Assembly (NCBI GenBank): GCA_902776305.1 | Contig: CACYPS010000029.1 | Span: 1-64,000 of the forward strand | Direction of reading: 5' to 3' | Source of the DNA: an uncultured Lachnospiraceae bacterium | GTDB lineage: Bacteria > Bacillota > Clostridia > Lachnospirales > Lachnospiraceae | Length of the DNA: 64,000 nucleotides | Part shown: positions 1 to 64,000 of the stretch, in pieces | Position numbering within the stretch: the stretch's first letter is position 1 | How the letters are laid out: every line of letters begins with the position of its first letter | The notes under the pieces: generated by a model | Databases searched by the model: none | Seen by the model: the letters and a program-made list of their open reading frames with translations, nothing else | What the model was told of the DNA's origin: nothing | Program-made: the position numbers and the translations under genes

Positions 1-1
1 C

Positions 2-586
2 GACATCAAAAGCTATAAAAACAAGAGCCACTCCCTCTCCAAGGGCCAGGTCCTCTCAAGGCCCTACGCATACGACGAAGCTAAGCTGGTCTTTACCGAA
101 ATGGTAGATCTGCTTGCCACAGACCTCCTCTCTCAAAATCTGACGGCAGGTGGCCTATCCTTCTGGGTCAGCTTTGATCCGAAAAGCCTCGAAGAATGTC
201 CCCTCTACGATGGCCCAGCCTCGATCGACTTTTACGGCAGGCTCCACCCCTGTCACGTCGGTGGCAGCTTCAAACTCCGGAACCGGACCAACAGCAATCA
301 GGAAATCATGTCCCTGCTCCTCGATGCCTTTACCAAGAAAGTCGACCGGCGGCTCCTGGTCCGCAGACTCGGCATCGCCGCACAGGACACCAGAAAAGAT
401 GATGGTATGTACCAATTAGATTTGTTCACAGACTATGACGCACTCGAGAAGGAACGCAGGATGCAGCGTGCCCTTCTTGAAGTACGCCAAAAATACGGCT
501 CAAACGCACTGCTGCGCGGTTTCAACTACATGAACGGCGGCACCGCACGAGAGCGCAATCTCCAAATCGGCGGGCACAAAGCCTGA
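2..586 (+). CDS. Y-family DNA polymerase (UmuC/DinB-like), C-terminal part
   Basis: The open frame enters from the window edge; the first in-frame ATG is at 101, but the reading frame is open from base 2, so this is the 3' end of a longer gene. The readable tail has the features of the little-finger/C-terminal region of ImpB/MucB/SamB-type lesion-bypass polymerases (a K-S-x-S-x-S-x-G-Q-V-L stretch followed by an alpha-beta region). These enzymes copy across damaged DNA templates. The catalytic palm lies outside the window. The next gene, 33 bp downstream, is a YolD-like protein, the usual partner of such polymerases in Firmicutes, which supports the call. A chromosomal or mobile-element-borne copy cannot be told apart here. 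Confidence 0.8.
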   Translation, partial: DIKSYKNKSHSLSKGQVLSRPYAYDEAKLVFTEMVDLLATDLLSQNLTAGGLSFWVSFDPKSLEECPLYDGPASIDFYGRLHPCHVGGSFKLRNRTNSNQEIMSLLLDAFTKKVDRRLLVRRLGIAAQDTRKDDGMYQLDLFTDYDALEKERRMQRALLEVRQKYGSNALLRGFNYMNGGTARERNLQIGGHKA

Positions 587-619
587 CGGCCAGTCCTGCC
601 GATAGAAAGGCAGGACATC

Positions 620-1141
620 ATGACAACCACTCTCCCCATCGGATTCAAATACACGGCAGCCTTCCTCGCCGGACGTCCGCAGCATACCCGTTTCGATGAT
701 TTCTCCCGAAAGCACCCTCAGATGGATCGCCGGAAGCGGGCTAAGATTTTTGCTCCTTTCGATGCACTCGACGGCTACTCCGAAAGCATCGACAGCAAGA
801 ATGTGGAATATGTGGAGCGGGTCGAGCTCGAAGAAGCTGACCGCATCGAACTAAATCGTCGCCTGCAGATCCTCCGGGCTCTCACCTATAACAGCAAACT
901 GGCCCGAGCCAACCGTGTAAAGGTCAGCGTCCGCTACTACAAGCCCTGCACCGATCACAACCGTTTTGCATGGTTGATGCTGGGCCAGTATGTGACGGCG
1001 ACCGGGATCTGCTGGAAGGTCGACCCGGATGAGATGGGTGTTGTCAAAATAGATGAAGCGGCAATCCCGCTGGCCGATGTGGCCGAGATCACCGCTTCTG
1101 ATGAAGCATTGTTTAAACAGGATGAATGGGAGGCATGCTGA
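620..1141 (+). CDS. YolD-like protein
   Basis: This 173-residue protein contains the RAKIFAPFDALDGYSE core (about residues 39-54) typical of YolD-like proteins in Clostridia, followed by a charged helix and a beta-rich tail. Members are usually encoded directly after UmuC/DinB-type polymerases and are thought to modulate them; the biochemical role is not settled. The ATG follows an AAGGCAGGACATC stretch with a weak ribosome site. The gene ends facing the minus-strand hsdM, so the two transcription units converge. Confidence 0.78.
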   Translation: MTTTLPIGFKYTAAFLAGRPQHTRFDDFSRKHPQMDRRKRAKIFAPFDALDGYSESIDSKNVEYVERVELEEADRIELNRRLQILRALTYNSKLARANRVKVSVRYYKPCTDHNRFAWLMLGQYVTATGICWKVDPDEMGVVKIDEAAIPLADVAEITASDEALFKQDEWEAC

Positions 1142-1153
1142 TACTAATTTCCG

Positions 1154-1348
1154 TTATTGGCTCTTCTTACTCAACTTTGCCTGCAGCGCCTGAAACCCTT
1201 CCAGTGCACTCTGAAGATTTTCAATGATGTCCTCCGCCAGTACATCCGGCTCCGGCAGGTTGTCTAGATCGGCGAGGCTCTTGTCCTTTACCCAGAAAAT
1301 GTCCAGACTTTTCTTGTCCCGCTTCCAGATCTCATCAACGCTGAATTT
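1154..1348 (-). pseudogene. Out-of-frame remnant of the HsdM C-terminus
   Basis: On the minus strand this segment reads KFSVDEIWKRDKKSLDIFW and continues with a typical HsdM ending that closes with the residues SKKSQ and a TAA at 1154-1156. It overlaps the shifted end of the hsdM open frame. No start codon or ribosome site precedes it, so it is a decayed piece of the gene, not a separate protein. Confidence 0.75.
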
Positions 1349-2553
1349 TCATTCTGCTTCAGCGTGAAGTGGATATTGGTCCTGAAATCATAGATCCACA
1401 CTTCCCTTGTCTGACGTTCCGGGCTGGCGGGACGCTTGTCAAAGAATATCACATTCGCCTTCACACCTTGTTTATAAAAGATACCGGTGGGTAGACGAAG
1501 GATTGTATGAAGGTCCGTATTCTGCAGAAGCTGCTCCCTTACTGTTTCCCCGGCTCCACCTTCGAAGAGCACGTTATCCGGCACGACGACAGCTGCCTTT
1601 CCGGTAGAATTCAGGATCGTGTAAATGTGCTGCACAAAGTTCAGCTGCTTGTTGGAGCTGGTCGTCCAGAACTCAGATCGGTTATAAACAAGATCCTCGT
1701 CCTCCGTCTCTCCTTCTTCATTCGTGAAGGTAATGGAGGATTTTTTCCCGAATGGAGGATTCGTGAGCACATAGTCCACACGATACCCGGGATCTGTCAG
1801 CAGCGCATCTGCCTGTTTGACCGGCACATCGCCGTAGATATCTCCGATATTGTGCAGATATAGGTTCATCAGGCAGAGCTTAAATGTAGTCGGAACCAGC
1901 TCCGTCCCGTAGAAGGTCTTATTCTTCAGGAACTCCTTCTGCTCCCGGTCAAGTGTCTCCCTATATTCATTTGCGATGAAATCCTGTGAGGCAAGGAAAA
2001 AACCGCCGCTGCCGCAGCAGGGATCTGCGATCGTCTTTCCCGGCTCCGGACGCATACAGCGCACCATTGTCCGGATCAGGGCACGTGGCGTGAAATACTG
2101 CCCGGCACCACTCTTGGTATCTTCCGCATTTTTCTGAAGAAGACCCTCGTAAATGTCACCCTTCACATCAGAGGACATGGACACCCATTTCTCGCCGTCG
2201 ATCATGTCAACGACGCGCTTGAGGATGGCAGCCTTGCTGATCTTATTGGCTGACTGGAAGAAGATGCTGCCGAGGAGGCCGCTCTGCTTTCCGAGCGTTT
2301 CCAGAATAGATTTATACTTATCCTCCAGCTCCGTACCCTTGAGCGAACGCATATCCTGCCATGTGCATCCTTTAGGAATTCCGCTGTCACGATTATAGGG
2401 CGGCTTGGAATATTCGTCTGCCATCTTCAGAAAAATGAGATAAGTCAGCTGTTCCAGATAATCACCATAGGAGACGCCGTCATCCCGAAGAGGATTACAG
2501 AGACCCCAGACCTTGGATACGATGGAACTGGTTTGTGTCGACAATTCGGCCAT
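1288..2553 (-). CDS. hsdM: Type I restriction-modification methyltransferase subunit HsdM, C-terminally damaged
   Basis: HsdM makes N6-methyladenine within the HsdR2M2S complex. The N-terminal HsdM helical domain is present (residues 1-130), as are the SAM-binding DPCCGSGGF motif (about 178-186) and the NPPFG catalytic motif (NPPF type). The last 20 or so residues are out of frame: after LKQN the protein continues with unrelated residues to a stop at 1288. The normal ending, containing KFSVDEI and SLDIFW, is encoded one frame over from 1348 to 1154. About 35-40 family residues between these points are missing, so an internal deletion that also shifted the frame is the simplest explanation. 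The start lies 2 bp after the hsdS stop, so the three hsd genes form one operon. Methylation activity is doubtful. Confidence 0.85.
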   Translation of the reverse strand: MAELSTQTSSIVSKVWGLCNPLRDDGVSYGDYLEQLTYLIFLKMADEYSKPPYNRDSGIPKGCTWQDMRSLKGTELEDKYKSILETLGKQSGLLGSIFFQSANKISKAAILKRVVDMIDGEKWVSMSSDVKGDIYEGLLQKNAEDTKSGAGQYFTPRALIRTMVRCMRPEPGKTIADPCCGSGGFFLASQDFIANEYRETLDREQKEFLKNKTFYGTELVPTTFKLCLMNLYLHNIGDIYGDVPVKQADALLTDPGYRVDYVLTNPPFGKKSSITFTNEEGETEDEDLVYNRSEFWTTSSNKQLNFVQHIYTILNSTGKAAVVVPDNVLFEGGAGETVREQLLQNTDLHTILRLPTGIFYKQGVKANVIFFDKRPASPERQTREVWIYDFRTNIHFTLKQNENSALMRSGSGTRKVWTFSG

Positions 2554-2555
2554 GA

Positions 2556-3755
2556 TTATAATCTCCCTTCGAATGCTTGTTTCAGGATTGATTGATGCAT
2601 TGCCTCTGCCTGTTGGAGAGCGGTGTCTACTGTCTGTTCGATCGAATCGCAGACGGAAAGACGAGATTCGATTTCTGTAACAACACTTTTCTGCTCAGAT
2701 AAAGGTGCAAGAATCAGCGGCAATAGTCCGAATTCCTTGACGTTAAGATGCCCCTGCGCTCCACCATGCTGATATTCATTTACAACATGCAGCCCATAAG
2801 GGGAATTTACATAATATGCCAAGTAATGAGGATCTATTACTTTAAGATTCAGTTCAGCGATGACAATATCAATTGCATTAAACCCATCACATTTTTTTGG
2901 CACTACCGCAGCCATCCCAAGATTAGCTCCAGATCTGGCAATTACCAAATCATCAGTATGTACTATGCTTTTTTTATTCTTTTCGTGTCCTTCTTTAGAA
3001 ATCAGTGCCCAATTATCATCATCAACAAAATTTCTACGAACATTGGCGTTTCTAAAAGCCTTGACCCCATCGCTTTCAACATAATACTGAGTAGGTTTGA
3101 TCACAATGCCAACCTTAATGTTATTGCATACGTCCTTTACCCTTGCTCCCTCATCCACACACTTTACGGAATCAAACGCCTCCTTCAGCACAGCCTGCCG
3201 ATATACAAACAGCTGCTTCTTTGTCTTCTGCAATGAGCTTATGCTATTGTCCAGTTCAGAAAACATTTCCTCGATTCTGAAGATGATTCGACGCTGTTCC
3301 GAAATAGCAGGAAACTGCATTTCAATCCTGTCTAAGTTTTTACGAGAAATACGCTTTCTTGTCGTCCCACTCTCATATTCCTTTATCTGCTCTTTAAACC
3401 ATGGTGAATTAATAAGGTATAAAAGATACCTGACGTCCACTTCTGCACATTTTGTCCTTAGAATCGCAACATCTACTGCTGTAATATACTTCCCTTCCAA
3501 AGGGAATATACATGCCTTACATAACGGTTCTCCCAGTCTTGATATCAGAAGATCTCCCTCATGCAGCAATGTGCAGTTAAGACGCTCAGCAGTGGCGTCG
3601 CTTACAAACCTATTCGATTTGTCTAAAAATACGCCTGCTCCAATATCGGCAAGCTGGATTAACCGCACTTCACCATTAGGATCTTGATCCTTTTTTTCAA
3701 TCCAATCGCCATCACAGAAAACTCCATTTTCTCCGGCAATATCACTAAATACCAT
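2556..3755 (-). CDS. hsdS: Type I restriction-modification specificity subunit HsdS
   Basis: This 399-residue protein has the two-repeat layout of HsdS. The first target recognition domain (residues 1-160) is followed by the conserved LSEQ/ISEQRRI-type spacer and a coiled coil (about 150-190). The second recognition domain (about 210-355) is followed by the second LAPLSEQKSVVTEIE spacer and the C-terminal helix. The N-terminal half carries the common GDWIE start and a LIQLADIG stretch. HsdS selects the bipartite DNA target for HsdM and HsdR. It sits 12 bp after hsdR and 2 bp before hsdM. Base composition of the gene is more AT-rich than its neighbours, as expected for fast-exchanging specificity domains. 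Confidence 0.92.
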   Translation of the reverse strand: MVFSDIAGENGVFCDGDWIEKKDQDPNGEVRLIQLADIGAGVFLDKSNRFVSDATAERLNCTLLHEGDLLISRLGEPLCKACIFPLEGKYITAVDVAILRTKCAEVDVRYLLYLINSPWFKEQIKEYESGTTRKRISRKNLDRIEMQFPAISEQRRIIFRIEEMFSELDNSISSLQKTKKQLFVYRQAVLKEAFDSVKCVDEGARVKDVCNNIKVGIVIKPTQYYVESDGVKAFRNANVRRNFVDDDNWALISKEGHEKNKKSIVHTDDLVIARSGANLGMAAVVPKKCDGFNAIDIVIAELNLKVIDPHYLAYYVNSPYGLHVVNEYQHGGAQGHLNVKEFGLLPLILAPLSEQKSVVTEIESRLSVCDSIEQTVDTALQQAEAMHQSILKQAFEGRL

Positions 3756-3767
3756 CGTACGGTCTCC

Positions 3768-6530
3768 TTACGCCACCAATTCTATATTCATCTCGTCAAG
3801 TATCTCTAGATACTGATCCCCGAACACCTCATAAAACCTGCCGAGACCGCCTTTCCGATCGAACGGCGTATAATCCAGGTCGTCCGCGCTGATGCTCAAA
3901 CTCGCTGCGATATGATCCTTGACCAACCGAAGCCATTCCATCTGCTCGTCTGTGAAATGGACAGCACCAGCATTTCTCTTAAGCGTCCATTGCATGAAGT
4001 TATAATTCACCTTGTCTGCGAAGGGTTGCAGGTTGTCGGCATAGCCCATCTCAAACCGGATGATTGAAATCAGATCTGCAAGCTGTCCAATTGTGCCGCG
4101 CTTCACCTTATCTGGCTTTTTAATCGCATAACACTCCCAGAGTCGGTCTACCGTAATATGCTCTTCCTGAAGTTTTTCATACAGACTCTTCAGCTTCTTG
4201 ATCGCCATCGGACGGTCTGCATATTTCTGATCATAGATAATCCGAAGAGCAAGGATCTCATCCTTGTTTTCTTCAATGAACGCATGAAAGCTTTTGATCA
4301 CCTGATCTGCATTGCTATCCTGGTCTTTGTCCCAGCCCGCATAGGTAACAGAATCGATATTCACATTGTCGATGATCTGATCATGCTTCTTACGTACTTC
4401 CTCAATGTAGTCCCTGGTGTCCGGATCGTTGAAAGGTTGCTCTGCTTCTTTAATCAGCTCCTCCTGTGCGGCATCCAGCTTTGCCTGCTCCTCCGGGCTT
4501 GGATCTCTATCCGGCTCAAGCGTCACACCGGCCTTTGCGGCGACCACATCCTCATCAAAGGCATTAAGCAGGTCTTCCGCGACAGCATCGATAGGTTTCC
4601 CGACCTTAGATTTAAACTCATCCAGCTCTTCGGGCTTCAGTTTCGTGCTCAGTCGTATCAGACGATTTGCAAGAGAAGTCAGAATCTCCGGATCTTTTGT
4701 TCCAAGCGATGCCCGCTTCATAAGCTCTGTCAGGCTCACATGGGGCTTATACTCCAACGGCCTCGTTTCTGTCTTCTTGGATTTCGTTACCCCTACAGCG
4801 TCGATCACGACAAAGTGATCCTTCTCGGTTGCATCATCGCCAGAAACCATTTTCAGGTCTTCCAACTTCAGAACTCTGGTACCGCGCCCAAGCATCTGCT
4901 CATAGTGGCCCTTACTCCGGACGTCACGCATGAAGATCAAACACTCCAACGGCTTTACATCTGTGCCGGTGGCGATCATCTCCACAGTCACTGCGATACG
5001 CGGGTAAAACTGGTTACGGAAGTTGCTCAGAGCCTCGTCTGCTTTCTTCGCCTTGCAGGTGATCTTCTGGCAGAACTCATTCCCCTCACCAAAAACTTCT
5101 CTGACGATCTGGACGATATCATCAGCATGGCTGTCGTTTTTCGCAAAGATCAGCGTTTTCGGCACGTTCTTCCTGCGAGGAAATAGCTCTGTAAATACCT
5201 TGTCCCGATACGTCTGAATGACAGCACGAATTTGGCTTAGATTTACAACATCCACATCTAACATTCCCGGATTGTAGGCCATATCTTCATCCATCTGACG
5301 CCAGCGTTTTGCCCGGGTCAAACGATCCCGATATTCCGCCATCCGCTTCATGATCATCGCACCATTCTGCGTGATCTCGGTATTGATCAGATAGATGTCC
5401 TCTCCAACATTCACCCGATCAATGATGGCTTTCTCTCGGGAATACTCGCTCACCACATTCTGGTTAAAGAATGCGAATGTTCGCTTCTCTGGCGTTGCCG
5501 TAAGGCCAATGATAAAGGCATCAAAATATTCCAACACCTGTGACCATACGTTATAGATCGATCGATGGCATTCATCGACGATGATGCAGTCAAAGAACTC
5601 CGGCGGGTATTTCTTATTGTAGACGACCGTTACCGGTGGTCTGCTCTCTTGATCCCGATCGATTTCATCTTCTATACCTTCATCCTCTTCGGACAATTCC
5701 TCACCTTTCAGGATGGAGTACATTCTTTGGATCGTGCTGATATAAACCTGATTGGATGGGGACATGACTGATCTCTTCAGGAGACGCACACCAAAGATAT
5801 CAGAGAACACACGCTGCTCCCCGTTTGGCACATAAGCTCTGAATTCCTGCTCTGCCTGTACTCCCAGAGATTTTGTGTCCACAAGAAAAAGAATCCGGTT
5901 CATCTTCCCGTAAGTGAGCAGGCGATATGCCTCCGTGATCACGGTGAATGTCTTTCCCGCACCGGTAGCCATCTGCACAAGGGCTTTCGGTCTATTTTCA
6001 GCAAAAGAAGTGTCCAGATTTGTAATGGCAATTTCCTGGCATTTACGAAATCCCGTCGTTTCCAGGACCGGCATGTGTTTAAGATTATTCCGAACAGTAT
6101 CCGGAGCTGCAATCCAGTCCCGGAGTGTTTCAGGCTGATGGAATGAAAAAACTGTGCGTGAACGATATTTTATGTCATGGAAGTCTGTAAAGCGCGTCAA
6201 GGTGCCGGTAGCCTCATAGGCAAACCGGATCTCATAGCCATCGTCAAGATACTTGAAGGTGCTGTTAGCATATCGGGAAGACTGGCCTTCAACCACAGTA
6301 ATGTTTTGGCCTTCTGTATCTTTCTTTGCTTCGACAACACCTACCGGCTTTCCAGCCACAAATAGGGCATAATCAACCGGCCCGGTGCTCGTCGGAAACT
6401 CACGAATAGCCACACCAAGCGCCGCCGACAGATTGATTTTGTTCATATCCTGAATGACCCAACCTGCATCATTCAGCCTGCGGTCGATTGCCTCTCGCGC
6501 AATCTGCTCTGGCGTCTTAGGCATGCTCAT
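3768..6530 (-). CDS. hsdR: Type I restriction endonuclease subunit HsdR
   Basis: This 920-residue motor and nuclease subunit has an N-terminal PD-(D/E)XK nuclease (D53, then E67-A-K69 in VVEAKKD). It is followed by a superfamily 2 helicase with Walker A MATGAGKT, DECH box, a GLTATP motif and the QMLGRGTRV motif VI, and then a helical C-terminal region that docks HsdM. The length is normal. ATG at 6530 is chosen because a GGGGGTG stretch precedes it; GTG at 6533 and ATG at 6524 are alternatives. The gene appears intact even though hsdM is damaged. Cutting needs the complete complex, so an intact HsdR without working methylase is probably silent rather than toxic. Confidence 0.93.
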   Translation of the reverse strand: MSMPKTPEQIAREAIDRRLNDAGWVIQDMNKINLSAALGVAIREFPTSTGPVDYALFVAGKPVGVVEAKKDTEGQNITVVEGQSSRYANSTFKYLDDGYEIRFAYEATGTLTRFTDFHDIKYRSRTVFSFHQPETLRDWIAAPDTVRNNLKHMPVLETTGFRKCQEIAITNLDTSFAENRPKALVQMATGAGKTFTVITEAYRLLTYGKMNRILFLVDTKSLGVQAEQEFRAYVPNGEQRVFSDIFGVRLLKRSVMSPSNQVYISTIQRMYSILKGEELSEEDEGIEDEIDRDQESRPPVTVVYNKKYPPEFFDCIIVDECHRSIYNVWSQVLEYFDAFIIGLTATPEKRTFAFFNQNVVSEYSREKAIIDRVNVGEDIYLINTEITQNGAMIMKRMAEYRDRLTRAKRWRQMDEDMAYNPGMLDVDVVNLSQIRAVIQTYRDKVFTELFPRRKNVPKTLIFAKNDSHADDIVQIVREVFGEGNEFCQKITCKAKKADEALSNFRNQFYPRIAVTVEMIATGTDVKPLECLIFMRDVRSKGHYEQMLGRGTRVLKLEDLKMVSGDDATEKDHFVVIDAVGVTKSKKTETRPLEYKPHVSLTELMKRASLGTKDPEILTSLANRLIRLSTKLKPEELDEFKSKVGKPIDAVAEDLLNAFDEDVVAAKAGVTLEPDRDPSPEEQAKLDAAQEELIKEAEQPFNDPDTRDYIEEVRKKHDQIIDNVNIDSVTYAGWDKDQDSNADQVIKSFHAFIEENKDEILALRIIYDQKYADRPMAIKKLKSLYEKLQEEHITVDRLWECYAIKKPDKVKRGTIGQLADLISIIRFEMGYADNLQPFADKVNYNFMQWTLKRNAGAVHFTDEQMEWLRLVKDHIAASLSISADDLDYTPFDRKGGLGRFYEVFGDQYLEILDEMNIELVA

Positions 6531-6609
6531 CACCCCCGGTCTCTACGAGTTTTACTGACCCATCTGCAATTCTTCGAAGAGTTTCTTGCTCTGCCTCGTG
6601 GTTATTCAT
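6517..6609 (-). CDS. Short upstream ORF overlapping hsdR
   Basis: A 30-codon frame starting with ATG (MNNHEAEQETLRRIADG...) ends 14 bp inside the hsdR start region, which would couple its translation to hsdR. It lies just downstream of a plausible promoter. No clear ribosome site precedes it, and no family is recognised. It may be a leader that tunes HsdR levels, the tail of a lost gene, or chance. Confidence 0.3.
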   Translation of the reverse strand: MNNHEAEQETLRRIADGSVKLVETGGDEHA

Positions 6610-6636
6610 CAATGATAGTCAAACTTTTACATAATT

Positions 6637-6665
6637 ATCATACATCAAAAAGCTACCTTTTTCAA
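6637..6665 (-). promoter_or_regulatory. Probable promoter of the hsdRSM operon
   Basis: Reading the minus strand, TTGAAA (6665-6660) and TATGAT (6642-6637) are separated by 17 bp and point toward the upstream ORF and hsdR. The spacing and both hexamers are close to the sigma-A consensus. Confidence 0.5.
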
Positions 6666-6848
6666 CAATATCCTAATGTGCTTCACTGCGGTAGCGCCTC
6701 AATATATATGCTTTCGGCAACAGAAAATACAACTTTCTACTCGACTTTTATCAATAACCACGGGACTTTGCCCGCCCCTATTGTCATCCGGATTCTGGAG
6801 TGGTATGTATAGAAACCACAAGGGCCCTTTAATTCTAAAAGGAGCGAA

Positions 6849-7091
6849 ATGACTATGACAGAGAAAAGAATTATCGACGACGCTTTTATGGAGCTTACTG
6901 ACGTTCACAGCAAATCAACCGCACTGCAGGCGCTTGCGAACTATCTCCAGTGTTCCCGCGTCTCAGCACAGGATCTGGATTATGACTCTGTGCTGAGTGT
7001 GTTTGAAACTGCGCTGAACTATATCAGCACACAGCTTGGCGATATACTGACCAGAATCGAGGTATCTGAAATGGAGGCCATAATGCAATAG
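6849..7091 (+). CDS. Small hypothetical protein (80 aa)
   Basis: The ATG is preceded by AAGGAG at 6839-6844, a good ribosome site, which argues that this is a real gene. The product is acidic and mostly helical (a DAFMELTDVHSK segment, then an LQALANYLQ helix and a C-terminal ISTQLGDILTRIE helix). No signal peptide or membrane segment is seen. It stands alone between the hsd operon, transcribed away from it, and the pilin gene, which converges on it. I do not recognise the family. Confidence 0.6.
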   Translation: MTMTEKRIIDDAFMELTDVHSKSTALQALANYLQCSRVSAQDLDYDSVLSVFETALNYISTQLGDILTRIEVSEMEAIMQ

Positions 7092-7147
7092 ACGCGGGCA
7101 ATTTATCGCGCCACCGCTGCACTATTCTAAAGTCTGAAGTCATAAAA

Positions 7148-7175
7148 GAAGCTGGCCTCTTTCGAGACCAGCTCC
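7148..7175 (-). terminator. Rho-independent terminator after the pilin gene
   Basis: On the minus strand GAGCTGG...CCAGCTTC forms a stem with a CTCGAAAGAG hairpin tip, followed by TTTTAT. It lies 45-70 bp after the pilin stop codon. Confidence 0.65.
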
Positions 7176-7220
7176 TGTGTTGCTTAATTCTTATTCAGCT
7201 TTCGTAATCTGTCAATCAGA

Positions 7221-8822
7221 TTAGTTAGCGCTCATACGGCGGCGAGTTACAAGAACGATGCCTGCGCCAAGAACAAGGATTGCACCAACGATGTAGAAGA
7301 TTGTGGTACCGATGCCACCAGTGCTCGGAAGAACATTACCCTGTTTGTTCTCGATATCGGTCGTGATGATACCAGTATCCTTGAAATCACCAGATACAAG
7401 ATCACCACCGGTAAGGCTTGTCAGCTGAGGATCAGTAGACTCTGTTTCATGTGTTGCTTCAACATCAAATTCTACAGAATCCCATGCATTGTATCCAGCA
7501 GGTACAGTGGTCTCAACGAGAACATAAGTGCCATCATCAATACCATTGAAAGAGAATTCAGAACCAGCAGTTGTGCCGCTCTTTGTTCCCGCAACTACAT
7601 AATAGGAGTTATCCTCAAGTGCGTCTGCTTTAATAGAAGAATCAAACTCTGCTTTGATATCAGAACCTTTTGTTCCAGCCTGTGTTGCTCCTGCAGCAGC
7701 TGTCGGAACTTTCTTATACAGTGTGAAATCTGCACCAACCAGATCTTCGCCCTCTTCATCAACCTTGTTGACCGTCAGCTTATAAGTAAATACTCTTACA
7801 GTATCCTTCGGAGTCTTACCTTCTTCGCCACCCTGAACATCATTCGGGTTGTTGCTGTATTCAAGCTCAACTTCGTTCTTGTTGCCTGCTGCGCCAATAG
7901 CAGCGTTCGGTCCAAGTGTTGCAGTAAACTCTACAGTAACTTCAGCACCATTCAAACTTGCCGGAAGATAATCGCCAGTGGGCGTGAACTCGATTGTCTG
8001 TTTGAAGCCATCTACGGAAGGAGCAACATCACCTGTATATCCGGTTGTAGAAACAGTATATCCTTCGCCTGCAGCAATGGCAACACCGTTCATCTTAATC
8101 GTAAGAGCGCTGATTGCAGAGAACTTTCCGCTCTCAAGTGTATCGACGAAAGTAATATGATATTTCTTATATGCAGAAACATTATCAGCAAGAGTAGCTG
8201 TCAGTTTGAAGGGAACTGCATCACCGATATCATAGTCAGCAGAATCCTGATCAGCTTCGACAGTAGCATCAGAATCATTTACGTCAGTAACTTTCTTTTC
8301 AACTTCTGGAATTTCACTCTTTGCAGTAAGTGTAGTCGGTCCTACAACGCTGATCAGAAGAAGAGTATATGCGTCATCTTCTGCGTTTGTCAGAGAATTG
8401 TCCTTATCTTTTACAATGTAGTAACCAGTCGGAACGCTTTCTACACCACCCGCTGCTACATCCTTCTTAAAAGCACTTGCATCTGCAAGATTAGCTTTTG
8501 TCATGCCAAGAGCAGTAAGAATGCTGTCAATTGTTGTCTGATCAGCTGTAGAAGTACTGGAGCTAATAGCTTCAAGTGCTGTAAGAACATCTTCATCAAC
8601 TAAATCGCCTTCAGTTCCTGCACCATTAACGCCCCATGTCACGTTAGAAAGTTTTCCATCTGCGAGATCACCAGTAAAGATCTGGAAAATCTCGTATGTG
8701 TGTCCAGTTTCATTAGGTACTGTTAAATTTACATTAGTCGGTGCTGCAAACACTGTGATGCCCATTGAAAGCACCATTACCATGGCAATTGCTAAAGCCA
8801 TAATCTTTCTCATGTGCTTCAT
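7221..8822 (-). CDS. LPXTG-anchored pilin / isopeptide-forming fimbrial protein
   Basis: This 533-residue surface protein has an N-terminal signal peptide (residues 1-26, cleaved near ITVFAA) and several SpaA/CnaB-like beta domains. It ends with an LPSTG sorting signal, a membrane helix and an RRRM tail. Proteins of this type are polymerised by class C sortases into pili and stabilised by internal Lys-Asn isopeptide bonds; they mediate adhesion. The domain between residues 345 and 470 contains a YKLTVNKVDEEG start and a Y-V-L-V-E-T-T-V-P-A-G-Y ending typical of CnaB/prealbumin-like folds. It lies downstream of the giant adhesin gene, so the two may form the backbone and tip. No sortase gene is present in the window. 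Confidence 0.88.
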   Translation of the reverse strand: MKHMRKIMALAIAMVMVLSMGITVFAAPTNVNLTVPNETGHTYEIFQIFTGDLADGKLSNVTWGVNGAGTEGDLVDEDVLTALEAISSSTSTADQTTIDSILTALGMTKANLADASAFKKDVAAGGVESVPTGYYIVKDKDNSLTNAEDDAYTLLLISVVGPTTLTAKSEIPEVEKKVTDVNDSDATVEADQDSADYDIGDAVPFKLTATLADNVSAYKKYHITFVDTLESGKFSAISALTIKMNGVAIAAGEGYTVSTTGYTGDVAPSVDGFKQTIEFTPTGDYLPASLNGAEVTVEFTATLGPNAAIGAAGNKNEVELEYSNNPNDVQGGEEGKTPKDTVRVFTYKLTVNKVDEEGEDLVGADFTLYKKVPTAAAGATQAGTKGSDIKAEFDSSIKADALEDNSYYVVAGTKSGTTAGSEFSFNGIDDGTYVLVETTVPAGYNAWDSVEFDVEATHETESTDPQLTSLTGGDLVSGDFKDTGIITTDIENKQGNVLPSTGGIGTTIFYIVGAILVLGAGIVLVTRRRMSAN

Positions 8823-8955
8823 TTTTCTTCCTCCTTATTTTTTATTTATGTAGCACAATGTTGTCTATACGTTCCACGTCAGGCTATCTCTTCCCCTACA
8901 GAACGGAGTTCATACGCCTCCTTTCTCTGTTATTCCCTGTGTGAAACTTTGTTGT

Positions 8956-8981
8956 CGACGAGCCGCACGCTCGGCTCGTCG
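8956..8981. terminator. Strong hairpin between adhesin and pilin genes
   Basis: CGACGAGCCG (8956-8965) and CGGCTCGTCG (8972-8981) form a perfect 10-bp stem with a 6-nt loop. It follows the adhesin stop on the minus strand. There is no clear T-run, so it may act as a terminator or as an RNA-stability hairpin that allows partial read-through into the pilin gene. Confidence 0.45.
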
Positions 8982-9118
8982 CTTCAACCTTATAAATCTC
9001 TGAACCATTTATTGATCTATTTATTGCACTTATGGTTCTCGTCCTTATTCTACGACTGCTTCTTAATAGACTCGGGCTTCTACATCTTGCATCGGTATTC
9101 GATGCACTGTGGATACTA

Positions 9119-11113
9119 TCAGTCATTGCACCACCTTTCTCGTCTCTTATTCAAGTAAATACCGATAAGAGCCATCACGATCGTAATCAATCCTGCTATG
9201 CGATAAATTGTAATGCCAGAACCGCCGGTACTTGGGAGTTCATAGGCTTCAGGGCTGTTTATTACTGACTCTTCGTTTTCAGCACTATTCTTCTCTGAAA
9301 CAACATTCCCATTACTATCACCATATTCAATTACTAAGCCATCAAGCGGGTTCTCTTTAATATAATACTTCCACTCAACTTTTGTATTGTCAGGATTCTC
9401 AAGCAATTCTATAGGCACAAACTTGTTTAATTCATCAAATTTTACCACATACCACTGATTTGTTTGATCATGTGTTACTGTTATTTTGTTAGTTGCGTCA
9501 CCAGCTATCGGTATACTATAAGTGCCAACTGTTTGTTCAGCAACAGTTTTTGCAGTACTACCGGATGTGTATGTAGCACTCCTATATAGAGTAACGCTTA
9601 TTGACTTATTATCAGGCCATACCATCTTAGTATTAGAAGTATTACTCTCTTTCCATACCTTCTTAAACTCAAAGTCTGTTTTTGTTACTCTCTCATTGTT
9701 AAACAAAGCATCATATCCGGCAGGTGGATTTTCAGGAAGAACTGGATCAACACTTTTTGTATATCCCAGCGTTCCATCACCATTATCATATACTGCCACA
9801 GTATACTTGTACTCTGTAGGATCATAAACAATACTAGGATCAGGATTTGGTCCCGGCTCTTCTTTAATTATATAGTAGAAGTTTTTAGGCTCTTGGGCAT
9901 TAGCGCCTGCATCTAAGATGCTATAGGTAATATCGTCAAACTGAACATCGCCATCTGCATCATTTGTTTTCGACTGATTCACACCACCATTCTTGAGATC
10001 CTGGAAGTTGCTATCAGTATACTCTTTTAGCTTAAAAGTAAATTCACCACCAGTAAGTGACTCATCTTTGAATACTTTCTTTGCTTTAAATGGAACTGTA
10101 CCTGAAGCATCATAGTCATTAGTTACGGTAGCAATAGCATCTGATGGCACATAATTTGCATCTGTTCCTCCCGTTACATGTACCGTTTTCGGCGTTTGAT
10201 CAATGGTAACATTTTCATTGTCAGATGCTATCTCAGTAACTATATAATCACCTTCAGGAAGATTTTCTACTACTGCTGAATTAGAAACACCGTTTACTAT
10301 TTCAATTTGAACGGTAGTAATCTTCTTTCCGGTTGAATCATCGATTCTGAAAGTATATGTTCCATCAGCCTTATTTTTTAACGCTTGAGGTACCGATGCA
10401 ATCTCTGTCTGACCAACCGTAACATTTTTGGTGATTTTTAAAGCACCATATGATATTTCTGTATTAGTTACAGTCACAGTTCCGTTTTGAATATCCCCTC
10501 CTTCGACGCTGGATACGAAGTCTGCTTTGGAAAGCATCTTGCCATTTACCTGGATCTCACGTACTGAGTAGACGTATTCTTGATTATTGCCGGCATCCTT
10601 TGGAAGATTATCCCAAGTATGCTTCCACTGATTGCTACTATCGAGTATAACCTCAGTTCCCGGAACATCTTCATAAGAACCCGTCCGTTCAATATCAGTG
10701 TCATATCTTCCCAGAATTTTAGCATTTGAAGCTTTATAATTACTATAACTGGTGATTACCTCTACTGATATTGTTGTATCCTCCGTTACATTTGATATTG
10801 TTCTATCTCCTGCCGGCAAACCAGGTTGATTATAAACTTCTTGGCCATTTATCGAATATCTTACATTCTTTACATTATTACCACTACCTAAGTTGAATGT
10901 TACGTCTGCTCCATCAGCAACAGTTACTGCTGAAGATGCAGGTATAACCGTTGGGGGATGTGGATTAGGCTGGCCATATGTATAATCATAATCAAGTTGA
11001 GTAACTATCAGATTGACTTTATTTCCAATCTTATCAGCCAATGCTCTCTGAAGAATAACCTTTGCAGTATCTTCATTATCCGCTTCTGTGCTTCCATCTG
11101 CAAATCTCCACTT
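9119..11113 (-). pseudogene. C-terminal part of the giant CnaB adhesin, carrying the LPXTG anchor
   Basis: This frame is continuous with the upstream adhesin frame and separated from it only by a TAG at 11114-11116. Its first possible start (TTG at 11041) has no ribosome site. The segment codes for a KWRFADGSTEADNEDTAKV helix, several CnaB/SpaA-like beta domains (for example those ending in YIVTEIA and YYIIKEE) and a final LPSTG sorting signal with membrane helix and RRERW tail. The reading frame past the stop is still clean, so the stop is recent, is a sequence error, or is read through. Without this part the adhesin would not be sortase-anchored. Confidence 0.8.
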
Positions 11114-14100
11114 CTATTCGACACTTATCTCACCATCATACTTTTTGTTCGTGACATATATTGTTCCTTCATTTTGAAGTGGTTCGTCACTCGATGCTGA
11201 ATACGAAACAGTAAAAGGATTTTGAGTAATCGGTATCGAGTTAGGATCTGTTATGCCGATTTCTTCAACGTAATACTCATAGTCATTATCTGTTGGCAAT
11301 TCATTACCTTTATAGGTTTTTGACCAATAAGGTGGTTCTAATGTTACTTCAGGCTGCCATACTTGATATTCAGTTTGACCGACCTCTCTCCTCCAAATCT
11401 TGACTTTTGGCCTATACTGACTCGTATCCATTTCAGTTTCCCATACTTTTCGGATTTCGAGATATGGTTCTTTATAAGTGTTTGTAATTATGATTTCACC
11501 GCCCTCAGTGAACTCTAATTCTCTTCCACTGACAATATCTGAACCATGCTCGATTGTCGTATCGAAACTTTCTAGGTGAACGTCCCCAGGTGCCGAACGA
11601 GTCTCTACTATCTTATATTCATATCCGTCTTCTACCTTGAATGATATTTCCCAGTTATTACTCTGATTTAATTCAATTTCAGAAGCACTGGTACTGTCAC
11701 TGACAACATGGTAAAGCTTCCAAATGTTAGAATCGTTTTTCCGATAGATTTCAAACCAGATTTGTGCTCTTCCTTCCAGATTCATATCTGCAGGCGCCTC
11801 CCAAGCCTTTCGAACAGATATCTCCAATGGCTTAGGAATATTTGTTATCGTTTGGTCACGTCCACCATTACTGATTGCAACTTTAGATACAAAACCTTCC
11901 GGTTCAATCTCCTCAACTCGATATGTATAATAGATATAATTCCCATCTTCATCCTTACCGATAGAAGGTGCATTTGGAATAGAAACACTCTTCCAATTAC
12001 CATCGATATACTCAATTGTATATGTTGTTTTATCATCCGGGAATCGTGTTTCTTCGCTCTCCGACATTACAATATCAATGTCATCCGCGGACCTTACAGT
12101 TGCCTTCCGATAAACCACAAAATCAATTGAGTCAACATCAATCTCTTGGTGTAGAGGTTGTCCATCCAGTGTTTGCCATACCTTCGTAACTTCTATGTTC
12201 GGTAACTCATTCGTAATGGTCTGGCTCCTTGAGATTTCACCCAGATTCACCGGCTTCATACTTGTCGGTGGGCTTTGGTATTTGAAGTAGAAATAATAAA
12301 CAGGAGGCTGCGCCGGCAGCTCATATCCCGTCGGCGGAGTTATTTCCTTAAAGAAGTAAATCTTGTAGTCTTCGTAAGGATGATCTTCTCTTTGGATTTC
12401 AAACCTGCCATTTTCATCAGTCTCATAAGTCCAAAGGTAGCCGTTTGTTTTTCCTTTGTCTGTGTTCATGGCAGCTTCAATACTACCAGAACCTGTCCAA
12501 CTTGATTCCCACACACCAAACACAGCACCAGGTAACTTTAATGATACATTAGCGCCATCCGCTTTTGTAACTGTATAACTGTGCTTTATTTCGTTTCCGA
12601 CTGTTAATGTACCTGCAGACGCATTTCCATCGCCGGGCGCATAAGTATATGTCATCGGGTTAGATCCAGTAACAGGAGTAACAGTACCATCGTTATTTAT
12701 AGTAAACTCGATAGTTCCATCTCCTGTTGCTTTATAATCTGTTGGCGCTTTGACCTCCTTTATACGATACTGACCCGGCTCGAGCCTTGATAAAGTAACA
12801 CCAGTATCTTTATTCGCATACGGAATAGAGAAGTTACCGTTTTCATCTACTGATCCATTTGTTACAAGCTCATAGCCATCACTTCCTAATTTCTCCAGGC
12901 TAAAGACAGCTCCATAAAGTGTCCTAGTAGTATTGTCTTTATCAACCTTTTTAATGGTAAGATTATACCCGCCTTGAGGATTAGTGTATGTATTCTTATA
13001 GTTCATAACATACTTGCTATGCTGTACAATTGTTACTTCAGCTTGCTGAGCGGAGGCAGTCGCTCCACCAACTTGTTCACCATTATCATTTACCTTATAA
13101 GTAGTGCACTCTGTCGCAACATCGTTATATCCCGGAAGTGCTGCGGCTGTCTCTGTAACAGTGTAAAGACCATCAACCAAGTCAGCCATGATGTACTTAT
13201 CACCAGTAAAATCAGCATAAGTGACATTTACAATAAAGTTTTCAAGGTTCGCTATTTGTTCCGCGGTATAATTCACCAAGTCTTTCTTTTCAATTGCATA
13301 TCCCCATTTATCCACCTTTATAGGTGTGCCATCATCATACGTTCCTGTAATCTCGAACTTAATCTTCTTTTTATCCTCTTCGGTCAAATTAGAAGGTCCT
13401 TCAATCTCTTTATGGAGTTCTATCATACCCATGACAGGCCAGTCATAGACCTTCAAAATATCTCCGGAGTGATATTCATAATTTGTATAATTCGGATTAT
13501 CAGAAATTGTAAAGCGATAGATAGTATTATTAATTGCGTATTCATTTGGCGATACGGTCTCTTTTAAGTAGTAAGTAATACCCTTCTGTAATGATAGACC
13601 ATCTAGTTCCTCATTTAAGGAAATTGTTACGTATCCATCCTTTCCACTCGCTCCCGTTTTAAAAGTAATCGGCTGACCGGCTTTCCCGTTCTGAGCATGA
13701 TCAGGGTATACTATTGGTTCGCCATTTTCATTAACGAAAGTAAATTCCGCGTTATTTATCGGAACTTCCATGTGTCCGGCACTGTACTTGTACAGATCCA
13801 CGGAGTAAATGTTAAAACCGCCTTCAGCACTGCCTTCGATATTAGCCTGACCACTTGCTTCATCAGTAAAGCCTTTCATGGTTGCTTTATTACCGAAGTG
13901 GACAGTTTCACCCGGTTTGCCAACAACACGGGCATCATACGTAATTGTCACAGCACAGTTATCAGGGATGCGATAAATACCAGTATTTCCCTTATAGTCA
14001 TATGTTACTGTTGGGACTTCACCTACGTAGTCATCACGTGGCTCTACTACTATAACTATAGATGAATAATCAACAGAAAGATTTTCTGTAAATACATCTT

Positions 14101-17100
14101 CAAGAGTCATAGGCTGTCCGCCATTCAGTTGTAATTTGTCCGGATTTATAACAATCTTGAAGCCAGTTGTCCCTGTAACGTTGTCAAATTTTATACCCGG
14201 ATCACTCACACTAGACGGATTGACATTTTCCTTAATAAGACCGGGATAGCCATAGTCCACATCTACCTTTTGCTCACTATCACCCCACACAGCCTTATTT
14301 CCAATCGTTAAAATACGATCACTTTCTTTAAGTGAATCATTTAGAAGCTGCTGGCTGTTATTTGCCACCATATAATAGGTAAATGTATAGGCTTTGCAAT
14401 AGGCAGAAGGTGTCCCAGTCATTGGCAGGTCAGACTTCCTGACGTTGAATGTTAGTTTATCATCATCATCTCCAGGAACAATCTTTTCATGACCTTCCTC
14501 ATTTCCGTAAAGGTTTCTGAATATCTGTGCATTGTGAACATCAAGTCCTTCAATTGATCCTGATCCGGACAAATCTAAAAATCCAACGTGTGCTTCATCG
14601 TAATCATCAGTAATGACAATTTTCTTTCCATCAGCAAAATCATCATCTGTTACTCCGCGAAGTATAAGCTGATATTCAAATACAGTTTCATCGTGCCCGT
14701 TAATATTAACTGTCTTAAAACCATTCGATTTTTTTTCTATACCCCTATCGGGAGCTTTACCCTTATCCCAATCGGTTACCGTCGCATTATCGCCTTGGAA
14801 CTCGACACTATTTATATGCTCATCGTCAATCCTATCAGCAACCCACAAAGGATCGTTATCTGTTTTAAATGTAACGATAATATGGCGTGCGTTTCCTGTT
14901 CCATTAAGACCTGCCTGTGTATGTTCTTGATCTTTATAGAACGTTAACTTGAACTTTCCTTTGCTCTGGGTAAGTTCATAGTCTTCACCATCCTCCAGGC
15001 CATTAACTTCGAGTGATTCAACATTTAAGGTATCTTGATATTTTCCGGATGACGGTAATGTATCAGTCATAATCGCCTTGTTAAGACCACCCGCAGGGAC
15101 ATCCAAAGTGATAGTCCATGTCATTTCTTCTCTGGTAGCAGTCCCAAACACTTTATCAACTCCAATTCTTGAAGTGCCTGGACCGACAGTACCACTGCCA
15201 TAACTGTTATGTCCCTTATCATCCTCTACAGTATTGCTGACAGAAGTGTCGCCGTTCTTTCCTGTTACGTCTACTTCTGTAATGTAGGAAATAATATACA
15301 TGTAATTTCCATCATCAGTGATTTGGTATGACCAGGAATTCGCTGATTCGGGATCAACGTCCAAGTTTTCCCAGCGTATTTCAGTCGGGTCACCAATTGG
15401 TGTTGGTGTTCTACCAGGATTAACCTGATATTTTTGAATGCTGATGCCATCACCGGCATAATGCATTACATTCGAACTGTTATTATGATCTGTAATAACA
15501 GTATTTTTCATGTTTTTAAGGCCCTGGCTATTAATGGTAATGCTCCAAGGTTTTATCTTAGTGTTAGGATCCATTGGATCATCCTGAGTCGCCCCGGATG
15601 ACTTTAACAATGGATTATATGAAATTTTATGTTCTAGATCATTATTCACCACCTTTTCTTCAGGTACTTCATTCGGTTTTACTGTGACCTTGTTTCCTGT
15701 CTGCTGAATAGTACCCGTACCTTCCCCAATTTCACTCCATTTAACATCTGCTTTGTAAGTGATGGTTATAGTCTCACCGTGTTTCATGGAATCGAAAGTA
15801 ACATCAAATCCATTTCTAGTAGCGCCCCCACTGTAATTAGATGAATTGCCCTGTATCGCAAGTGAACTTTGATCCATCTCCAATGCAGTACCGCTAATTA
15901 TATCCTTTACATGTACATTAGTCAGCTTACCATCCGCTGTTACAGTGACAGTATAGTGAACCTTATTGTCTTCAGAATGATACTGTCCGCTTTTCTTGAC
16001 AGTTACATCATGTGTATTATTTACTTGAATGTTTTTTTCATAACCGCCACCAAAGTCAGTGTGTTGATTTGACTGTGTAAACTGTCCGGAAATGCGGATA
16101 CTCAATTTTCCATCACCAGATTCCGCAAGTTTTTGCTTAGCTTCATCTGTTAAATGAATTCTTGCTTTACCATCTGAAGTAACAGAATATGTACATCCTG
16201 TTATCGTGTGGACTACACTTGCTTCTGTATAAGTAAGAGTTACGGGTTGATCAGTTAACGCACCCGGCGTGAAATTATTCGGTAACTGATATTCTAATAC
16301 ATTTCCAGTTGTCGGGAACTGTACAACGCTCGGTGTTTCTTCAAATGAGATGTTAAGATTATATGTCTCTCCTTCTTTAACTGTCCATGTATCTCCGCTC
16401 AAGCCTTCTACTGAAACGGAACTTACTGCATCTCGCATATCATATGATATGTCTCTAACTACGATGTTATATATCTTGTTCCCAATCTTTACATCTAGTT
16501 CATACGTATCTTTAAAAGCGATTTCACTGCATATCCAGTACACACCCTTTTTTTCCTCAAGATAAAGGGCACCCTCATGATCTTCTCCTTCTATGAGCGT
16601 CAATTCTGCACTTTCAATATCGCCTTCAATCCCCAGTTCAGACAAGATTTCTGATAACAGGTACTTTCCTTCGCCCGGGAAATGTAAGGTTTTTCCTTCG
16701 TATGTGAAGTCCACAGTATAGACAACACCGTATACAGAGAATGATTCCGCACTGAATTCTACGCTCTTAACCATTGCCATCTCATCCTCAGACTCGGAAA
16801 CATCAACAGCTTCAACCGGAATCGCCTCGGCTCCGTCTTCTGAAAAATGCACAGCGCTGAGCGCAGATGTGTCTTCTGCTTCTATAGCTTTCTTGTACTC
16901 AATGTTAACGTTCACCGGAGCCTTGGGTTCAAATTCTCCGTCTCCGGTCATAATTTTTATATCAAAGAATCTGCCCAAAAGCTCAGCGACATCCTCCTCG
17001 CTGATTCCGAGAGCTGCTTTTGCATCCTCAATATACTGATTGTACTCTTCCGTGCCCTGTTTAATCTCCTTGACATAGAGCTTCGATCCGTCAGGTATTT

Positions 17101-18829
17101 CTGCTTCCGGCCCATAGGACATAGTTACAGTATAATCGCTCTTTTTGGAGACCAGGGTCTTCTGAGCCGGTTCCTCATCAAGTCCGGCATCTCTCAGAAC
17201 CGCATTCTGATCGACGGTCTCAGCTTTTCCGTTTTCATATGTGTAGGTTGCTGCGCCTGCACATCCGTTTACATTGACCTTGGATACATAGTAGTTCTGT
17301 CCGACATTTGCATCAGCAACTTTGGCTGTTGTGGCAAAGTTGAAGGATATTGCACCATCTTCTCCAAGTGCTACATCGTTCACAGCCTTGACGTGAATTC
17401 CTGTAAAGGATGTGGCAGCTGCCGCATCCATGTTCTGTACGTCAGTCCAGGAATAGAGAAGTCCATTGTCTCCAATGAAAGTTACTTCATAATTATCGTT
17501 GTCTGCAAATGTAGCATATTCCGCACCGGTTCCTGCCGTCTCAGCCCAGGCACGTACCTGATCTGCTGTCATGGAATGAACTTTTGCAGATGCTGTATCG
17601 ACGCGAATGACTGCACCTGCCGGAAGTGTTGCGTCCGGAAGATTAGCGGACAGACTCCAGTTCATAACAATCTCGGAACCATCTTCTGAAACAGCCCCAT
17701 CAACGATCTCCACCAATGCGGAGCCTTCGACATTCTCTTCGACCGTGTCAAGGCTCTCTTCATTCTGTCCGATCAGATGGTCCGCGCTGTTGTCAAGGTT
17801 TACAACTTCCTCGGCTTCAGAAGCATCCGCAGCCTCCTCGACCGTCGGTTCAACTGCTACATCTTCTCCTGCAATTTCCTCTGCAGCCACTTCTGCCACA
17901 GTGGAATCGTCGGGCTGGACTTCCGAAGCTGTTGACTCGTCGGTCACGCCGTAGCCCGGTGTTAATACGCCATAGCCGTGGATTGTCTCAAATGTAATGT
18001 CGCCTTCTGTATACTCTGCTACCGCTACTTTGATCTCTTCGACTTCGTTGTTTGAGTCACCTGCGATGACAGAGATGGATTTGATTTCATTTCCGAAGAA
18101 TCCTCTGTTGACGCCGGAAACGATACCCACATGCATGTTCTCACCTGCATTGCGGGTATAGAAAATGAGATCGCCAATCTGCGGTACATAGTCTGCTGCA
18201 TCGACATAGATTCCGGCGTCGACAAGAGCACCGGCCCAGTTGCCGGCGTCACTGTCAAGACCCATATCATATATATCCGCATAATTCAGAACGAAGGATA
18301 CGAACATTGCATCCCAATCTTTGTATGCATAGTAGCTCAGTCCGTTCTCAAGACGTTCCGATTCTGTATCTACAAACTCGCCATACCAATGACCGTAACG
18401 AGTATATCCCTTCGTCTGTTCATTTTCGGATATGAGATAGTTCTCATCGTTCTCTCTGTACCCGATCTGCGACTGTGCAACGGCAAGCACATCAGCATTG
18501 CGGTCGCCTGTAAGCTCCGGTATATCAGCTGACCAATATCCCTCATCTTCGATCGCCGCATACAAATCAGAGTAGCATGACAAGCTATGAGCATGCTCCT
18601 CTAATCCGCATATAATGTTCCCCTCTGCGTCATAACATTCAGCAATATGTGTATGCTCCTCAATGCCGCACTTGGGATCCTGATTACTCATCGTAATGGC
18701 AGGAAGGATAAGCGCGTACACAGTGCAGAAAACGACCACACTCGCTAACGCGCTTACTATCTTGACCCAGTGGCTGTGAAGCATCTTCCTGTACAATTTC
18801 TCTCTGGGATTTTCTGATTTGTTGGTCAT
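11114..18829 (-). CDS. Giant surface adhesin: CHAP-like domain plus multiple CnaB/SpaA domains (N-terminal 2571 aa)
   Basis: The protein starts with a cytoplasmic stretch and a membrane/signal helix (about residues 20-46, ending in ILPAITM). This is followed by two Cys/His motifs of the type CGxEEHxHxxxCY (about 53-86), common in large Clostridial wall proteins. A CHAP-like amidase domain follows (about 110-290), but the usual catalytic Cys before AMFVSF is Asp (KDWDAMFVSF), while MHVGIV keeps the His. A Glu/Ala-rich linker (about 300-360) leads to many CnaB/SpaA and isopeptide-type domains. The frame ends at a TAG and continues in frame with the LPSTG anchor, so the intact protein would be about 3236 residues. 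A likely host-attachment protein; partner pilin lies downstream. Confidence 0.85.
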   Translation of the reverse strand: MTNKSENPREKLYRKMLHSHWVKIVSALASVVVFCTVYALILPAITMSNQDPKCGIEEHTHIAECYDAEGNIICGLEEHAHSLSCYSDLYAAIEDEGYWSADIPELTGDRNADVLAVAQSQIGYRENDENYLISENEQTKGYTRYGHWYGEFVDTESERLENGLSYYAYKDWDAMFVSFVLNYADIYDMGLDSDAGNWAGALVDAGIYVDAADYVPQIGDLIFYTRNAGENMHVGIVSGVNRGFFGNEIKSISVIAGDSNNEVEEIKVAVAEYTEGDITFETIHGYGVLTPGYGVTDESTASEVQPDDSTVAEVAAEEIAGEDVAVEPTVEEAADASEAEEVVNLDNSADHLIGQNEESLDTVEENVEGSALVEIVDGAVSEDGSEIVMNWSLSANLPDATLPAGAVIRVDTASAKVHSMTADQVRAWAETAGTGAEYATFADNDNYEVTFIGDNGLLYSWTDVQNMDAAAATSFTGIHVKAVNDVALGEDGAISFNFATTAKVADANVGQNYYVSKVNVNGCAGAATYTYENGKAETVDQNAVLRDAGLDEEPAQKTLVSKKSDYTVTMSYGPEAEIPDGSKLYVKEIKQGTEEYNQYIEDAKAALGISEEDVAELLGRFFDIKIMTGDGEFEPKAPVNVNIEYKKAIEAEDTSALSAVHFSEDGAEAIPVEAVDVSESEDEMAMVKSVEFSAESFSVYGVVYTVDFTYEGKTLHFPGEGKYLLSEILSELGIEGDIESAELTLIEGEDHEGALYLEEKKGVYWICSEIAFKDTYELDVKIGNKIYNIVVRDISYDMRDAVSSVSVEGLSGDTWTVKEGETYNLNISFEETPSVVQFPTTGNVLEYQLPNNFTPGALTDQPVTLTYTEASVVHTITGCTYSVTSDGKARIHLTDEAKQKLAESGDGKLSIRISGQFTQSNQHTDFGGGYEKNIQVNNTHDVTVKKSGQYHSEDNKVHYTVTVTADGKLTNVHVKDIISGTALEMDQSSLAIQGNSSNYSGGATRNGFDVTFDSMKHGETITITYKADVKWSEIGEGTGTIQQTGNKVTVKPNEVPEEKVVNNDLEHKISYNPLLKSSGATQDDPMDPNTKIKPWSITINSQGLKNMKNTVITDHNNSSNVMHYAGDGISIQKYQVNPGRTPTPIGDPTEIRWENLDVDPESANSWSYQITDDGNYMYIISYITEVDVTGKNGDTSVSNTVEDDKGHNSYGSGTVGPGTSRIGVDKVFGTATREEMTWTITLDVPAGGLNKAIMTDTLPSSGKYQDTLNVESLEVNGLEDGEDYELTQSKGKFKLTFYKDQEHTQAGLNGTGNARHIIVTFKTDNDPLWVADRIDDEHINSVEFQGDNATVTDWDKGKAPDRGIEKKSNGFKTVNINGHDETVFEYQLILRGVTDDDFADGKKIVITDDYDEAHVGFLDLSGSGSIEGLDVHNAQIFRNLYGNEEGHEKIVPGDDDDKLTFNVRKSDLPMTGTPSAYCKAYTFTYYMVANNSQQLLNDSLKESDRILTIGNKAVWGDSEQKVDVDYGYPGLIKENVNPSSVSDPGIKFDNVTGTTGFKIVINPDKLQLNGGQPMTLEDVFTENLSVDYSSIVIVVEPRDDYVGEVPTVTYDYKGNTGIYRIPDNCAVTITYDARVVGKPGETVHFGNKATMKGFTDEASGQANIEGSAEGGFNIYSVDLYKYSAGHMEVPINNAEFTFVNENGEPIVYPDHAQNGKAGQPITFKTGASGKDGYVTISLNEELDGLSLQKGITYYLKETVSPNEYAINNTIYRFTISDNPNYTNYEYHSGDILKVYDWPVMGMIELHKEIEGPSNLTEEDKKKIKFEITGTYDDGTPIKVDKWGYAIEKKDLVNYTAEQIANLENFIVNVTYADFTGDKYIMADLVDGLYTVTETAAALPGYNDVATECTTYKVNDNGEQVGGATASAQQAEVTIVQHSKYVMNYKNTYTNPQGGYNLTIKKVDKDNTTRTLYGAVFSLEKLGSDGYELVTNGSVDENGNFSIPYANKDTGVTLSRLEPGQYRIKEVKAPTDYKATGDGTIEFTINNDGTVTPVTGSNPMTYTYAPGDGNASAGTLTVGNEIKHSYTVTKADGANVSLKLPGAVFGVWESSWTGSGSIEAAMNTDKGKTNGYLWTYETDENGRFEIQREDHPYEDYKIYFFKEITPPTGYELPAQPPVYYFYFKYQSPPTSMKPVNLGEISRSQTITNELPNIEVTKVWQTLDGQPLHQEIDVDSIDFVVYRKATVRSADDIDIVMSESEETRFPDDKTTYTIEYIDGNWKSVSIPNAPSIGKDEDGNYIYYTYRVEEIEPEGFVSKVAISNGGRDQTITNIPKPLEISVRKAWEAPADMNLEGRAQIWFEIYRKNDSNIWKLYHVVSDSTSASEIELNQSNNWEISFKVEDGYEYKIVETRSAPGDVHLESFDTTIEHGSDIVSGRELEFTEGGEIIITNTYKEPYLEIRKVWETEMDTSQYRPKVKIWRREVGQTEYQVWQPEVTLEPPYWSKTYKGNELPTDNDYEYYVEEIGITDPNSIPITQNPFTVSYSASSDEPLQNEGTIYVTNKKYDGEISVE

Positions 18830-18866
18830 TTTATGTCCTGCCCCTCTGCAAGTAATAAGCTATTCC

Positions 18867-19274
18867 CTACTTTTTGTTCCTGTCAATCAGCATCTTGGTC
18901 CAATCAAGAGCTTCCTTTAATCTTCCCTGTTTGTCTGGTTTCTTAGTTTGCTTTTTCCTGACATTTTGGTTGTCATCTGAGTCGCTCGTCTCAGGTTCCT
19001 CGAAAAATTCTGAGGTAGATTCTTCGTTCTCATATTGTCGAATGAGTTCATCCAGAGCCGTCTCGGGTGAACTGCTGTTGTTCATCGGCGGATATCCCAT
19101 CCTTATTAGTATGGCGTCCAATGAACCGACCTTTTGAAATTCCTCTTGAAAATACTTCAGTTGCTTAATCAGCGAATTTTTTTCCTCTTTCAGTCTTTCA
19201 ACCTCCTTGCTCTGACTTACGAGCATTTCAAGAAGATCTTCCCGACTTAGTTTTCTTAATTCTTTATCTGTCAT
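18867..19274 (-). CDS. Small coiled-coil protein upstream of the adhesin
   Basis: This 135-residue cytoplasmic protein has an MTDKELRKLSREDLLEML start, a coiled coil (about residues 20-50), an acidic middle (about 85-105) and a basic Lys-rich tail. No signal peptide is seen. Proteins with this start are often found next to large CHAP/CnaB adhesin genes in Lachnospiraceae, but their function is unknown. The stop lies 37 bp before the adhesin start, on the same strand, suggesting one operon. Confidence 0.65.
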   Translation of the reverse strand: MTDKELRKLSREDLLEMLVSQSKEVERLKEEKNSLIKQLKYFQEEFQKVGSLDAILIRMGYPPMNNSSSPETALDELIRQYENEESTSEFFEEPETSDSDDNQNVRKKQTKKPDKQGRLKEALDWTKMLIDRNKK

Positions 19275-19619
19275 ATGTTCCTATCACAATCCTGTTTCAT
19301 TAACACACTTAGACTGTATCGAGAGACACTTTTTCCCTCTATTACAGCCCCAAAATATTCCTGCGAATAAAGTTATTTTCATTTTACACTTAATTACAAC
19401 GCTAAACTTACTATAGTACAATTTCTCAAAAGTATCAAGTTAAAACTGTGATCCTTATCCATTTTTGAACATTTTTCAGCACCTGATTCATATGTTTAGA
19501 ATAAACATCTACTACTTTTTGCCCCATTTCTGAAAGAGCTTTTAATTAATGCACAAATCAGCGTTCCGTTCTTCCTGCGATGTAAAAAAACACATACATA
19601 CAAAAGTCCGGTCAAATAC

Positions 19620-19650
19620 TGAATTTCCATGTTACAATAGAATTGTCATC
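19620..19650 (+). promoter_or_regulatory. Shared island promoter/operator, copy 1
   Basis: GAATTTCCATGTTACAATAG is followed by AATTGTC. TACAAT (19633-19638) is a -10 candidate that overlaps the inverted repeat ACAAT-AGA-ATTGT (19634-19646). The same block precedes the AAA-ATPase gene and the small XRE operon. The remainder of 19275-19725 is AT-rich and shows no other gene. Confidence 0.5.
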
Positions 19651-19725
19651 ATGATCCTGAATACGGAGAGCATACGGATTGAAATATTTCTGACTTATGC
19701 CGGATTACAAAAGGAGGGTCAGGGT

Positions 19726-19788
19726 ATGCGTGACGCATTGCGCGAATTAATTAATGGAACAAATTGCGTCGAGCCCGATATATACTGA
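19726..19788 (+). CDS. 20-residue leader peptide before the DUF2971 gene
   Basis: ATG at 19726 is preceded by a very strong AAAGGAGGG. The frame reads MRDALRELINGTNCVEPDIY and stops 16 bp before the DUF2971 start. Such a strong ribosome site on a short frame suggests a translated leader or coupling peptide. No family match is recognised. Confidence 0.4.
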   Translation: MRDALRELINGTNCVEPDIY

Positions 19789-19804
19789 ACGAGGAGAACC
19801 GGTC

Positions 19805-20659
19805 ATGTTACGAAGATTCTTAAGCCTTAAAGAGATGGATGAGAGCACCAGCCTGTACCATTACACGAAATGTCAGAGTGCGCAGGCCATTTTAAACGGG
19901 CACAGCTTTTACGCGACGAACACGCAGTTCCTGAATGATGTCAATGAGATGCAGTATATCTTAAGTGTGGTCGACGAGATCATCATGGAGATGGATAAAC
20001 CTATGTGGAGCGGCATCTTGAAACATCTGATCATGGAAAATATTGAGGAGTTCCACAAGTATGAGTACTATCTCATCTCGTTCAGCACCAAGCCGGACAG
20101 CCTCACGCTGTGGGCGGAGTTCGGAGACAAGACAGGCTACAATCTGGAGTTCAACGGGATGGAACTGAGGAACCTGATTAAAGCCGATGAGGATATATTC
20201 TGTGACGGGTATGTCATTTATAACAGAGATCATCAGAAGAGAATCTTGGAACAGCTGATTATGGAAAAGATCCCGCAGGAGCTGCACAGATCGCTCGGAA
20301 GTGTCATTGAGGCAATGCGTGTAGGAATTAATGAGCCGTTCAATGAGTACAAGTTCAATCTGCAGAAGGCTCTGGCATTGTACGCCCTGTTCTTTAAGCA
20401 GCCGGAGTATGCCTCTGAGAAGGAGTACCGTTTCGTGTTCCGGGACCCGGAAAAGACGGTGCATTTCAGGGAGCAGAACGGTTTTCTTCTTCCTTATATA
20501 GTGTTGAATTGCCCGGTCGACGAGCGGCTGCCGGTGAGGAGCGTGACGGTAGCGCCGAAGAATCATACGGATCTGGCACGGCGGGGGATGGAGTATTACC
20601 TGCGGTCGCTGGGGTATGAGGTGCCGGTGAAGTTGTCGAGTTTGAAGCTGAGGTATTGA
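19805..20659 (+). CDS. DUF2971 domain protein
   Basis: The ATG at 19805 is chosen for the GGAG eight bases upstream; an upstream frame extends to 19754 but has no ribosome site. The 284-residue product has the DUF2971 signature: an SLYHYTKCQSAQAIL start (about residues 14-28), a TQFLNDVNEMQY block, a SFSTKPDSLTLWAEFG block (about 90-105) and a YASEKEYRFVF block (about 200-210). DUF2971 proteins are widespread accessory proteins, often in defence islands and resembling ADP-ribosyltransferase-type folds; no activity is established. It is flanked by a shared promoter motif and a hairpin repeat, and the next gene is an AAA-ATPase. Confidence 0.8.
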   Translation: MLRRFLSLKEMDESTSLYHYTKCQSAQAILNGHSFYATNTQFLNDVNEMQYILSVVDEIIMEMDKPMWSGILKHLIMENIEEFHKYEYYLISFSTKPDSLTLWAEFGDKTGYNLEFNGMELRNLIKADEDIFCDGYVIYNRDHQKRILEQLIMEKIPQELHRSLGSVIEAMRVGINEPFNEYKFNLQKALALYALFFKQPEYASEKEYRFVFRDPEKTVHFREQNGFLLPYIVLNCPVDERLPVRSVTVAPKNHTDLARRGMEYYLRSLGYEVPVKLSSLKLRY

Positions 20660-20701
20660 GGGGATGGGGCGCTGGTCAGGGCGCTCGATTTCTTTGACGG
20701 G

Positions 20702-20738
20702 TACGGAAGTACGGGCTTAATGCCTCTTTACTTCCGTA
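20702..20738. repeat. Single TTACGGAAGTA-type hairpin unit
   Basis: TACGGAAGTA (20702-20711) and TACTTCCGTA (20729-20738) form a 10-bp stem. It is the same palindrome that is arrayed elsewhere in the window, here as one copy between the DUF2971 and AAA-ATPase genes. Confidence 0.85.
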
Positions 20739-20767
20739 GTCAAGTGCCGCGTCGCTATCCCACACTT

Positions 20768-20815
20768 CCGAAAACCATATCACTTACAGAAATTCCGTGT
20801 TACAATAGAATTGTC
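20768..20815 (+). promoter_or_regulatory. Shared island promoter/operator, copy 2
   Basis: The block from CCGAAAACCATATCACTTAC through TACAAT (20801-20806) to AATTGTC is nearly identical over about 48 bp to 24293-24340. It includes the ACAAT-N3-ATTGT inverted repeat across the -10 box. Confidence 0.55.
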
Positions 20816-20899
20816 GTAACTACTCGGCACGGCATCAGACACTGCGCTGCCTGATGCCGGATTGCATGAAAAGCACGCGTGGGGGGAGGAAGACCGGCT

Positions 20900-22489
20900 A
20901 TGTTGCGAAAACTTCCTATTGGAATACAGTCATTTGAAAAACTCAGGACCAGAGGTTTTGTTTATGTCGACAAAACGGAATATGTTTACCGATTAGTACA
21001 TAGTGAAACTCCTTATTTCCTGAGCCGGCCGCGGAGATTCGGGAAAAGCCTCCTGCTCTCAACCCTGAAAGCTTATTACGAGGGAAAGAAAGATCTTTTT
21101 AAAGGACTTGCCATCGAAAAGCTGGAGAAAGAGAATGCGGAGGCATGGAGACCTGCCCCTATTTTTTATTTTGATTTCAACGGCGAGGACTATACAAAAA
21201 CGGATATAGAAACGGTTCTTGATCAATTCCTCACGGAATGGGAGGATGTTTACGGAGTTTCCGGCAGGAACGGCACCCTTGGTTTTCGATTCCAAAAACT
21301 ATTGGAGACGGCATATCTGAAGACCGGACGACGCTGCGTGGTTTTGGTCGACGAGTATGATAAACCGCTGCTCGATGAAATAGAGGACGAGTCTCAAAAG
21401 GAGCACACGAAAAATGTATTTAAAGGCTTTTTCAGTGTGCTGAAAAAAGCAGATGACTGTATTCAATTCATTTTTATCACAGGTGTGTCGAAATTTCATA
21501 AGGTCAGCATTTTCAGTGATTTGAATCAATTGCGCGACATATCCCTGACGAAAGATTACGCAGCTTTATGCGGCATTACCGAGAGTGAGCTTGAGCAATA
21601 TTTTGAGAGGGAAATAACGGAATTTTCCGAGGAACTGAATGTCGGAAACCGGAAATGTCTTGATAAACTGCGGGAGACGTATGACGGCTATCGTTTTCAT
21701 CCGGATGGCGATTATGTATATAATCCGTATAGTCTTCTGAACGCCCTCTCTGACAGAGACTTCGGATCTTACTGGTTTGAAACAGGCACGCCTGCTTTTC
21801 TCGTTAAGAAATTGCGAAAAATGGAGTTCGACGTACGGCGGTTCTCAGAAAGAACCATATATGCTACGGAAAGAACCCTGAAGGATTATACCGGGGATAC
21901 TGATGATCCCATTCCTCTGTTATACCAGACGGGATATTTGACAATCGCGGATTTTGACAGAGAAATACGGGAGTACACGCTTGATTTTCCGAATGCAGAA
22001 GTGAAGTATGGATTCGTTGAGAGTCTGATTCCGGAATATGTCGGAGATTACGGTTCCGGGTCCGGTAATGACGTACTCACCTTGCGAAGATACGCTGAAA
22101 CAGGAGACCTGGACGGCATGAGGAGAGTGCTTACATCTCTGTTTGCCAATATCACCTATACAGTGTCCACTGATCCGTTCGAGCATTATTTTCAGACGGT
22201 TATCTGGCTGACGTTTACACTGTTGGGGAAATATGCCCTGTGCGAGATGCATACCTGTTCGGGACGTATCGATTGCAAGGTGGAAACAAAGAGTTTTATA
22301 TATTTATTCGAGTTCAAGCGGGACGATCCGGCAGAGGCAGCTCTGGCGCAGATCAACAGCAGGGATTATGGCTGTGCGTTCGTTGCTGATTCAAGAAGGC
22401 TGTATAAGATTGGCGTTTCATTCGACTCGGCAAAAAGAAGGCTTGCCGGATGGGAGGTAGAAAGTGCAGAGGGGAACCGATTATGTTGA
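20900..22489 (+). CDS. AAA-ATPase with C-terminal PD-(D/E)XK nuclease domain (full length)
   Basis: This 529-residue protein matches the AAA-ATPase-like plus PDDEXK_9 architecture. The LPIGIQSFEKLR start is followed by the sensor-like YVDKTEY motif, a Walker A RRFGKSLLLSTL (about residues 40-51) and a Walker B VVLVDEYDKPLLD (about 145-157). The FRFHPDG...YNPYSLLNAL middle is conserved, and a C-terminal nuclease core contains DCKVE and EFKRD (about 460-485). The family is common in gut Clostridia and Bacteroidetes and is often multi-copy; its role is unproven, though association with mobile DNA or defence is suspected. ATG at 20900 follows GGGGGGAGG. It overlaps the start of a second family copy by 7 bp. 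Confidence 0.87.
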   Translation: MLRKLPIGIQSFEKLRTRGFVYVDKTEYVYRLVHSETPYFLSRPRRFGKSLLLSTLKAYYEGKKDLFKGLAIEKLEKENAEAWRPAPIFYFDFNGEDYTKTDIETVLDQFLTEWEDVYGVSGRNGTLGFRFQKLLETAYLKTGRRCVVLVDEYDKPLLDEIEDESQKEHTKNVFKGFFSVLKKADDCIQFIFITGVSKFHKVSIFSDLNQLRDISLTKDYAALCGITESELEQYFEREITEFSEELNVGNRKCLDKLRETYDGYRFHPDGDYVYNPYSLLNALSDRDFGSYWFETGTPAFLVKKLRKMEFDVRRFSERTIYATERTLKDYTGDTDDPIPLLYQTGYLTIADFDREIREYTLDFPNAEVKYGFVESLIPEYVGDYGSGSGNDVLTLRRYAETGDLDGMRRVLTSLFANITYTVSTDPFEHYFQTVIWLTFTLLGKYALCEMHTCSGRIDCKVETKSFIYLFEFKRDDPAEAALAQINSRDYGCAFVADSRRLYKIGVSFDSAKRRLAGWEVESAEGNRLC

Positions 22490-23676
22490 AAAAACTCCCG
22501 ATAGGAATACAGTCGTTCGAAAAACTCCGGGAGGATAATTTCCTCTATGTAGATAAAACCGCCTTAATTTATGAGCTGGTTCACAATAATACTCCTTATT
22601 TTCTCAGCCGTCCGAGAAGATTCGGGAAAAGTCTGCTTCTATCAACCATGAAAGCATACTGGGAAGGAAAGAAAGAGCTTTTTTCCGGCCTGGCTATAGA
22701 AAAACTTGAAGAGAGAAATATAACTGCCTGGCAGACGCATCCCATCTTCTACTTTGATTTCAACGGCATGAATTACCAACAGGAGCATGCATTGGAAGAC
22801 GCCCTGCACTCTCAGTTGAAACGATTTGAAGATTTTTACGGTTTTGATAGTTCCGGCCTTACTCTGAATGAACGCTTTCAGAACCTTTTAATCAGAGCAC
22901 ACAATCAGTCCGGGCTGCGCTGCGTAGTACTTATCGATGAATATGACAAGCCGCTTCTTGATGTGATCGAAACCCCTGAGCTTCACAAGCATAATAAAGA
23001 AGTCTTCAAAGTTTTTTTCAGCATCTTAAAAAGTTTTTACGAATACATTCAATTCATATTTATTACCGGTGTGTCAAAATTCCACAAAGTCAGCATTTTC
23101 AGCGATCTCAACCAGCTGAACGACATCTCATTAACGGAAGACTATGCCGCGCTGTGCGGTATTACCGAGGATGAAATAAAGAGATATTTGAATCCTTATC
23201 TGGAGATACTTGCAGACAAGCGAGGCCTCCGCAAAGAAGAGTGTATCCGGCTCCTCAGAGCGCAATACGACGGTTACCGCTTTCACCCGGATTCTATCGG
23301 AGTGTACAATCCTTTCAGCTTAATGAAGGCATTGTATGAAAAAAATTTCGGCTCGTACTGGTTCGAAACAGGAACCCCGACTTTCCTGATAAAACAGCTG
23401 AAAGAGAGTCATTTTGATGTCCGAAAATTCACCGACAGCAGCATCTATGCCGCCGAAGAGACATTAAAGGATTACACGGGTGAGGAACCGGACCCGGTCC
23501 CCCTTCTTTATCAGACCGGATATCTGACAATTTCGAGCTACGACAGCAGACGGCAAAGATATACGTTATCCTTTCCGAACGAAGAGGTGACATACGGGTT
23601 TCTTAACTGTCTGATGCCGGCATTTGTGCCTAAAGCTACAGCAGGTAACGGGCTTGACATCTATACGCTCTGCTGA
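22483..23676 (+). CDS. AAA-ATPase paralogue truncated by a repeat array (nuclease domain lost)
   Basis: This 397-residue paralogue of the preceding gene keeps MLKKLPIGIQSFEKLR, Walker A RRFGKSLLLSTM, Walker B VVLIDEYDKPLLD and the middle domain. It stops just after GLDIYTL, where the first copy continues for about 130 residues into its PD-(D/E)XK nuclease. The final Cys codon and TGA stop align with the CTCTGC-N3-TTACGG junction of the 73-bp repeat that starts right after the stop. The truncation therefore coincides with the repeat array. The start overlaps the previous stop (ATG at 22483, TGA at 22487), so the two are translationally coupled. ATP binding is probably intact, but nuclease activity is absent. 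Confidence 0.85.
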   Translation: MLKKLPIGIQSFEKLREDNFLYVDKTALIYELVHNNTPYFLSRPRRFGKSLLLSTMKAYWEGKKELFSGLAIEKLEERNITAWQTHPIFYFDFNGMNYQQEHALEDALHSQLKRFEDFYGFDSSGLTLNERFQNLLIRAHNQSGLRCVVLIDEYDKPLLDVIETPELHKHNKEVFKVFFSILKSFYEYIQFIFITGVSKFHKVSIFSDLNQLNDISLTEDYAALCGITEDEIKRYLNPYLEILADKRGLRKEECIRLLRAQYDGYRFHPDSIGVYNPFSLMKALYEKNFGSYWFETGTPTFLIKQLKESHFDVRKFTDSSIYAAEETLKDYTGEEPDPVPLLYQTGYLTISSYDSRRQRYTLSFPNEEVTYGFLNCLMPAFVPKATAGNGLDIYTLC

Positions 23677-24062
23677 TTACGGAAGTACGGGCAAAAAACC
23701 CTTGTACTTCCGTAATTTTTATGGGCACGCCATTGAATTTCTCTGCCGGTTACGGAAGTACGGGCAAAAAGCCCTCGTACTTCCGTAATTTTTATGGGCA
23801 CGCCATTGAATTTCTCTGCCCGTTACGGAAGTACGGGCAAAAAGCCCTCGTACTTCCGTAATTTTTATGGACACGCCATTGAATTTCTCTGCCCGTTACG
23901 GAAGTACGGGCAAAAAGCCCTCGTACTTCCGTAATTTTTATGGGCACGCCATTGAATTTCTCTGCCGGTTACGGAAGTACGGGCAAAAAGCCCTTGTACT
24001 TCCGTAATTTTTATGGGCACGCCATTGAATTTCTCTGCCGGTTACGGAAGTACGGGCAAACT
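23677..24062. repeat. Hairpin array with exact 73-bp period (six units)
   Basis: Units start with TTACGGAAGTACGGGC at 23677, 23750, 23823, 23896, 23969 and 24042. The opposite arm is TACTTCCGTAA and the spacer TTTTTATGGGCACGCC plus an ATTGAATTTCTCTGC segment is nearly constant. The sixth unit decays after its left arm. Between 24063 and 24290 no gene is seen. Confidence 0.95.
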
Positions 24063-24292
24063 CCTGTTTTGCTTCTGTTACTTTTCTACACACTTTAGAT
24101 GTTTTATAGTACCGGATTACTCACTTTTCTTTTATCTATTTACGCCTCCCCAAAAATATGATATACAATCCGCATGACATGACCCGTCACGGATTACTCA
24201 ACACTTCTTTTCATTACATATCTTTATTCACTTTCTCTAAAAGAGCATGCAGTAAGACCTTTATCCAAGGACTGCGTCACTATCCTGTACTT

Positions 24293-24340
24293 TCGAAAAC
24301 CATATCACTTACAGAATTTCCATGTTACAATAGAACTGTC
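24293..24340 (+). promoter_or_regulatory. Shared island promoter/operator, copy 3
   Basis: This copy has TTTCGAAAACCATATCACTT followed by TACAAT (24326-24331) and an ACAAT-N3-ACTGT inverted repeat. It precedes the 36-residue protein and the XRE regulator. Confidence 0.5.
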
Positions 24341-24361
24341 ATCATAAGAGGTGATAAATAT

Positions 24362-24472
24362 ATGGCAGATCATAAGAAATCTGATTCCAAAAGAAAGACG
24401 CTCTCAAATAAGACAAATTATCATGCCGCATTCCTGAGCAGTCTTGAAGCTACGATATTGAGCTATATATAG
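24362..24472 (+). CDS. Small basic protein (36 aa)
   Basis: ATG at 24362 follows GAGGTGATAAAT. The product is basic at its N-terminus (MADHKKSDSKRKTLSNKTN) and ends with a hydrophobic helix containing AAFLSSLEATILSYI. It lies 28 bp before the XRE gene in the same direction, probably as one transcript. No family is recognised; a peptide toxin, an adaptor or a leader are all possible. Confidence 0.45.
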   Translation: MADHKKSDSKRKTLSNKTNYHAAFLSSLEATILSYI

Positions 24473-24500
24473 CATTTAGCTGTAATATGCGGAGGATAGA

Positions 24501-24752
24501 ATGGAGATACAGGATACGAAAATAAGCAATACAGACGATGTTGATTTCCTGTTAAGCAACAAAAGCGCAGACTATATCATACGTACACTGAGAGAACGAT
24601 CCGGTATGAACAGGCGGGAGTTCTCTGAACATACAGAAATTCCTGTCAGAACCCTTGAGGATTGGGAGTCTTCAAGACGTACTCCCCCCAGATATGTCCT
24701 CAGGCTATTGTGCTACTTATTCAAATACGAAGAACTGGTCAAGCACCTTTAA
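24501..24752 (+). CDS. XRE-family helix-turn-helix regulator
   Basis: This 83-residue DNA-binding protein has an HTH core (about residues 25-75) containing LRERSGMNRREFSEHTEI and PVRTLEDWESSRRTPP, with the typical E-W-E-x-x-x-R-x-P signature. A GGAGGATAG ribosome site precedes the ATG. It is a candidate repressor for the shared ACAAT-N3-ATTGT operator found before three genes of this island; that link is inference. It ends facing the minus-strand gene at 24813. Confidence 0.75.
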   Translation: MEIQDTKISNTDDVDFLLSNKSADYIIRTLRERSGMNRREFSEHTEIPVRTLEDWESSRRTPPRYVLRLLCYLFKYEELVKHL

Positions 24753-24812
24753 CCGTTTATGAAGAGACCGCCTGTTTCTGACTGCGTTAAATTTTTACTT
24801 TTTTTCACCTGT

Positions 24813-25130
24813 CTACTTGACAGGACCCAGATCATTCTCGCGGTCTTCTTCCTTTTCTAATAATACTTTTATTTCTTCTATAATTATCATCATGCGCTCC
24901 ACCCAGTTTTCATCGGGAGGCAGGCTCCATTCTTCAGGTTTTATATCAATATAGTCCATAGCTCTTGCGACGAGATCCTCTGGTTCTGAGAACATTTTTA
25001 TAATTTCTTCATAATTATTCGTAACTCTTCTCAGGTAAGGGTTGTTCAAAAACCTAATTATCTCCTTCGTCTGCCCTTTAATATGTCCTCTTGCGTATCC
25101 AATCCTGTAGTCCTTAGAATTCTTGCTCAA
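24813..25130 (-). CDS. Hypothetical protein following the GHKL-zincin gene
   Basis: A 105-residue, mostly helical and acidic protein starting at TTG (25130), one codon after the stop of the GHKL-zincin gene and in the same frame. It contains a GYARGHIKGQTKEIIRFL stretch and a C-terminal ERMMIIIEEIKVLLEKEED helix. Tight coupling to the upstream gene suggests it works with that protein. No family is recognised. No equivalent follows the divergent paralogue. Confidence 0.6.
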   Translation of the reverse strand: MSKNSKDYRIGYARGHIKGQTKEIIRFLNNPYLRRVTNNYEEIIKMFSEPEDLVARAMDYIDIKPEEWSLPPDENWVERMMIIIEEIKVLLEKEEDRENDLGPVK

Positions 25131-25133
25131 TTC

Positions 25134-26693
25134 TCATTCATCTCCCGAAACTGTATTTTGCATGATTATTCTCCAACTTTTGCGCGCATCTTCAACTTCT
25201 CTTCTGTGTGATAATATAATTTTTAAAATGAGCATAAGTGCTTTGCTGAAATTTTTTGAAGAATCTCCGCCGAAAACATGGCACAATTCATGCACATATA
25301 CAGAGAGAGCCTTATCAAATCTCTCTTCTCTTAGGAGTTCTTCTCTTAGCGTAACAATCCGGATGTTATTCATGATTTTTAACCCTGCGCAATTAGTTTT
25401 CGTTTTCCTTTCTTTTCTGGTAAAAGTTCGGCCATTAAATGTCGCTTTAGGATCCCTGGAAACACGCAACTCCGGCCATCCGTCGCCGAATGGAAAAAAA
25501 TCTTTACTTATGCCCTTGATCAGTTCCTCAAGTACTGCATAGCTTTCTTTCTCCCTTTTATCCGGCAATTTGTCATATTCCGCAAATCCGTTCTTCTCCT
25601 CACAAAGATCCTCAAGAAGAGGGTATCCAAACAATCTGAACTCTACCCTTACGAGCTTATAATTGGTATTCGTTCCGCGCATCCAGGAAATTGCCTGCCT
25701 TCGTCGGTTCCTGTCGTAGTTTGTATAGACTTTCCTAATATATAGCAAATTCGGGTATTTTTCCCTAAAATAAGCAACAGCATCTCCGGACCACATGATT
25801 GTCGAACACAGACTATATATGACATCTCTCCACCTGTCTATTCTGAACCCTCCTTCATTCACGCTATAACAGCTCCAGTAGCGTCTCATAGATTCCAGAA
25901 CCGTGATTGCTGCCCTTGGTGTGATCTTACTTGCTATCACCGATATAAAATCAGTTACGTCTCGCTTGGTCAATTCACCTCTTTCCCTATCTGTATTTAC
26001 ATATTCATGAAGACAGAAGACGAGAGGAAGCGGACAGGTTCCCCGCATCTGATAAGCCAGAAACAGCGCTCCGTTTCTGCCGAATTTATACGTATCCGGC
26101 ATCTCTTTCGGTATGGCAAATGAACTTCGTTCATAAATTGCGCAATATCGCGACTCCCAGATTGGCTTTCCGAACATTTTATTCTCAGGGTAGTAAAAGC
26201 TTTCCAGAACTGTGCTGAACAGGTGGTAGTCCTCCTCAGATATGTGATCTATCTCCAACCGACTTCCTTCTAAAAACCCGTTCTCTTCTATTGTATATAT
26301 CAGTGCAGCTACAGACCGGCCATCAATCACGGTATCTTCCTTCCCCACTTTTAGTCTCCATTCACGCGATGCCATCGTTATCTCCCATCCGAAATCCCTG
26401 TAAGCACAAAGTGCAGCGATCTTGAACCCTTCTCCAAAGTAGCCGGCTTGAGTTTCCGGAGATTCTGTTTTGGTCGAAGCACCAATATGAATAAGCCATT
26501 CATACGAAAAACCGCTGCCATGGACTTCCATGCTCAGTTTTTCCGACTCATACTGATAGATAAATCCAGCTTTCCAGTTTTTCGGTCCGAGAACGTCATA
26601 GAAATTTTGAACGAAATCCCGCAGAACCTGATATCTGGTCCATTTAACGGAATAAGTGAAAAAGATGTTTAAAGGAATAATTTGCTGCTTCAT
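25134..26693 (-). CDS. GHKL-type ATPase fused to a C-terminal zincin-like domain, copy A
   Basis: The start at 26693 follows GGGAGG. The 519-residue protein has the GHKL (Hsp90/MutL/MORC-like) signature. Its N box is in LRDFVQNFYD (about residues 23-32, Asp in place of the usual Glu), followed by a GSGFSYEWLIHIGAS G1-like segment and a GYFGEGFKIAAL lid/G2 box (about 82-93). The middle (about 150-430) is unlike known families and contains an NTDRERGELTKRDV stretch. The C-terminus carries HELCHVFGGD (468-477), an HExxH zinc-binding motif with a following Gly as in metzincins. An ATP-gated protease or nucleic-acid clamp role is inference. A coupled small gene follows. Confidence 0.7.
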   Translation of the reverse strand: MKQQIIPLNIFFTYSVKWTRYQVLRDFVQNFYDVLGPKNWKAGFIYQYESEKLSMEVHGSGFSYEWLIHIGASTKTESPETQAGYFGEGFKIAALCAYRDFGWEITMASREWRLKVGKEDTVIDGRSVAALIYTIEENGFLEGSRLEIDHISEEDYHLFSTVLESFYYPENKMFGKPIWESRYCAIYERSSFAIPKEMPDTYKFGRNGALFLAYQMRGTCPLPLVFCLHEYVNTDRERGELTKRDVTDFISVIASKITPRAAITVLESMRRYWSCYSVNEGGFRIDRWRDVIYSLCSTIMWSGDAVAYFREKYPNLLYIRKVYTNYDRNRRRQAISWMRGTNTNYKLVRVEFRLFGYPLLEDLCEEKNGFAEYDKLPDKREKESYAVLEELIKGISKDFFPFGDGWPELRVSRDPKATFNGRTFTRKERKTKTNCAGLKIMNNIRIVTLREELLREERFDKALSVYVHELCHVFGGDSSKNFSKALMLILKIILSHRREVEDARKSWRIIMQNTVSGDE

Positions 26694-26744
26694 GTACGCC
26701 TCCCACACAATACGTTAAAGAAAGTATATCATGAATGTTTGTCT

Positions 26745-26828
26745 CACGCAATGCGTGGTTTTTTGTGTGGCTATATTATAGTCATTTGGTGTCATGAAAT
26801 TTTGAGCGTCGAAACCACGCATTGCGTG
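26745..26828. promoter_or_regulatory. Paired palindromic operators between the GHKL-zincin genes
   Basis: CACGCAATGCGTGGTTT (26745-26761) and its exact reverse complement (26812-26828) form a 17-bp inverted repeat with a 50-bp gap. Each half contains its own 6-1-6 palindrome CACGCA-N-TGCGTG. A TATAAT on the minus strand (26774-26779) lies between them, so binding or looping would cover a promoter of copy A. Confidence 0.6.
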
Positions 26829-26873
26829 TTTCATAGAAGTGTGTTATTCTTATCTGAAGAAGCTTGCTCAAAT

Positions 26874-27092
26874 CAAGAACGCCTCGGCGTTCTTGCCGCG
26901 CCGCGCATGGTGCGAAGCACCTTCCTTAATGCGCGGCTGCGATCCGCCGTGCCTAAGCATGCGTAACAGAGCATTGTGCAGCTGAGGCTTTTAATCTCTG
27001 ACGCGGGTTTGTATCCCATGTCAGAGACAAGTAACATTTTGCGCATTCATCTCACGACTTAAGTCACGAGAATTCTGCGTCAGAGATTAAAA
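26874..27092 (+). ncRNA. Structured intergenic region, candidate noncoding RNA or attenuator
   Basis: Several strong stems follow one another before copy B. CAAGAACGCC/GGCGTTCTTG (26874-26895) comes first, then a GC-rich nested hairpin with GCCGCGC...GCGCGGC closing GGTGC-GAA-GCACC. A perfect 16-bp stem TTTTAATCTCTGACGC (26989-27004) with GCGTCAGAGATTAAAA (27077-27092) closes the region. TCTCTGAC of the left arm can instead pair with GTCAGAGA at 27020-27027, so two folds exclude each other. A T-rich run does not follow on the plus strand. It could be an attenuator for copy B or an independent RNA. Confidence 0.5.
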
Positions 27093-27172
27093 AAGTCTTA
27101 GGAGAAAGAATACGTAACAAACCGGCTTGGCATCGTGGCCTGGTATGCGGTTTGAAAATGGAGGTACGCTTG

Positions 27173-28711
27173 ATGCAACAGATAAAACAACTTAACCTTG
27201 TCTATTCTTATCCCGTCAAATGGACCAAATTTCAGATTTTCCGTGACTTCATCCAAAATTTCTATGACGAGTTGAAACCGGAACAGTGGAAAGAAAGCTT
27301 TCATTTTCATTATGATTCCGGAAACCTTTCTCTCGCAATCGAGCATGATGGATTTTCATATGAGTGGCTTCTCAGCATTGGTGCATCCACCAAAACAGAT
27401 TCCGAGAGCAGCTATGCCGGACATTTCGGCGAGGGGTTCAAGATAGCCGCTCTGTGCGCCCACAGGGACTGTGGCTGGGGTGTACAAATGTCTTCGCGCG
27501 ATTGGACATTAACTGCTTGTAAGGATCGGACTCTTATTGATGGTCAATCCATAGATGTGCTGGCATATCGTATTAAGAAAAATAAACCACTGAGCGGAAG
27601 CATCCTTAAACTTACCGGCATTTCTGAAATAGATTACCGATTATTTCTTGTAGTATTAGACTGTTTCTATTATCCCGAAAATAAACTGTTAGGAAAACCT
27701 ATCTGGAAAACGGATATCTGCGCAGTGTATGAGAGGAGCCGCTGTCATTTGTCAAAAGGCATGCCTGTAACAGAAGAATTCGGAAAATCAGGAGCAGTGT
27801 TCTGTTCCTATCAGTTGTTAGGGACCAACCCGTTACCACTTGTTTTCTGCCTGCACAACTATGAGTGTACAGACAGAGAGAGAAAAGAGTTACAGGATTT
27901 TGAAGTGATCGATATTATCCTGAAAATATCGGTTACCCTTTCGCCGGAGTCAGCCGCAGCAGTGCTTGAAAAAATGAAACGATTCTGGTACAGGTATCCC
28001 AAGAAGAAAAAAGAAATTGAGGTCAATAGTTGGAGTCCCGTAATTAATGCACTGATCAGAAGAATCAGGCTGTCAGAAAGTGTTGTCACAGAGTTCAAAA
28101 AGAAGTATCCAAATCTTCTATGCGCCGCAAGAACAAACTCGAATACCGCAAAAATCCTGCGGCATCAGGCCATTATCTGGATGCGCAGTACCAATACGCA
28201 GTACCGGTTGGTTAAGAATACTTTCTGTCTGTTAGGTTACCGTTTTCTTGAAACGGAATGTCAGCTTCATAATGGCTTCGCGAAAAGTGAGAGAGCGCCA
28301 ATTCCATTGGAAAAAGAATGCTATCGAATCCTCAAAGACCTGATAAGCTTAGCAGCTGAAGGATTTTTCGGCTTTAAAACTGAATGGCCTGAGCTGCACA
28401 TTATAACAAATTCTGAATCGTCATGTGAAGCTCTATCTGACGCTTCAGCGTTTAAAGAACCTGTGGTGAATAGTGTCGGGCTGAAAATCAGATTCAATAT
28501 CAATCGAGTTTATTTAAAGGCAGAACTTTTCACGAGTAATAGATTTTATGATGCACTTTCTACATATACCCATGAACTCTGTTACACATTCGGGAGTGAG
28601 GGGTCGGTAAAATACAATCAGGGCCTAACAATAATGATAGAACTACTTGTCGCACATAACTCAGAAGTTGAGATGGCACGTATGTTTTGGGAGAGTGCTT
28701 TCCTTTCTTAA
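27173..28711 (+). CDS. GHKL-type ATPase fused to a zincin-like domain, copy B (degenerate zinc motif)
   Basis: ATG at 27173 follows GGAGG with 8-bp spacing; the earlier ATG at 27158 overlaps that site. The 512-residue protein aligns with copy A throughout: FRDFIQNFYDEL N box, GFSYEWLLSIGASTKTD, GHFGEGFKIAAL lid, CTDRERKELQDFEV middle and the C-terminal zincin position. There the motif is HELCYTFGSE (467-476), so the second zinc-ligand His is Tyr. The ATPase side looks intact and the protease side does not. Divergent pairs with one degenerate member often act as heteromers, but that is inference. Usage of a strong ribosome site argues the gene is expressed. Confidence 0.7.
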   Translation: MQQIKQLNLVYSYPVKWTKFQIFRDFIQNFYDELKPEQWKESFHFHYDSGNLSLAIEHDGFSYEWLLSIGASTKTDSESSYAGHFGEGFKIAALCAHRDCGWGVQMSSRDWTLTACKDRTLIDGQSIDVLAYRIKKNKPLSGSILKLTGISEIDYRLFLVVLDCFYYPENKLLGKPIWKTDICAVYERSRCHLSKGMPVTEEFGKSGAVFCSYQLLGTNPLPLVFCLHNYECTDRERKELQDFEVIDIILKISVTLSPESAAAVLEKMKRFWYRYPKKKKEIEVNSWSPVINALIRRIRLSESVVTEFKKKYPNLLCAARTNSNTAKILRHQAIIWMRSTNTQYRLVKNTFCLLGYRFLETECQLHNGFAKSERAPIPLEKECYRILKDLISLAAEGFFGFKTEWPELHIITNSESSCEALSDASAFKEPVVNSVGLKIRFNINRVYLKAELFTSNRFYDALSTYTHELCYTFGSEGSVKYNQGLTIMIELLVAHNSEVEMARMFWESAFLS

Positions 28712-28921
28712 GGGTGTGGGAAGTATAAGTCAGAAATAGTAAAAGAATTAGATCCTTATGAATACTCAATGTTCAGGACATTGTTGCCAACTGCCTTTGA
28801 CGATGACATCCGTCGCTTCAAGGACCCTGACCTTCCTGATAAAGCGGTTGAGAGTTTTTGCACATTTTTAATAATTTTCTTCTTATTTTTTTCTTTATTT
28901 ATATGTTTTGAACAAGTAAAA
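28712..28921 (+). other. Open frame after copy B, possible gene remnant
   Basis: The frame continues past the copy B stop for about 69 codons with a protein-like stretch (DPYEYSMFRTLLPTAFDDD, then a hydrophobic run ending ICFEQVK). No start codon with a ribosome site is present. It may be the decayed counterpart of a partner gene. The rest of 28922-29029 holds a CGCGCATGGCGCGCG palindrome and the ribosome site of the next gene. Confidence 0.3.
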
Positions 28922-29029
28922 TAGATACAGTACGGTTGAGGAACCAACGCGCATGGCGCGCGTCGATCTTACGTATAAGGTAATGTTACTTTAGACACAA
29001 TCAGTCAAAGCATCTCAGGAGGTATAATT

Positions 29030-30175
29030 ATGGCAGTTAATCGTTTTGTCCTTAACGGAATTTCTTACCATGGACATGGCGCTATCAAGGAGATCCCGGG
29101 CCTCATCAAGGCAAGAGGGTTCAAGAAGGCATTCGTAGCATCCGATCCGGATCTGGTAAAGTTCGGTGTCACAGCCAACGTCACAAATCTTCTTGAAGAA
29201 AATGGCATCCCCTACACCCTCTACAGCGACATCAAGCCGAACCCGACAATCGAAAATATTCAGCACGGCGTAGAAGCTTTCAAAGAGTCCGGCGCTGACA
29301 TGATGATCACCATCGGCGGCGGCTCCTCCATGGACACCGGCAAGGGCATCGGCATCATCATCAATAATCCGGAATTTGCGGATGTTCGCTCTCTTGAAGG
29401 CGTTGCTCCGACAAAGAAGAGAACAGTCTTCACAATCGCTGTTCCGACAACAGGCGGAACGGGCGCTGAGTCTACAATCAACTATGTCGTAACTGACGTT
29501 GAGAAGAAGAGAAAATTCGTCTGCGTAGACCCTAACGACATCCCGGATATCGCAGTTGTTGACCCGGATATGATGTCCTCCATGCCGAAGGGCCTCACAG
29601 CTTCCACAGGTATGGACGCTCTCACACATGCGATCGAAGGCTACACAACAGCCGCTGCATGGGAGCTCTCCGACGTTCTCAATCTCGAGTCTATCCAGCT
29701 GATCGGTAAGTATCTGCGCAAAGCAGTTGCAAATGATCCCGACGGCCGCGAAGGCATGGCTCTCGCTCAGTATGTAACAGCTATGGCTTATTCAAATGTC
29801 GGTCTCGGCATCGCTCATTCCATGGCTCACACTCTGGGTGCTGTTTATGACACACCGCACGGCGTAGCTTGCGCTATGATGCTCCCGATCGTTATGGAGT
29901 TCAATGCTGAGTACACAGGCGAGAAGTTCAAGAACATCGCTGAGGCTCTCGGTGTAGATACAACAGGTATGGATCAGGCTACTTATCGCAAGGCTGCTAT
30001 CGACGCTGTTCGCCAGCTGTCTGTCGATGTAGGTATTCCGACAAAGCTTGAGAAGCTGAAAGAGGAGGATCTTGACTTCCTTGCTCAGTCGGCTGCGGCT
30101 GATGCGTGCGAGCCGGGTAATCCGAGGAGGGCGTCGATTGAGGAGTTTAAGGATATGTTCAGGAAGTTGATGTGA
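29030..30175 (+). CDS. Iron-containing alcohol dehydrogenase (lactaldehyde reductase-like)
   Basis: This 381-residue group III alcohol dehydrogenase reduces aldehydes with NAD(P)H. It has the GGGSSMDTGKG nucleotide loop (about residues 97-107), the PTTGGTGAE motif (about 140-148) and the metal-binding segment GMDALTHAIEGY (about 193-204), with downstream His ligands in AHSMAHTLG and TPHGVACAMMLP. It resembles FucO, which turns L-lactaldehyde into 1,2-propanediol. No fucose or rhamnose genes lie nearby, so substrate is uncertain. An AGGAGG sits before the ATG. Codon use is strongly biased to GCA/CTC/ATC, like highly expressed genes further right, and unlike the accessory island on its left. 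Confidence 0.85.
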   Translation: MAVNRFVLNGISYHGHGAIKEIPGLIKARGFKKAFVASDPDLVKFGVTANVTNLLEENGIPYTLYSDIKPNPTIENIQHGVEAFKESGADMMITIGGGSSMDTGKGIGIIINNPEFADVRSLEGVAPTKKRTVFTIAVPTTGGTGAESTINYVVTDVEKKRKFVCVDPNDIPDIAVVDPDMMSSMPKGLTASTGMDALTHAIEGYTTAAAWELSDVLNLESIQLIGKYLRKAVANDPDGREGMALAQYVTAMAYSNVGLGIAHSMAHTLGAVYDTPHGVACAMMLPIVMEFNAEYTGEKFKNIAEALGVDTTGMDQATYRKAAIDAVRQLSVDVGIPTKLEKLKEEDLDFLAQSAAADACEPGNPRRASIEEFKDMFRKLM

Positions 30176-30264
30176 ATAACTTAAACATCAAAGTTCTAGT
30201 ACATTGACAGTCTCATCATAAAAAAATGCACCGTCGGGACGCTTTCGCTCGGTCTCGCTGGCAG

Positions 30265-30313
30265 CGGTACTAATAAATTTTCGGCGCTTACGCTTGAAAA
30301 TTTAAAGTACCGG
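30265..30313. other. Long imperfect hairpin
   Basis: AAATTTTC (30275-30282) pairs with GAAAATTT (30296-30303), and the flanks AGCGGTACT and AGTACCGGCCGCT extend the stem. It follows the alcohol dehydrogenase gene. Confidence 0.45.
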
Positions 30314-30373
30314 CCGCTCGACGACGCCCTATCGGAATATGAAGTTTAAGTCATCGGATTGATGATAGTAAAG

Positions 30374-30400
30374 CGGCCGCCACGTTGAGTGGCGGCCGTT
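30374..30400 (+). terminator. Terminator-like hairpin after the alcohol dehydrogenase
   Basis: CGGCCGCCAC and GTGGCGGCCG form a 10-bp GC-rich stem with a GTTGA loop, followed by TTGTTAT. It closes the alcohol dehydrogenase unit. Confidence 0.65.
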
Positions 30401-30486
30401 GTTATGTCAACTCTGTATTTTATTTATAGATTTAAGTCTTGCGTATGGGCTGCTTTTTATCGCGTCTTCATGGTCCATAGCATTTT

Positions 30487-31425
30487 TTATGATTCCCATC
30501 TCTGTTCCTTAACTTCCACAAGCTCAATCTGGAAATTCAACTCCTTACCCGCCATCTCATGGTTCAGGTCAAGCGTAATGTTCGTGTCATCCTTGGCGAT
30601 GACTCTGACCGGCACCGACTGTCCGTCCGGTGTGCCAAGGTAGACCTGCTCACCGACGTTAAGATCTTCGGAACCCGGGAGATTGCTGATTTCAGCCACA
30701 AGAATCGCTTTCGGGTCCTTCGGTCCGTAAGCCTGCTCCGGCATAAGATGAACATCTATAATCTGTCCGACATCCATCTGCTCAACCGCTTCGTCAAATC
30801 CGGGAATCATCATGCCCGCGCCGCATAAGAATTCCAGCGGCTCGCCACGGTCGTAAGATGAATCGAACTGCGTTCCGTCGTTGAATGTTCCCTTATAATG
30901 CACGCGGCAGGTCTTGCCGTAGTTCTTGCCATGGTTTCCACTATTCATTTCACTCATATACCTTTCCTCTCCATGGCAGCCGTGTCCGCAATGGCCGCCT
31001 TCGTTGTTGTGATGACCGCAGCCACCTTCGTGATCGCCGCTATGGTGACCACAATGTCCTTCATCGCCGTGATCGCCGCATGAATGCTCACCATCGTGAT
31101 GATCGCATGTTGCGCCGGCTGATACCAGCTCGCCCTTCAGGTAAGCCTCCACTGCTGCGTCGGCATCTCCCTGTGCACCTGAGCAGAGTTCCACGCCTGC
31201 CTCTGCCAGAGCTGTCTGTGCACCTCCGCCGATTCCTCCGCAGATAAGCACATCTATTCCTTCTCCCGAAAGGAGCCCGGCAAGTGCGCCGTGGCCGACG
31301 CCGTTGGATCCGATGACCTGGCTGGATTTGATTTCTCCGTTCTCTACTTCGTAAACCTTGAAGGTTTCGGTATGACCGAAGTGCTGGAAGATGTTGCCGT
31401 TTTCGTATGTTACTGCTATTCTCAT
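30487..31425 (-). CDS. NifX/NifB-type cofactor-binding domain fused to SlyD-like FKBP isomerase
   Basis: The 312-residue protein is a fusion. Residues 1-105 form a dinitrogenase iron-molybdenum cofactor-binding (NifX/NafY-like) domain with HFGHTETFKVYEV and DVLICGGIGGGAQTAL. Residues 108-152 are a His/Cys/Gly/Asp-rich linker with repeated GHH/CGHH clusters, fit for binding metal. Residues 160-312 form an SlyD-type FKBP peptidyl-prolyl isomerase (VHYKGTFNDGTQFDSS, IPGFDEAVEQMDVG, AYGPKDP, LDLNHEMAGKEL). SlyD proteins help nickel or iron delivery. Together they suggest a metallochaperone. One uninterrupted frame supports a true fusion. No nitrogenase genes are near. Confidence 0.83.
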   Translation of the reverse strand: MRIAVTYENGNIFQHFGHTETFKVYEVENGEIKSSQVIGSNGVGHGALAGLLSGEGIDVLICGGIGGGAQTALAEAGVELCSGAQGDADAAVEAYLKGELVSAGATCDHHDGEHSCGDHGDEGHCGHHSGDHEGGCGHHNNEGGHCGHGCHGEERYMSEMNSGNHGKNYGKTCRVHYKGTFNDGTQFDSSYDRGEPLEFLCGAGMMIPGFDEAVEQMDVGQIIDVHLMPEQAYGPKDPKAILVAEISNLPGSEDLNVGEQVYLGTPDGQSVPVRVIAKDDTNITLDLNHEMAGKELNFQIELVEVKEQRWES

Positions 31426-31462
31426 TGTGAATTGTATGTCCTTTCTAAGTTAATATATGGTA

Positions 31463-31875
31463 TTACCGAAGTAACGATAATTTTTGTCCCTGCTTCGGTA
31501 TTCCTATTCTTGATTTCCCTGCCTTAAGCTGCCGGACTACCGAAGTAACTGAACTTTTACCCTCTGCTTCGGTGTTACTATTCCTGATTTCCTTGCCTTA
31601 AGCTGCCGGACTACCGAAGTAATTGAGCTTTTGCTCCCTGCTTCGGTATTCCTGTTCTTGATTTCCCTGCCTTAAGCTGCCGGACTACCGAAGTAACTGA
31701 GCTTTTGGCGCCTGCTTCGGTATTCTTGTTCCTGATTTCTCTGCCTCAAGCTGTCGTTTTACCGAAGTAATTGAGCTTTTGGCGCCTGCTTCGGTATTCT
31801 TGTTCTTGATTTCTCTGCCTCGAGCCTCTGCTCTACCGAAGTAATTGAGCTTTTCTCGCCTGCTTCGGTATTCCC
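31463..31875. repeat. TACCGAAGTA/GCTTCGGTA hairpin array, six units of about 75 bp
   Basis: Units begin with ACCGAAGTA near 31464, 31539, 31611, 31686, 31760 and 31833, with right arms TGCTTCGGTA and a spacer TTCTTGATTTCCCTGCCTTA. The array fills the gap between the SlyD fusion and the lipoprotein gene, and ends three bases before the lipoprotein stop. Confidence 0.93.
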
Positions 31876-31877
31876 TT

Positions 31878-32408
31878 CTAATATATAACCTCCAGCAAGT
31901 TCCACAAGCGCCCACTACTCTCAAGCATGTAGTTCTGCCCGCCGATCTCAATGCATGCATTTGACTGGAACACAAGCTCGCACTTCTGTCCGTCCACCAG
32001 ATCAAATATCAGGCGGCAGCGAGTATCATTATTCAGTATGCCCATCTGCCCAACGACGATCAGGTCGGTGATTGCATAGTAGACCTTCCGGATGTATTCT
32101 TCATCTTCGGACTCAAGCCATTTGCCCGAAACCGGTTCTTCCACCTCTGTGCCGTCTACATTTCTGACGACATCGTAGAGCTGGCATGTCATCCTCGTCG
32201 GAACGTCACCGTTATCCATGTCTCTGACCAACTGCTGCTGAGCGGATCGGTTATCAAATATGAAGAGAAAACATCCAACCTCGTCAAGCTGACCGCTCGA
32301 GATGGAATCCTCACCGCTGCGTCGTCCGCAGGACGAAAGGAGCAGACATAGTACCACACAGAAGATGAGAATTTGTGAGGGTCTGGTTTTATTTGCACCG
32401 AATTTCAT
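31878..32408 (-). CDS. Lipoprotein of unknown function
   Basis: This 176-residue protein has a type II signal peptide: basic start, hydrophobic core FCVVLCLLL and a LSSC lipobox with Cys at residue 27. The mature part is acidic and beta-rich, with no recognised domain. It is predicted to sit on the outer face of the membrane. The gene stands alone between a hairpin array and the antitoxin gene. The last codons (EVIY) abut the repeat array. Confidence 0.7.
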   Translation of the reverse strand: MKFGANKTRPSQILIFCVVLCLLLSSCGRRSGEDSISSGQLDEVGCFLFIFDNRSAQQQLVRDMDNGDVPTRMTCQLYDVVRNVDGTEVEEPVSGKWLESEDEEYIRKVYYAITDLIVVGQMGILNNDTRCRLIFDLVDGQKCELVFQSNACIEIGGQNYMLESSGRLWNLLEVIY

Positions 32409-32643
32409 AAACAGCCTCCAATACTATAAGGCGGGGAATCCGTGTTCACTCGTCTTGAATGGGTAGTCATATTAACATACGCACTCTTTAGTATTCTATC
32501 CGTAAAATGTGAGAAAGGCAAATGTATTTGCCTTTTTTCACATAAAACCATAAAAAAAGAGTCGACCTTCCAATCGCTTCTCTTAAGGCTATCATTATAA
32601 AAAACAGTACAATATGCTACTCAATGTCATGATAGTAATTGCA

Positions 32644-32677
32644 TTTGTAATGTGTACATTATATAATTCATTACAAA
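32644..32677 (+). promoter_or_regulatory. Operator/promoter of the DinJ-type gene
   Basis: TTTGTAATG (32644-32652) and CATTACAAA (32669-32677) form a perfect 9-bp inverted repeat with a 16-bp gap containing TATATAAT-like sequence. It ends 11 bp before the antitoxin ATG, as expected for autoregulation. Confidence 0.6.
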
Positions 32678-32688
32678 GGAGGTTTCAT

Positions 32689-32952
32689 ATGGCTACACTA
32701 CAAATTCGAATAGACGATTCCTTAAAACAAAAATCAGATTCACTATTTTCCGGTCTGGGATTAGATACCCCTACAGCTGTGCGTATTTTTTTAACAGTAG
32801 CACAGGAATACCAGGGTTTCCCGTTCCCAATTCAACACAAGCCGCTATCTGCTGAAACAATTGAAGCTCTTGAAGACGCGCGTTCACATCGCAACTTACA
32901 CGGACCATATACTACGGCAGATGAAGCGGTTGCGGCAATGTTGGAGGACTGA
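32689..32952 (+). CDS. RelB/DinJ-family antitoxin, without partner toxin
   Basis: ATG at 32689 follows AAAGGAGG; the longer frame from 32614 has no ribosome site. The 87-residue product starts with the ribbon-helix-helix MATLQIRIDDSLKQKSDSLF and GLDTPTAVRIFLTVAQ, typical of DinJ, followed by a toxin-binding tail with FPFPI. DinJ-type proteins neutralise YafQ/RelE mRNA interferases and repress their own promoter. No toxin frame follows: the gene ends and the convergent IclR gene begins 40 bp later. It is an orphan, or the toxin was lost. Confidence 0.82.
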   Translation: MATLQIRIDDSLKQKSDSLFSGLGLDTPTAVRIFLTVAQEYQGFPFPIQHKPLSAETIEALEDARSHRNLHGPYTTADEAVAAMLED

Positions 32953-32991
32953 ATTAACAAATTCCTCACCAACTACATATTTTGTTCATCC

Positions 32992-33762
32992 TCACTCACC
33001 CTTCATCGCCTGCTCAATCTCCTTACGCATAGCCAAAATGTAAGCCGAAAGCACACGAATTCGATCGTTGTCCATTCTCTCCACCGGCGCCGAGATGCTA
33101 AGCGCATACAGCCCGCCGCCCACAGGCGGAAGGGAGGCTGCGATGCAGCGCACTCCGGTTTCATTTTCCTCATTGTCCAATGCGTACCCGCGCTTGCGGA
33201 CGTCCTCGATGGCGAAGACAAATTCATCATAATCCGTTATCGTGTATGGCGTGATGCGGGTGATATTGCTCGCCTCCCAGATGTCTCTGACCTCTTCCTG
33301 TCCGAGTTCCGCGCATATAGCCTTGCCAACGCCCGAGCAGTACAGCGCAATCCGGCCGCCGATCTGCGAACCCATATGGACAGTGTTTCCCTCGATTTCT
33401 ATCTTATCTATATAAACCGCGTCCGTCCCGTCACGGCGAACGAGATGCACAGTCTCACCGCTCTCCTCCATAAGCTTCTGCAGATACGGATGAACGATAT
33501 GAACCAGGTTCTCTCTGGCCACGACCTTATCGGCCACCGCTGCAATCCGGAGAGTCGGCGAATAACGCCCATCCTCCTGCCTGACATATCCGAGATACAT
33601 CAGAGACTGCAGGACGCGATGTGCGGTCGTTTTGTTGAGGCCGACTTCCACGGCGATATCATGGAGCTGCATCTCGCCGCGTTCTGCCAGGAGTTCAAGG
33701 ATCCCGAAGAGGCGGTCGGCGACCTGGATCGGGTTTTTCTCTATTTTTAATTCATAATCCAT
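32992..33762 (-). CDS. IclR-family transcription regulator, KdgR-like
   Basis: This 256-residue protein has an N-terminal winged helix (about residues 12-75: ILELLAERGEMQLHDIAVEV, LNKTTAHRVLQSL) and a C-terminal IclR effector domain (about 85-250: GETVHLVRRDG, GSQIGGRIALYCSGVGKA, DNEENETGVRCIAASL). KdgR, the repressor of pectin catabolism that senses KDG, belongs to this family. It is divergent from the KDPG aldolase gene, whose promoter region has palindromes suited for IclR binding. Direct evidence for KDG sensing is not in the sequence. Confidence 0.85.
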   Translation of the reverse strand: MDYELKIEKNPIQVADRLFGILELLAERGEMQLHDIAVEVGLNKTTAHRVLQSLMYLGYVRQEDGRYSPTLRIAAVADKVVARENLVHIVHPYLQKLMEESGETVHLVRRDGTDAVYIDKIEIEGNTVHMGSQIGGRIALYCSGVGKAICAELGQEEVRDIWEASNITRITPYTITDYDEFVFAIEDVRKRGYALDNEENETGVRCIAASLPPVGGGLYALSISAPVERMDNDRIRVLSAYILAMRKEIEQAMKGE

Positions 33763-33827
33763 ATTGTATCCTCCGGGTAAGTATTCGATATTCCTGCTCT
33801 TGATTTCTATGACTTCGGCCTATGAAC

Positions 33828-33945
33828 TACCGAAGTAGCTGAGTTTTTGGCCTCTGCTTCGGTACTCCTGCTCCTGATTTCTCTGACTTCGGCCTATGGA
33901 CTACCGAAGTAACTGAGCTTTTGGCCTCTGCTTCGGTATTCCTAC
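33828..33945. repeat. TACCGAAGTA hairpin units between iclR and kdgA
   Basis: Two full units (ACTACCGAAGTAGCTGAG and ACTACCGAAGTAACTGAG with TGCTTCGGTA arms) plus a partial spacer before them (33778-33827). Their spacer TTCCTGCTCCTGATTTCTCTG is close to that in the 31463-31875 array, showing a common origin. Confidence 0.88.
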
Positions 33946-34057
33946 TACAAAAATGCTGCTCATCAAGCACATAAACCGAAATGCTGACGTTTGCACGTAC
34001 ACAATCATTTTTCTTTATATCATACTATCACAGAACCCCTTAATGTTCAAGCAGAAA

Positions 34058-34072
34058 TTTCACATTGTGAAA
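34058..34072. promoter_or_regulatory. Palindromic operator upstream of kdgA
   Basis: TTTCAC-ATT-GTGAAA is a perfect 6-3-6 inverted repeat located 42 bp upstream of the kdgA -35 box. An IclR/KdgR dimer is the natural candidate binder since its gene is divergent here. Confidence 0.5.
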
Positions 34073-34113
34073 CACAAAAATGCAAATTTTATCAAGTTCT
34101 TTGAATTATGGTG

Positions 34114-34141
34114 TTGACATTTCATAATGTGGCATTATAAT
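34114..34141 (+). promoter_or_regulatory. kdgA promoter
   Basis: Consensus TTGACA (34114-34119) and TATAAT (34136-34141) with 16-bp spacing. The spacer contains ACATT-TCAT-AATGT, a 5-4-5 inverted repeat overlapping the -35 box, which could be a second operator half. The long leader to the ATG at 34282 (about 135 nt) holds no other recognised element. Confidence 0.7.
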
Positions 34142-34281
34142 GTTAATTATACGAGGCATGTCAAAACAAGATAATTGATGTGCGGATCTGTAAAATGTAT
34201 CAAGTCAGCAAGGCACAAGACATACGAAATTATCCATCTTCTGTCGGCTGATAAAATGGATTCATCACCAGGAGGAAAATC

Positions 34282-34920
34282 ATGAACGAAGTATTAAAGA
34301 AAATCGGCGAAATCGGAATTATCCCTGTAGTTGTACTTGACGATGCAAAAGATGCTGAGCCGCTCGCAAAGGCCCTGATCGAAGGCGGACTTCCGTGCGC
34401 AGAGGTCACATTCCGTACAGCAGCTGCTGAAGAAGTTATCCGCAAGATGGCTACTGCTTATCCGGATCTCTTCGTAGGTGCAGGCACAGTCCTCACAGTA
34501 GAGCAGGTCAACCGTGCTGTTAACGCAGGCGCAAAGTTCATCGTCAGCCCGGGTCTCAATCCGGAAGTTGTTAAATACTGCGTTCAGAGAGGAATTCCGG
34601 TATGCCCGGGTACCTGCACACCGAGCGAAGTAGAGCAGGCTCTCGCACTTGGTCTTGATGCAGTGAAGTTCTTCCCGGCAGAGCCGGCAGGCGGCCTCGG
34701 ATTCATCAAAGCTATGGCAGCTCCGTACACAGGCGTTAAGTTCATGCCGACAGGCGGAATCAGCGCAAAGAACGTTCGTGAGTATCTTGCATATGACAGA
34801 ATCCTTGCTTGCGGCGGCAGCTGGATGGTAAAGAACGACCTCGTTAAAGCTGGCGATTTCGAGAAGATCACAGAGCTTGTTCGTGAGGCAGCTGCAATCG
34901 TTAAGGAAGTTCGCGGTTGA
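34282..34920 (+). CDS. kdgA: 2-keto-3-deoxy-6-phosphogluconate aldolase
   Basis: This 212-residue class I aldolase splits KDPG into pyruvate and glyceraldehyde-3-phosphate, the last step of uronate breakdown. It has the GIIPVVVLDDAKDAEPLAKAL start, the catalytic Glu in AEVTFRTAAAEE (about residue 42), GAGTVLTVEQV (about 73-83), and the Schiff-base Lys in LDAVKFFPAEPAGG (Lys132 region). AGGAGGAAAATC precedes the ATG. It leads a run of kdg genes under an IclR-type promoter. High use of GCA/CTC/ATC codons suggests strong expression. Confidence 0.93.
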   Translation: MNEVLKKIGEIGIIPVVVLDDAKDAEPLAKALIEGGLPCAEVTFRTAAAEEVIRKMATAYPDLFVGAGTVLTVEQVNRAVNAGAKFIVSPGLNPEVVKYCVQRGIPVCPGTCTPSEVEQALALGLDAVKFFPAEPAGGLGFIKAMAAPYTGVKFMPTGGISAKNVREYLAYDRILACGGSWMVKNDLVKAGDFEKITELVREAAAIVKEVRG

Positions 34921-35251
34921 TAACAGCGACACAAATCGGCCCACTTATAATGCGACTGAATGGGGTCGAAGCTGATAACAGCGACAAATATTTACTTACC
35001 TAAAGTCAGGGGCAACCCCTGAATATTATAGAAAATCCAACTGCTCAGGGTCCTGAACAGTAACACGCTGAAATGATTATGCAGATTGCAATTCCGGGCA
35101 TCGAAAGCTGCCCGGAATTGCAGAGAAACGGCTCTTCAGCATAAAGCCTAAAAAGAATTGCAATGACGCGCAGAGCGTGAAATGTAAAATAAAACACAAA
35201 GAAGTAACCTCGGTAAAGTGAGGAAACTGTCGAAAACGAAAGGAGAACATT
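34921..35251. other. kdgA-kdgK intergenic region with stable hairpins
   Basis: The kdgA tail sequence GCTGATAACAGCGACA is repeated 50 bp after its first occurrence. TCAGGGG-CAA-CCCCTGA follows (about 35008-35024). A perfect 14-bp stem TGCAATTCCGGGCA (35087-35100) / TGCCCGGAATTGCA (35109-35122) with an 8-nt loop lies about 130 bp before kdgK. There is no T-run after it, so RNA processing or stability control is likelier than termination. No gene is seen. Confidence 0.55.
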
Positions 35252-36349
35252 ATGAATCTTAATCTCAAGCCCAGAGAAGAGTGTACATTTGATGCCGTAT
35301 CCCTCGGAGAAGTTATGCTTCGTCTCGATCCCGGCGAAGGACGTATCCGCACAGCAAGAAGCTTCCGCGCATGGGAAGGCGGCGGAGAGTACAACGTAAT
35401 CCGCGGACTTCGCAGATGCTTCGGACTTAAGACTGCTGTTATTACTTCATTTGCAGCAAATGAAGTCGGCAAGCTCATGGAGGATTTTATCCTGCAGGGC
35501 GGCGTTGACACATCTCTCATCTGCTGGAAGAAGACAGACGGTATCGGCCGTTTATGCCGCAATGGTATCAACTTCACAGAAAGAGGCTTCGGTATCCGCG
35601 GTGCTAAGGGCTGCTCCGACAGATTCCACACAGCAATCTCTATGGCAACACCGGAAGATTTCGACTTTGAGTACATTTTCGGCACACTCGGCGTACGTTG
35701 GCTGCACACAGGCGGTATCTACGCAGCTCTTTCCGAGCAGGCATGCGAGACAGTTATCGCAGCAATCAAGACAGCTAAGAAGTATGGCACAATCGTATCT
35801 TACGACCTGAACTATCGTCCGTCCATGTGGAGCGCAATCGGCGGCCAGGAGAAGGCTCAGGCAGTCAACAAGGAAATCGCTAAGTATGTTGACGTTATGA
35901 TCGGCAACGAAGAAGACTTCACAGCTTGCCTCGGCTTCGAGATCGAAGGCAACGACGCTAACCTCAAGGAGCTCAATCTCGACGGTTACAAGAAGATGAT
36001 CGGCGAGGCTGCAAAGGTTTATCCGAACTTCAAGGTTGTTGCTACAACTCTTCGTACAGTACGTACAGCTACAGTCAATGACTGGAGCGCAATCTGCTGG
36101 GCAGACGGCGAGATCTACAAAGCTAACGCTTATGACGGACTTGAGATTATGGACCGCGTAGGCGGCGGAGATTCATTTGCATCAGGCCTTATCTATGGTC
36201 TCATCACAACTGAGGATGCTGAGCAGGCAGTTAACTACGGTGCTGCACACGGTGCTCTGGCTATGACAACACCCGGCGACACAACAATGGCATCTGTTGA
36301 CGAAGTTGAAGGAATTATGCGCGGCGCAGGCGCAAGAGTTGCTCGCTAA
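35252..36349 (+). CDS. kdgK: 2-keto-3-deoxygluconate kinase (PfkB family), copy 1
   Basis: This 365-residue ribokinase-family sugar kinase phosphorylates KDG to KDPG. The VSLGEVMLRLDPGEGR start is typical of KDG kinases, GGGEYNV (about residues 47-53) contacts the sugar, and the DRVGGGDSFASGL anion hole (about 300-312) carries the catalytic Asp. It is slightly longer than usual (310-340). AAAGGAGAACATT precedes the ATG. It lies between kdgA and a second kinase in one cluster. Confidence 0.88.
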   Translation: MNLNLKPREECTFDAVSLGEVMLRLDPGEGRIRTARSFRAWEGGGEYNVIRGLRRCFGLKTAVITSFAANEVGKLMEDFILQGGVDTSLICWKKTDGIGRLCRNGINFTERGFGIRGAKGCSDRFHTAISMATPEDFDFEYIFGTLGVRWLHTGGIYAALSEQACETVIAAIKTAKKYGTIVSYDLNYRPSMWSAIGGQEKAQAVNKEIAKYVDVMIGNEEDFTACLGFEIEGNDANLKELNLDGYKKMIGEAAKVYPNFKVVATTLRTVRTATVNDWSAICWADGEIYKANAYDGLEIMDRVGGGDSFASGLIYGLITTEDAEQAVNYGAAHGALAMTTPGDTTMASVDEVEGIMRGAGARVAR

Positions 36350-36520
36350 TTACAGGAACGGTTTACTGAGCAGGGTATGCACGGCGCAAGCGCAGGAATT
36401 GCTCTTACTGTCGGAACGCTGTATTGAGCAGAAGCATGAATGCTCGTTAATATAGGAACTGTATAATGAGCAGTGTAAGCGTGTAGTTGCGTAAACAGCT
36501 CCTACATACTTACACTGCTC
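36323..36520. repeat. Imperfect 60-bp repeat copied from the kdgK tail, and a hairpin
   Basis: The last codons of kdgK and the following bases (GGCGCAGGCGCAAGAGTTGC to GAGCAG) recur at 36383 with an offset of 60 bp, and a partial third copy follows. The region ends in a stem GAGCAGTGTAAG (36468-36479) / CTTACACTGCTC (36509-36520), strong enough to end or protect the kdgK transcript. Confidence 0.65.
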
Positions 36521-36554
36521 TTAATTTGACATAATATATGAGGTAAAGACTATT

Positions 36555-37577
36555 ATGGGTAAGGAATTTGATCTGCTTTCCTACGGTGAGGTCCTGCTGA
36601 GACTCTCTCCGGAAGGACATGAGAGACTGGATGACAGTGAAACTTTTACAAAACGTGTCGGTGGAGCAGAACTGAATGTGGCGACAGGCGTAGCTATGCT
36701 CGGCCTTCGTACCGGTATCATTTCAAAGCTTCCGAGTAATCCGCTGGGTACATTTGCCAAGAATCGCATCCGTTTCAGCGGCGTCAGTGATGACTATATT
36801 GTTTATGATGACAGCAAGGAAGCAAGGCTTGGACTTTATTATTATGAAATCGGACGTTACCCGAGAAAGCCGAGTGTTGTGTATGACAGGGCAAACACTT
36901 CTTTCAGTCACAGCAACATTTCCGATTATCCCGAAAGCATGTATGCTTCCACAAAGCTTTTCCATGTGAGCGGTGTCACACTTGCGCTGTGCGAGGAAAC
37001 GAGAAACACGGCGATCGAGATGATACACAAGTTCAAGGAAGCCGGAGCGCTTATCTCATTTGATGTCAATTTCAGAGGCAATCTCTGGACAGGTGACGAG
37101 GCTAGAGAGTGTATTGAGAAGTTCCTTCCGTATGTTGACATTTTCTTCTGTTCAGAGGATACGGCAAGACTGACATTCGGTAAGACCGGTACTGCAGAAG
37201 AGATCATGAAGAGCTTCACCGAAGAATACCCGATTTCTATCGTGGCTTCCACGCAACGTATCGTTCACAGCCCGAAGCATCATACATTCGGGTCCGTGAT
37301 CTACAGCCGCAAGACAGATACTTTCTATAAGGAAGATCCGTACGTACGCATTCAGGTCGTTGACAGAATCGGAAGCGGCGACGCGTACTGCTCAGGCGTG
37401 CTTTACGCGCTGCTTTCCGAGCCGGACAACTTCCAGCGTGCGGTCGAGTTCGGCAATGCGCAGGCGGCCGTCAAGAACACGATACCGGGCGATATGCCGG
37501 GATCTGATTTGGAGGAGATCCAGTCTGTAATTGAAGATCATCACAATACGGGTTATCAGAGCGAGATGAAGCGGTGA
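36555..37577 (+). CDS. PfkB-family sugar kinase, probable second KDG kinase
   Basis: This 340-residue kinase has the LSYGEVLLRLSPEGHERL start, GGAELNVATGVAMLGL (about residues 35-50), SFDVNFRGNLW (about 165-175) and the DRIGSGDAYCSGVL anion hole (about 270-283). The pattern is that of KDG or tagatose-type kinases. It differs strongly from kdgK upstream, so it is not a recent duplicate. It may act on KDG, on a related ketodeoxyuronate, or on another hexulose. A rho-independent terminator follows 12 bp after the stop. Confidence 0.78.
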   Translation: MGKEFDLLSYGEVLLRLSPEGHERLDDSETFTKRVGGAELNVATGVAMLGLRTGIISKLPSNPLGTFAKNRIRFSGVSDDYIVYDDSKEARLGLYYYEIGRYPRKPSVVYDRANTSFSHSNISDYPESMYASTKLFHVSGVTLALCEETRNTAIEMIHKFKEAGALISFDVNFRGNLWTGDEARECIEKFLPYVDIFFCSEDTARLTFGKTGTAEEIMKSFTEEYPISIVASTQRIVHSPKHHTFGSVIYSRKTDTFYKEDPYVRIQVVDRIGSGDAYCSGVLYALLSEPDNFQRAVEFGNAQAAVKNTIPGDMPGSDLEEIQSVIEDHHNTGYQSEMKR

Positions 37578-37589
37578 TGTGATATTAGG

Positions 37590-37616
37590 CAGGGGGCGAG
37601 GCCCCCTGTTTTTTTG
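37590..37616 (+). terminator. Rho-independent terminator of the kdg cluster
   Basis: CAGGGGG (37590-37596) and CCCCCTG (37602-37608) pair around a short loop and are followed by seven T. Confidence 0.9.
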
Positions 37617-37671
37617 TGGGGATTCGTAATCTTAGACTCGCGGAATTGAATTGTTTTGCTGCTTTACGGAA

Positions 37672-37777
37672 GTGGAGGCTCAAATCTCTTTTACTTCCGT
37701 AATTTGAAGTTTTCGGCATTGAATTGTTTTCTCTTTTACGGAAGTGGGAGCAAAAAACTCTTCTGCTTCCGTAATCA
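37672..37777. repeat. TTACGGAAGTG hairpin units (two)
   Basis: TTTACGGAAGTG...TTTACTTCCGTAA occurs twice with a TTTGAAGTTTTCGGCATTGA spacer. They separate the kdg terminator from the sdpRI promoter. Confidence 0.85.
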
Positions 37778-37795
37778 AAGCCAAATAGCTAAAGA

Positions 37796-37869
37796 ATTTA
37801 GAAATTTTTCTAAATAGGTATTGACTCCCGGGGCAGAACGGAATAATATCTATTTAGAAATATTTCTAA
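37796..37869 (+). promoter_or_regulatory. sdpRI-type promoter flanked by two operators
   Basis: ATTTAGAAA-TT-TTTCTAAAT (37796-37815, 9-2-9) lies before TTGACT (37821-37826) and TAATAT (37844-37849, 17-bp spacer). TTAGAAA-TA-TTTCTAA (37854-37869, 7-2-7) lies after it. The shared half-site fits binding by the ArsR-type protein encoded downstream. Confidence 0.75.
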
Positions 37870-38001
37870 TTAGCTTCATGAAAGACTATCTATTAAGGAT
37901 TACTGATTTTAAAAAGATCAAAGGCATAAAGAATTAATACTTTTAGAAGAACACTGATCAAAAGAATGATGACTTAAAACCAACAAGAAGGAGGGATGCA
38001 T

Positions 38002-38286
38002 ATGGCCTTCGCAGACACCTTCAAAGCACTGTCAGACCCCGCAAGACGGCAGATCCTCGAGCTGTTGAAAAAAGGACCTCTCTCAGCCGGGGACATCGCT
38101 TCTCACTTCGATATGACCGGTGCTACAATTTCATATCACCTGAAGATACTAAAGAAAGCTGATCTGATATTTGAAAGCAAAGAGAAGAACTTCATCTATT
38201 ATCAGCTGAATGCAACTGTTCTGGAAGAGATTATGCTGTGGCTGTCAAGCCTGCAAGGAGGCGATACACATGTTGAAAGCAAATAA
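38002..38286 (+). CDS. ArsR-family autorepressor (SdpR-like)
   Basis: This 94-residue winged-helix regulator starts at the second ATG (38002), because AAGGAGGG abuts the first. It contains FKALSDPARRQILELL, a recognition helix in GATISYHLKILKKADLI and a C-terminal dimer helix. SdpR-type repressors are co-transcribed with SdpI-like membrane proteins and are released when SdpI binds its peptide. The downstream gene overlaps by 17 bp and codes for such a protein. Two operators flank its promoter. Confidence 0.85.
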   Translation: MAFADTFKALSDPARRQILELLKKGPLSAGDIASHFDMTGATISYHLKILKKADLIFESKEKNFIYYQLNATVLEEIMLWLSSLQGGDTHVESK

Positions 38287-38917
38287 AAAGACTCTGATCT
38301 TGACAAGCGCCATCACACTGCTTCCTATGATGATTGGTCTATTTCTATGGAAGCAGCTCCCGGATACAATGGCAACACATTTCGGTTTTTCAAATGAAGC
38401 CGACGGTTTCAGCAGTAAACCCTTCACTGTCATTGGTATTCCCCTTTTTCTCCTTGTCATGGAATGGATATGCGCGATTGTCACATCGAACGATCCAAGG
38501 AAGCAGAACATCAGCCCCAAGATATTTACCCTTGTACTGTGGATCGTTCCTGTTGTCTCTGTATTCGTAGCCGCTATAATTTATCCCTACAATCTGGGAT
38601 ATAAGTTTGACATGACTTTTATTGCGGAACTGTTTATGGGACTGCTCTTTATCATCGTCGGCAATTATCTTCCAAAATCCCGTCAGAATTACACTGTCGG
38701 CATCAGGGTTCCCTGGACATTGGCGGATGAAGAAAACTGGAATAGGACACATCGCATGGCAGGTTTCCTCTGGGTACTGTGTGGAATCCTCTTGCTTGTG
38801 TGCGCATTATGCAGAATCTGGAATCCGATCCTGATATTTGGATTGCTTCTCGTAACAACGATTATTCCGATCGTCTATTCATATTTGCTGTATAAAAAAA
38901 GTGGGCCGTTGAATTAG
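38270..38917 (+). CDS. SdpI-family membrane protein
   Basis: This 215-residue integral membrane protein has about six predicted helices. It carries the DUF1648 signature LPDTMATHFGFSNEADGFSS (about residues 27-46) and the SdpI-type NYLPKSRQNYTVGIRVPWTL block (about 133-152). SdpI gives immunity to the SdpC killing peptide and acts as a receptor that sequesters the repressor SdpR. ATG at 38270 follows AAGGAGG and lies inside the end of the upstream gene. No SdpC-like peptide gene is seen. Confidence 0.82.
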   Translation: MLKANKKTLILTSAITLLPMMIGLFLWKQLPDTMATHFGFSNEADGFSSKPFTVIGIPLFLLVMEWICAIVTSNDPRKQNISPKIFTLVLWIVPVVSVFVAAIIYPYNLGYKFDMTFIAELFMGLLFIIVGNYLPKSRQNYTVGIRVPWTLADEENWNRTHRMAGFLWVLCGILLLVCALCRIWNPILIFGLLLVTTIIPIVYSYLLYKKSGPLN

Positions 38918-39031
38918 GCTATAGGATTTTTCAAGTCTCGCTCGCGAGATTTGGCGCGGGATTCGGGCAACGTCAGCTGACATTTTCGAACCGAATCCTG
39001 CGCATCCTTCCTAATTGCAACAGTCCATTTT

Positions 39032-39197
39032 CTGTATTTTATAACTTTGTAGACGCTCTCCTGACCAGTATCCCCTTCGTATATGTCTTTGCATCTGGAA
39101 CTGAACCATGTCGGTTTACTGCATTTTACAACTTTGTAGACGCTCTCCTGACCAGTATCCCCTTCGTATATGTCTTTGCATCCGGAACTGAGCCATG
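39032..39197. repeat. Duplicate of the lacI 3' end
   Basis: An approximately 79-bp segment (39032-39110) repeats with a few changes at 39119-39197, offset 87 bp. The second copy contains the end of the LacI coding region, and the first lies just beyond the stop codon. It is a tail duplication, not a second gene. Confidence 0.85.
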
Positions 39198-40127
39198 CAG
39201 CAGGCCGAGCAGCGAATCAATGTTTATTCTGCATAGGGTCTCGCACATACTGTCAACACTGGTGAGCTCCGGCTCACAGCTGATTGCGATCTCAGAATTG
39301 TCATAACCGATAATGCTGAGATCCTCCGGAACTGAAATGCCCGTTTCACGGGCATATTTTAATGCACCGGCGGCGAGGCGGTCATTTGTAGCAAATATAC
39401 CGTCAACCTCCTTTGGACACGTCATCAGCAGGTCCCGTTTTACGTCCTCGATTCCGGGACGAGCGAAGAAGAAAAGATTTTCATCGACCGGCAAACCGGC
39501 CGCGTTCAGGGCTTCGATATATCCCTCGCGTTTCAGCCGTGAGCTGTGCGAATCGGTGTTATACAGAAAAAGAATGTGCTTTCTTCCCTCGCTGATAAGC
39601 AGATTTACAGCCTGTTCCACCGCAGCTTTGTCATCGCATAACGCCCCATAGATGTTTTGTCCCTCCACATATCCGTTGATCAGAAAAACCGGGACATTTT
39701 TGGCGGCTTCCCGGATGTAGTCAGTGTTTGGGTCATTATCCCCGTTGAACATGTAGAACGAACCGATGAGAAAGAGTGCGTCTATTTTCTTATTCAGGAT
39801 GTTCGTGACGGCAGCTTTGGCATCTTCCGGATTTTTGCCGCTGCATTGAAGAATACAGTCGTAGCCGGATTCCCTCAGGTTCCTCTCTATAAAAGCTACC
39901 CCCTGCGCCATGTATGCGTCAGCGACATCAGGGCAGACTATCCCGATGGTCTTCATGGTGCCGAGACCGAGTCCGCGCGCGAAGACGTTAGGGGTGTAGT
40001 TGTTTTCTTCCATGACTTTGCGGACTTTGGCCTTGGTTTTTTCGCTCACCAGGGGGCTGTCGTTGACGACCCGGGATACGGTGGCGATGGATACGCCGGC
40101 AAGTTTCGCGATATCGTATATGTTCAT
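39126..40127 (-). CDS. LacI-family transcription regulator
   Basis: This 333-residue repressor has the N-terminal HTH (MNIYDIAKLAGVSIATVSRV, residues 1-20), the hinge with NYTPN and a periplasmic-binding-like effector domain with IGIVCPDVADAYMAQGVAF and IDALFLIGSF. It sits downstream of the pectin genes on the same strand. A palindrome AAATGTAAG-TT-CTTACATTT lies 21 bp before its start, close to the operator at uxaC and araC. Autoregulation and control of pectin genes are likely but inferred. Confidence 0.88.
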   Translation of the reverse strand: MNIYDIAKLAGVSIATVSRVVNDSPLVSEKTKAKVRKVMEENNYTPNVFARGLGLGTMKTIGIVCPDVADAYMAQGVAFIERNLRESGYDCILQCSGKNPEDAKAAVTNILNKKIDALFLIGSFYMFNGDNDPNTDYIREAAKNVPVFLINGYVEGQNIYGALCDDKAAVEQAVNLLISEGRKHILFLYNTDSHSSRLKREGYIEALNAAGLPVDENLFFFARPGIEDVKRDLLMTCPKEVDGIFATNDRLAAGALKYARETGISVPEDLSIIGYDNSEIAISCEPELTSVDSMCETLCRINIDSLLGLLHGSVPDAKTYTKGILVRRASTKL

Positions 40128-40148
40128 AGGTAAACCCCCATAACTTCA

Positions 40149-40168
40149 AAATGTAAGTTCTTACATTT
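40149..40168. promoter_or_regulatory. Operator upstream of lacI
   Basis: AAATGTAAG-TT-CTTACATTT is a perfect 9-2-9 inverted repeat. The half-site TGTAAG is the same as in the palindromes at 54519 and 57851, where the centre is CG. Confidence 0.65.
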
Positions 40169-40397
40169 CAGTGTAAATAAAGAGAGGGGACTTGTCAACT
40201 GATGGAAGTAACACGTTGTGAAGAAATATGCTGGAAGGAAAAAGAAGAAAAAGTCCATCGCATCAGATCGTGAAGCTGCGATATACAGCTGCTGTAAATT
40301 TAAGTAGCTGCATCGTTGCAACACTGCCTGTTGCGGCAGACTTTTCTTAATATGACTGCTATTTGTTTAACGTCTCACACAGACGGGCCATATCCGG

Positions 40398-41522
40398 TCA
40401 TTGTTCGCAGAACTGCATGACCTTCTCGATCTCATATTCTGAAATCTCATCAGAAGACAAATGTCTCCTCATCCCTCTCTCAACATCCACTTCTCTTCCT
40501 TCATAGCGGCTTTCGTATTCAGCAAACAGAGCCGTGTCATGTGACTTTTCTTTTCCCCAGTCGTGCCATCCTTCCGGTTTAATATGCGGACCGATCTTGC
40601 ATCGTATGAGGACCACTTTCGCATATTCACGCCAGGGTCTGCCAAGATAGCAGGATTCTGCGGGACAATCGCTTGTGAAAGTGCAATCTGCAAAGACATA
40701 TCCGTACTTCTGCCCTTCAGGGGTCGAGGCGGCTGTGACGTAGCTGCGAATAGGGGGTATGTTCTGGTTTGGAGTTCGGTACTCATCCCTCGAAACTAAT
40801 GTACACTCTTTGAAATAAGCCGTCGCGCTCCCGAAAATGAAATCTATCGAGCCCTCGATTGTACAATTATGGTAGTACTGCCGTCCGTTAATTCTCGGAG
40901 CATGCTCGAGCGGACCCCTAAATCCTCCCGGCTCGACTTCTTTGGCAGGAAGCGGTCCGGTGAACAGGGTGTCCTGGAGGCCTTTGAGGTGAACATTTTC
41001 AAAACAGAGCCTGTCACCATCAGCGTACAGGGCAATAGCCTGCCCGACAATGTGACCGGGTCCGGCAACATTTTCGATAGTCAGGTCGCGCGCAGTGAAA
41101 TCGTGCGTGTGAACGAAGACGGTCTGCGTTCGGAATGTGCCTCGCTTCAGTCCGTCTTCCAATATTTCATAACCGCCGAGATTTCCGGTGATAACCGTCT
41201 GATCGGCTCCGGCACCGACAAGTGTTATGTAGGGCTCTGTGATGTCAAGATGTTCATGGTAGATGCCGGGGGCGATATGGATTTCAACAGGTTCAATTGC
41301 ATATATGTCTCCCGACTGACCGTAACATGCCGTCGGACTCATATCATTTTCTGCATGGACGATTGACTCTTTTTTGTTGCTGGCTACTGACGAATCGCAA
41401 CATGCCGTCGGGCTGGCTGTGGGAGAGCCGGCGGCATTTGCATTTTCCCTGATCTCTTTAACATGGGAAAGGGCTTTCCCGATCGTCGGAAAGCCCCCTT
41501 CTCCTACTTTTATTGTTTTCAC
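40398..41522 (-). CDS. Pectin methylesterase (CE8), cytoplasmic, with an insertion
   Basis: This 374-residue CE8 enzyme removes methyl groups from pectin fragments. The motifs are QDTLFTG (catalytic Asp), GSIDFIFGSA (second Asp) and YLGRPWREY (Arg). No signal peptide is present, so it should act in the cytoplasm on imported oligosaccharides. Between the first helix and the VEIHIAPGIYHE strand sits an insertion of about 45 residues (about 28-72) with two similar SPTAC blocks, absent from typical family members. The start overlaps the kduD stop by 4 bp, so the genes are translationally coupled. Confidence 0.9.
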   Translation of the reverse strand: MKTIKVGEGGFPTIGKALSHVKEIRENANAAGSPTASPTACCDSSVASNKKESIVHAENDMSPTACYGQSGDIYAIEPVEIHIAPGIYHEHLDITEPYITLVGAGADQTVITGNLGGYEILEDGLKRGTFRTQTVFVHTHDFTARDLTIENVAGPGHIVGQAIALYADGDRLCFENVHLKGLQDTLFTGPLPAKEVEPGGFRGPLEHAPRINGRQYYHNCTIEGSIDFIFGSATAYFKECTLVSRDEYRTPNQNIPPIRSYVTAASTPEGQKYGYVFADCTFTSDCPAESCYLGRPWREYAKVVLIRCKIGPHIKPEGWHDWGKEKSHDTALFAEYESRYEGREVDVERGMRRHLSSDEISEYEIEKVMQFCEQ

Positions 41523-42319
41523 GGCTGTTTACCGATGTAAGCAAGGATACCGCCATCAACATACAGGATGTGTCCGTTCACGAAATCGGATGCATCTGAA
41601 GCGAGGAATACTGCCGGGCCCATAAGGTCTTCCGGATCTCCCCAGCGAGCAGCCGGTGTCTTTGCGATGATGAAGCTGTCAAACGGATGTCTGGATCCGT
41701 CTGCCTGTCTCTCACGAAGCGGTGCTGTCTGCGGTGTAGCGATGTAGCCGGGTCCGATGCCGTTGCACTGGATGTTGTATTCGCCGTACTCGGAAGCGAT
41801 GTTCTTGGTGAGCATCTTGAGACCGCCCTTTGCAGCTGCGTATGCGGAAACTGTCTCACGGCCGAGCTCGCTCATCATGGAGCAGATGTTGATGATCTTG
41901 CCTTTCTTCTTCTCCATCATGTCCGGAAGGACTGCCTTGGAGACGATGAACGCTGCATTGAGGTCGATATCAACGACCTGGCGGAATTCATCAACTGTCA
42001 TCTCATGCATCGGAATTCTCTTGATGATACCTGCGTTGTTTACAAGGATGTCAACGGAGCCAAGCTCTTCTTTGATCTTTGCGACCATGGCTGCAACTTC
42101 GTCTTCTTTTGTGACGTCGCAGATGTAGCCGTGAGCCTCGATGCCCTTTGCGGCATAATCAGCCAGCGCGGCATCCATGTGGTGCTGTGAGCGGCAGTTG
42201 AAAGCGATCTTTGCGCCTGCTGCTGCGAGTGCTTCTGCGATGGCGAAACCGATGCCATAAGCTGCGCCGGTGACGAGGGCTACGCGACCTTCAAGTGAAA
42301 ATGCTTTTTCGATATTCAT
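41519..42319 (-). CDS. kduD: 2-dehydro-3-deoxy-D-gluconate 5-dehydrogenase
   Basis: This 266-residue short-chain dehydrogenase has TGAAYGIGFAIAEALAAAGA at the N-terminus (cofactor loop), the NNAG motif (about 93-96), the catalytic Ser in INICSMMSE and YAAAKGG (Tyr-x-x-x-Lys). It turns 2,5-diketo-3-deoxygluconate into KDG in the unsaturated-uronate branch. KduI lies upstream in the same cluster. An AAGGAGAAACACC precedes the ATG. Confidence 0.9.
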   Translation of the reverse strand: MNIEKAFSLEGRVALVTGAAYGIGFAIAEALAAAGAKIAFNCRSQHHMDAALADYAAKGIEAHGYICDVTKEDEVAAMVAKIKEELGSVDILVNNAGIIKRIPMHEMTVDEFRQVVDIDLNAAFIVSKAVLPDMMEKKKGKIINICSMMSELGRETVSAYAAAKGGLKMLTKNIASEYGEYNIQCNGIGPGYIATPQTAPLRERQADGSRHPFDSFIIAKTPAARWGDPEDLMGPAVFLASDASDFVNGHILYVDGGILAYIGKQP

Positions 42320-42356
42320 GGTGTTTCTCCTTATTTGTGCGTGTGGTTATGTGTGA

Positions 42357-42692
42357 ATTACGGAAGTATTGATTAATTTTGCTTCTGCTTCCGTAAATAT
42401 TTGGTCTATCTCATGGGGATTCGACGCGGTTTACGGAAGTTTTCACTTGATTTGCTTCTACTTCCGTAATCTTGCGGCTTATTCCTATGGATGCTGAGCT
42501 TGCTTTACGGAAGTACTGGCTTGTTTGGCTTCCACTTCCGTAATCTTGCGGCTTATTCCTATGGATGCTGGGCTTGCTTTACGGAAGTACTGACTTGTTT
42601 GGCTTCTACTTCCGTAATCTTGCTCTTTATCCCGAGGGATGCCGGCTCAATTTACGGAAGTACTGGCTTGTTTGGCTTCTACTTCCGTAATC
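42357..42692. repeat. TTACGGAAGT hairpin array, five units of about 73 bp
   Basis: TTTACGGAAGTACTGGCTTG with right arm CTACTTCCGTAATC recurs near 42358, 42431, 42504, 42577 and 42650. The array separates kduD from the RpiB-like gene. The right arms TTCTACTTCCGTAA equal the IS110 insertion target in the next array. Confidence 0.9.
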
Positions 42693-42721
42693 TTGCGACT
42701 TATCTCTTAAAAACTCTCTCT

Positions 42722-43354
42722 TTACAGAGCCTTCAGATACTCAGCAATCTCCGGAACCTGGCAATTCGGATAGAACAGCTCTGCGAACTTCTCGCCGGAA
42801 ATCGTCTCTTTCAGGAAGTCCTGATCAATCTCTTTTAGGATCGTAAGCATATCTTTGTGTGTGATTGCCTTTACAGAATCAAGAATCTTCTTGTTAGCCT
42901 GCTCCGGAACCACTCTTTCAGGCGGATAGCCGCCACCAAACTCTGTGCCGAGAAGCTTCTCGAACATCCATGTGAGGGTGAGCTCGCCACCCCAGCCGAA
43001 TTTCTTGGCAAACGGAAGCGCAATCGCATTTCCATCATTTATGCGGGCGAACATGTATGCATCTTCAATATCCTCGATATGACCGCAGAGTACGTTCGGA
43101 TAAATGTTGCTTGCGAGCATTGCGCCTTCGCCTGTGCCGCAGCCGGTCACTACGAAGTCAACTGCCTTCGCATTGAGAAGAATGGCTGCGAGAAGTCCGG
43201 CTTTGACATAAGTGAGCTGGCATGCATCGTCAGCTGCGTACATGCCGTAGTTGAATACTTCATGTCCAAACGGCTCCGCTGCGGTGCGGAGGCAGCTCTC
43301 GATCATGGAGTTCTTTGCTGCCTGAGAGTTTTCATTGATAAGTGCTATCTTCAT
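42722..43354 (-). CDS. RpiB/LacA/LacB-family isomerase, DhuI-like
   Basis: ATG at 43354 follows AAAGGAGG. The 210-residue product has the RpiB fold start MKIALINENSQAAKN and the VVTGCGTGEGAMLASNIYP active-site loop (about residues 68-86, Cys in TGCGTGEG). It has an additional C-terminal region beyond RpiB. Streptococcal DhuI, a 4-deoxy-L-threo-5-hexosulose-uronate isomerase in glycosaminoglycan breakdown, is of this family. Between KduI and KduD this position suggests the same chemistry on pectin products. Substrate remains inferred. Confidence 0.8.
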   Translation of the reverse strand: MKIALINENSQAAKNSMIESCLRTAAEPFGHEVFNYGMYAADDACQLTYVKAGLLAAILLNAKAVDFVVTGCGTGEGAMLASNIYPNVLCGHIEDIEDAYMFARINDGNAIALPFAKKFGWGGELTLTWMFEKLLGTEFGGGYPPERVVPEQANKKILDSVKAITHKDMLTILKEIDQDFLKETISGEKFAELFYPNCQVPEIAEYLKAL

Positions 43355-43406
43355 ATTTTCCTCCTTTGTTGCAAGGTCTGACACGTATTTTGTAGATAGG
43401 ATTTAA

Positions 43407-44249
43407 TTATCTGAGCTCCGTCGTCGGGATGTTGTCCATGTCGTCAAATGCCTGGTTCTCTCCACCCATCGCCCAAATAAATGTATAGTTGCTTGTACCT
43501 GCACCGGAATGGATACTCCAGGACGGACTTATGACTGCTTCCTCGTTCTGCATAACGATATGTCTTGTCTCGTTTCCTTCGCCCATCATATGGAATACAA
43601 CGTTGTTTTCCGGAACTTCGAAGTACATGTAGATTTCCATACGGCGCTCATGTGTATGTGCCGGCATTGTGTTCCAGACACTGCCCGGCTCGAGAACTGT
43701 CATACCCATAGAAAGCTGGCATGTTTTGAGAACGTCCGGATGGATGAACTGATTGATCGTACGCTTGTTGGATGTCTCCATAGCACCTACCGGGCGCTTG
43801 TTTGCCTTCTCGATCGGAATGAAGGTTGTCTTGTAAGCGCAGTGTGCAGGAGCGCTGACCATGTAGAACTTGGCCGGCTTCTCCGGATCAACACTCTTGA
43901 ATGTAACTTTCTTTGTTCCCTGAGTGATGTAGAGGCAGTCCTTGTAGTTCATGTTGAAAGTATCGTCGTCAGCTGTGATGCAGCCTGCTCCGCCGATGTT
44001 GAAGATGCCGATCTCGCGGCGCTCAAGGATATAGTCGGTGCCGAAGTTGTGCCATACGTCGATGCCCTTTTCGAGGGGAACTTCCTCGTTGACCGGCATG
44101 CATCCGAATGTGACCATACGGTCAACATGGGAGTATACGCATACGACTTCGTCCGGGCGGTAAAGATTCGTGATGAGGAATTCATCGCGCATCTCCTGTG
44201 TGGTGTATCTCTTGAAATCTCTCTGATTTACCGAGTATCTGATGTCCAT
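43407..44249 (-). CDS. kduI: 5-dehydro-4-deoxy-D-glucuronate isomerase
   Basis: This 280-residue cupin enzyme converts the unsaturated uronate product of pectin cleavage into 2,5-diketo-3-deoxygluconate. It has the MDIRYSVNQRDFKRYTTQ start, the zinc-binding segment MPAHTHERRMEIYMYFE (two His and Glu, about residues 195-211), and a last metal His in SWSIHSGAGTSNYTFIWAMG. Length is normal. It heads the kduI-rpiB-array-kduD-pectinesterase group on the minus strand. Confidence 0.93.
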   Translation of the reverse strand: MDIRYSVNQRDFKRYTTQEMRDEFLITNLYRPDEVVCVYSHVDRMVTFGCMPVNEEVPLEKGIDVWHNFGTDYILERREIGIFNIGGAGCITADDDTFNMNYKDCLYITQGTKKVTFKSVDPEKPAKFYMVSAPAHCAYKTTFIPIEKANKRPVGAMETSNKRTINQFIHPDVLKTCQLSMGMTVLEPGSVWNTMPAHTHERRMEIYMYFEVPENNVVFHMMGEGNETRHIVMQNEEAVISPSWSIHSGAGTSNYTFIWAMGGENQAFDDMDNIPTTELR

Positions 44250-44297
44250 GGTGTGTCCTTTCTTATATGTAGATGTGTTTCTTTATTTGGTCTTTGA

Positions 44298-44844
44298 ATT
44301 ACCGAAGTAGACGGTTTTCTCCCTTTTACTTCCGTAAATTCTTCTCTGGTTTCAATGCTCGTGCAGCCAATTTACCGAAGTAGACGCCATTCTCGCTTTT
44401 ACTTCCGTAAATTCTTAGCTGGTTTCACAGACTCGAGCCGCCAACTTACCGAAGTAAACGGCATTCTCGCTCTTACTTCCGTAAATTCTTAGCTGATTTC
44501 ACAGACTCGAACCTGCAATTTACCGAAGTAAACGTAATTCTCGCTTCTACTTCCGTAAATTCTTCTATGCTTTCAATGCTCGAGCCGTCAATTTACCGAA
44601 GTAGACGGCATTCTCGCTTTTACTTCCGTAAAGCCATCTTAGTTTCACCAGCTCGAGCCGTCAATTTACCGAAGTAGACGGCATTCTCGCTTTTACTTCC
44701 GTAAATTCTTCTCTGATTTCACTGACTCGAGCCTTCAATTTACCGAAGTAAACGGCATTCTCGCTTCTACTTCCGTAATCGCTTCTTAGTTTCACCAGCC
44801 CGAGCCGACAATTTACCGAAGTAAACGGCATTCTCGCTTCTACT
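44298..44844. repeat. Hybrid hairpin array (eight units), disrupted by IS110 insertion
   Basis: Left arms are ACCGAAGTA and right arms are TACTTCCGT, so the two repeat families are mixed and each stem carries one mismatch. Units near 44299, 44371, 44445, 44518, 44592, 44665, 44739 and 44812 have a period near 73 bp. The last unit is cut within its right arm by the IS element; its remaining TCCGTAATTT is at 46450 on the other side. Confidence 0.93.
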
Positions 44845-45120
44845 CCTATTATATAGTTGTGGTGGTTAGATACCTCTCAGCCAGAAAGGACTAACCGTTC
44901 CATTGCTAAAGCTGTTAGAATAGGTGGGCATCGGTATGACACTCCTCTACTTGGACCTGTAAGCGTCCGTACGGAAGCCAGTCAGCCAGCCCTCCATTCG
45001 CAGCCGTTCGGTTTACGCAGGTTGGACTGCCTTGTGTATGTCCGCATGATACCCAGGAGATTGAATAAGCAATGGATAGCCGCTGGTACCATGCAATTCA
45101 TTATTCTTGGGGGTACGAAC
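44845..45120 (+). ncRNA. Predicted IS110 bridge RNA
   Basis: The left noncoding region folds into two loops like IS621 bridge RNA. Target loop: TGAC (44937-44940) pairs with GTCA (44981-44984), GGAC (44953-44956) pairs with GTCC (44965-44968), leaving two 12-nt arms. The left arm contains TCTACTT (44946-44952) equal to the target left side; the right arm contains TACGGAAG (44970-44977), the complement of target CTTCCGTA. Donor loop: TTCGGT/ATTGAA (45007-45012 / 45060-45065, with G-T pairs) and GGAC/GTCC (45024-45027 / 45040-45043). Its arms hold GCAGGTT (45017-45023) and AGGAG (45055-45059), matching the element ends GCAGG-CT-CCT. RNA ends are not resolved. Confidence 0.8.
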
Positions 45121-46338
45121 ATGTATAACGCAGTTGGTATTGATGTTTCAAAGGGTAAGAGCACCGTAGCGGTCCTGCAGCCGGGAGGCATTGTTGTTAA
45201 GAAACCCTATGACGTCTCACACACTGCCAGTGACCTGAAAGACCTTACTGATTACATCCGGTCCCTGGATGGGGAGACGAAAGTAGTGATGGAATCTACC
45301 GGCAGATACCATGAACCGATACTCCACACACTGTCCGGTGCCGGGCTCTTTGTCAGTGCAGTAAACCCGCACCTGATCAAGAACTATGGCAATAATACCC
45401 TCCGCAATAATAAATCCGATCCTATCGATTCCAGGAAGATTGCCCGGTATACGCTTGACAACTGGACAGAATTACGTGAATATTCCAGTATGGATACTAC
45501 ACGCGAACAACTCAAGACCCTGAATACACAGATGTCCTTCTTTACCAATCAGAAGGTCGCTGCCAAATCCAACCTGATCTCGCTCCTGGATATGACTTAT
45601 CCGGGCGTTAATGATCTCTTTGACTCCCCGACACGGGATGATGGGAGCGAGAAATGGGTCGATTATGCGGCTTCTTTCTGGCATGTGGACTGCGTCCGGA
45701 AGATCAGCCTGAATGCCTTTACAGAACGTTACCGCGCTTTCTGCAAGCGGCACGGCTACTGCTTCCAGCCTTCAAAGCCGGAGGAGCTTTACAATGCTTC
45801 AAAAGAGCTTGTCCCAGTATTTCCGAAAGAAAAGGAGTACAAGGAGATGATCCTGATGTGCATCAAGCAGCTCAATGTCATCTCCGCCAATGTGGAGCGC
45901 ACCCGCCAAAAAATGAATCAGCTTGCTTCCACCTTGCCGGAATACAGTACTGTCATGGGCATGTGTGGTGTTGGACCTACCTTCGGGCCCCAGCTGATTG
46001 CTGAGATCGGAGATGTTTCCCGGTTCACTCATCGGGAAGCCCTCACAGCCTTTGCAGGTGTGGATCCTGGCGTGAATGAGTCGGGCAAGTTCAAGAGCAA
46101 AAGCAATAAGGCTTCTAAATGCGGATCTGCCCGCCTCAGGAAAACACTGTTCCTCATTATGTCGTGTCTTCTCCAGACGCAGCCTATTGACGATCCCGTC
46201 TATTGTTTTCTGGACAAGAAGCGCTCCGAGGGGAAGCCCTATCATGTCTACATGACTGCCGGTTCCAATAAGTTCCTTCGCATCTACTATGGCAAGGTCA
46301 AAGAATGTCTTCGGGCTCAGGCAGAAGCGGATAACTAA
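45121..46338 (+). CDS. IS110-family recombinase (transposase)
   Basis: This 405-residue DEDD recombinase has a RuvC-like N-terminal domain with D8 (GIDVSK), E58 (VVMESTGRYH), D100 and D103 (NNKSDPIDSRKIARY). A coiled-coil region is followed by a Transposase_20 domain (about 285-375: MCGVGPTFGPQLIAEIGD, HREALTAFAGVDPGVNESG) with the serine-containing GSARLRKTLF. It works with a bridge RNA to join element and target without staggered-cut duplications. ATG at 45121 is chosen, since IVL-like residues from upstream frames (to 44857) fall in the noncoding left region. All catalytic residues are intact. Confidence 0.93.
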   Translation: MYNAVGIDVSKGKSTVAVLQPGGIVVKKPYDVSHTASDLKDLTDYIRSLDGETKVVMESTGRYHEPILHTLSGAGLFVSAVNPHLIKNYGNNTLRNNKSDPIDSRKIARYTLDNWTELREYSSMDTTREQLKTLNTQMSFFTNQKVAAKSNLISLLDMTYPGVNDLFDSPTRDDGSEKWVDYAASFWHVDCVRKISLNAFTERYRAFCKRHGYCFQPSKPEELYNASKELVPVFPKEKEYKEMILMCIKQLNVISANVERTRQKMNQLASTLPEYSTVMGMCGVGPTFGPQLIAEIGDVSRFTHREALTAFAGVDPGVNESGKFKSKSNKASKCGSARLRKTLFLIMSCLLQTQPIDDPVYCFLDKKRSEGKPYHVYMTAGSNKFLRIYYGKVKECLRAQAEADN

Positions 46339-46470
46339 GCATTGTGGATAACTTCTCAGGCAAGCCATCTGCATGGTGGCTTTATTGTTGTATCCAAAAT
46401 CAGTTTCATAAATTTTGTTAGATTTCTATTGACTTTTTATTAGCAGGCTTCCGTAATTTGCTCCTCCAGA

Positions 46471-46540
46471 GTCAGGCGACCATGCTTGCATGGTCATCTG
46501 ACCCGCCAATCAAAGTTTGAAAGTTTACTTTCAAACTTTC
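46471..46540. terminator. Two hairpins after the IS element, before yesL
   Basis: GACCATGC-TT-GCATGGTC inside a GTCAG/CTGAC clamp (46471-46502), and AAAGTTTGAAAGT-TT-ACTTTCAAACTTT (46512-46539, 13-bp stem). They sit 13-80 bp after the yesL stop on the minus strand and probably end that operon. Confidence 0.6.
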
Positions 46541-46552
46541 ATCCGAAAAAGC

Positions 46553-47185
46553 TCACTCGTCCCACTCCGGCTCCTCTTTCGGAATATAATGTTGAAATAC
46601 ATTCAACTGGTATAGCGCAAATATATAAGCTATCGCCCCCGCCCCGAAAAACAGGGTGGCGTAAGCGGCAAGGTTAATAGTAAACAGGTCGAGGTAAAGC
46701 ACCAATCCCAGGATAATCAGCATCTGTATAGTCGTCTTCCAATGCTTGATTGCCATAACGATCGCGTAATGAATCGTCTGCGGGACAGAGTGGATGAACT
46801 TCGCCTGAATCGCAAATACATACACAAGCGATGCAAAATACGGTATTAGCAGCGCGACCGTCAGAATCCACATGAACTTGACGCTGGAGCTGTCCATCTG
46901 GTTCCAGAAGATAAGGTTTCCGGCGAGGAGCGCCCCGATGACCGCATAAATCAGCCAAATCAGTGTAGCCTGCAGGAAATTCTCCTTGAAGGACTTGAAG
47001 AAATTGCTCAAAATATGTCCCTCATCTTTATGCAGCTTCATGCAGCTGTAAATGAGTGCTGTTGTAGATGCCCCGATCGTAACGACCGGAAGGCAGCACA
47101 GAAGCCAGATGAGATCGAGAACCCAGATCTGTCCGAGCTTCGCTATACTTCTCCATACTACATTGTCTACACTAAAGAATTTCAT
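46553..47185 (-). CDS. YesL-family membrane protein (DUF624)
   Basis: This 210-residue protein has about five membrane helices and the typical YesL start (SKLGQIWVLDLIWLLCCLPVVTIGAST, here as several short blocks) with an LHKDEG loop (about residues 52-57) found in the family. YesL proteins are encoded beside ABC sugar importers and rhamnogalacturonan or pectin genes. They are thought to assist or regulate transport; the mechanism is not known. It follows the GH28 gene on the same strand. Confidence 0.83.
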   Translation of the reverse strand: MKFFSVDNVVWRSIAKLGQIWVLDLIWLLCCLPVVTIGASTTALIYSCMKLHKDEGHILSNFFKSFKENFLQATLIWLIYAVIGALLAGNLIFWNQMDSSSVKFMWILTVALLIPYFASLVYVFAIQAKFIHSVPQTIHYAIVMAIKHWKTTIQMLIILGLVLYLDLFTINLAAYATLFFGAGAIAYIFALYQLNVFQHYIPKEEPEWDE

Positions 47186-47218
47186 TGTCTTACCTCACCT
47201 GAAAACTCTGCCAGCGAC

Positions 47219-47465
47219 AACATACATCGCTTCTGACTTAAGCTCTATCGTCAACCAACATACATCACTTCTGACTTAAGCTCTATCGTCAACCAACATA
47301 TATCGCTTCTGACTTAAGTTCTGCCATCAACCAACATACATCACTTTCTGACTTAAACTCTGCCGTCAACCAACATACATCACTTTCTGACTTAAGCTCT
47401 GCCGTCAACCGACATACATCGCTTCTGACTTAAGTTATGCCGTCAACCGACTCGCATCGCTTTCT
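47219..47465. repeat. 38-39-bp direct tandem repeat between yesL and the GH28 gene
   Basis: TTCTGACTTAAG blocks recur at 47231, 47269, 47307, 47346, 47385 and 47423, followed by CTGCCGTCAACC-type spacers. The repeat is not palindromic like the hairpin arrays. Confidence 0.9.
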
Positions 47466-47466
47466 C

Positions 47467-49125
47467 TTATCTTTTTATCTCATCAACATTTTCTGCCACA
47501 ATCTCCTCGCCCTCGCATCCGGAAACACGGACATTTTCGAGAACTACGGATTTCGCATTCGTGATGTGAAGCCCCGCTCTTGAGCACGGGTCTATCCCCT
47601 CGGCCATGGCGGGAACGGAGGGCTGGGCATCATTTGCAAATGAAACCCTCACATCTCTCATCACAATCTCCCCGATCTTCTTCTCCGGAAGCCCATCGAT
47701 CCAGGCGGCAGCCGCATGACAGTCGCGGCAGTCGAGCTGCTCAAATGTCAGCCTCCCTATCTCAGGCGTCCGCGCATCGACCGGCATCGCTTCGCGGTTC
47801 TGAACGTAACTGCTATGGCCGTCGGGATCGCAGAAATAGAAGGAATTCACGACCACCGGTGTCAGGACGCCTTTCATCTCGATATCACGGAATGTGATGT
47901 CATCGATAACGGAATCCTTGCCGCGACCGCGGCGTGTCTTAATTCGAAGTCCGCGGTCCGTGCCGTCAAATACGCAGTTCTCGATCAGCACATTTTTCGC
48001 ACCGCCGGCTATCTCGGAACCGATTGTGATCGAGCCGTGGCCACGCATGAGCAGGCTGTGCCGGATTGTGATGTTACGGGAAGGTGACTTGTAGGTCTTG
48101 CCCATGTAAATCTTGCCGGATTTGATAGCTACGCAGTCATCACCTGTGTAGAGCTTTGCTCCGTAAATCTGCAGACCGTCTACGGATTCGGGATCGATGC
48201 CGTCTGTGTTCGGTGAATCCGCCGGGTTGTGAACCTCTACGCCGTAGAAGGCAAGATCTTTGGAGAAATAGGGGTGGAGAGTCCAGCAGGGGCTATTTGC
48301 AAATAGCAGGCCCTGCAGCCGGATATTCTCACAGTGGTTGAGGAACAACATCTTCGGCCGGAACGGCGGCGTCTTGATGCGCGCCTTGTTCCACCAGCCA
48401 TCCACGGAAGCATTTCCGTCGATCGTTCCCTCGCCGTAAAGCACGACGTCCTGCACGCAGAGCCCGGTGATCAGGGACACGTGCTGGTCGAGAGGATTTC
48501 CCTCCCAGCTGCCGAGTATGTATTCACTGTCTTCATTATAAGACTGAATGACGCCGGGGAGAAGGGGCAGGCGATCTGTACGGCCATCATTTTTGAGGAT
48601 CGCGTCCCTCATAAGCTCAAGACGGAGACCGCTCTTAAGGAAGAGGCATGTGAACATATACACACCCTTCGGAATCAGGACCCGTCCATTCGGAGGACAC
48701 GCGTTGATGGCAGTCTGGATGGCGAGGGTATCGTCCGTTTCGCCGTCACCCTTCGCGCCAAATGCGCGTACATTGAGAGTGAAGGACTCGGAGTCAGTAC
48801 GGAAGGTGATGGCGGCAGCTTCTTTGCCGGCGTCTGCCGCTTCATGTGCTGCCTCCTGCCCGTCTTCTGTCGCATCGATCTCTCCGGCAGCCACTTTGTC
48901 TTTGGTCGTGGTTTCATTTTCCGCGACCGAATCTATCGAATAAACTTTCAGCTCATATTCTTTATCCGGCTTCAGCCCGAACAGGTTGGTAATCACGACA
49001 TCTGTCGTGCCATAGTCTTTCCCGTTCAGGGTGAGACGGTACTTCTTTTGGGTGTGGTACTTGCCGCCGTCGGCGATTTCGATGGTCGCGGAGCGAGCGG
49101 TATTAAATAAAACTTTGAGTTCCAT
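47467..49125 (-). CDS. GH28 glycoside hydrolase (polygalacturonase), cytoplasmic
   Basis: This 552-residue beta-helix enzyme hydrolyses galacturonic acid links in pectic oligosaccharides. The catalytic motifs are NTDGIDPES (about residues 302-310), GDDCVAIKSG (about 325-334), GHGSITIGSE (about 355-364) and RIKTRRGRG (about 393-401). The N-terminal 60 residues form a fibronectin-like domain. A charged Ala/Glu-rich segment (about 70-105) joins it to the catalytic FNVRAFGAKGDGETDD start and looks like an insertion. There is no signal peptide, so it should act on imported sugar. It follows the transport permeases in one operon. Confidence 0.9.
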   Translation of the reverse strand: MELKVLFNTARSATIEIADGGKYHTQKKYRLTLNGKDYGTTDVVITNLFGLKPDKEYELKVYSIDSVAENETTTKDKVAAGEIDATEDGQEAAHEAADAGKEAAAITFRTDSESFTLNVRAFGAKGDGETDDTLAIQTAINACPPNGRVLIPKGVYMFTCLFLKSGLRLELMRDAILKNDGRTDRLPLLPGVIQSYNEDSEYILGSWEGNPLDQHVSLITGLCVQDVVLYGEGTIDGNASVDGWWNKARIKTPPFRPKMLFLNHCENIRLQGLLFANSPCWTLHPYFSKDLAFYGVEVHNPADSPNTDGIDPESVDGLQIYGAKLYTGDDCVAIKSGKIYMGKTYKSPSRNITIRHSLLMRGHGSITIGSEIAGGAKNVLIENCVFDGTDRGLRIKTRRGRGKDSVIDDITFRDIEMKGVLTPVVVNSFYFCDPDGHSSYVQNREAMPVDARTPEIGRLTFEQLDCRDCHAAAAWIDGLPEKKIGEIVMRDVRVSFANDAQPSVPAMAEGIDPCSRAGLHITNAKSVVLENVRVSGCEGEEIVAENVDEIKR

Positions 49126-49207
49126 GCATTTTCCTCCGCACTAAATCGTTGAAAAAACAGGCGGGCGGACCGGATCCACCCGCCTGTCTAAACAAGCTGT
49201 ATTCAAA

Positions 49208-50107
49208 TCAGCCCTTAACACCACCCGCGGAGATTCCTTCCACGAACTGATCCTGTGCCGCGAAGAAGATGATGATCGACGGCATGATCGAGATAAGTGA
49301 TGTTGCAAGCACGCGGTTCCAACTGAAACCTGCATCGGAGTCCATGGACAGCTTTACGAAGTAGGAAGCCGGGTACTTGGCCGGTGTATTGACGTAAAGC
49401 AGCGGACCCATGAAGTCGTTGGATGACCACATGAACTGGAACAGTGCGCAGGAAACGATAGCCGGCATAAGCATCGGCACGATGACCTGTACAAGTGTCT
49501 GAACAACGTTACATCCATCAATCTTGGCTGCTTCCTCGAGTTCTCTCGGGACGTTGTGCAGGAACTGGACCAGCATGAAAATGAAGTAAGTGTCGCAAGC
49601 GAACAGTGACGGTACGATCAGCGGAAGGTACAGCGGAGAGCCGACCCATCCGAGCTTGTTGTACAGGATGTACTGAGGAACATTCAGAACTACCTGCGGC
49701 AGGAACAGTGTACTGATCATAATCGGGTACAGGATCTTCTTGCCTGTGAACTCAAAGCGTCCGAAACCGTAAGCTGTAATCGTAGCGGAAATGACCGTGA
49801 AGATAACCTTAGGGATAACGATTGTGAAGGTATTGATGAGTGCCTTCCAGATGTTGATATCGCCGCCGTAGCTCTTTACAGCGTTCCGATAACCCTCAAG
49901 TGTAGGATGCATCGGAAGAATATTCAAACCTGCGAAGATCTCGTTGTTGTCTTTAAATGTAGCACCGACCATCCATACGAGCGGGTATACCATGAAGATA
50001 CCTACGATGATCAGAACAACATAGCGAACGATTGTCTGAATCCGTCTTTTTCTGATAACCTCTGCATTGATCTCTTCTGCGGTACGAGGTTTATTTGAGT
50101 TTGTCAT
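49208..50107 (-). CDS. ABC sugar transporter permease (MalG type)
   Basis: This 299-residue inner-membrane permease has six predicted helices and the EAA motif ELEEAAKIDGCNVVQTLVQ (about residues 193-211) with a Gly at the usual site. It belongs to CUT1 importers, which take up oligosaccharides. The partner permease overlaps closely upstream (15 bp gap) and the binding protein is nearby. An ATPase subunit is not in the window and may be shared, as in other Firmicutes. Confidence 0.9.
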   Translation of the reverse strand: MTNSNKPRTAEEINAEVIRKRRIQTIVRYVVLIIVGIFMVYPLVWMVGATFKDNNEIFAGLNILPMHPTLEGYRNAVKSYGGDINIWKALINTFTIVIPKVIFTVISATITAYGFGRFEFTGKKILYPIMISTLFLPQVVLNVPQYILYNKLGWVGSPLYLPLIVPSLFACDTYFIFMLVQFLHNVPRELEEAAKIDGCNVVQTLVQVIVPMLMPAIVSCALFQFMWSSNDFMGPLLYVNTPAKYPASYFVKLSMDSDAGFSWNRVLATSLISIMPSIIIFFAAQDQFVEGISAGGVKG

Positions 50108-50122
50108 ATTAAATTACCTCCT

Positions 50123-51001
50123 TTAACCTTCATCCGAATAGTAGACCCAATGCTTCTGGCTCCAGAACGAAATCGCTGTGAAGAACAGCAGGATTACGAA
50201 GAGCACCCAGGCCATCGCACTTGCGAGACCCATGTCATAAGCCTTGAAAGCCGCGTTGTAAATAAGAATCGACATAAGTGTTGTAGCGCCGCGCGGACCG
50301 CCGTTTGTGATAATGAACGGGCCGTTGAATTCCTGGAACGCCTGAACGAGCTGTGTGATCAGGTTGTAGAAAATAACCGGCGTAATGAGCGGAACTGTAA
50401 TGGAGAAGAACTGTCTCCATTTTGATGCTCCGTCAAGAGAAGCTGCCTCGTAAAGATCTTCCGGAACGCCCTTCAGAGCTGCGAGGAAAATGACCATTGT
50501 GGAACCGAACTGCCATACACGAAGTAAGCAAATGATGAAAAGCGCCCAGTTCGGATCTGTCATGAATGAAGGCGGGTTTGCGCCGAACATTCTGATCATC
50601 TGCTGAATCAGACCGTCATCCTTGAAAAGCGCTCTCCACAATACGGAGATAGCAACGGAACCACCGAGGATTGACGGAATGTAATATGCTGTACGGAAAA
50701 GATTAACTGCTTTCAGCTTGAAGTTAAGAATGTATGCAATAAGAAGTGCAACGATAAGCTTAAGCGGAACTGTCATGAATGCATATTTGAAAGTAATTGC
50801 CAGTGCGGTAACATTCTGACGTTTTGTGAGAACTTCCTGATAATTCATCAGACCGAATTTTGTCATTCCCTTGAACAGGTTGTAGTCTGTGAAGCTGTAG
50901 TAAAGGGATGATCCGAACGGATATGCCTTGAATACAAGGAATCCGATCAGCCACGGAATGATGAAGAAAAATCCCACATTATTTTTTGCCCATTTCTTCA
51001 T
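50123..51001 (-). CDS. ABC sugar transporter permease (MalF type)
   Basis: This 292-residue permease has six helices and an EAASLDGASKWRQFFSITVPL (EAA) loop (about residues 190-210). It pairs with the MalG-type permease for uptake of what are probably oligogalacturonides, given the neighbours. The start codon is preceded by AGGAGATTC. Confidence 0.9.
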   Translation of the reverse strand: MKKWAKNNVGFFFIIPWLIGFLVFKAYPFGSSLYYSFTDYNLFKGMTKFGLMNYQEVLTKRQNVTALAITFKYAFMTVPLKLIVALLIAYILNFKLKAVNLFRTAYYIPSILGGSVAISVLWRALFKDDGLIQQMIRMFGANPPSFMTDPNWALFIICLLRVWQFGSTMVIFLAALKGVPEDLYEAASLDGASKWRQFFSITVPLITPVIFYNLITQLVQAFQEFNGPFIITNGGPRGATTLMSILIYNAAFKAYDMGLASAMAWVLFVILLFFTAISFWSQKHWVYYSDEG

Positions 51002-51194
51002 AAGTTAAGAATCTCCTGTTTAAAACAAGCGACCGACCCGGACTGTCTCGGGCCGGCCGCCTTTACCCCTATTTGTGCATTTAAAATGCCTTGTAGTCCA
51101 CTATTAAAGTGCCATTGCTGTCTCTACTGTGATGTCCGTACTTTGGTCATATGCCGATCACTTAAGTGCTGCCTCTTCTATGATGTCTGTTCTG

Positions 51195-51310
51195 TGATGT
51201 ATGCTTTCGGTCACTTACATGTTGTCTGCTCAGTGATGTCTGCTTTCGGTCACTTACATGTTGTCTGCTCAGTGATGTCTGCTTTCGGTCACTTACATGT
51301 CTTGAGGTCA
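51195..51310. repeat. 39-bp direct tandem repeat between permease and binding-protein genes
   Basis: TGATGTCTGCTTTCGG and CACTTACATGTTGTCTGCTC recur at 51195, 51234 and 51273. Less exact pieces extend to 51400. No gene is seen here. Confidence 0.88.
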
Positions 51311-51442
51311 TATGCCGGTCACTCTATGATGTCTACCTGGTGATGTATGCTTTCGGTCATGTTCCGATCGCTCTATTCCGTCTCATATTTCCGTCTGTGC
51401 GATCGGATGCTTATGTCTGATTATATCTGCCGGATGCTTTCG

Positions 51443-52816
51443 TTATGCACCGCATGCTGCGGACATGCCGTCATAAAGCTCCTTAGCTGCTTCAGCTGAA
51501 TCGAACTCGCCGTAGGATAATCCGCCGAATACATACTTGTATGTTCCTTCGGAACCCTTCAGATCGTTGCTCTCGAAGATCGGATCTTCATTGTATTCGG
51601 AAGCTGCCATAACGATGTCGTGTGCCTGTGCGATAGTCTCGTCGATGCCGCCTGCTGCTTCAACTGCTTCATAACCGGCCTTGGATTCCGGGATACCACG
51701 CTCGGAGCCCATGATAGCTGAGCCTTCCGGATCGTTGCAGAGATACTCGATGAGCATTGCTGCTTCCTTCGGATGCTGTGATATTGTAGAGATTGCAAAT
51801 CCAAGAGATACCTTTGTGAATACGCCGGTCTTGTCATTTCCGCCGAGGTTCTTGAGCTCTTCGCCTACTACGAATTCTCTGCCTTCTGCAAGAGCGTTCT
51901 TGTACTTAAGCGGAGCGGAATCCCACTCGAGGATGCCTGCGTAACGGCCATCGATGAATTTCGGGTTCTGGTCAAGAGATGCAGCTGCGTCGCCGTCGAT
52001 TGTCTTGATGGACGGGATTACGTGATCTGCTTCCAGAGACATGATGAAATCAAGACCGTCTTTGAGTTCTTCTTCTGTCATGTTGAGCTGGCCGTCTTCG
52101 ATGATAGCCTTGCCATACTTAGCCTGCAGATAGAATGTCATGAAGATTGCGCGGTCAAATTCGCCGAGTGCCAGCGGATAGTACTCATCGCCTAGCTTCT
52201 CCTGGAATGTCTTGCCTGCTGCGCGAAGCTCTTCAAGAGTTGTCGGAACTGCGATGCCTGCATCGTCAAATGTTGTCTTGTCCCAATACAGTGTACGTCC
52301 TGTCATAGCAACCGGAACGCCTGCGATACCGCCCTTGACGTCCTTGAGCTGTGCAAGGCTGTCTTCGCTCCACTGTGTAAGGTCGAGAACTGCGGAAACC
52401 TGGTTGAGATCAAGGAATACGCTTCCGTCGCTGTCGAACTCGTTGATCCAGCTCTGGTTGATCTGGTTAACATCTGCTGCTGTGCCGCTCTGGAACTCAA
52501 GAGCTCTTGCAGCTTCCCAATCAGACCATGCACCGAAGTTAACTTCTACGGTGATGCCCGGATATTTCTCCATGAATGCCTTTACAGCCTGCTGTGTAGC
52601 TTCATGTCTTGAGTCGCCGCCCCACCATGAAAATTTGATGGTGCATTCGTCATAGTTGCCGTCGTTTTCGATTGTGCCTACATCAGTTGTAGCTGCTGCT
52701 GTTGATGCGTCTGCCGGTGCACTTGAAGATGAGCTTGAAGAGCCACCGCAAGCTGCGAGTGAGAGTGTCATTGCTGCTGCAATGCCAAGGCTGAGAAATC
52801 TTTTTACGTTTTTCAT
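51443..52816 (-). CDS. ABC sugar transporter substrate-binding lipoprotein
   Basis: This 457-residue solute-binding protein has a lipoprotein signal peptide with LSLAACGG (lipid-anchored Cys23), a Ser/Ala-rich linker, and a mature domain with KFSWWGGDSRHEATQQAVK and EVNFGAWSDWEA, typical of family 1 extracellular sugar-binding proteins. It captures the sugar for the two downstream permeases. Its place between GH105 and the permeases points to pectin fragments as ligand. Confidence 0.92.
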   Translation of the reverse strand: MKNVKRFLSLGIAAAMTLSLAACGGSSSSSSSAPADASTAAATTDVGTIENDGNYDECTIKFSWWGGDSRHEATQQAVKAFMEKYPGITVEVNFGAWSDWEAARALEFQSGTAADVNQINQSWINEFDSDGSVFLDLNQVSAVLDLTQWSEDSLAQLKDVKGGIAGVPVAMTGRTLYWDKTTFDDAGIAVPTTLEELRAAGKTFQEKLGDEYYPLALGEFDRAIFMTFYLQAKYGKAIIEDGQLNMTEEELKDGLDFIMSLEADHVIPSIKTIDGDAAASLDQNPKFIDGRYAGILEWDSAPLKYKNALAEGREFVVGEELKNLGGNDKTGVFTKVSLGFAISTISQHPKEAAMLIEYLCNDPEGSAIMGSERGIPESKAGYEAVEAAGGIDETIAQAHDIVMAASEYNEDPIFESNDLKGSEGTYKYVFGGLSYGEFDSAEAAKELYDGMSAACGA

Positions 52817-52976
52817 AGTCCCTCCTTTGTTTACCTTTACCTTTTACTTTTACTTTTTTATATCAGGCAGATTCTTCTCTGCTAATATACTGTTTCTTGT
52901 GTGCAGGATCTTTATTCAAATGCCGCTTCAACTCCCGGTCCCTGCTTTCATCTGCCGGTTCATGCTGTCTTTATGA

Positions 52977-53093
52977 TTGTATCTTGCTGTCCGCTTATGC
53001 TGCCTTCCGGTTGTATCTTGCTGTCCGCTTATGCTGCCTTCCGGTTGTATCTTGCTGTCCGCTTATGCTGTCTTCCGGTTGTATCTTGCTGTC
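52977..53093. repeat. 34-bp direct tandem repeat between binding-protein and GH105 genes
   Basis: TTGTATCTTGCTGTCCGCTT plus ATGCTGCCTTCCGG recur at 52977, 53011, 53045 and 53079 (exact 34-bp period, last unit partial). Confidence 0.92.
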
Positions 53094-53129
53094 TTTTATG
53101 TTCATGAGCGGTTATGCTCATTTGCATCT

Positions 53130-54236
53130 TTATACCAGATCTGCAGTCCTCAGATATTCTGAGTAAGCCATCATGAACGGGCCAACGCCCTTCGCATCGT
53201 CCGCCGAGATCGGCTCGGACAGGTAGTAGGCTACTGAGCCGTCGCGCTTGTTGCCGGGGCCGAGACCGCCGACATGGCAGATATCCTGGAATCTCACCAC
53301 ACCCTTGTCATCCGGTCTTACTTTGTTCTCTACGCAGCTCTCGAACATCTCTCTGCCGATTGCCAGGTATTTCTCCGGAAGGAGGATTCCCATTCTGCAG
53401 CCTTTCATGATCGCGCATGCCATCATCACGCTGCCGGATGCCTCTGTGTAGTTACCCGGAACATCAGCTCGGTCGATTACCTGATAGATGAGACCGTCTT
53501 TCTCATCGCGGTAAGGAATCATTCCGTTGATGGATTCTCTGAAGAGATCTTCGAGTTCGCGATAGTTTTCGTAGATCTGCTTATTCATGACTTCCATCGT
53601 ATCGACCAGAGCGATCAGCCACCAGCCGCATGCTCTGCTCCAGAAGTTTGCCGAGCGTCCTGTTTCCTTATTTGCCCAGGGCTGAATCTTCGCTTCGTCA
53701 AATCCGTGGTAGTAGAGGCCTTTCTCTTCGTCGAAGAGGTATTTCCTCACGTTGCGGAACTGAGTCATGATGTCGTTGTAGTTTTCCATCTTATGGAATC
53801 TTGTTTCATATTCCATGTAGAGGGGCTCTGCCATGTAAAGGCCGTCGAGCCAGATCTGATTCGGGTAGATGTCTTTGTGCCAGAAGCTGCCGCATTTGCA
53901 TCTCGGATGTGCGTGAAGCCGCTCCATATGGTACTCGATTGCTGTTTTATATCTTTCATCGCCTGTCTGGTCAAGTCCGAAGAAAAGGAGCTTGCCGCAT
54001 GCCAGATCATCGAGTGTGTTCTGATCTTTGTGATAGGTCGGAATGCTTCCGTCCGGCTCTACTCTACCTTCGAGGTAGTGAATGATGTAGTCTGCGTACT
54101 TTCTGTCGCCGGTGGCTTCGAACATCCGCTGGCATCCCATCAGCAGGCAGCTGTCTTCGTAATTCCAGTAAGTTTGATAGGACTTGTAGTCGTTCAGGTA
54201 TCGGTCCAGAAAAGCTTCAACTTTGCTTGTGTCCAT
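53130..54236 (-). CDS. GH105 unsaturated uronyl hydrolase
   Basis: ATG at 54236 follows GAGGAAGAGG. The 368-residue (alpha/alpha)6 barrel enzyme removes unsaturated uronic acid from oligosaccharides made by pectin lyases. Motifs are the catalytic Asp in QNTLDDLACGKLLF, PNQIWLDGLYMAEPLYM and SRACGWWLIALVDTMEV. There is no signal peptide, matching an intracellular role. It leads the minus-strand operon GH105-binding protein-permeases-GH28-YesL. A longer N-terminal frame (to 54320) is charged and has no ribosome site. Confidence 0.9.
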   Translation of the reverse strand: MDTSKVEAFLDRYLNDYKSYQTYWNYEDSCLLMGCQRMFEATGDRKYADYIIHYLEGRVEPDGSIPTYHKDQNTLDDLACGKLLFFGLDQTGDERYKTAIEYHMERLHAHPRCKCGSFWHKDIYPNQIWLDGLYMAEPLYMEYETRFHKMENYNDIMTQFRNVRKYLFDEEKGLYYHGFDEAKIQPWANKETGRSANFWSRACGWWLIALVDTMEVMNKQIYENYRELEDLFRESINGMIPYRDEKDGLIYQVIDRADVPGNYTEASGSVMMACAIMKGCRMGILLPEKYLAIGREMFESCVENKVRPDDKGVVRFQDICHVGGLGPGNKRDGSVAYYLSEPISADDAKGVGPFMMAYSEYLRTADLV

Positions 54237-54518
54237 TGTGTTCCTCTTCCTCTTTTTGCTGCTTTTTGCGTTTGACCCTTCACTTTTGTTTCTGACGGGC
54301 GAATCGCTGTTCTCTTGCATTCCGCCTTGTTTACGTCCTGCGGCTTGCTTGTTTTGTTAACTCTATGTTAGCACCGCAAACATGTAAAGACTACTGATTT
54401 CATGCGAAGTTAAATAAATACTACAGATATTTTGCTTTCCCTATTTTAAAAAACCTGTATTTCTTATATAATTCAAGACAGAGAGAAGGCATTTTAACAA
54501 ATTCTTTATCCTGCCGTT

Positions 54519-54532
54519 GTAAGCGCTTACTT
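54519..54532. promoter_or_regulatory. cre/LacI-type operator between GH105 and araC
   Basis: GTAAGCGCTTAC (54519-54530) is a perfect palindrome that fits the CcpA cre consensus and the LacI-family half-site. It lies 25 bp before the AraC start codon and about 50 bp after a TATAAT (54467-54472), between divergent genes. Confidence 0.6.
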
Positions 54533-54556
54533 TAATTCGGATGACGAGGTCAAAAT

Positions 54557-55462
54557 ATGCAAACCACGACAAGAGAGATCCGTCCAAGTTCAAGAGACGC
54601 CGGACGACTGAGAAATCACTTCAATATAGATAAGAAGCGACGGACGAATCAGCATTTTCAGCCGCACGCCCACTATCACCCGTTTTATGAGTTTTTCTAC
54701 CTGATGAAAGGGCACTGCCGTTTCTTTCTTCACGGTGCGAGTGTAGAACTCAACGCCGGGGATCTTCTGATCATTCCGCCCGGGCAGTACCACTATAATG
54801 TATATGAGAAAGAGCCGATCCACGATCGCTTCGCGCTCTACTTCGACGATCATGTGCTCACAAAGGATCTTAGAGAACAGCTTCCGCTTTTTGCGGAGGC
54901 GGATGCGAGTGCCGCCATTTTCCATGTCAGCAAAGATGTGCGGCCGATTGTGCAGGATTATTTCGAGCATATGCTCAGCTATTACCGTGAGGCGAGCTCA
55001 TTTGGAGATGTTATGCTCAGTTACATGTTTCCGGCTTTCCTGCTGTATCTTTCACGGCATGTCTACGAGCCGGAACTCAAGGAGACAGCGCCCGTCACGG
55101 CAGCGATGCAGGATGCCGTCAAGTATATCCACGAGAACTATGCGGAGAATATTACGCTGGAGGGCGCGGCCGCTTCAGCGGGGCTGGCGCCGACCTATTT
55201 TTCCAGAAAGTTCAAGGAAATCGTGGGCACCGGCTTCCGGGATTATCTGACGTTTGTGAGACTCAGGGAAGCTGCTTCGCTGCTCCGCAAGACCCATCTT
55301 CCGATCAGTGAGGTCGCGAGACGCTGCGGTTTCAACAGCTCCAATTATTTCGGAGACGCGTTCCGTAGCGCTTACGGCATGCCGCCGAGGCAGTACCGAC
55401 AGAGCGAGGACGAGGTCTTCATGCTGTCGCAGCAGGACGGGAATCCGAAGGTGTCGCTGTAG
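54557..55462 (+). CDS. AraC-family transcription regulator
   Basis: This 301-residue activator has an N-terminal cupin effector domain with FQPHAHYHPFYEFFYLMKG (residues 34-52) and a C-terminal double HTH (about 190-285: NYAENITLEGAAASAGL, PTYFSRKFKEIVG, ISEVARRCGFNSSNYFGDAF). It is divergent from the GH105 operon, which it probably controls. An operator fitting LacI/CcpA lies in front. Confidence 0.88.
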   Translation: MQTTTREIRPSSRDAGRLRNHFNIDKKRRTNQHFQPHAHYHPFYEFFYLMKGHCRFFLHGASVELNAGDLLIIPPGQYHYNVYEKEPIHDRFALYFDDHVLTKDLREQLPLFAEADASAAIFHVSKDVRPIVQDYFEHMLSYYREASSFGDVMLSYMFPAFLLYLSRHVYEPELKETAPVTAAMQDAVKYIHENYAENITLEGAAASAGLAPTYFSRKFKEIVGTGFRDYLTFVRLREAASLLRKTHLPISEVARRCGFNSSNYFGDAFRSAYGMPPRQYRQSEDEVFMLSQQDGNPKVSL

Positions 55463-55653
55463 GGAGTACAAGACTTGTTTAAATATTCTGAACATCTAAT
55501 TGTATCCTAAACATAATTCACCATGGTGTCAAATGATGTTTTATGCTCTAAATATCTATTTTTATATTTACTTATTATAAGTATATGAATAGGGTTGTTT
55601 TGCTTCGGTATATGAATTATAAATGCTGAGGGGGTGCTGTAAGGCAGGGAAGA

Positions 55654-56435
55654 TTACCGAAGTAATCGGCTATTCTTGCTCTGCTTCGGTATTGCAATGC
55701 CGGCGGGCACTGTATGGCATGGAAGGATTACCGAAGTAGGCGGCCAATCTTGCTATACTTCGGTATTGCAATACCGGCAGGCTCTGTATGGAATGGATGG
55801 TTTACCGAAGTAGCCGCTTAATCTTGCTCTGCTTCGGTATTTCAATGCCGGCGGACTCTGTATGGAATGGCTGGTTTACCGAAGTAGCCGCTTAATCTTG
55901 CTCTACTTCGGTATTTCAATGCCGGCGGGCTCTGTATGGAATGGATGGTTTACCGAAGTAGCCGCTTAATCTTGCTCTGCTTCGGTATTGCAATGCCGGC
56001 GGGCCCTGTATGGAATGGATGGTTTACCGAAGTAGCCGCTTAATCTTGTTCTGCTTCGGTATTTCAATGCCGGCGGGCTCTGTATGGAATGGATGGTTTA
56101 CCGAAGTAGCCGCTTAATCTTGCTCTGCTTCGGTATTTCAATGCCGGCGGGCTCTGTATGGAATGGATGGTTTACCGAAGTAGCCGCTTAATCTTGTTCT
56201 GCTTCGGTATTTCAATGTCGGCGGGCTCTGTATGGCATGGATGGTTTACCGAAGTAGCCGCTTAATCTTGCTCTACTTCGGTATTTCAATGTCGGCGGGC
56301 TCTGTATGGCATGGATGGTTTACCGAAGTAGCCGCTTAATCTTGTTCTACTTCGGTATTTCACCCTGTAGGATATGGTATGGCAAGACAGCTTTACCGAA
56401 GTAGCCGCTTAATCTTGCTCTGCTTCGGTATTTCA
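55654..56435. repeat. Hairpin array of eleven units (TACCGAAGTA / TACTTCGGTA)
   Basis: Eleven units with a period near 72 bp carry TTTACCGAAGTAGCCGCTTA, right arm CTTCGGTATT and spacer TCAATGCCGGCGGGC plus TCTGTATGGAATGG. Most differ by one to three bases. From 55463 to 55650 and around the array no gene is seen. Confidence 0.95.
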
Positions 56436-56492
56436 ATGCCGGCGGTTCTTGGTTCATGCCAAGAAAACATACAAATATAGTTAACTCCCCAC

Positions 56493-56518
56493 GAGTTCAA
56501 GCCCATGGGCTTGAACTC
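56493..56518. promoter_or_regulatory. Perfect 26-bp palindrome
   Basis: GAGTTCAAGCCCATGG with its exact complement makes a 26-bp palindrome with no loop, 55 bp before the TIM-barrel gene. It is not of the array family. It could be an operator, an RNA hairpin or a mobile-element end. Confidence 0.5.
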
Positions 56519-56573
56519 ATGGGATTATAATATAGAAGCCAAATATGAATTCACTAATATAAAGGAGGCAATT

Positions 56574-57425
56574 ATGATTCAATTCGGCATGCGCGTTCAC
56601 GATCTCTGCCCGAAAGGACCGCTTCTTACTGTCCTTGACTCCATCCATGATGCTGATATAAAACATGTTCAGCTGGCATTCGGCAAGTCTGTATCAGATT
56701 ACAATTTCTCCACGGGGCACTACAGCGCGGGCTTCGGCAACTATATCCGTCGCGAGCTTGATAAGCGCGACATTCATATCGCGGTGCTCGGATGCTACAT
56801 CAACCCAGCGAACCCGGATGAAGCAGCAAGAGAAGCAGCTGTAGATAGATTTATAGAGCATCTGAAATATGCAAAGCGCATCGGCGCAGATATGGTCGGT
56901 ACTGAGACGGGCAGATTCTCTACAGATTTCAAGGTAACGCCGCTCACAAAGACAGAAGAGTGCTACCAGACAATTCTGAAGTCATTCCGTCGGATCGTGC
57001 GCGCTGCAGAGCAGCTCGGTGTAACAGTCGGCGTTGAAGGTGTGTTCGACCACACGCTGCACTCACCGGAGATGATGGCTCGCTTCCTTAATGATATCGA
57101 TTCCGAGGCTGTCGAAATTATTCTTGATGCAGTGAACCTGATGACACCGGATGTGGAGTTTGACACGGACGGTCAGGCAGCGATCATCGACAAGGCATTT
57201 GAGCTTTACGGCAACAGGATCTCAGTGCTCCACCTCAAGGATTTCGTGTTCGACGGTGAGAAGCAGTTTTACAGACATCCGGGCGAGGGACACTTCCATT
57301 ACGAGGCGTTGATGCGTCATATTCGTGAGAAGAAGCCGCACATAATCGGACTTCTGGAGAATTCGTCACCGGATAGGTTCGTGGAGGATTGCGCGTATCT
57401 TGAGGCGGCCTTTAATAAAGGTTGA
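56574..57425 (+). CDS. Sugar phosphate isomerase/epimerase-type TIM-barrel protein
   Basis: ATG at 56574 follows AAAGGAGG; a longer frame to 56505 overlaps the palindrome. The 283-residue protein has AP-endonuclease-2-like metal sites: ETGR (about residue 100), GVEGVFDHTLHSP, ILDAVNLM and VLHLKDF. Family members isomerise or epimerise keto-sugars. Between the regulators and the Uxa genes it may interconvert uronates such as tagaturonate/fructuronate; this is inference. Confidence 0.8.
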   Translation: MIQFGMRVHDLCPKGPLLTVLDSIHDADIKHVQLAFGKSVSDYNFSTGHYSAGFGNYIRRELDKRDIHIAVLGCYINPANPDEAAREAAVDRFIEHLKYAKRIGADMVGTETGRFSTDFKVTPLTKTEECYQTILKSFRRIVRAAEQLGVTVGVEGVFDHTLHSPEMMARFLNDIDSEAVEIILDAVNLMTPDVEFDTDGQAAIIDKAFELYGNRISVLHLKDFVFDGEKQFYRHPGEGHFHYEALMRHIREKKPHIIGLLENSSPDRFVEDCAYLEAAFNKG

Positions 57426-57526
57426 GCTTGGTCTGTTTCAGTGTTGATGGTTGAGCTTGTATCTATAGTCAAGCTCGTATTTATAGTTGAGATTATAATA
57501 GCACTATATAATATGTAGATTGTTCG

Positions 57527-57730
57527 TTACGGAAGTAAGGGCGAATTTTGCTTTTACTTCCGTATTTTTAATGTCGGCTCTATTGAATCTTTGCCCGGTT
57601 TACGGAAGTTTAAGCAAGAATGCCCGCCACTTCCGTAATCCTTCTCCCGACGTCATTGAAACTTTTGGCCACTGAAGCTCGCCCCAATCTACAGAAGTAT
57701 TGGCATATTTTCCTCCCACTTCCGTAACTT
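57527..57730. repeat. TTACGGAAGT hairpin units (three, degenerate)
   Basis: Three units with left arms TTACGGAAGTA, TTACGGAAGTT and TACAGAAGTA and right arms ACTTCCGTAA. Period is near 72 bp. They lie between the TIM-barrel gene and the uxaC promoter. Confidence 0.85.
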
Positions 57731-57817
57731 TTCCCCCGCAAACCGCCACGCCCCTCAATAACAGCTCTCCCAAAAAAGCCCTCCCAACAAAGAATCCCTG
57801 TTTCACAAAAAATTGTA

Positions 57818-57868
57818 TTGACAAGTATATTCGCATGGTATAAATTATACATTGTAAGCGCTTACAAT
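57818..57868 (+). promoter_or_regulatory. uxaC promoter with overlapping cre/LacI operator
   Basis: TTGACA (57818-57823) is followed by TATAAATTAT (from 57839), a -10 region. ATTGTAAGC-GCTTACAAT (57851-57868) is a perfect 18-bp palindrome at the likely start point. It matches CcpA cre (TGWAANCGNTNWCA) and the half-site used upstream of lacI. Confidence 0.75.
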
Positions 57869-58019
57869 CAAAGCGCAAACCGTCAGATTATCCATATCAT
57901 CGGAACCGCATCGCGGTCCCAATGATCAAATAAAGGGCGATTTCATCGTCCTTTTATCGGGAGTTGCCGAAGCAACTTCCGATAAGGTCTATTATTTTCA
58001 CATATAAAGGAGGATCATT

Positions 58020-59453
58020 ATGCAGCCATTCATGGGTAAAGACTTCATGCTGAAGAACGAGACCGCGCGTCACATCTTCCACACTTATTCGGAAGAAATG
58101 CCGATCATCGATTACCATTGCCACATCCCGCCGCGGGAGATCTACGAGGATCGCCGCTACAACAACATCGCGGAAGTATGGCTGGGCGGCCGCTCCGCAG
58201 ACGGCTCTTATTTCGGTGACCATTACAAATGGCGCGTCATGCGCTCCAACGGCGTTCCGGAAAATCTCGTAACCGGCGACGCAGATCCGTATGACAAGTT
58301 CGTTGAGTTCGCAAAAGCTCTTGAGATGGCAATCGGCAACCCGATGTATCACTGGTCGAACCTCGAGCTTCACAAATACTTCGGCATCGAAGAAGCCCTC
58401 ACAGTCGACAATGCAAAAGAGATCTGGGACAAGACCTCCGACATGCTTCAGAATGATCCGAACCTTTCCGTTCGCGGCATCATCCGCCAGTCCAACGTGA
58501 GATTCATCGGCACAACAGACGACCCGGTCGACTCACTCGAATGGCATGAGAAGCTCGCTGAAATCGACGACCTCGGTTTCGAAGTTCGTCCGTCCTACCG
58601 TCCGGACAAAGCCATCAACATCGACAAGCCCGGTTTCAAGGAATATATCGAGAAACTCGGCGAAGTCGTAGGCAGAAAGCTCGAGACAGCTCAGGATGTC
58701 TGCGATGCTCTGAACGAGAGAATCGACTTCTTCAAGAAACACGGCTGCCGCGCATCCGACCACGGTATTGACTATGTTATGTATCGTCCGTGCCCGATCG
58801 AGGAAGCAAATGCCGTCTTCGCCAAAGTCATGGCAGGCGAATCCATCACTGTAGAGGAAGCTGAGAAGTATCAGACAACCATCCTTCTCTCCCTCGCAAA
58901 GAAGTATCATAAAGAAAATATCGTCATGGAGATCCACTTCTCCTGCACAAGAAACGTGAACGGCAGAATGTTCGGCATCGAAGGACCGGATACAGGATTC
59001 GACACGATTGCAAAGACGAACTGCACAGACGATCTCGGCCGCCTCTTCTCCGCACTCGATGCTACAGGCGAACTTCCGAAGACCATCGTCTTCTCACTGA
59101 ATTCTTCCGACTTCGACCCGATCACAACTATCCTCGGATGCTTCCAGTCCGATGAGGTTCCGGGCAAGATGCAGCTCGGCGCAGCATGGTGGTTCCTTGA
59201 TACACGCGATGGTATGGAAGAGCAGATGAAGTCTCTCGGCCGCCTTGGCCTGCTCGGCAACTTTGTCGGCATGCTGACAGACTCCCGCTCCTTCCTGTCC
59301 TACACAAGACATGACTACTTCAGAAGAATTGCCTGCAACATCATCGGCCAGTGGGTCGAGGACGGCGAGTATCCGAACAACGAAGCTTCCTTAAAGAAGA
59401 TCGTCGAAGGCATCAGCTTCAACAACGCAGCAAGATATTTCGGTATTGAATAA
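58020..59453 (+). CDS. uxaC: Glucuronate/galacturonate isomerase
   Basis: This 477-residue amidohydrolase-superfamily isomerase turns D-galacturonate into tagaturonate and glucuronate into fructuronate. It has the IIDYHCHIPPREIYEDRR metal motif (about residues 34-51), the KWRVMRSNGVPE block (about 70-81), DDPVDSLEWHE (about 163-173), and the C-terminal NIIGQWVEDGEYPNNE. AAAGGAGGATCATT precedes the ATG. It starts the uxaC-uxaB-uxaA run. Confidence 0.95.
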   Translation: MQPFMGKDFMLKNETARHIFHTYSEEMPIIDYHCHIPPREIYEDRRYNNIAEVWLGGRSADGSYFGDHYKWRVMRSNGVPENLVTGDADPYDKFVEFAKALEMAIGNPMYHWSNLELHKYFGIEEALTVDNAKEIWDKTSDMLQNDPNLSVRGIIRQSNVRFIGTTDDPVDSLEWHEKLAEIDDLGFEVRPSYRPDKAINIDKPGFKEYIEKLGEVVGRKLETAQDVCDALNERIDFFKKHGCRASDHGIDYVMYRPCPIEEANAVFAKVMAGESITVEEAEKYQTTILLSLAKKYHKENIVMEIHFSCTRNVNGRMFGIEGPDTGFDTIAKTNCTDDLGRLFSALDATGELPKTIVFSLNSSDFDPITTILGCFQSDEVPGKMQLGAAWWFLDTRDGMEEQMKSLGRLGLLGNFVGMLTDSRSFLSYTRHDYFRRIACNIIGQWVEDGEYPNNEASLKKIVEGISFNNAARYFGIE

Positions 59454-59493
59454 TGAAAATGCGCCTGTCTCTCAAGGTGGTCATGCAAATGAG

Positions 59494-59730
59494 AGTACAG
59501 GCTGCATTTGAAAAATTAACACTCAAATAAAAGCAGCTGCACCCGACACGGCGTCTTATACACGAGAACACAGGCTGCATTTGAAAAATTAACACTCAAA
59601 TGAAAGCAGCTGCACCCAGCAAAGTGTCTTATACACGAGAGTACAGGCTACATTTGAAAAATTAACACTCAAATAAAAGCAGCCGCACCCAACAAGGCGT
59701 CTCATGCAACAGAGTACATGCTGCATAATA
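59494..59730. repeat. 73-bp direct repeat between uxaC and uxaB
   Basis: GGCTGCATTTGAAAAATTAA followed by CACTCAAATAAAAGCAGCTG recurs at 59501, 59574 and 59647, with a partial unit at 59720, all at exactly 73-bp spacing. GCTGC/GCAGC and TTTG/CAAA can form a weak hairpin in each unit. The stem sequence is unrelated to the other arrays. Confidence 0.9.
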
Positions 59731-59759
59731 ATGTATAATTCCAAAAAGGGAGAACTATT

Positions 59760-61253
59760 ATGGCAAAATTAAATTATGAAGTATTGAAGAATTCAGGCTA
59801 CGACGGATACATCCTCGAAGACGCTCCGGTAAAGGTCCTTCAGTTTGGCGAAGGAAATTTCCTGCGTGCATTTGTTGACTACTGGTTCGACATGTCCAAT
59901 GAGAAAGTCGGCTGGAACGGCAAAGTTGCCCTCGTACAGCCCATCGCTCAGGGTCTCACAAAGCTCATCAATGAGCAGGAAGGTCTCTACACACTGTATC
60001 TTCGCGGTTCCGAGAACGGCGAGAAGATCAACCGCAAGCGCGTAATCTCCGTCGTCGATGCATGCTACAATCCGTACGAAGCTGAAGACTGGGCAAAGAT
60101 CATTGAGATCGCAAAGAGCGACGATCTGGAGTACATCGCCAGCAACACAACAGAAGCCGGCATCGTATATGATCCGCAATCCACAATGGAACAGACCCCT
60201 CCAAACTCTTTCCCGGCTAAACTGACCGTTCTCCTTTATGAGCGTTTCAAAGCCGGCAAGAAGGGCGTCGTCATCCTCTCCTGCGAGCTGATCGATGCAA
60301 ACGGCAAAGAGCTCGAGAAATGCGTCAAGCAGCACATTGCTGACTGGGGTCTCGGCGAAGACTTTGCAAAATGGATCGAAGAAGAGAACCTCTTCTGCTC
60401 CACTCTGGTAGACCGCATCGTTCCGGGCCGCATCCGCGATCCGAAGGAAGTTGCTGAGCTTGAGAAAGAGAACGGCTACGAAGATCCGCTTCTCGTTGTC
60501 GGCGAAGTCTTCGGCGTATGGTACATCGAAGGACCGGAATGGCTCGAAGAGAAGCTTCCGTTCAAGGCTGCCGGCCTCAACGTTCACGTTGTTCCGGACG
60601 TCATCCCGTATAAGAAGCGCAAAGTCCGCATCCTGAACGGCGCACACACCGGATTCGTTCTCGGCGCATACCTTGCAGGTCAGGATATCGTTCGTGACTG
60701 CATGTTCAACAAGAACATCCATGACTTCATGAACAAGATGCTCTACGATGAGATCATCCCGATTCTGCCGCTTTCAAAGGAAGATTGCGATGCATTTGCG
60801 GCAGCTGTTACGGACAGATTCAACAATCCGTTCGTTGATCATCAGCTTATGTCCATCTCCCTGAACTCGAGCTCCAAGTGGCGCGCAAGAAATATGCCGT
60901 CCTTCCTTGAGTACATCGAGAAATTCGACAAGCTTCCGGAGGCCCTCACCATGAGCCTTGCGGCTTACATCGCATTCTATTCAAATGACATCCAGCGCCT
61001 CGATGAGACCGGTCTCGTCTGCAAGCGTCCGGCAGGCAACGAGTACACCGTCAACGACGACGCATGGGTCCTTCAGTTCTACTATGATCACAAGGATGCT
61101 GATGCAAAGACTCTTGTACATGACGTTCTGACAAATGAGAAAATGTGGGGACAGGATCTCACCCAGATCGAAGGACTTGAGGACAAGGTAGTCGAAGACC
61201 TGCAGCTCATCCGTGAGCAGGGTGCAGAGGCTGCTTATGCAAGTGTTCTGTAA
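59760..61253 (+). CDS. uxaB: Tagaturonate reductase (altronate oxidoreductase)
   Basis: This 497-residue member of the mannitol dehydrogenase family reduces tagaturonate to D-altronate with NADH. It has VLQFGEGNFLRAFVDYWFD (about residues 26-44), VDRIVPGRIRDP (about 218-229) and KVRILNGAHTGFVLGAYLAG (about 292-311), where the family's Asn and His catalytic residues lie. AAGGGAGAACTATT precedes the ATG. It is between uxaC and uxaA. Confidence 0.93.
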   Translation: MAKLNYEVLKNSGYDGYILEDAPVKVLQFGEGNFLRAFVDYWFDMSNEKVGWNGKVALVQPIAQGLTKLINEQEGLYTLYLRGSENGEKINRKRVISVVDACYNPYEAEDWAKIIEIAKSDDLEYIASNTTEAGIVYDPQSTMEQTPPNSFPAKLTVLLYERFKAGKKGVVILSCELIDANGKELEKCVKQHIADWGLGEDFAKWIEEENLFCSTLVDRIVPGRIRDPKEVAELEKENGYEDPLLVVGEVFGVWYIEGPEWLEEKLPFKAAGLNVHVVPDVIPYKKRKVRILNGAHTGFVLGAYLAGQDIVRDCMFNKNIHDFMNKMLYDEIIPILPLSKEDCDAFAAAVTDRFNNPFVDHQLMSISLNSSSKWRARNMPSFLEYIEKFDKLPEALTMSLAAYIAFYSNDIQRLDETGLVCKRPAGNEYTVNDDAWVLQFYYDHKDADAKTLVHDVLTNEKMWGQDLTQIEGLEDKVVEDLQLIREQGAEAAYASVL

Positions 61254-61507
61254 TTTGTGTAATTAAGTGAAATGTAACTGCCTGACAGCTGCATATAACG
61301 AAGCTACATGTACATGTGAAGCCCCGACTAATACCGGCTTAGTGAATTCGGATTCGCTATTTGCCTAAGCCATGCTTCGCGCATGAAAACTTTGGCAGTT
61401 ACACCCAAGACAATTTCAGGTACCGGAGAAGGCAGATAAGTGCCTGGTTCGGTACCTGTTGTTGAACTTACGGAATATTAACGAAGTTCCCTTACAGCTG
61501 AAGGATC

Positions 61508-61665
61508 AGTGACATTTAATTGTTACTTACCGCTGAGATATACATTCTGTTATTGAAGCAGAGCTTCTGCCTGCATTTCATTGAAGAATATGTGACACTT
61601 AGTTGCCATCCGCCGCTGAGATATACAGTCTGTTATTGAAGCAGAACTTTTGCCTGCATTTGAAT
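61508..61665. repeat. 83-bp direct repeat before uxaA
   Basis: CGCTGAGATATACATTCTGT and TATTGAAGCAGAGCTTCTGC recur at 61531 and 61614. The leading half of the gap (61254-61500) has no other features recognised except a TACCGGAGAA-type hairpin near 61420 (AGGTACCG...CGGTACCT). Confidence 0.75.
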
Positions 61666-61688
61666 AAATACTTTTTGAAAGGAACGCT

Positions 61689-63167
61689 ATGAAAACTATT
61701 AAAATTCATCCCTCCGACAACGTCGCCGTCATTCTTGAAGATATCGTAAAAGGCGAGCTTGTCACAGTTGAAGGTTTTTCCGTCACTGCTGTAGAAGACA
61801 TTGCTCGCGGTCATAAGATCGCTCTGAAGAAAATCGAGGAAGGTACCCCGATCGTCAAGTACGGCAATGAAATCGCCATTGCGACCCGCGACATCGAAGT
61901 CGGCGAATGGGTACACACACACAATGTCAAGACCGGTCTCTCTGAGGGCGGCGAGTATTATTACGATCACAAAGTCTATGATCTTCCGAAAGTTGCTCCG
62001 AAGACTTTCATGGGCTATCTGAGAAAGGATGGCCGCGCTGCCATTCGTAATGAGCTCTGGATCATCCCGATCGTAGGCTGTGTCAACGGAATCGCAAAGC
62101 AGCTCGTCGAGCAAAATCAGGATCTCGTCAAGGGTTCGATTGACGGAATTTACTACTATGGTCATCCGTTCGGCTGCAGCCAGCTCGGCGACGACCTGAT
62201 GCAGACCAGAAAACTTCTGACCGCACTGGTCAGACATCCGAATGCAGGCGGAGTCCTCTGCCTCGCTCTCGGTTGCGAAAACCTGACAATGGACCTTTTC
62301 AAAGAAGGACTCGGAGAATATGACGAAGACCGCGTAAAATTCCTTGTCTGTCAGCAGGTCGAGGATGAATTCGAGGCAGGCAGCAAACTTCTCGCTGAAC
62401 TCGCAGAGTACGCAGGTCAGTTCAAGCGCCAGGAACTTCCGGCAAGCGAGCTTGTCGTCGGCATGAAGTGCGGCGGTTCCGACGGACTTTCCGGCATCAC
62501 GGCAAACCCGACAGTCGGACGTTTCTCCGACAGACTGATTGCTCTCGGCGGCTCAACCGTCCTCACAGAGGTTCCGGAGATGTTCGGTGCCGAGAATATC
62601 CTGTTCTCCCGCTGCCAGAATCAGGCAGTATTCGAGCAGGCTGTCGATATGGTCAACGACTTCAAGAAATATTTCGTAGATCATGGCCAGGTCGTTTACG
62701 AGAATCCGAGCCCGGGCAACAAGGCCGGCGGCATCACAACTCTCGAAGACAAGTCCTGTGGCTGCGTACAGAAGGGCGGTTCCGCTCAGATCGTCGACGT
62801 GCTTCGCTACGCTGAGCCGGTCACAAAGAAGGGTCTTAACATTCTTTCCGGACCGGGCAACGATCTCGTCAGCGCAACGGACCTGACGGCTGCCGGCGCT
62901 CACATGATCCTGTTCACAACGGGACGCGGCACACCGTTCGGCGCACCGGCACCGACAGTTAAGATTTCCACGAACACGGCTCTCTACGAGAAGAAGAAGG
63001 GCTGGATCGATTTCAATGCAGGCTCCGTAGCTGAGGGTGAGTCCCTTGATGATGCGGGCGATCGTCTGCTTGAGTATGTGCTCCGCGTGGCGAGCGGGGA
63101 GCAGACCAAGGCTGAGAAGCATGGCTGCCGTGAGATCTCCATCTTCAAGGATGGCGTGGTTCTGTAA
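61689..63167 (+). CDS. uxaA: Altronate dehydratase
   Basis: This 492-residue enzyme dehydrates D-altronate to KDG. It has an N-terminal SAF domain (about residues 1-85) and a catalytic UxaA domain with HPFGCSQLGDDLMQTRKLL (about 158-176), ALGCENLTMDLF (about 195-206), KCGGSDGLSGITANPTVG (about 259-276) and DKSCGCVQKGG (about 355-365). Cysteines in these blocks bind the iron centre. AAAGGAACGCT precedes the ATG. It closes the uxa run, and a strong terminator follows. Confidence 0.95.
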   Translation: MKTIKIHPSDNVAVILEDIVKGELVTVEGFSVTAVEDIARGHKIALKKIEEGTPIVKYGNEIAIATRDIEVGEWVHTHNVKTGLSEGGEYYYDHKVYDLPKVAPKTFMGYLRKDGRAAIRNELWIIPIVGCVNGIAKQLVEQNQDLVKGSIDGIYYYGHPFGCSQLGDDLMQTRKLLTALVRHPNAGGVLCLALGCENLTMDLFKEGLGEYDEDRVKFLVCQQVEDEFEAGSKLLAELAEYAGQFKRQELPASELVVGMKCGGSDGLSGITANPTVGRFSDRLIALGGSTVLTEVPEMFGAENILFSRCQNQAVFEQAVDMVNDFKKYFVDHGQVVYENPSPGNKAGGITTLEDKSCGCVQKGGSAQIVDVLRYAEPVTKKGLNILSGPGNDLVSATDLTAAGAHMILFTTGRGTPFGAPAPTVKISTNTALYEKKKGWIDFNAGSVAEGESLDDAGDRLLEYVLRVASGEQTKAEKHGCREISIFKDGVVL

Positions 63168-63343
63168 TCCTGCGGGCTGTTTGGCGGCGATGTTAATTTG
63201 CGCTTAATGCTATGCTTTAGCTATAATTCTATTGCTTAGCCACGATACTATTGCTCAGCTACAATACTATTACTTAACTATGATGCATCGCTTAGCTATA
63301 ATACTATTACTTAACTATGATGCTAATTTTCTGATAAGGGATG

Positions 63344-63384
63344 GGTCCGCAGAAGCAAATTTTCTTGCTTCTGCGGACCTGTTT
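63344..63384 (+). terminator. Terminator after uxaA
   Basis: GGTCCGCAGAAGCAA (63344-63358) and TTGCTTCTGCGGACC (63365-63379) form a perfect 15-bp stem, followed by TGTTTTG. Between 63168 and 63340 lies an AT-rich stretch with short TTACTTAACTATGATGC repeats. Confidence 0.8.
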
Positions 63385-63401
63385 TGTGTGGAAATATCCG
63401 C

Positions 63402-63812
63402 TTTACCGAAGCAGACGGCATTCTTGCTCCTACTTCGGTATTCCTTGGGCTTGTTTGTCTTACATCTGCTGCCCGTTTACCGAAGCAGACACCATTCTTG
63501 CTTTTACTTCGGTATCCCTTGGGCTTGTTTGTCTTGCAATTGCTCCCGGTTTACCGAAGCAGACACCCTTCTTGCTTTTACTTCGGTATCCCTTGGGCTT
63601 GTTTGTCTTGCAATTGCTCCCGGTTTACCGAAGTAGCCGCCATTCTTGCTCCTACTTCGGTATCCCTTGGGCTTGTTTGTCTTGCAATTGCTCCCGGTTT
63701 ACCGAAGTAGCCGCCATTCTTGCTCCTACTTCGGTATTCCTTGGGCTTGTTTGTCTTGCATCTGCTGCCCGTTTACCGAAGTAGCCGCCATTCTTGCTCC
63801 CACTTCGGTATT
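63402..63812. repeat. TACCGAAGCA/TACTTCGGTA hairpin array, six units of about 74 bp
   Basis: Units near 63402, 63477, 63552, 63626, 63700 and 63773 share TTTACCGAAGCAGACAC/TTTACCGAAGTAGCCGCC left parts, right arm CTACTTCGGTAT and spacer CCTTGGGCTTGTTTGTCTTG. Confidence 0.93.
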
Positions 63813-64000
63813 CCCCTCCTTGACTTGATAGCCCCCACCCTCCCCACGCCGGCACCAAGGCAACATGGACGAATATTCCAACGGGAAACATTCGCAGCCC
63901 GACCGAGAAACGAAAAATATTGCGATTTATGTGACCAAGTGTATGCGCAGCGACACGCGGGAACATAAATTGCAGATATATTTTTCGTTTCGCAGGACAG
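63813..64000. other. Terminal segment without supported gene
   Basis: A GC-rich stretch (GATAGCCCCCACC through AACATGGACG) is followed by AATATTGCGATTTATGTGAC and TTTTTCGTTTCGC. Short frames exist on both strands, but none has a ribosome site with convincing protein content. Confidence 0.5.

What the first reader, a model, noticed from the sequence alone, without database searches (positions are those of the whole stretch)
44946..44977. IS110 bridge-RNA target loop readable from the element and matching its own insertion site
In the 276-bp noncoding left region, TCTACTT equals the left side of the occupied target and TACGGAAG is complementary to the right side CTTCCGTA. These two guides sit in symmetric 12-nt arms of an internal loop closed by TGAC/GTCA outside and GGAC/GTCC inside. 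This is the layout established for IS621 (IS110 family). Sequence match, loop geometry and position left of the recombinase gene agree independently. The target is a dispersed hairpin repeat, so the guide appears tuned for a repeat family rather than for one gene.
Basis: partly seen in the sequence, partly recalled or inferred. Interest (0 to 1): 0.93.

Follow-up and report, generated by a model that had tools for sequence, protein, structure and literature searches.

The report
RNA-guided jumping gene targeting repeats
A small bacterial jumping gene appears to carry its own RNA address label that spells out the very repeat it sits in, while many of its relatives carry labels that spell the ribosome-binding sites of genes, so the label seems to be rewritten as such elements settle in different hosts.

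Summary
The window holds one complete IS110-group insertion sequence (body 44845-46447, core CT on both sides, DEDD recombinase 45121-46338). Its 276-bp left end encodes a bridge-RNA-type structure whose target loop matches the occupied site at 10 of 11 scored non-core positions; 0 of 50,000 shuffles show both guide words in this geometry. Over 40 different bridges (window plus relatives), guides co-vary with their own insertion sites: 0 of 20,000 permutations on either side, also within donor-end classes. Two additions: half of the left guides (20 of 40; 15 of 21 in the window's own class) end in CTCCT, the complement of a Shine-Dalgarno core, and 27 of 44 sites lie just before a start codon with an open frame (14.7% for random sites). 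The window's element instead matches an arm of a 73-bp tandem repeat abundant in only 2 of 42 congeneric genomes; one distant relative matches another repeat with 63 exact copies in its genome. Repeat targeting (IS621) and a Shine-Dalgarno-like motif (IS900) are already known, so this is a new member of a known kind. No RNA or transposition data exist.

The parts
44299..44844 (+). Tandem array of about 7.4 units of 73 bp holding the target arm TACTTCCGTAA; left flank of the element
44843..44844 (.). Left copy of the core dinucleotide CT
44845..46447 (+). IS110-group insertion sequence, 1603 bp without core; one copy found in this genome
44847..44852 (+). TATTAT, -10-like half of the promoter that forms when the element is a circle
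44864..44896 (+). 5' stem-loop of the predicted bridge RNA (GGTTAG/CTAACC, inner CCTCTC/GAAAGG); the outer helix is the least conserved of the structure (68.5% of cells paired)
44900..45075 (+). Two-loop region closed by CCATTGCT/AGCAATGG
44937..44984 (+). Target-binding loop: TGAC/GTCA outside, GGAC/GTCC inside, two 12-nt arms
44944..44952 (+). Left target guide; TCTACT pairs up to and including the core
44970..44977 (+). Right target guide TACGGAAG, complement of CTTCCGTA
45006..45066 (+). Donor-binding loop: GTTCG/TGAAT outside, GGAC/GTCC inside (45024-45027 / 45040-45043)
45017..45023 (+). Left donor guide GCAGGTT, matches the element end GCAGG-CT
45055..45059 (+). Right donor guide AGGAG, complement of CT-CCT at the element start
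45121..46338 (+). IS110 DEDD recombinase, 405 aa (PF01548, PF02371)
46429..46447 (+). Right end TTGACTTTTTATTAGCAGG with the -35-like TTGACT
46448..46449 (.). Right copy of the core dinucleotide CT

Best explanation
The window holds an intact-looking IS110-group insertion sequence that integrates by bridge-RNA-guided recombination. Shown from sequence: boundaries and CT core; recombinase homology; a two-loop RNA-type structure conserved with compensatory changes; target guides that match the occupied site and co-vary across relatives; donor guides that match the element's own ends and co-vary; a consensus-like promoter that forms only at the circle junction. Inferred: the element excises as a circle, the junction promoter makes the bridge RNA, the recombinase uses it to hold the target (arm of the 73-bp repeat) and the donor junction together, and strands are exchanged at CT. 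A common guide among its relatives is an anti-Shine-Dalgarno sequence; this element's guide has changed to match a repeat abundant in its host lineage. The direction of that change is inferred from tree position only.
For: Recombinase: PF01548 102 bits and PF02371 69 bits, aligned to IS621 8wt6 with D8, E58, D100, D103 and the ESG serine motif kept (residue numbers counted by me on the ORF; that these are the catalytic residues is recalled). Own guide: 5 of 6 left and 5 of 5 right non-core positions; own target is the best of 36 for this guide (10 of 11; next 6). Family test: left 176 of 234 positions against 113.7 +/- 6.4 permuted, right 134 of 170 against 65.7 +/- 5.6, 0 of 20,000 each; permuted only within the two donor-end classes 176 against 122.0 and 134 against 72.0, and without the window element 171 against 120.3 and 129 against 70.1, 0 of 20,000 each. 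Structure: 54 pairs, 91.3% of cells paired against 26.5-43.6% when slid, 19 pairs with changes on both sides against 10.8 shuffled; target and donor stems predicted without a given structure. Right donor guide is the exact complement of the element start in 35 of 39, over four classes. Circle junction with TTGACT-like and TAnnnT hexamers in all 36 rows printed. Target copies: 18 exact of TCTACTTCCGTA (reversed control 1); TACTTCCGTAA 119 here and 98 in G011, 0-3 in each of the other 40.
Against: No RNA, circle or movement was observed. One copy only was found in this genome, and no syntenic empty site in the one related genome that has the repeat. Several relatives disobey on one side: right scores of 0, 0, 0, 1, 2, 3, 3 of 5, left 1, 2, 3, 3, 3 of 6; two copies of one element in G001 match their right flanks 0 and 4 of 5. 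Only 20 of 36 elements have their own target as the best match. Guides and core offsets were read off by eye before scoring, and for the ACT, GTT and ATT classes the core was placed with the help of the donor guide. Elements are related, so permutation over-counts independence. The single-sequence fold is only mildly better than shuffles (z -2.06, 7 of 200 as good; z -1.19 for a shorter stretch) and does not show the donor loop as drawn; the RNAalifold structure pairs parts of the donor arms with each other.
Confidence: 0.93

Rival explanations
1. The recombinase recognises its target by protein contacts; the guide match in the left end is a by-product such as sequence captured from earlier sites.
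For: The target is a repeat arm, so its letters are common in this genome.
Against: The match is split into two strand-specific halves inside a conserved internal loop, and 40 different guides follow their own sites at those positions. Captured DNA would not give one same-strand and one complementary half.
Confidence: 0.03
2. The element landed here by chance or by homologous recombination between repeats; its guide prefers another site.
For: Only one copy is known; the left guide has one mismatch at -7.
Against: 10 of 11 non-core positions match and the core is clean on both sides; the best of the 35 other elements' targets scores 6.
Confidence: 0.03
3. The Shine-Dalgarno preference of the relatives is an artefact of shared ancestry and of the element's own CCT start, not of guide choice.
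For: CCT-class elements begin with CCT, which by itself extends CTCCT; related elements share guides; the label 'start codon next to core' is not clustered on the recombinase tree.
Against: The left flank itself, outside the element, ends in CTCCT in 20 of 39. Elements starting with ACT, GTT or ATT also lie before start codons. A start codon with an open frame follows in 27 of 44 flanks against 1292 of 8800 random AG sites; an SD-like four-mer lies at the core in 38 of 44 against 1543 of 4300 random AG sites.
Confidence: 0.1

Closest known systems
IS621 and its bridge RNA (IS110 group, E. coli; PMC11208160, passages and section 6)
   Same: Bridge RNA in the left end: 5' stem-loop, target loop, then donor loop; split guides that include the core; CT core; promoter rebuilt at the circle junction; target in a dispersed palindromic repeat (REP).
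   Different: Right target covariation covers the core plus 5 positions here; the paper uses a four-base right guide for IS621 and reports longer ones in some orthologues. Recombinase 405 aa against 328 in the solved chain, the extra length lying in the middle. Another repeat.
IS900 (IS110 family, Mycobacterium avium subsp. paratuberculosis; PMC8141618, passages)
   Same: Reported insertion motif CATGNNNNNNTCTCCTT resembles the CAT...CTCCTTT targets of many of this element's relatives.
   Different: The window's element does not sit at such a site; no bridge RNA of IS900 was examined here.
ISPa11, ISPpu9/10 and other REP-targeting elements (PMC1525189, abstract; PMC11187229, passages)
   Same: Selective insertion into extragenic palindromic repeats.
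   Different: ISPa11 is an IS1111-type element, in which the non-coding region usually lies downstream of the gene; here it is upstream.

Membership tests
IS110 family | DEDD RuvC-like N-terminal domain and C-terminal serine domain | tested here: met
IS110 group (not IS1111) | Non-coding region upstream of the gene longer than the downstream one | tested here: met
   276 bp left, 109 bp right (46339-46447)
IS110 group (not IS1111) | No long subterminal inverted repeats | not tested
   no repeat search of the ends was run
Bridge-RNA elements (IS621 type) | 5' stem-loop, then target loop, then donor loop | tested here: met
   layout from PMC11208160 section 6
Bridge-RNA elements (IS621 type) | Target guides complementary to bottom-left and top-right strands including the core | tested here: met
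Bridge-RNA elements (IS621 type) | Donor guides complementary to the element's own joined ends | tested here: met
Bridge-RNA elements (IS621 type) | Promoter rebuilt across the circle junction | tested here: met
   TTGACT, 17 nt, TATTAT; by sequence only
Bridge-RNA elements (IS621 type) | RNA is made and bound by the recombinase | not testable with these tools
   no reads, no biochemistry
Rfam families | Match to a curated RNA family | tested here: not met
   0 matches at gathering score in the 64 kb; whether Rfam 15 holds a bridge RNA model was not checked

The most novel reading that the evidence does not exclude
An IS110 clade found in Lachnospiraceae and other Clostridia uses an anti-Shine-Dalgarno bridge-RNA guide as its general-purpose setting, which gives landing sites upstream of genes in any host, and individual lineages have repeatedly rewritten both guide arms to match high-copy repeats peculiar to their host (the window's 73-bp arrays; the 63-copy repeat of L033's genome). 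This would be natural retargeting of an RNA-guided recombinase that can be followed in sequence.
Probability: 0.5. Interest if true: 0.68.

Novelty: new member of a known kind. Interest (0 to 1): 0.5.

Why it matters
Bridge RNAs are programmable recombination guides. A clade in which target guides can be read beside their occupied sites, with one common setting (ribosome-binding sites) and switches to host repeats, gives natural examples of how such guides change target, and a set of further orthologues whose right guides span about seven bases including the core.

Tried and rejected
Rfam gave no match. Searching the related genome G011 (76% complete), which shares the repeat, for a syntenic empty site gave only repeat copies. 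Plasmid records held two relatives, 65.0% and 63.8%, and viral contigs two; neither pair was analysed further. I chose five elements by eye whose guides do not look anti-Shine-Dalgarno (window, L024, L032, L033, L052; L041 is another that I did not test) and asked whether the target is a repeat. It is for two: the window and L033 (63 exact, 71 with up to one mismatch, control 2). L032: 2 exact places, 5 with one mismatch, control 3. L024: 3 exact, 31 with one mismatch, control 16, the pattern being built from its left guide and right flank because its left end is unclear. L052: none. So repeat targeting is not general. The label 'start codon next to core' is not clustered on the recombinase tree (11 changes, shuffled mean 10.2), so I claim no date for a switch; that label misses sites with short or broken frames and counts some by chance. 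My first parse of right donor guides misread L033, L035, L044 and L087 and was redone. My first bracket string was wrong and was redone.

Rows used and dropped; 27 elements listed, of which L049 and L056 were dropped before the permutation as repeated bridges; 45 elements, 40 different bridges, 39 with a left and 34 with a right flank. Used 23 of the 29 loci (not L021, L025, L040, L042, L047, L048: an end or the bridge is missing or degenerate), 3 loci besides the window itself (L051, L052, L056; the others are distant or partial), and 18 of the 29 loci L067-L095 (L067, L068, L069, L081 repeat elements; L080, L084, L088, L092 lack the left end; L089, L091 are a distant class; L090 is broken). 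One search counts 44 left flanks, including repeated bridges at different sites and one flank present twice (L087, L095). The alignment took 18 of the 39 bridge regions that delimited (five more had no end found): CCT-class elements, without L037, L049 and L056. The tree left out seven short proteins.

Full report
What is there. Between a gene with a KduI/IolB domain (43407-44249, minus strand) and a DUF624 gene (46553-47185, minus strand) lies one insertion sequence, 44845-46447, flanked on each side by the dinucleotide CT. It carries one gene, 45121-46338, with both IS110 Pfam domains and sequence similarity to the solved IS621 (8wt6) and ISCro4 (9t56) recombinases. Between the two aligned parts it has about 80 residues more than IS621 (query 112-277 against chain 116-199). 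A DNA search of the host genome finds the element once.

The target loop. [quoted passage not shown] the right arm is its complement. This is the strand logic published for IS621: the left guide pairs with the bottom strand, the right guide with the top strand, both including the core (PMC11208160, passages and section 6). In 50,000 shuffles of the left end both words were never found together at 10-40 nt.

The structure. Eighteen homologous left ends were aligned. The named structure of 54 pairs is formed in 91.3% of cells, against 26.5 to 43.6% when slid, and 19 pairs have changes on both sides against 10.8 in shuffles. RNAalifold, given no structure, predicts the target and donor loop stems, but it also pairs parts of the two donor arms with each other. 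The inner and outer target stems hardly vary and so say little by themselves: of their eight pairs one shows a change on both sides, in one sequence. More compensatory change lies in the lower target stem (6 of 10 pairs) and in one inner donor pair (GC in 12, AU in 6). The outer helix of the 5' stem-loop is formed in only 68.5% of cells. A single-sequence fold is only weakly better than shuffled sequence and does not show the donor loop as drawn.

Covariation with targets. I read guides and flanks of the window element and its relatives and scored only positions outside the core. With 40 different bridges, left guides match their own flank in 176 of 234 positions (39 elements, six positions) against 113.7 expected by permutation, right guides in 134 of 170 (34 elements, five positions) against 65.7; no permutation of 20,000 reached either. 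The signal ends at -8 on the left and +7 on the right. Permuting within the two donor-end classes, or leaving the window element out, does not change this. Of 36 elements with both flanks, 20 have their own target as the best match of all. The misses are real: right scores of 0, 0, 0, 1, 2, 3 and 3 of 5, and left 1, 2, 3, 3 and 3 of 6. In G001 two copies of one element share a bridge but match their right flanks 0 and 4 of 5. Rearranged or shifted right flanks might explain this; I did not test it.

Donor loop and promoter. The right donor guide is the exact complement of core plus element start in 35 of 39 elements, over four classes (CTCCT, CTACT, CTGTT, CTATT); the other four differ by one base. 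The left donor guide follows the element's end: GCAGG with GCAGG in 24, GTAGG with GTAGG in 3, GCAGA with GCAGA in 1, GCAGG with GCAGA in 5 and with GCTGG in 1, of 34. Joining right and left end across the core gives TTGACT, 17 nt, TATTAT in the window element, and the like in the 36 junctions listed (one reads TTGATT, one TTGCCT). The IS621 paper reports a promoter rebuilt across the core of the joined ends.

What the targets are. The window's target is one arm of a 73-bp unit, repeated about seven times left of the element, whose arms TTACCGAAGTA and TACTTCCGTAA face each other. This unit's hairpin is weak as DNA (z -0.59), that of another array in the window stronger (z -4.30). The exact target TCTACTTCCGTA occurs 18 times in the genome, the same letters reversed once. 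The arm TACTTCCGTAA occurs 119 times here and 98 times in G011, and at most 3 times in each of the other 40 genomes of the genus; G011, 76% complete, shows no copy of the element. The arrangement of a repeat arm running into TAATTTG, uninterrupted, is seen at three other places in the genome, two of them joined to the same second repeat (L006, L014).

Relatives. Of 40 different bridges, 20 have a left guide ending in CTCCT (15 of the 21 in the window's donor-end class), 17 expect CTTTC on the right, and 14 have both. On the other strand this target is GAAAGGAG. A start codon with an open frame lies 3-16 nt beyond the core in 27 of 44 flanks, against 1292 of 8800 random AG sites. An SD-like four-mer lies at the core in 38 of 44, against 1543 of 4300 random AG sites. 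A few of the 27 are doubtful: in L023 and L041 the flank has a start codon but no SD-like four-mer. The window element has no SD-like four-mer, and no start codon followed by a long frame, there. IS900 has a comparable reported motif, CATGNNNNNNTCTCCTT (PMC8141618, passages), so such targets are not new for IS110. I found no paper that joins this with bridge-RNA guides among the papers listed by three full-text searches (12 of 30 listed; 3 of 3; 6 of 7) of the held library, which lacks most subscription journals and all preprints. L033, 59% identical to the window's recombinase, targets CTCGCTTGATTG, present 63 times exactly in its own genome. L032, L024 and L052 show no clear enrichment.

Reading. 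The element met every IS110 and bridge-RNA feature that was tested; RNA production could not be tested. On the recombinase tree the smallest well-supported set of eight rows around it holds three elements with CTCCT guides (L022, L046, L070), two with TTCCT (L023, L039), L024 with a different guide and L021 with none readable; L024 is its nearest row with weak support (88/73, guides). A change of guide from ribosome-binding sites to a host repeat is the simplest order of events, but it is inferred, not shown. Papers seen: PMC11208160 (passages, section 6), PMC11187229 (outline, section 13, passages), PMC8141618 and PMC7823733 (passages), PMC1525189 (outline and abstract); PMC11208158 only in search listings.

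Noticed in passing
23668-24060, 31464-31874, 33784-33943, 37641-37775, 42430-42703, 44299-44844, 55654-56445, 63398-63811: Eight tandem arrays of 72-74-bp units in 64 kb, with diverged bodies but related facing arms of the kind TTAC(C/G)GAAGTA and TACTTC(C/G)GTAA. The exact arm TACTTCCGTAA is abundant in two of 42 genomes of the genus. Origin and role unknown.
   Followed up: partly
46453-46550: A second dispersed repeat, 36 further places found in the genome. Read on the minus strand it is a hairpin (GGTCAG...CTGACC) followed by GGAGGAGCAAATTA; in 7 of the 19 loci looked at, an open frame starts 4-21 nt after GGAGG, six of them at the same ATG (no control made). It may supply a ribosome-binding site to unrelated genes.
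   Followed up: partly
47218-47465, 51180-51300, 52977-53093, 59491-59726, 63205-63325: Further tandem arrays with other units of 19-73 bp.
   Followed up: no
L032:820-870: The target of L032 is one arm of a hairpin (CAATCGAGTAGG...CCTACTCGATTG across the empty site), with one further such pair of arms in that genome, one arm with a mismatch.
   Followed up: partly
L102, L103: Relatives of the recombinase (72% and 62%) on two contigs classed as viral; flanks and guides not read.
   Followed up: no
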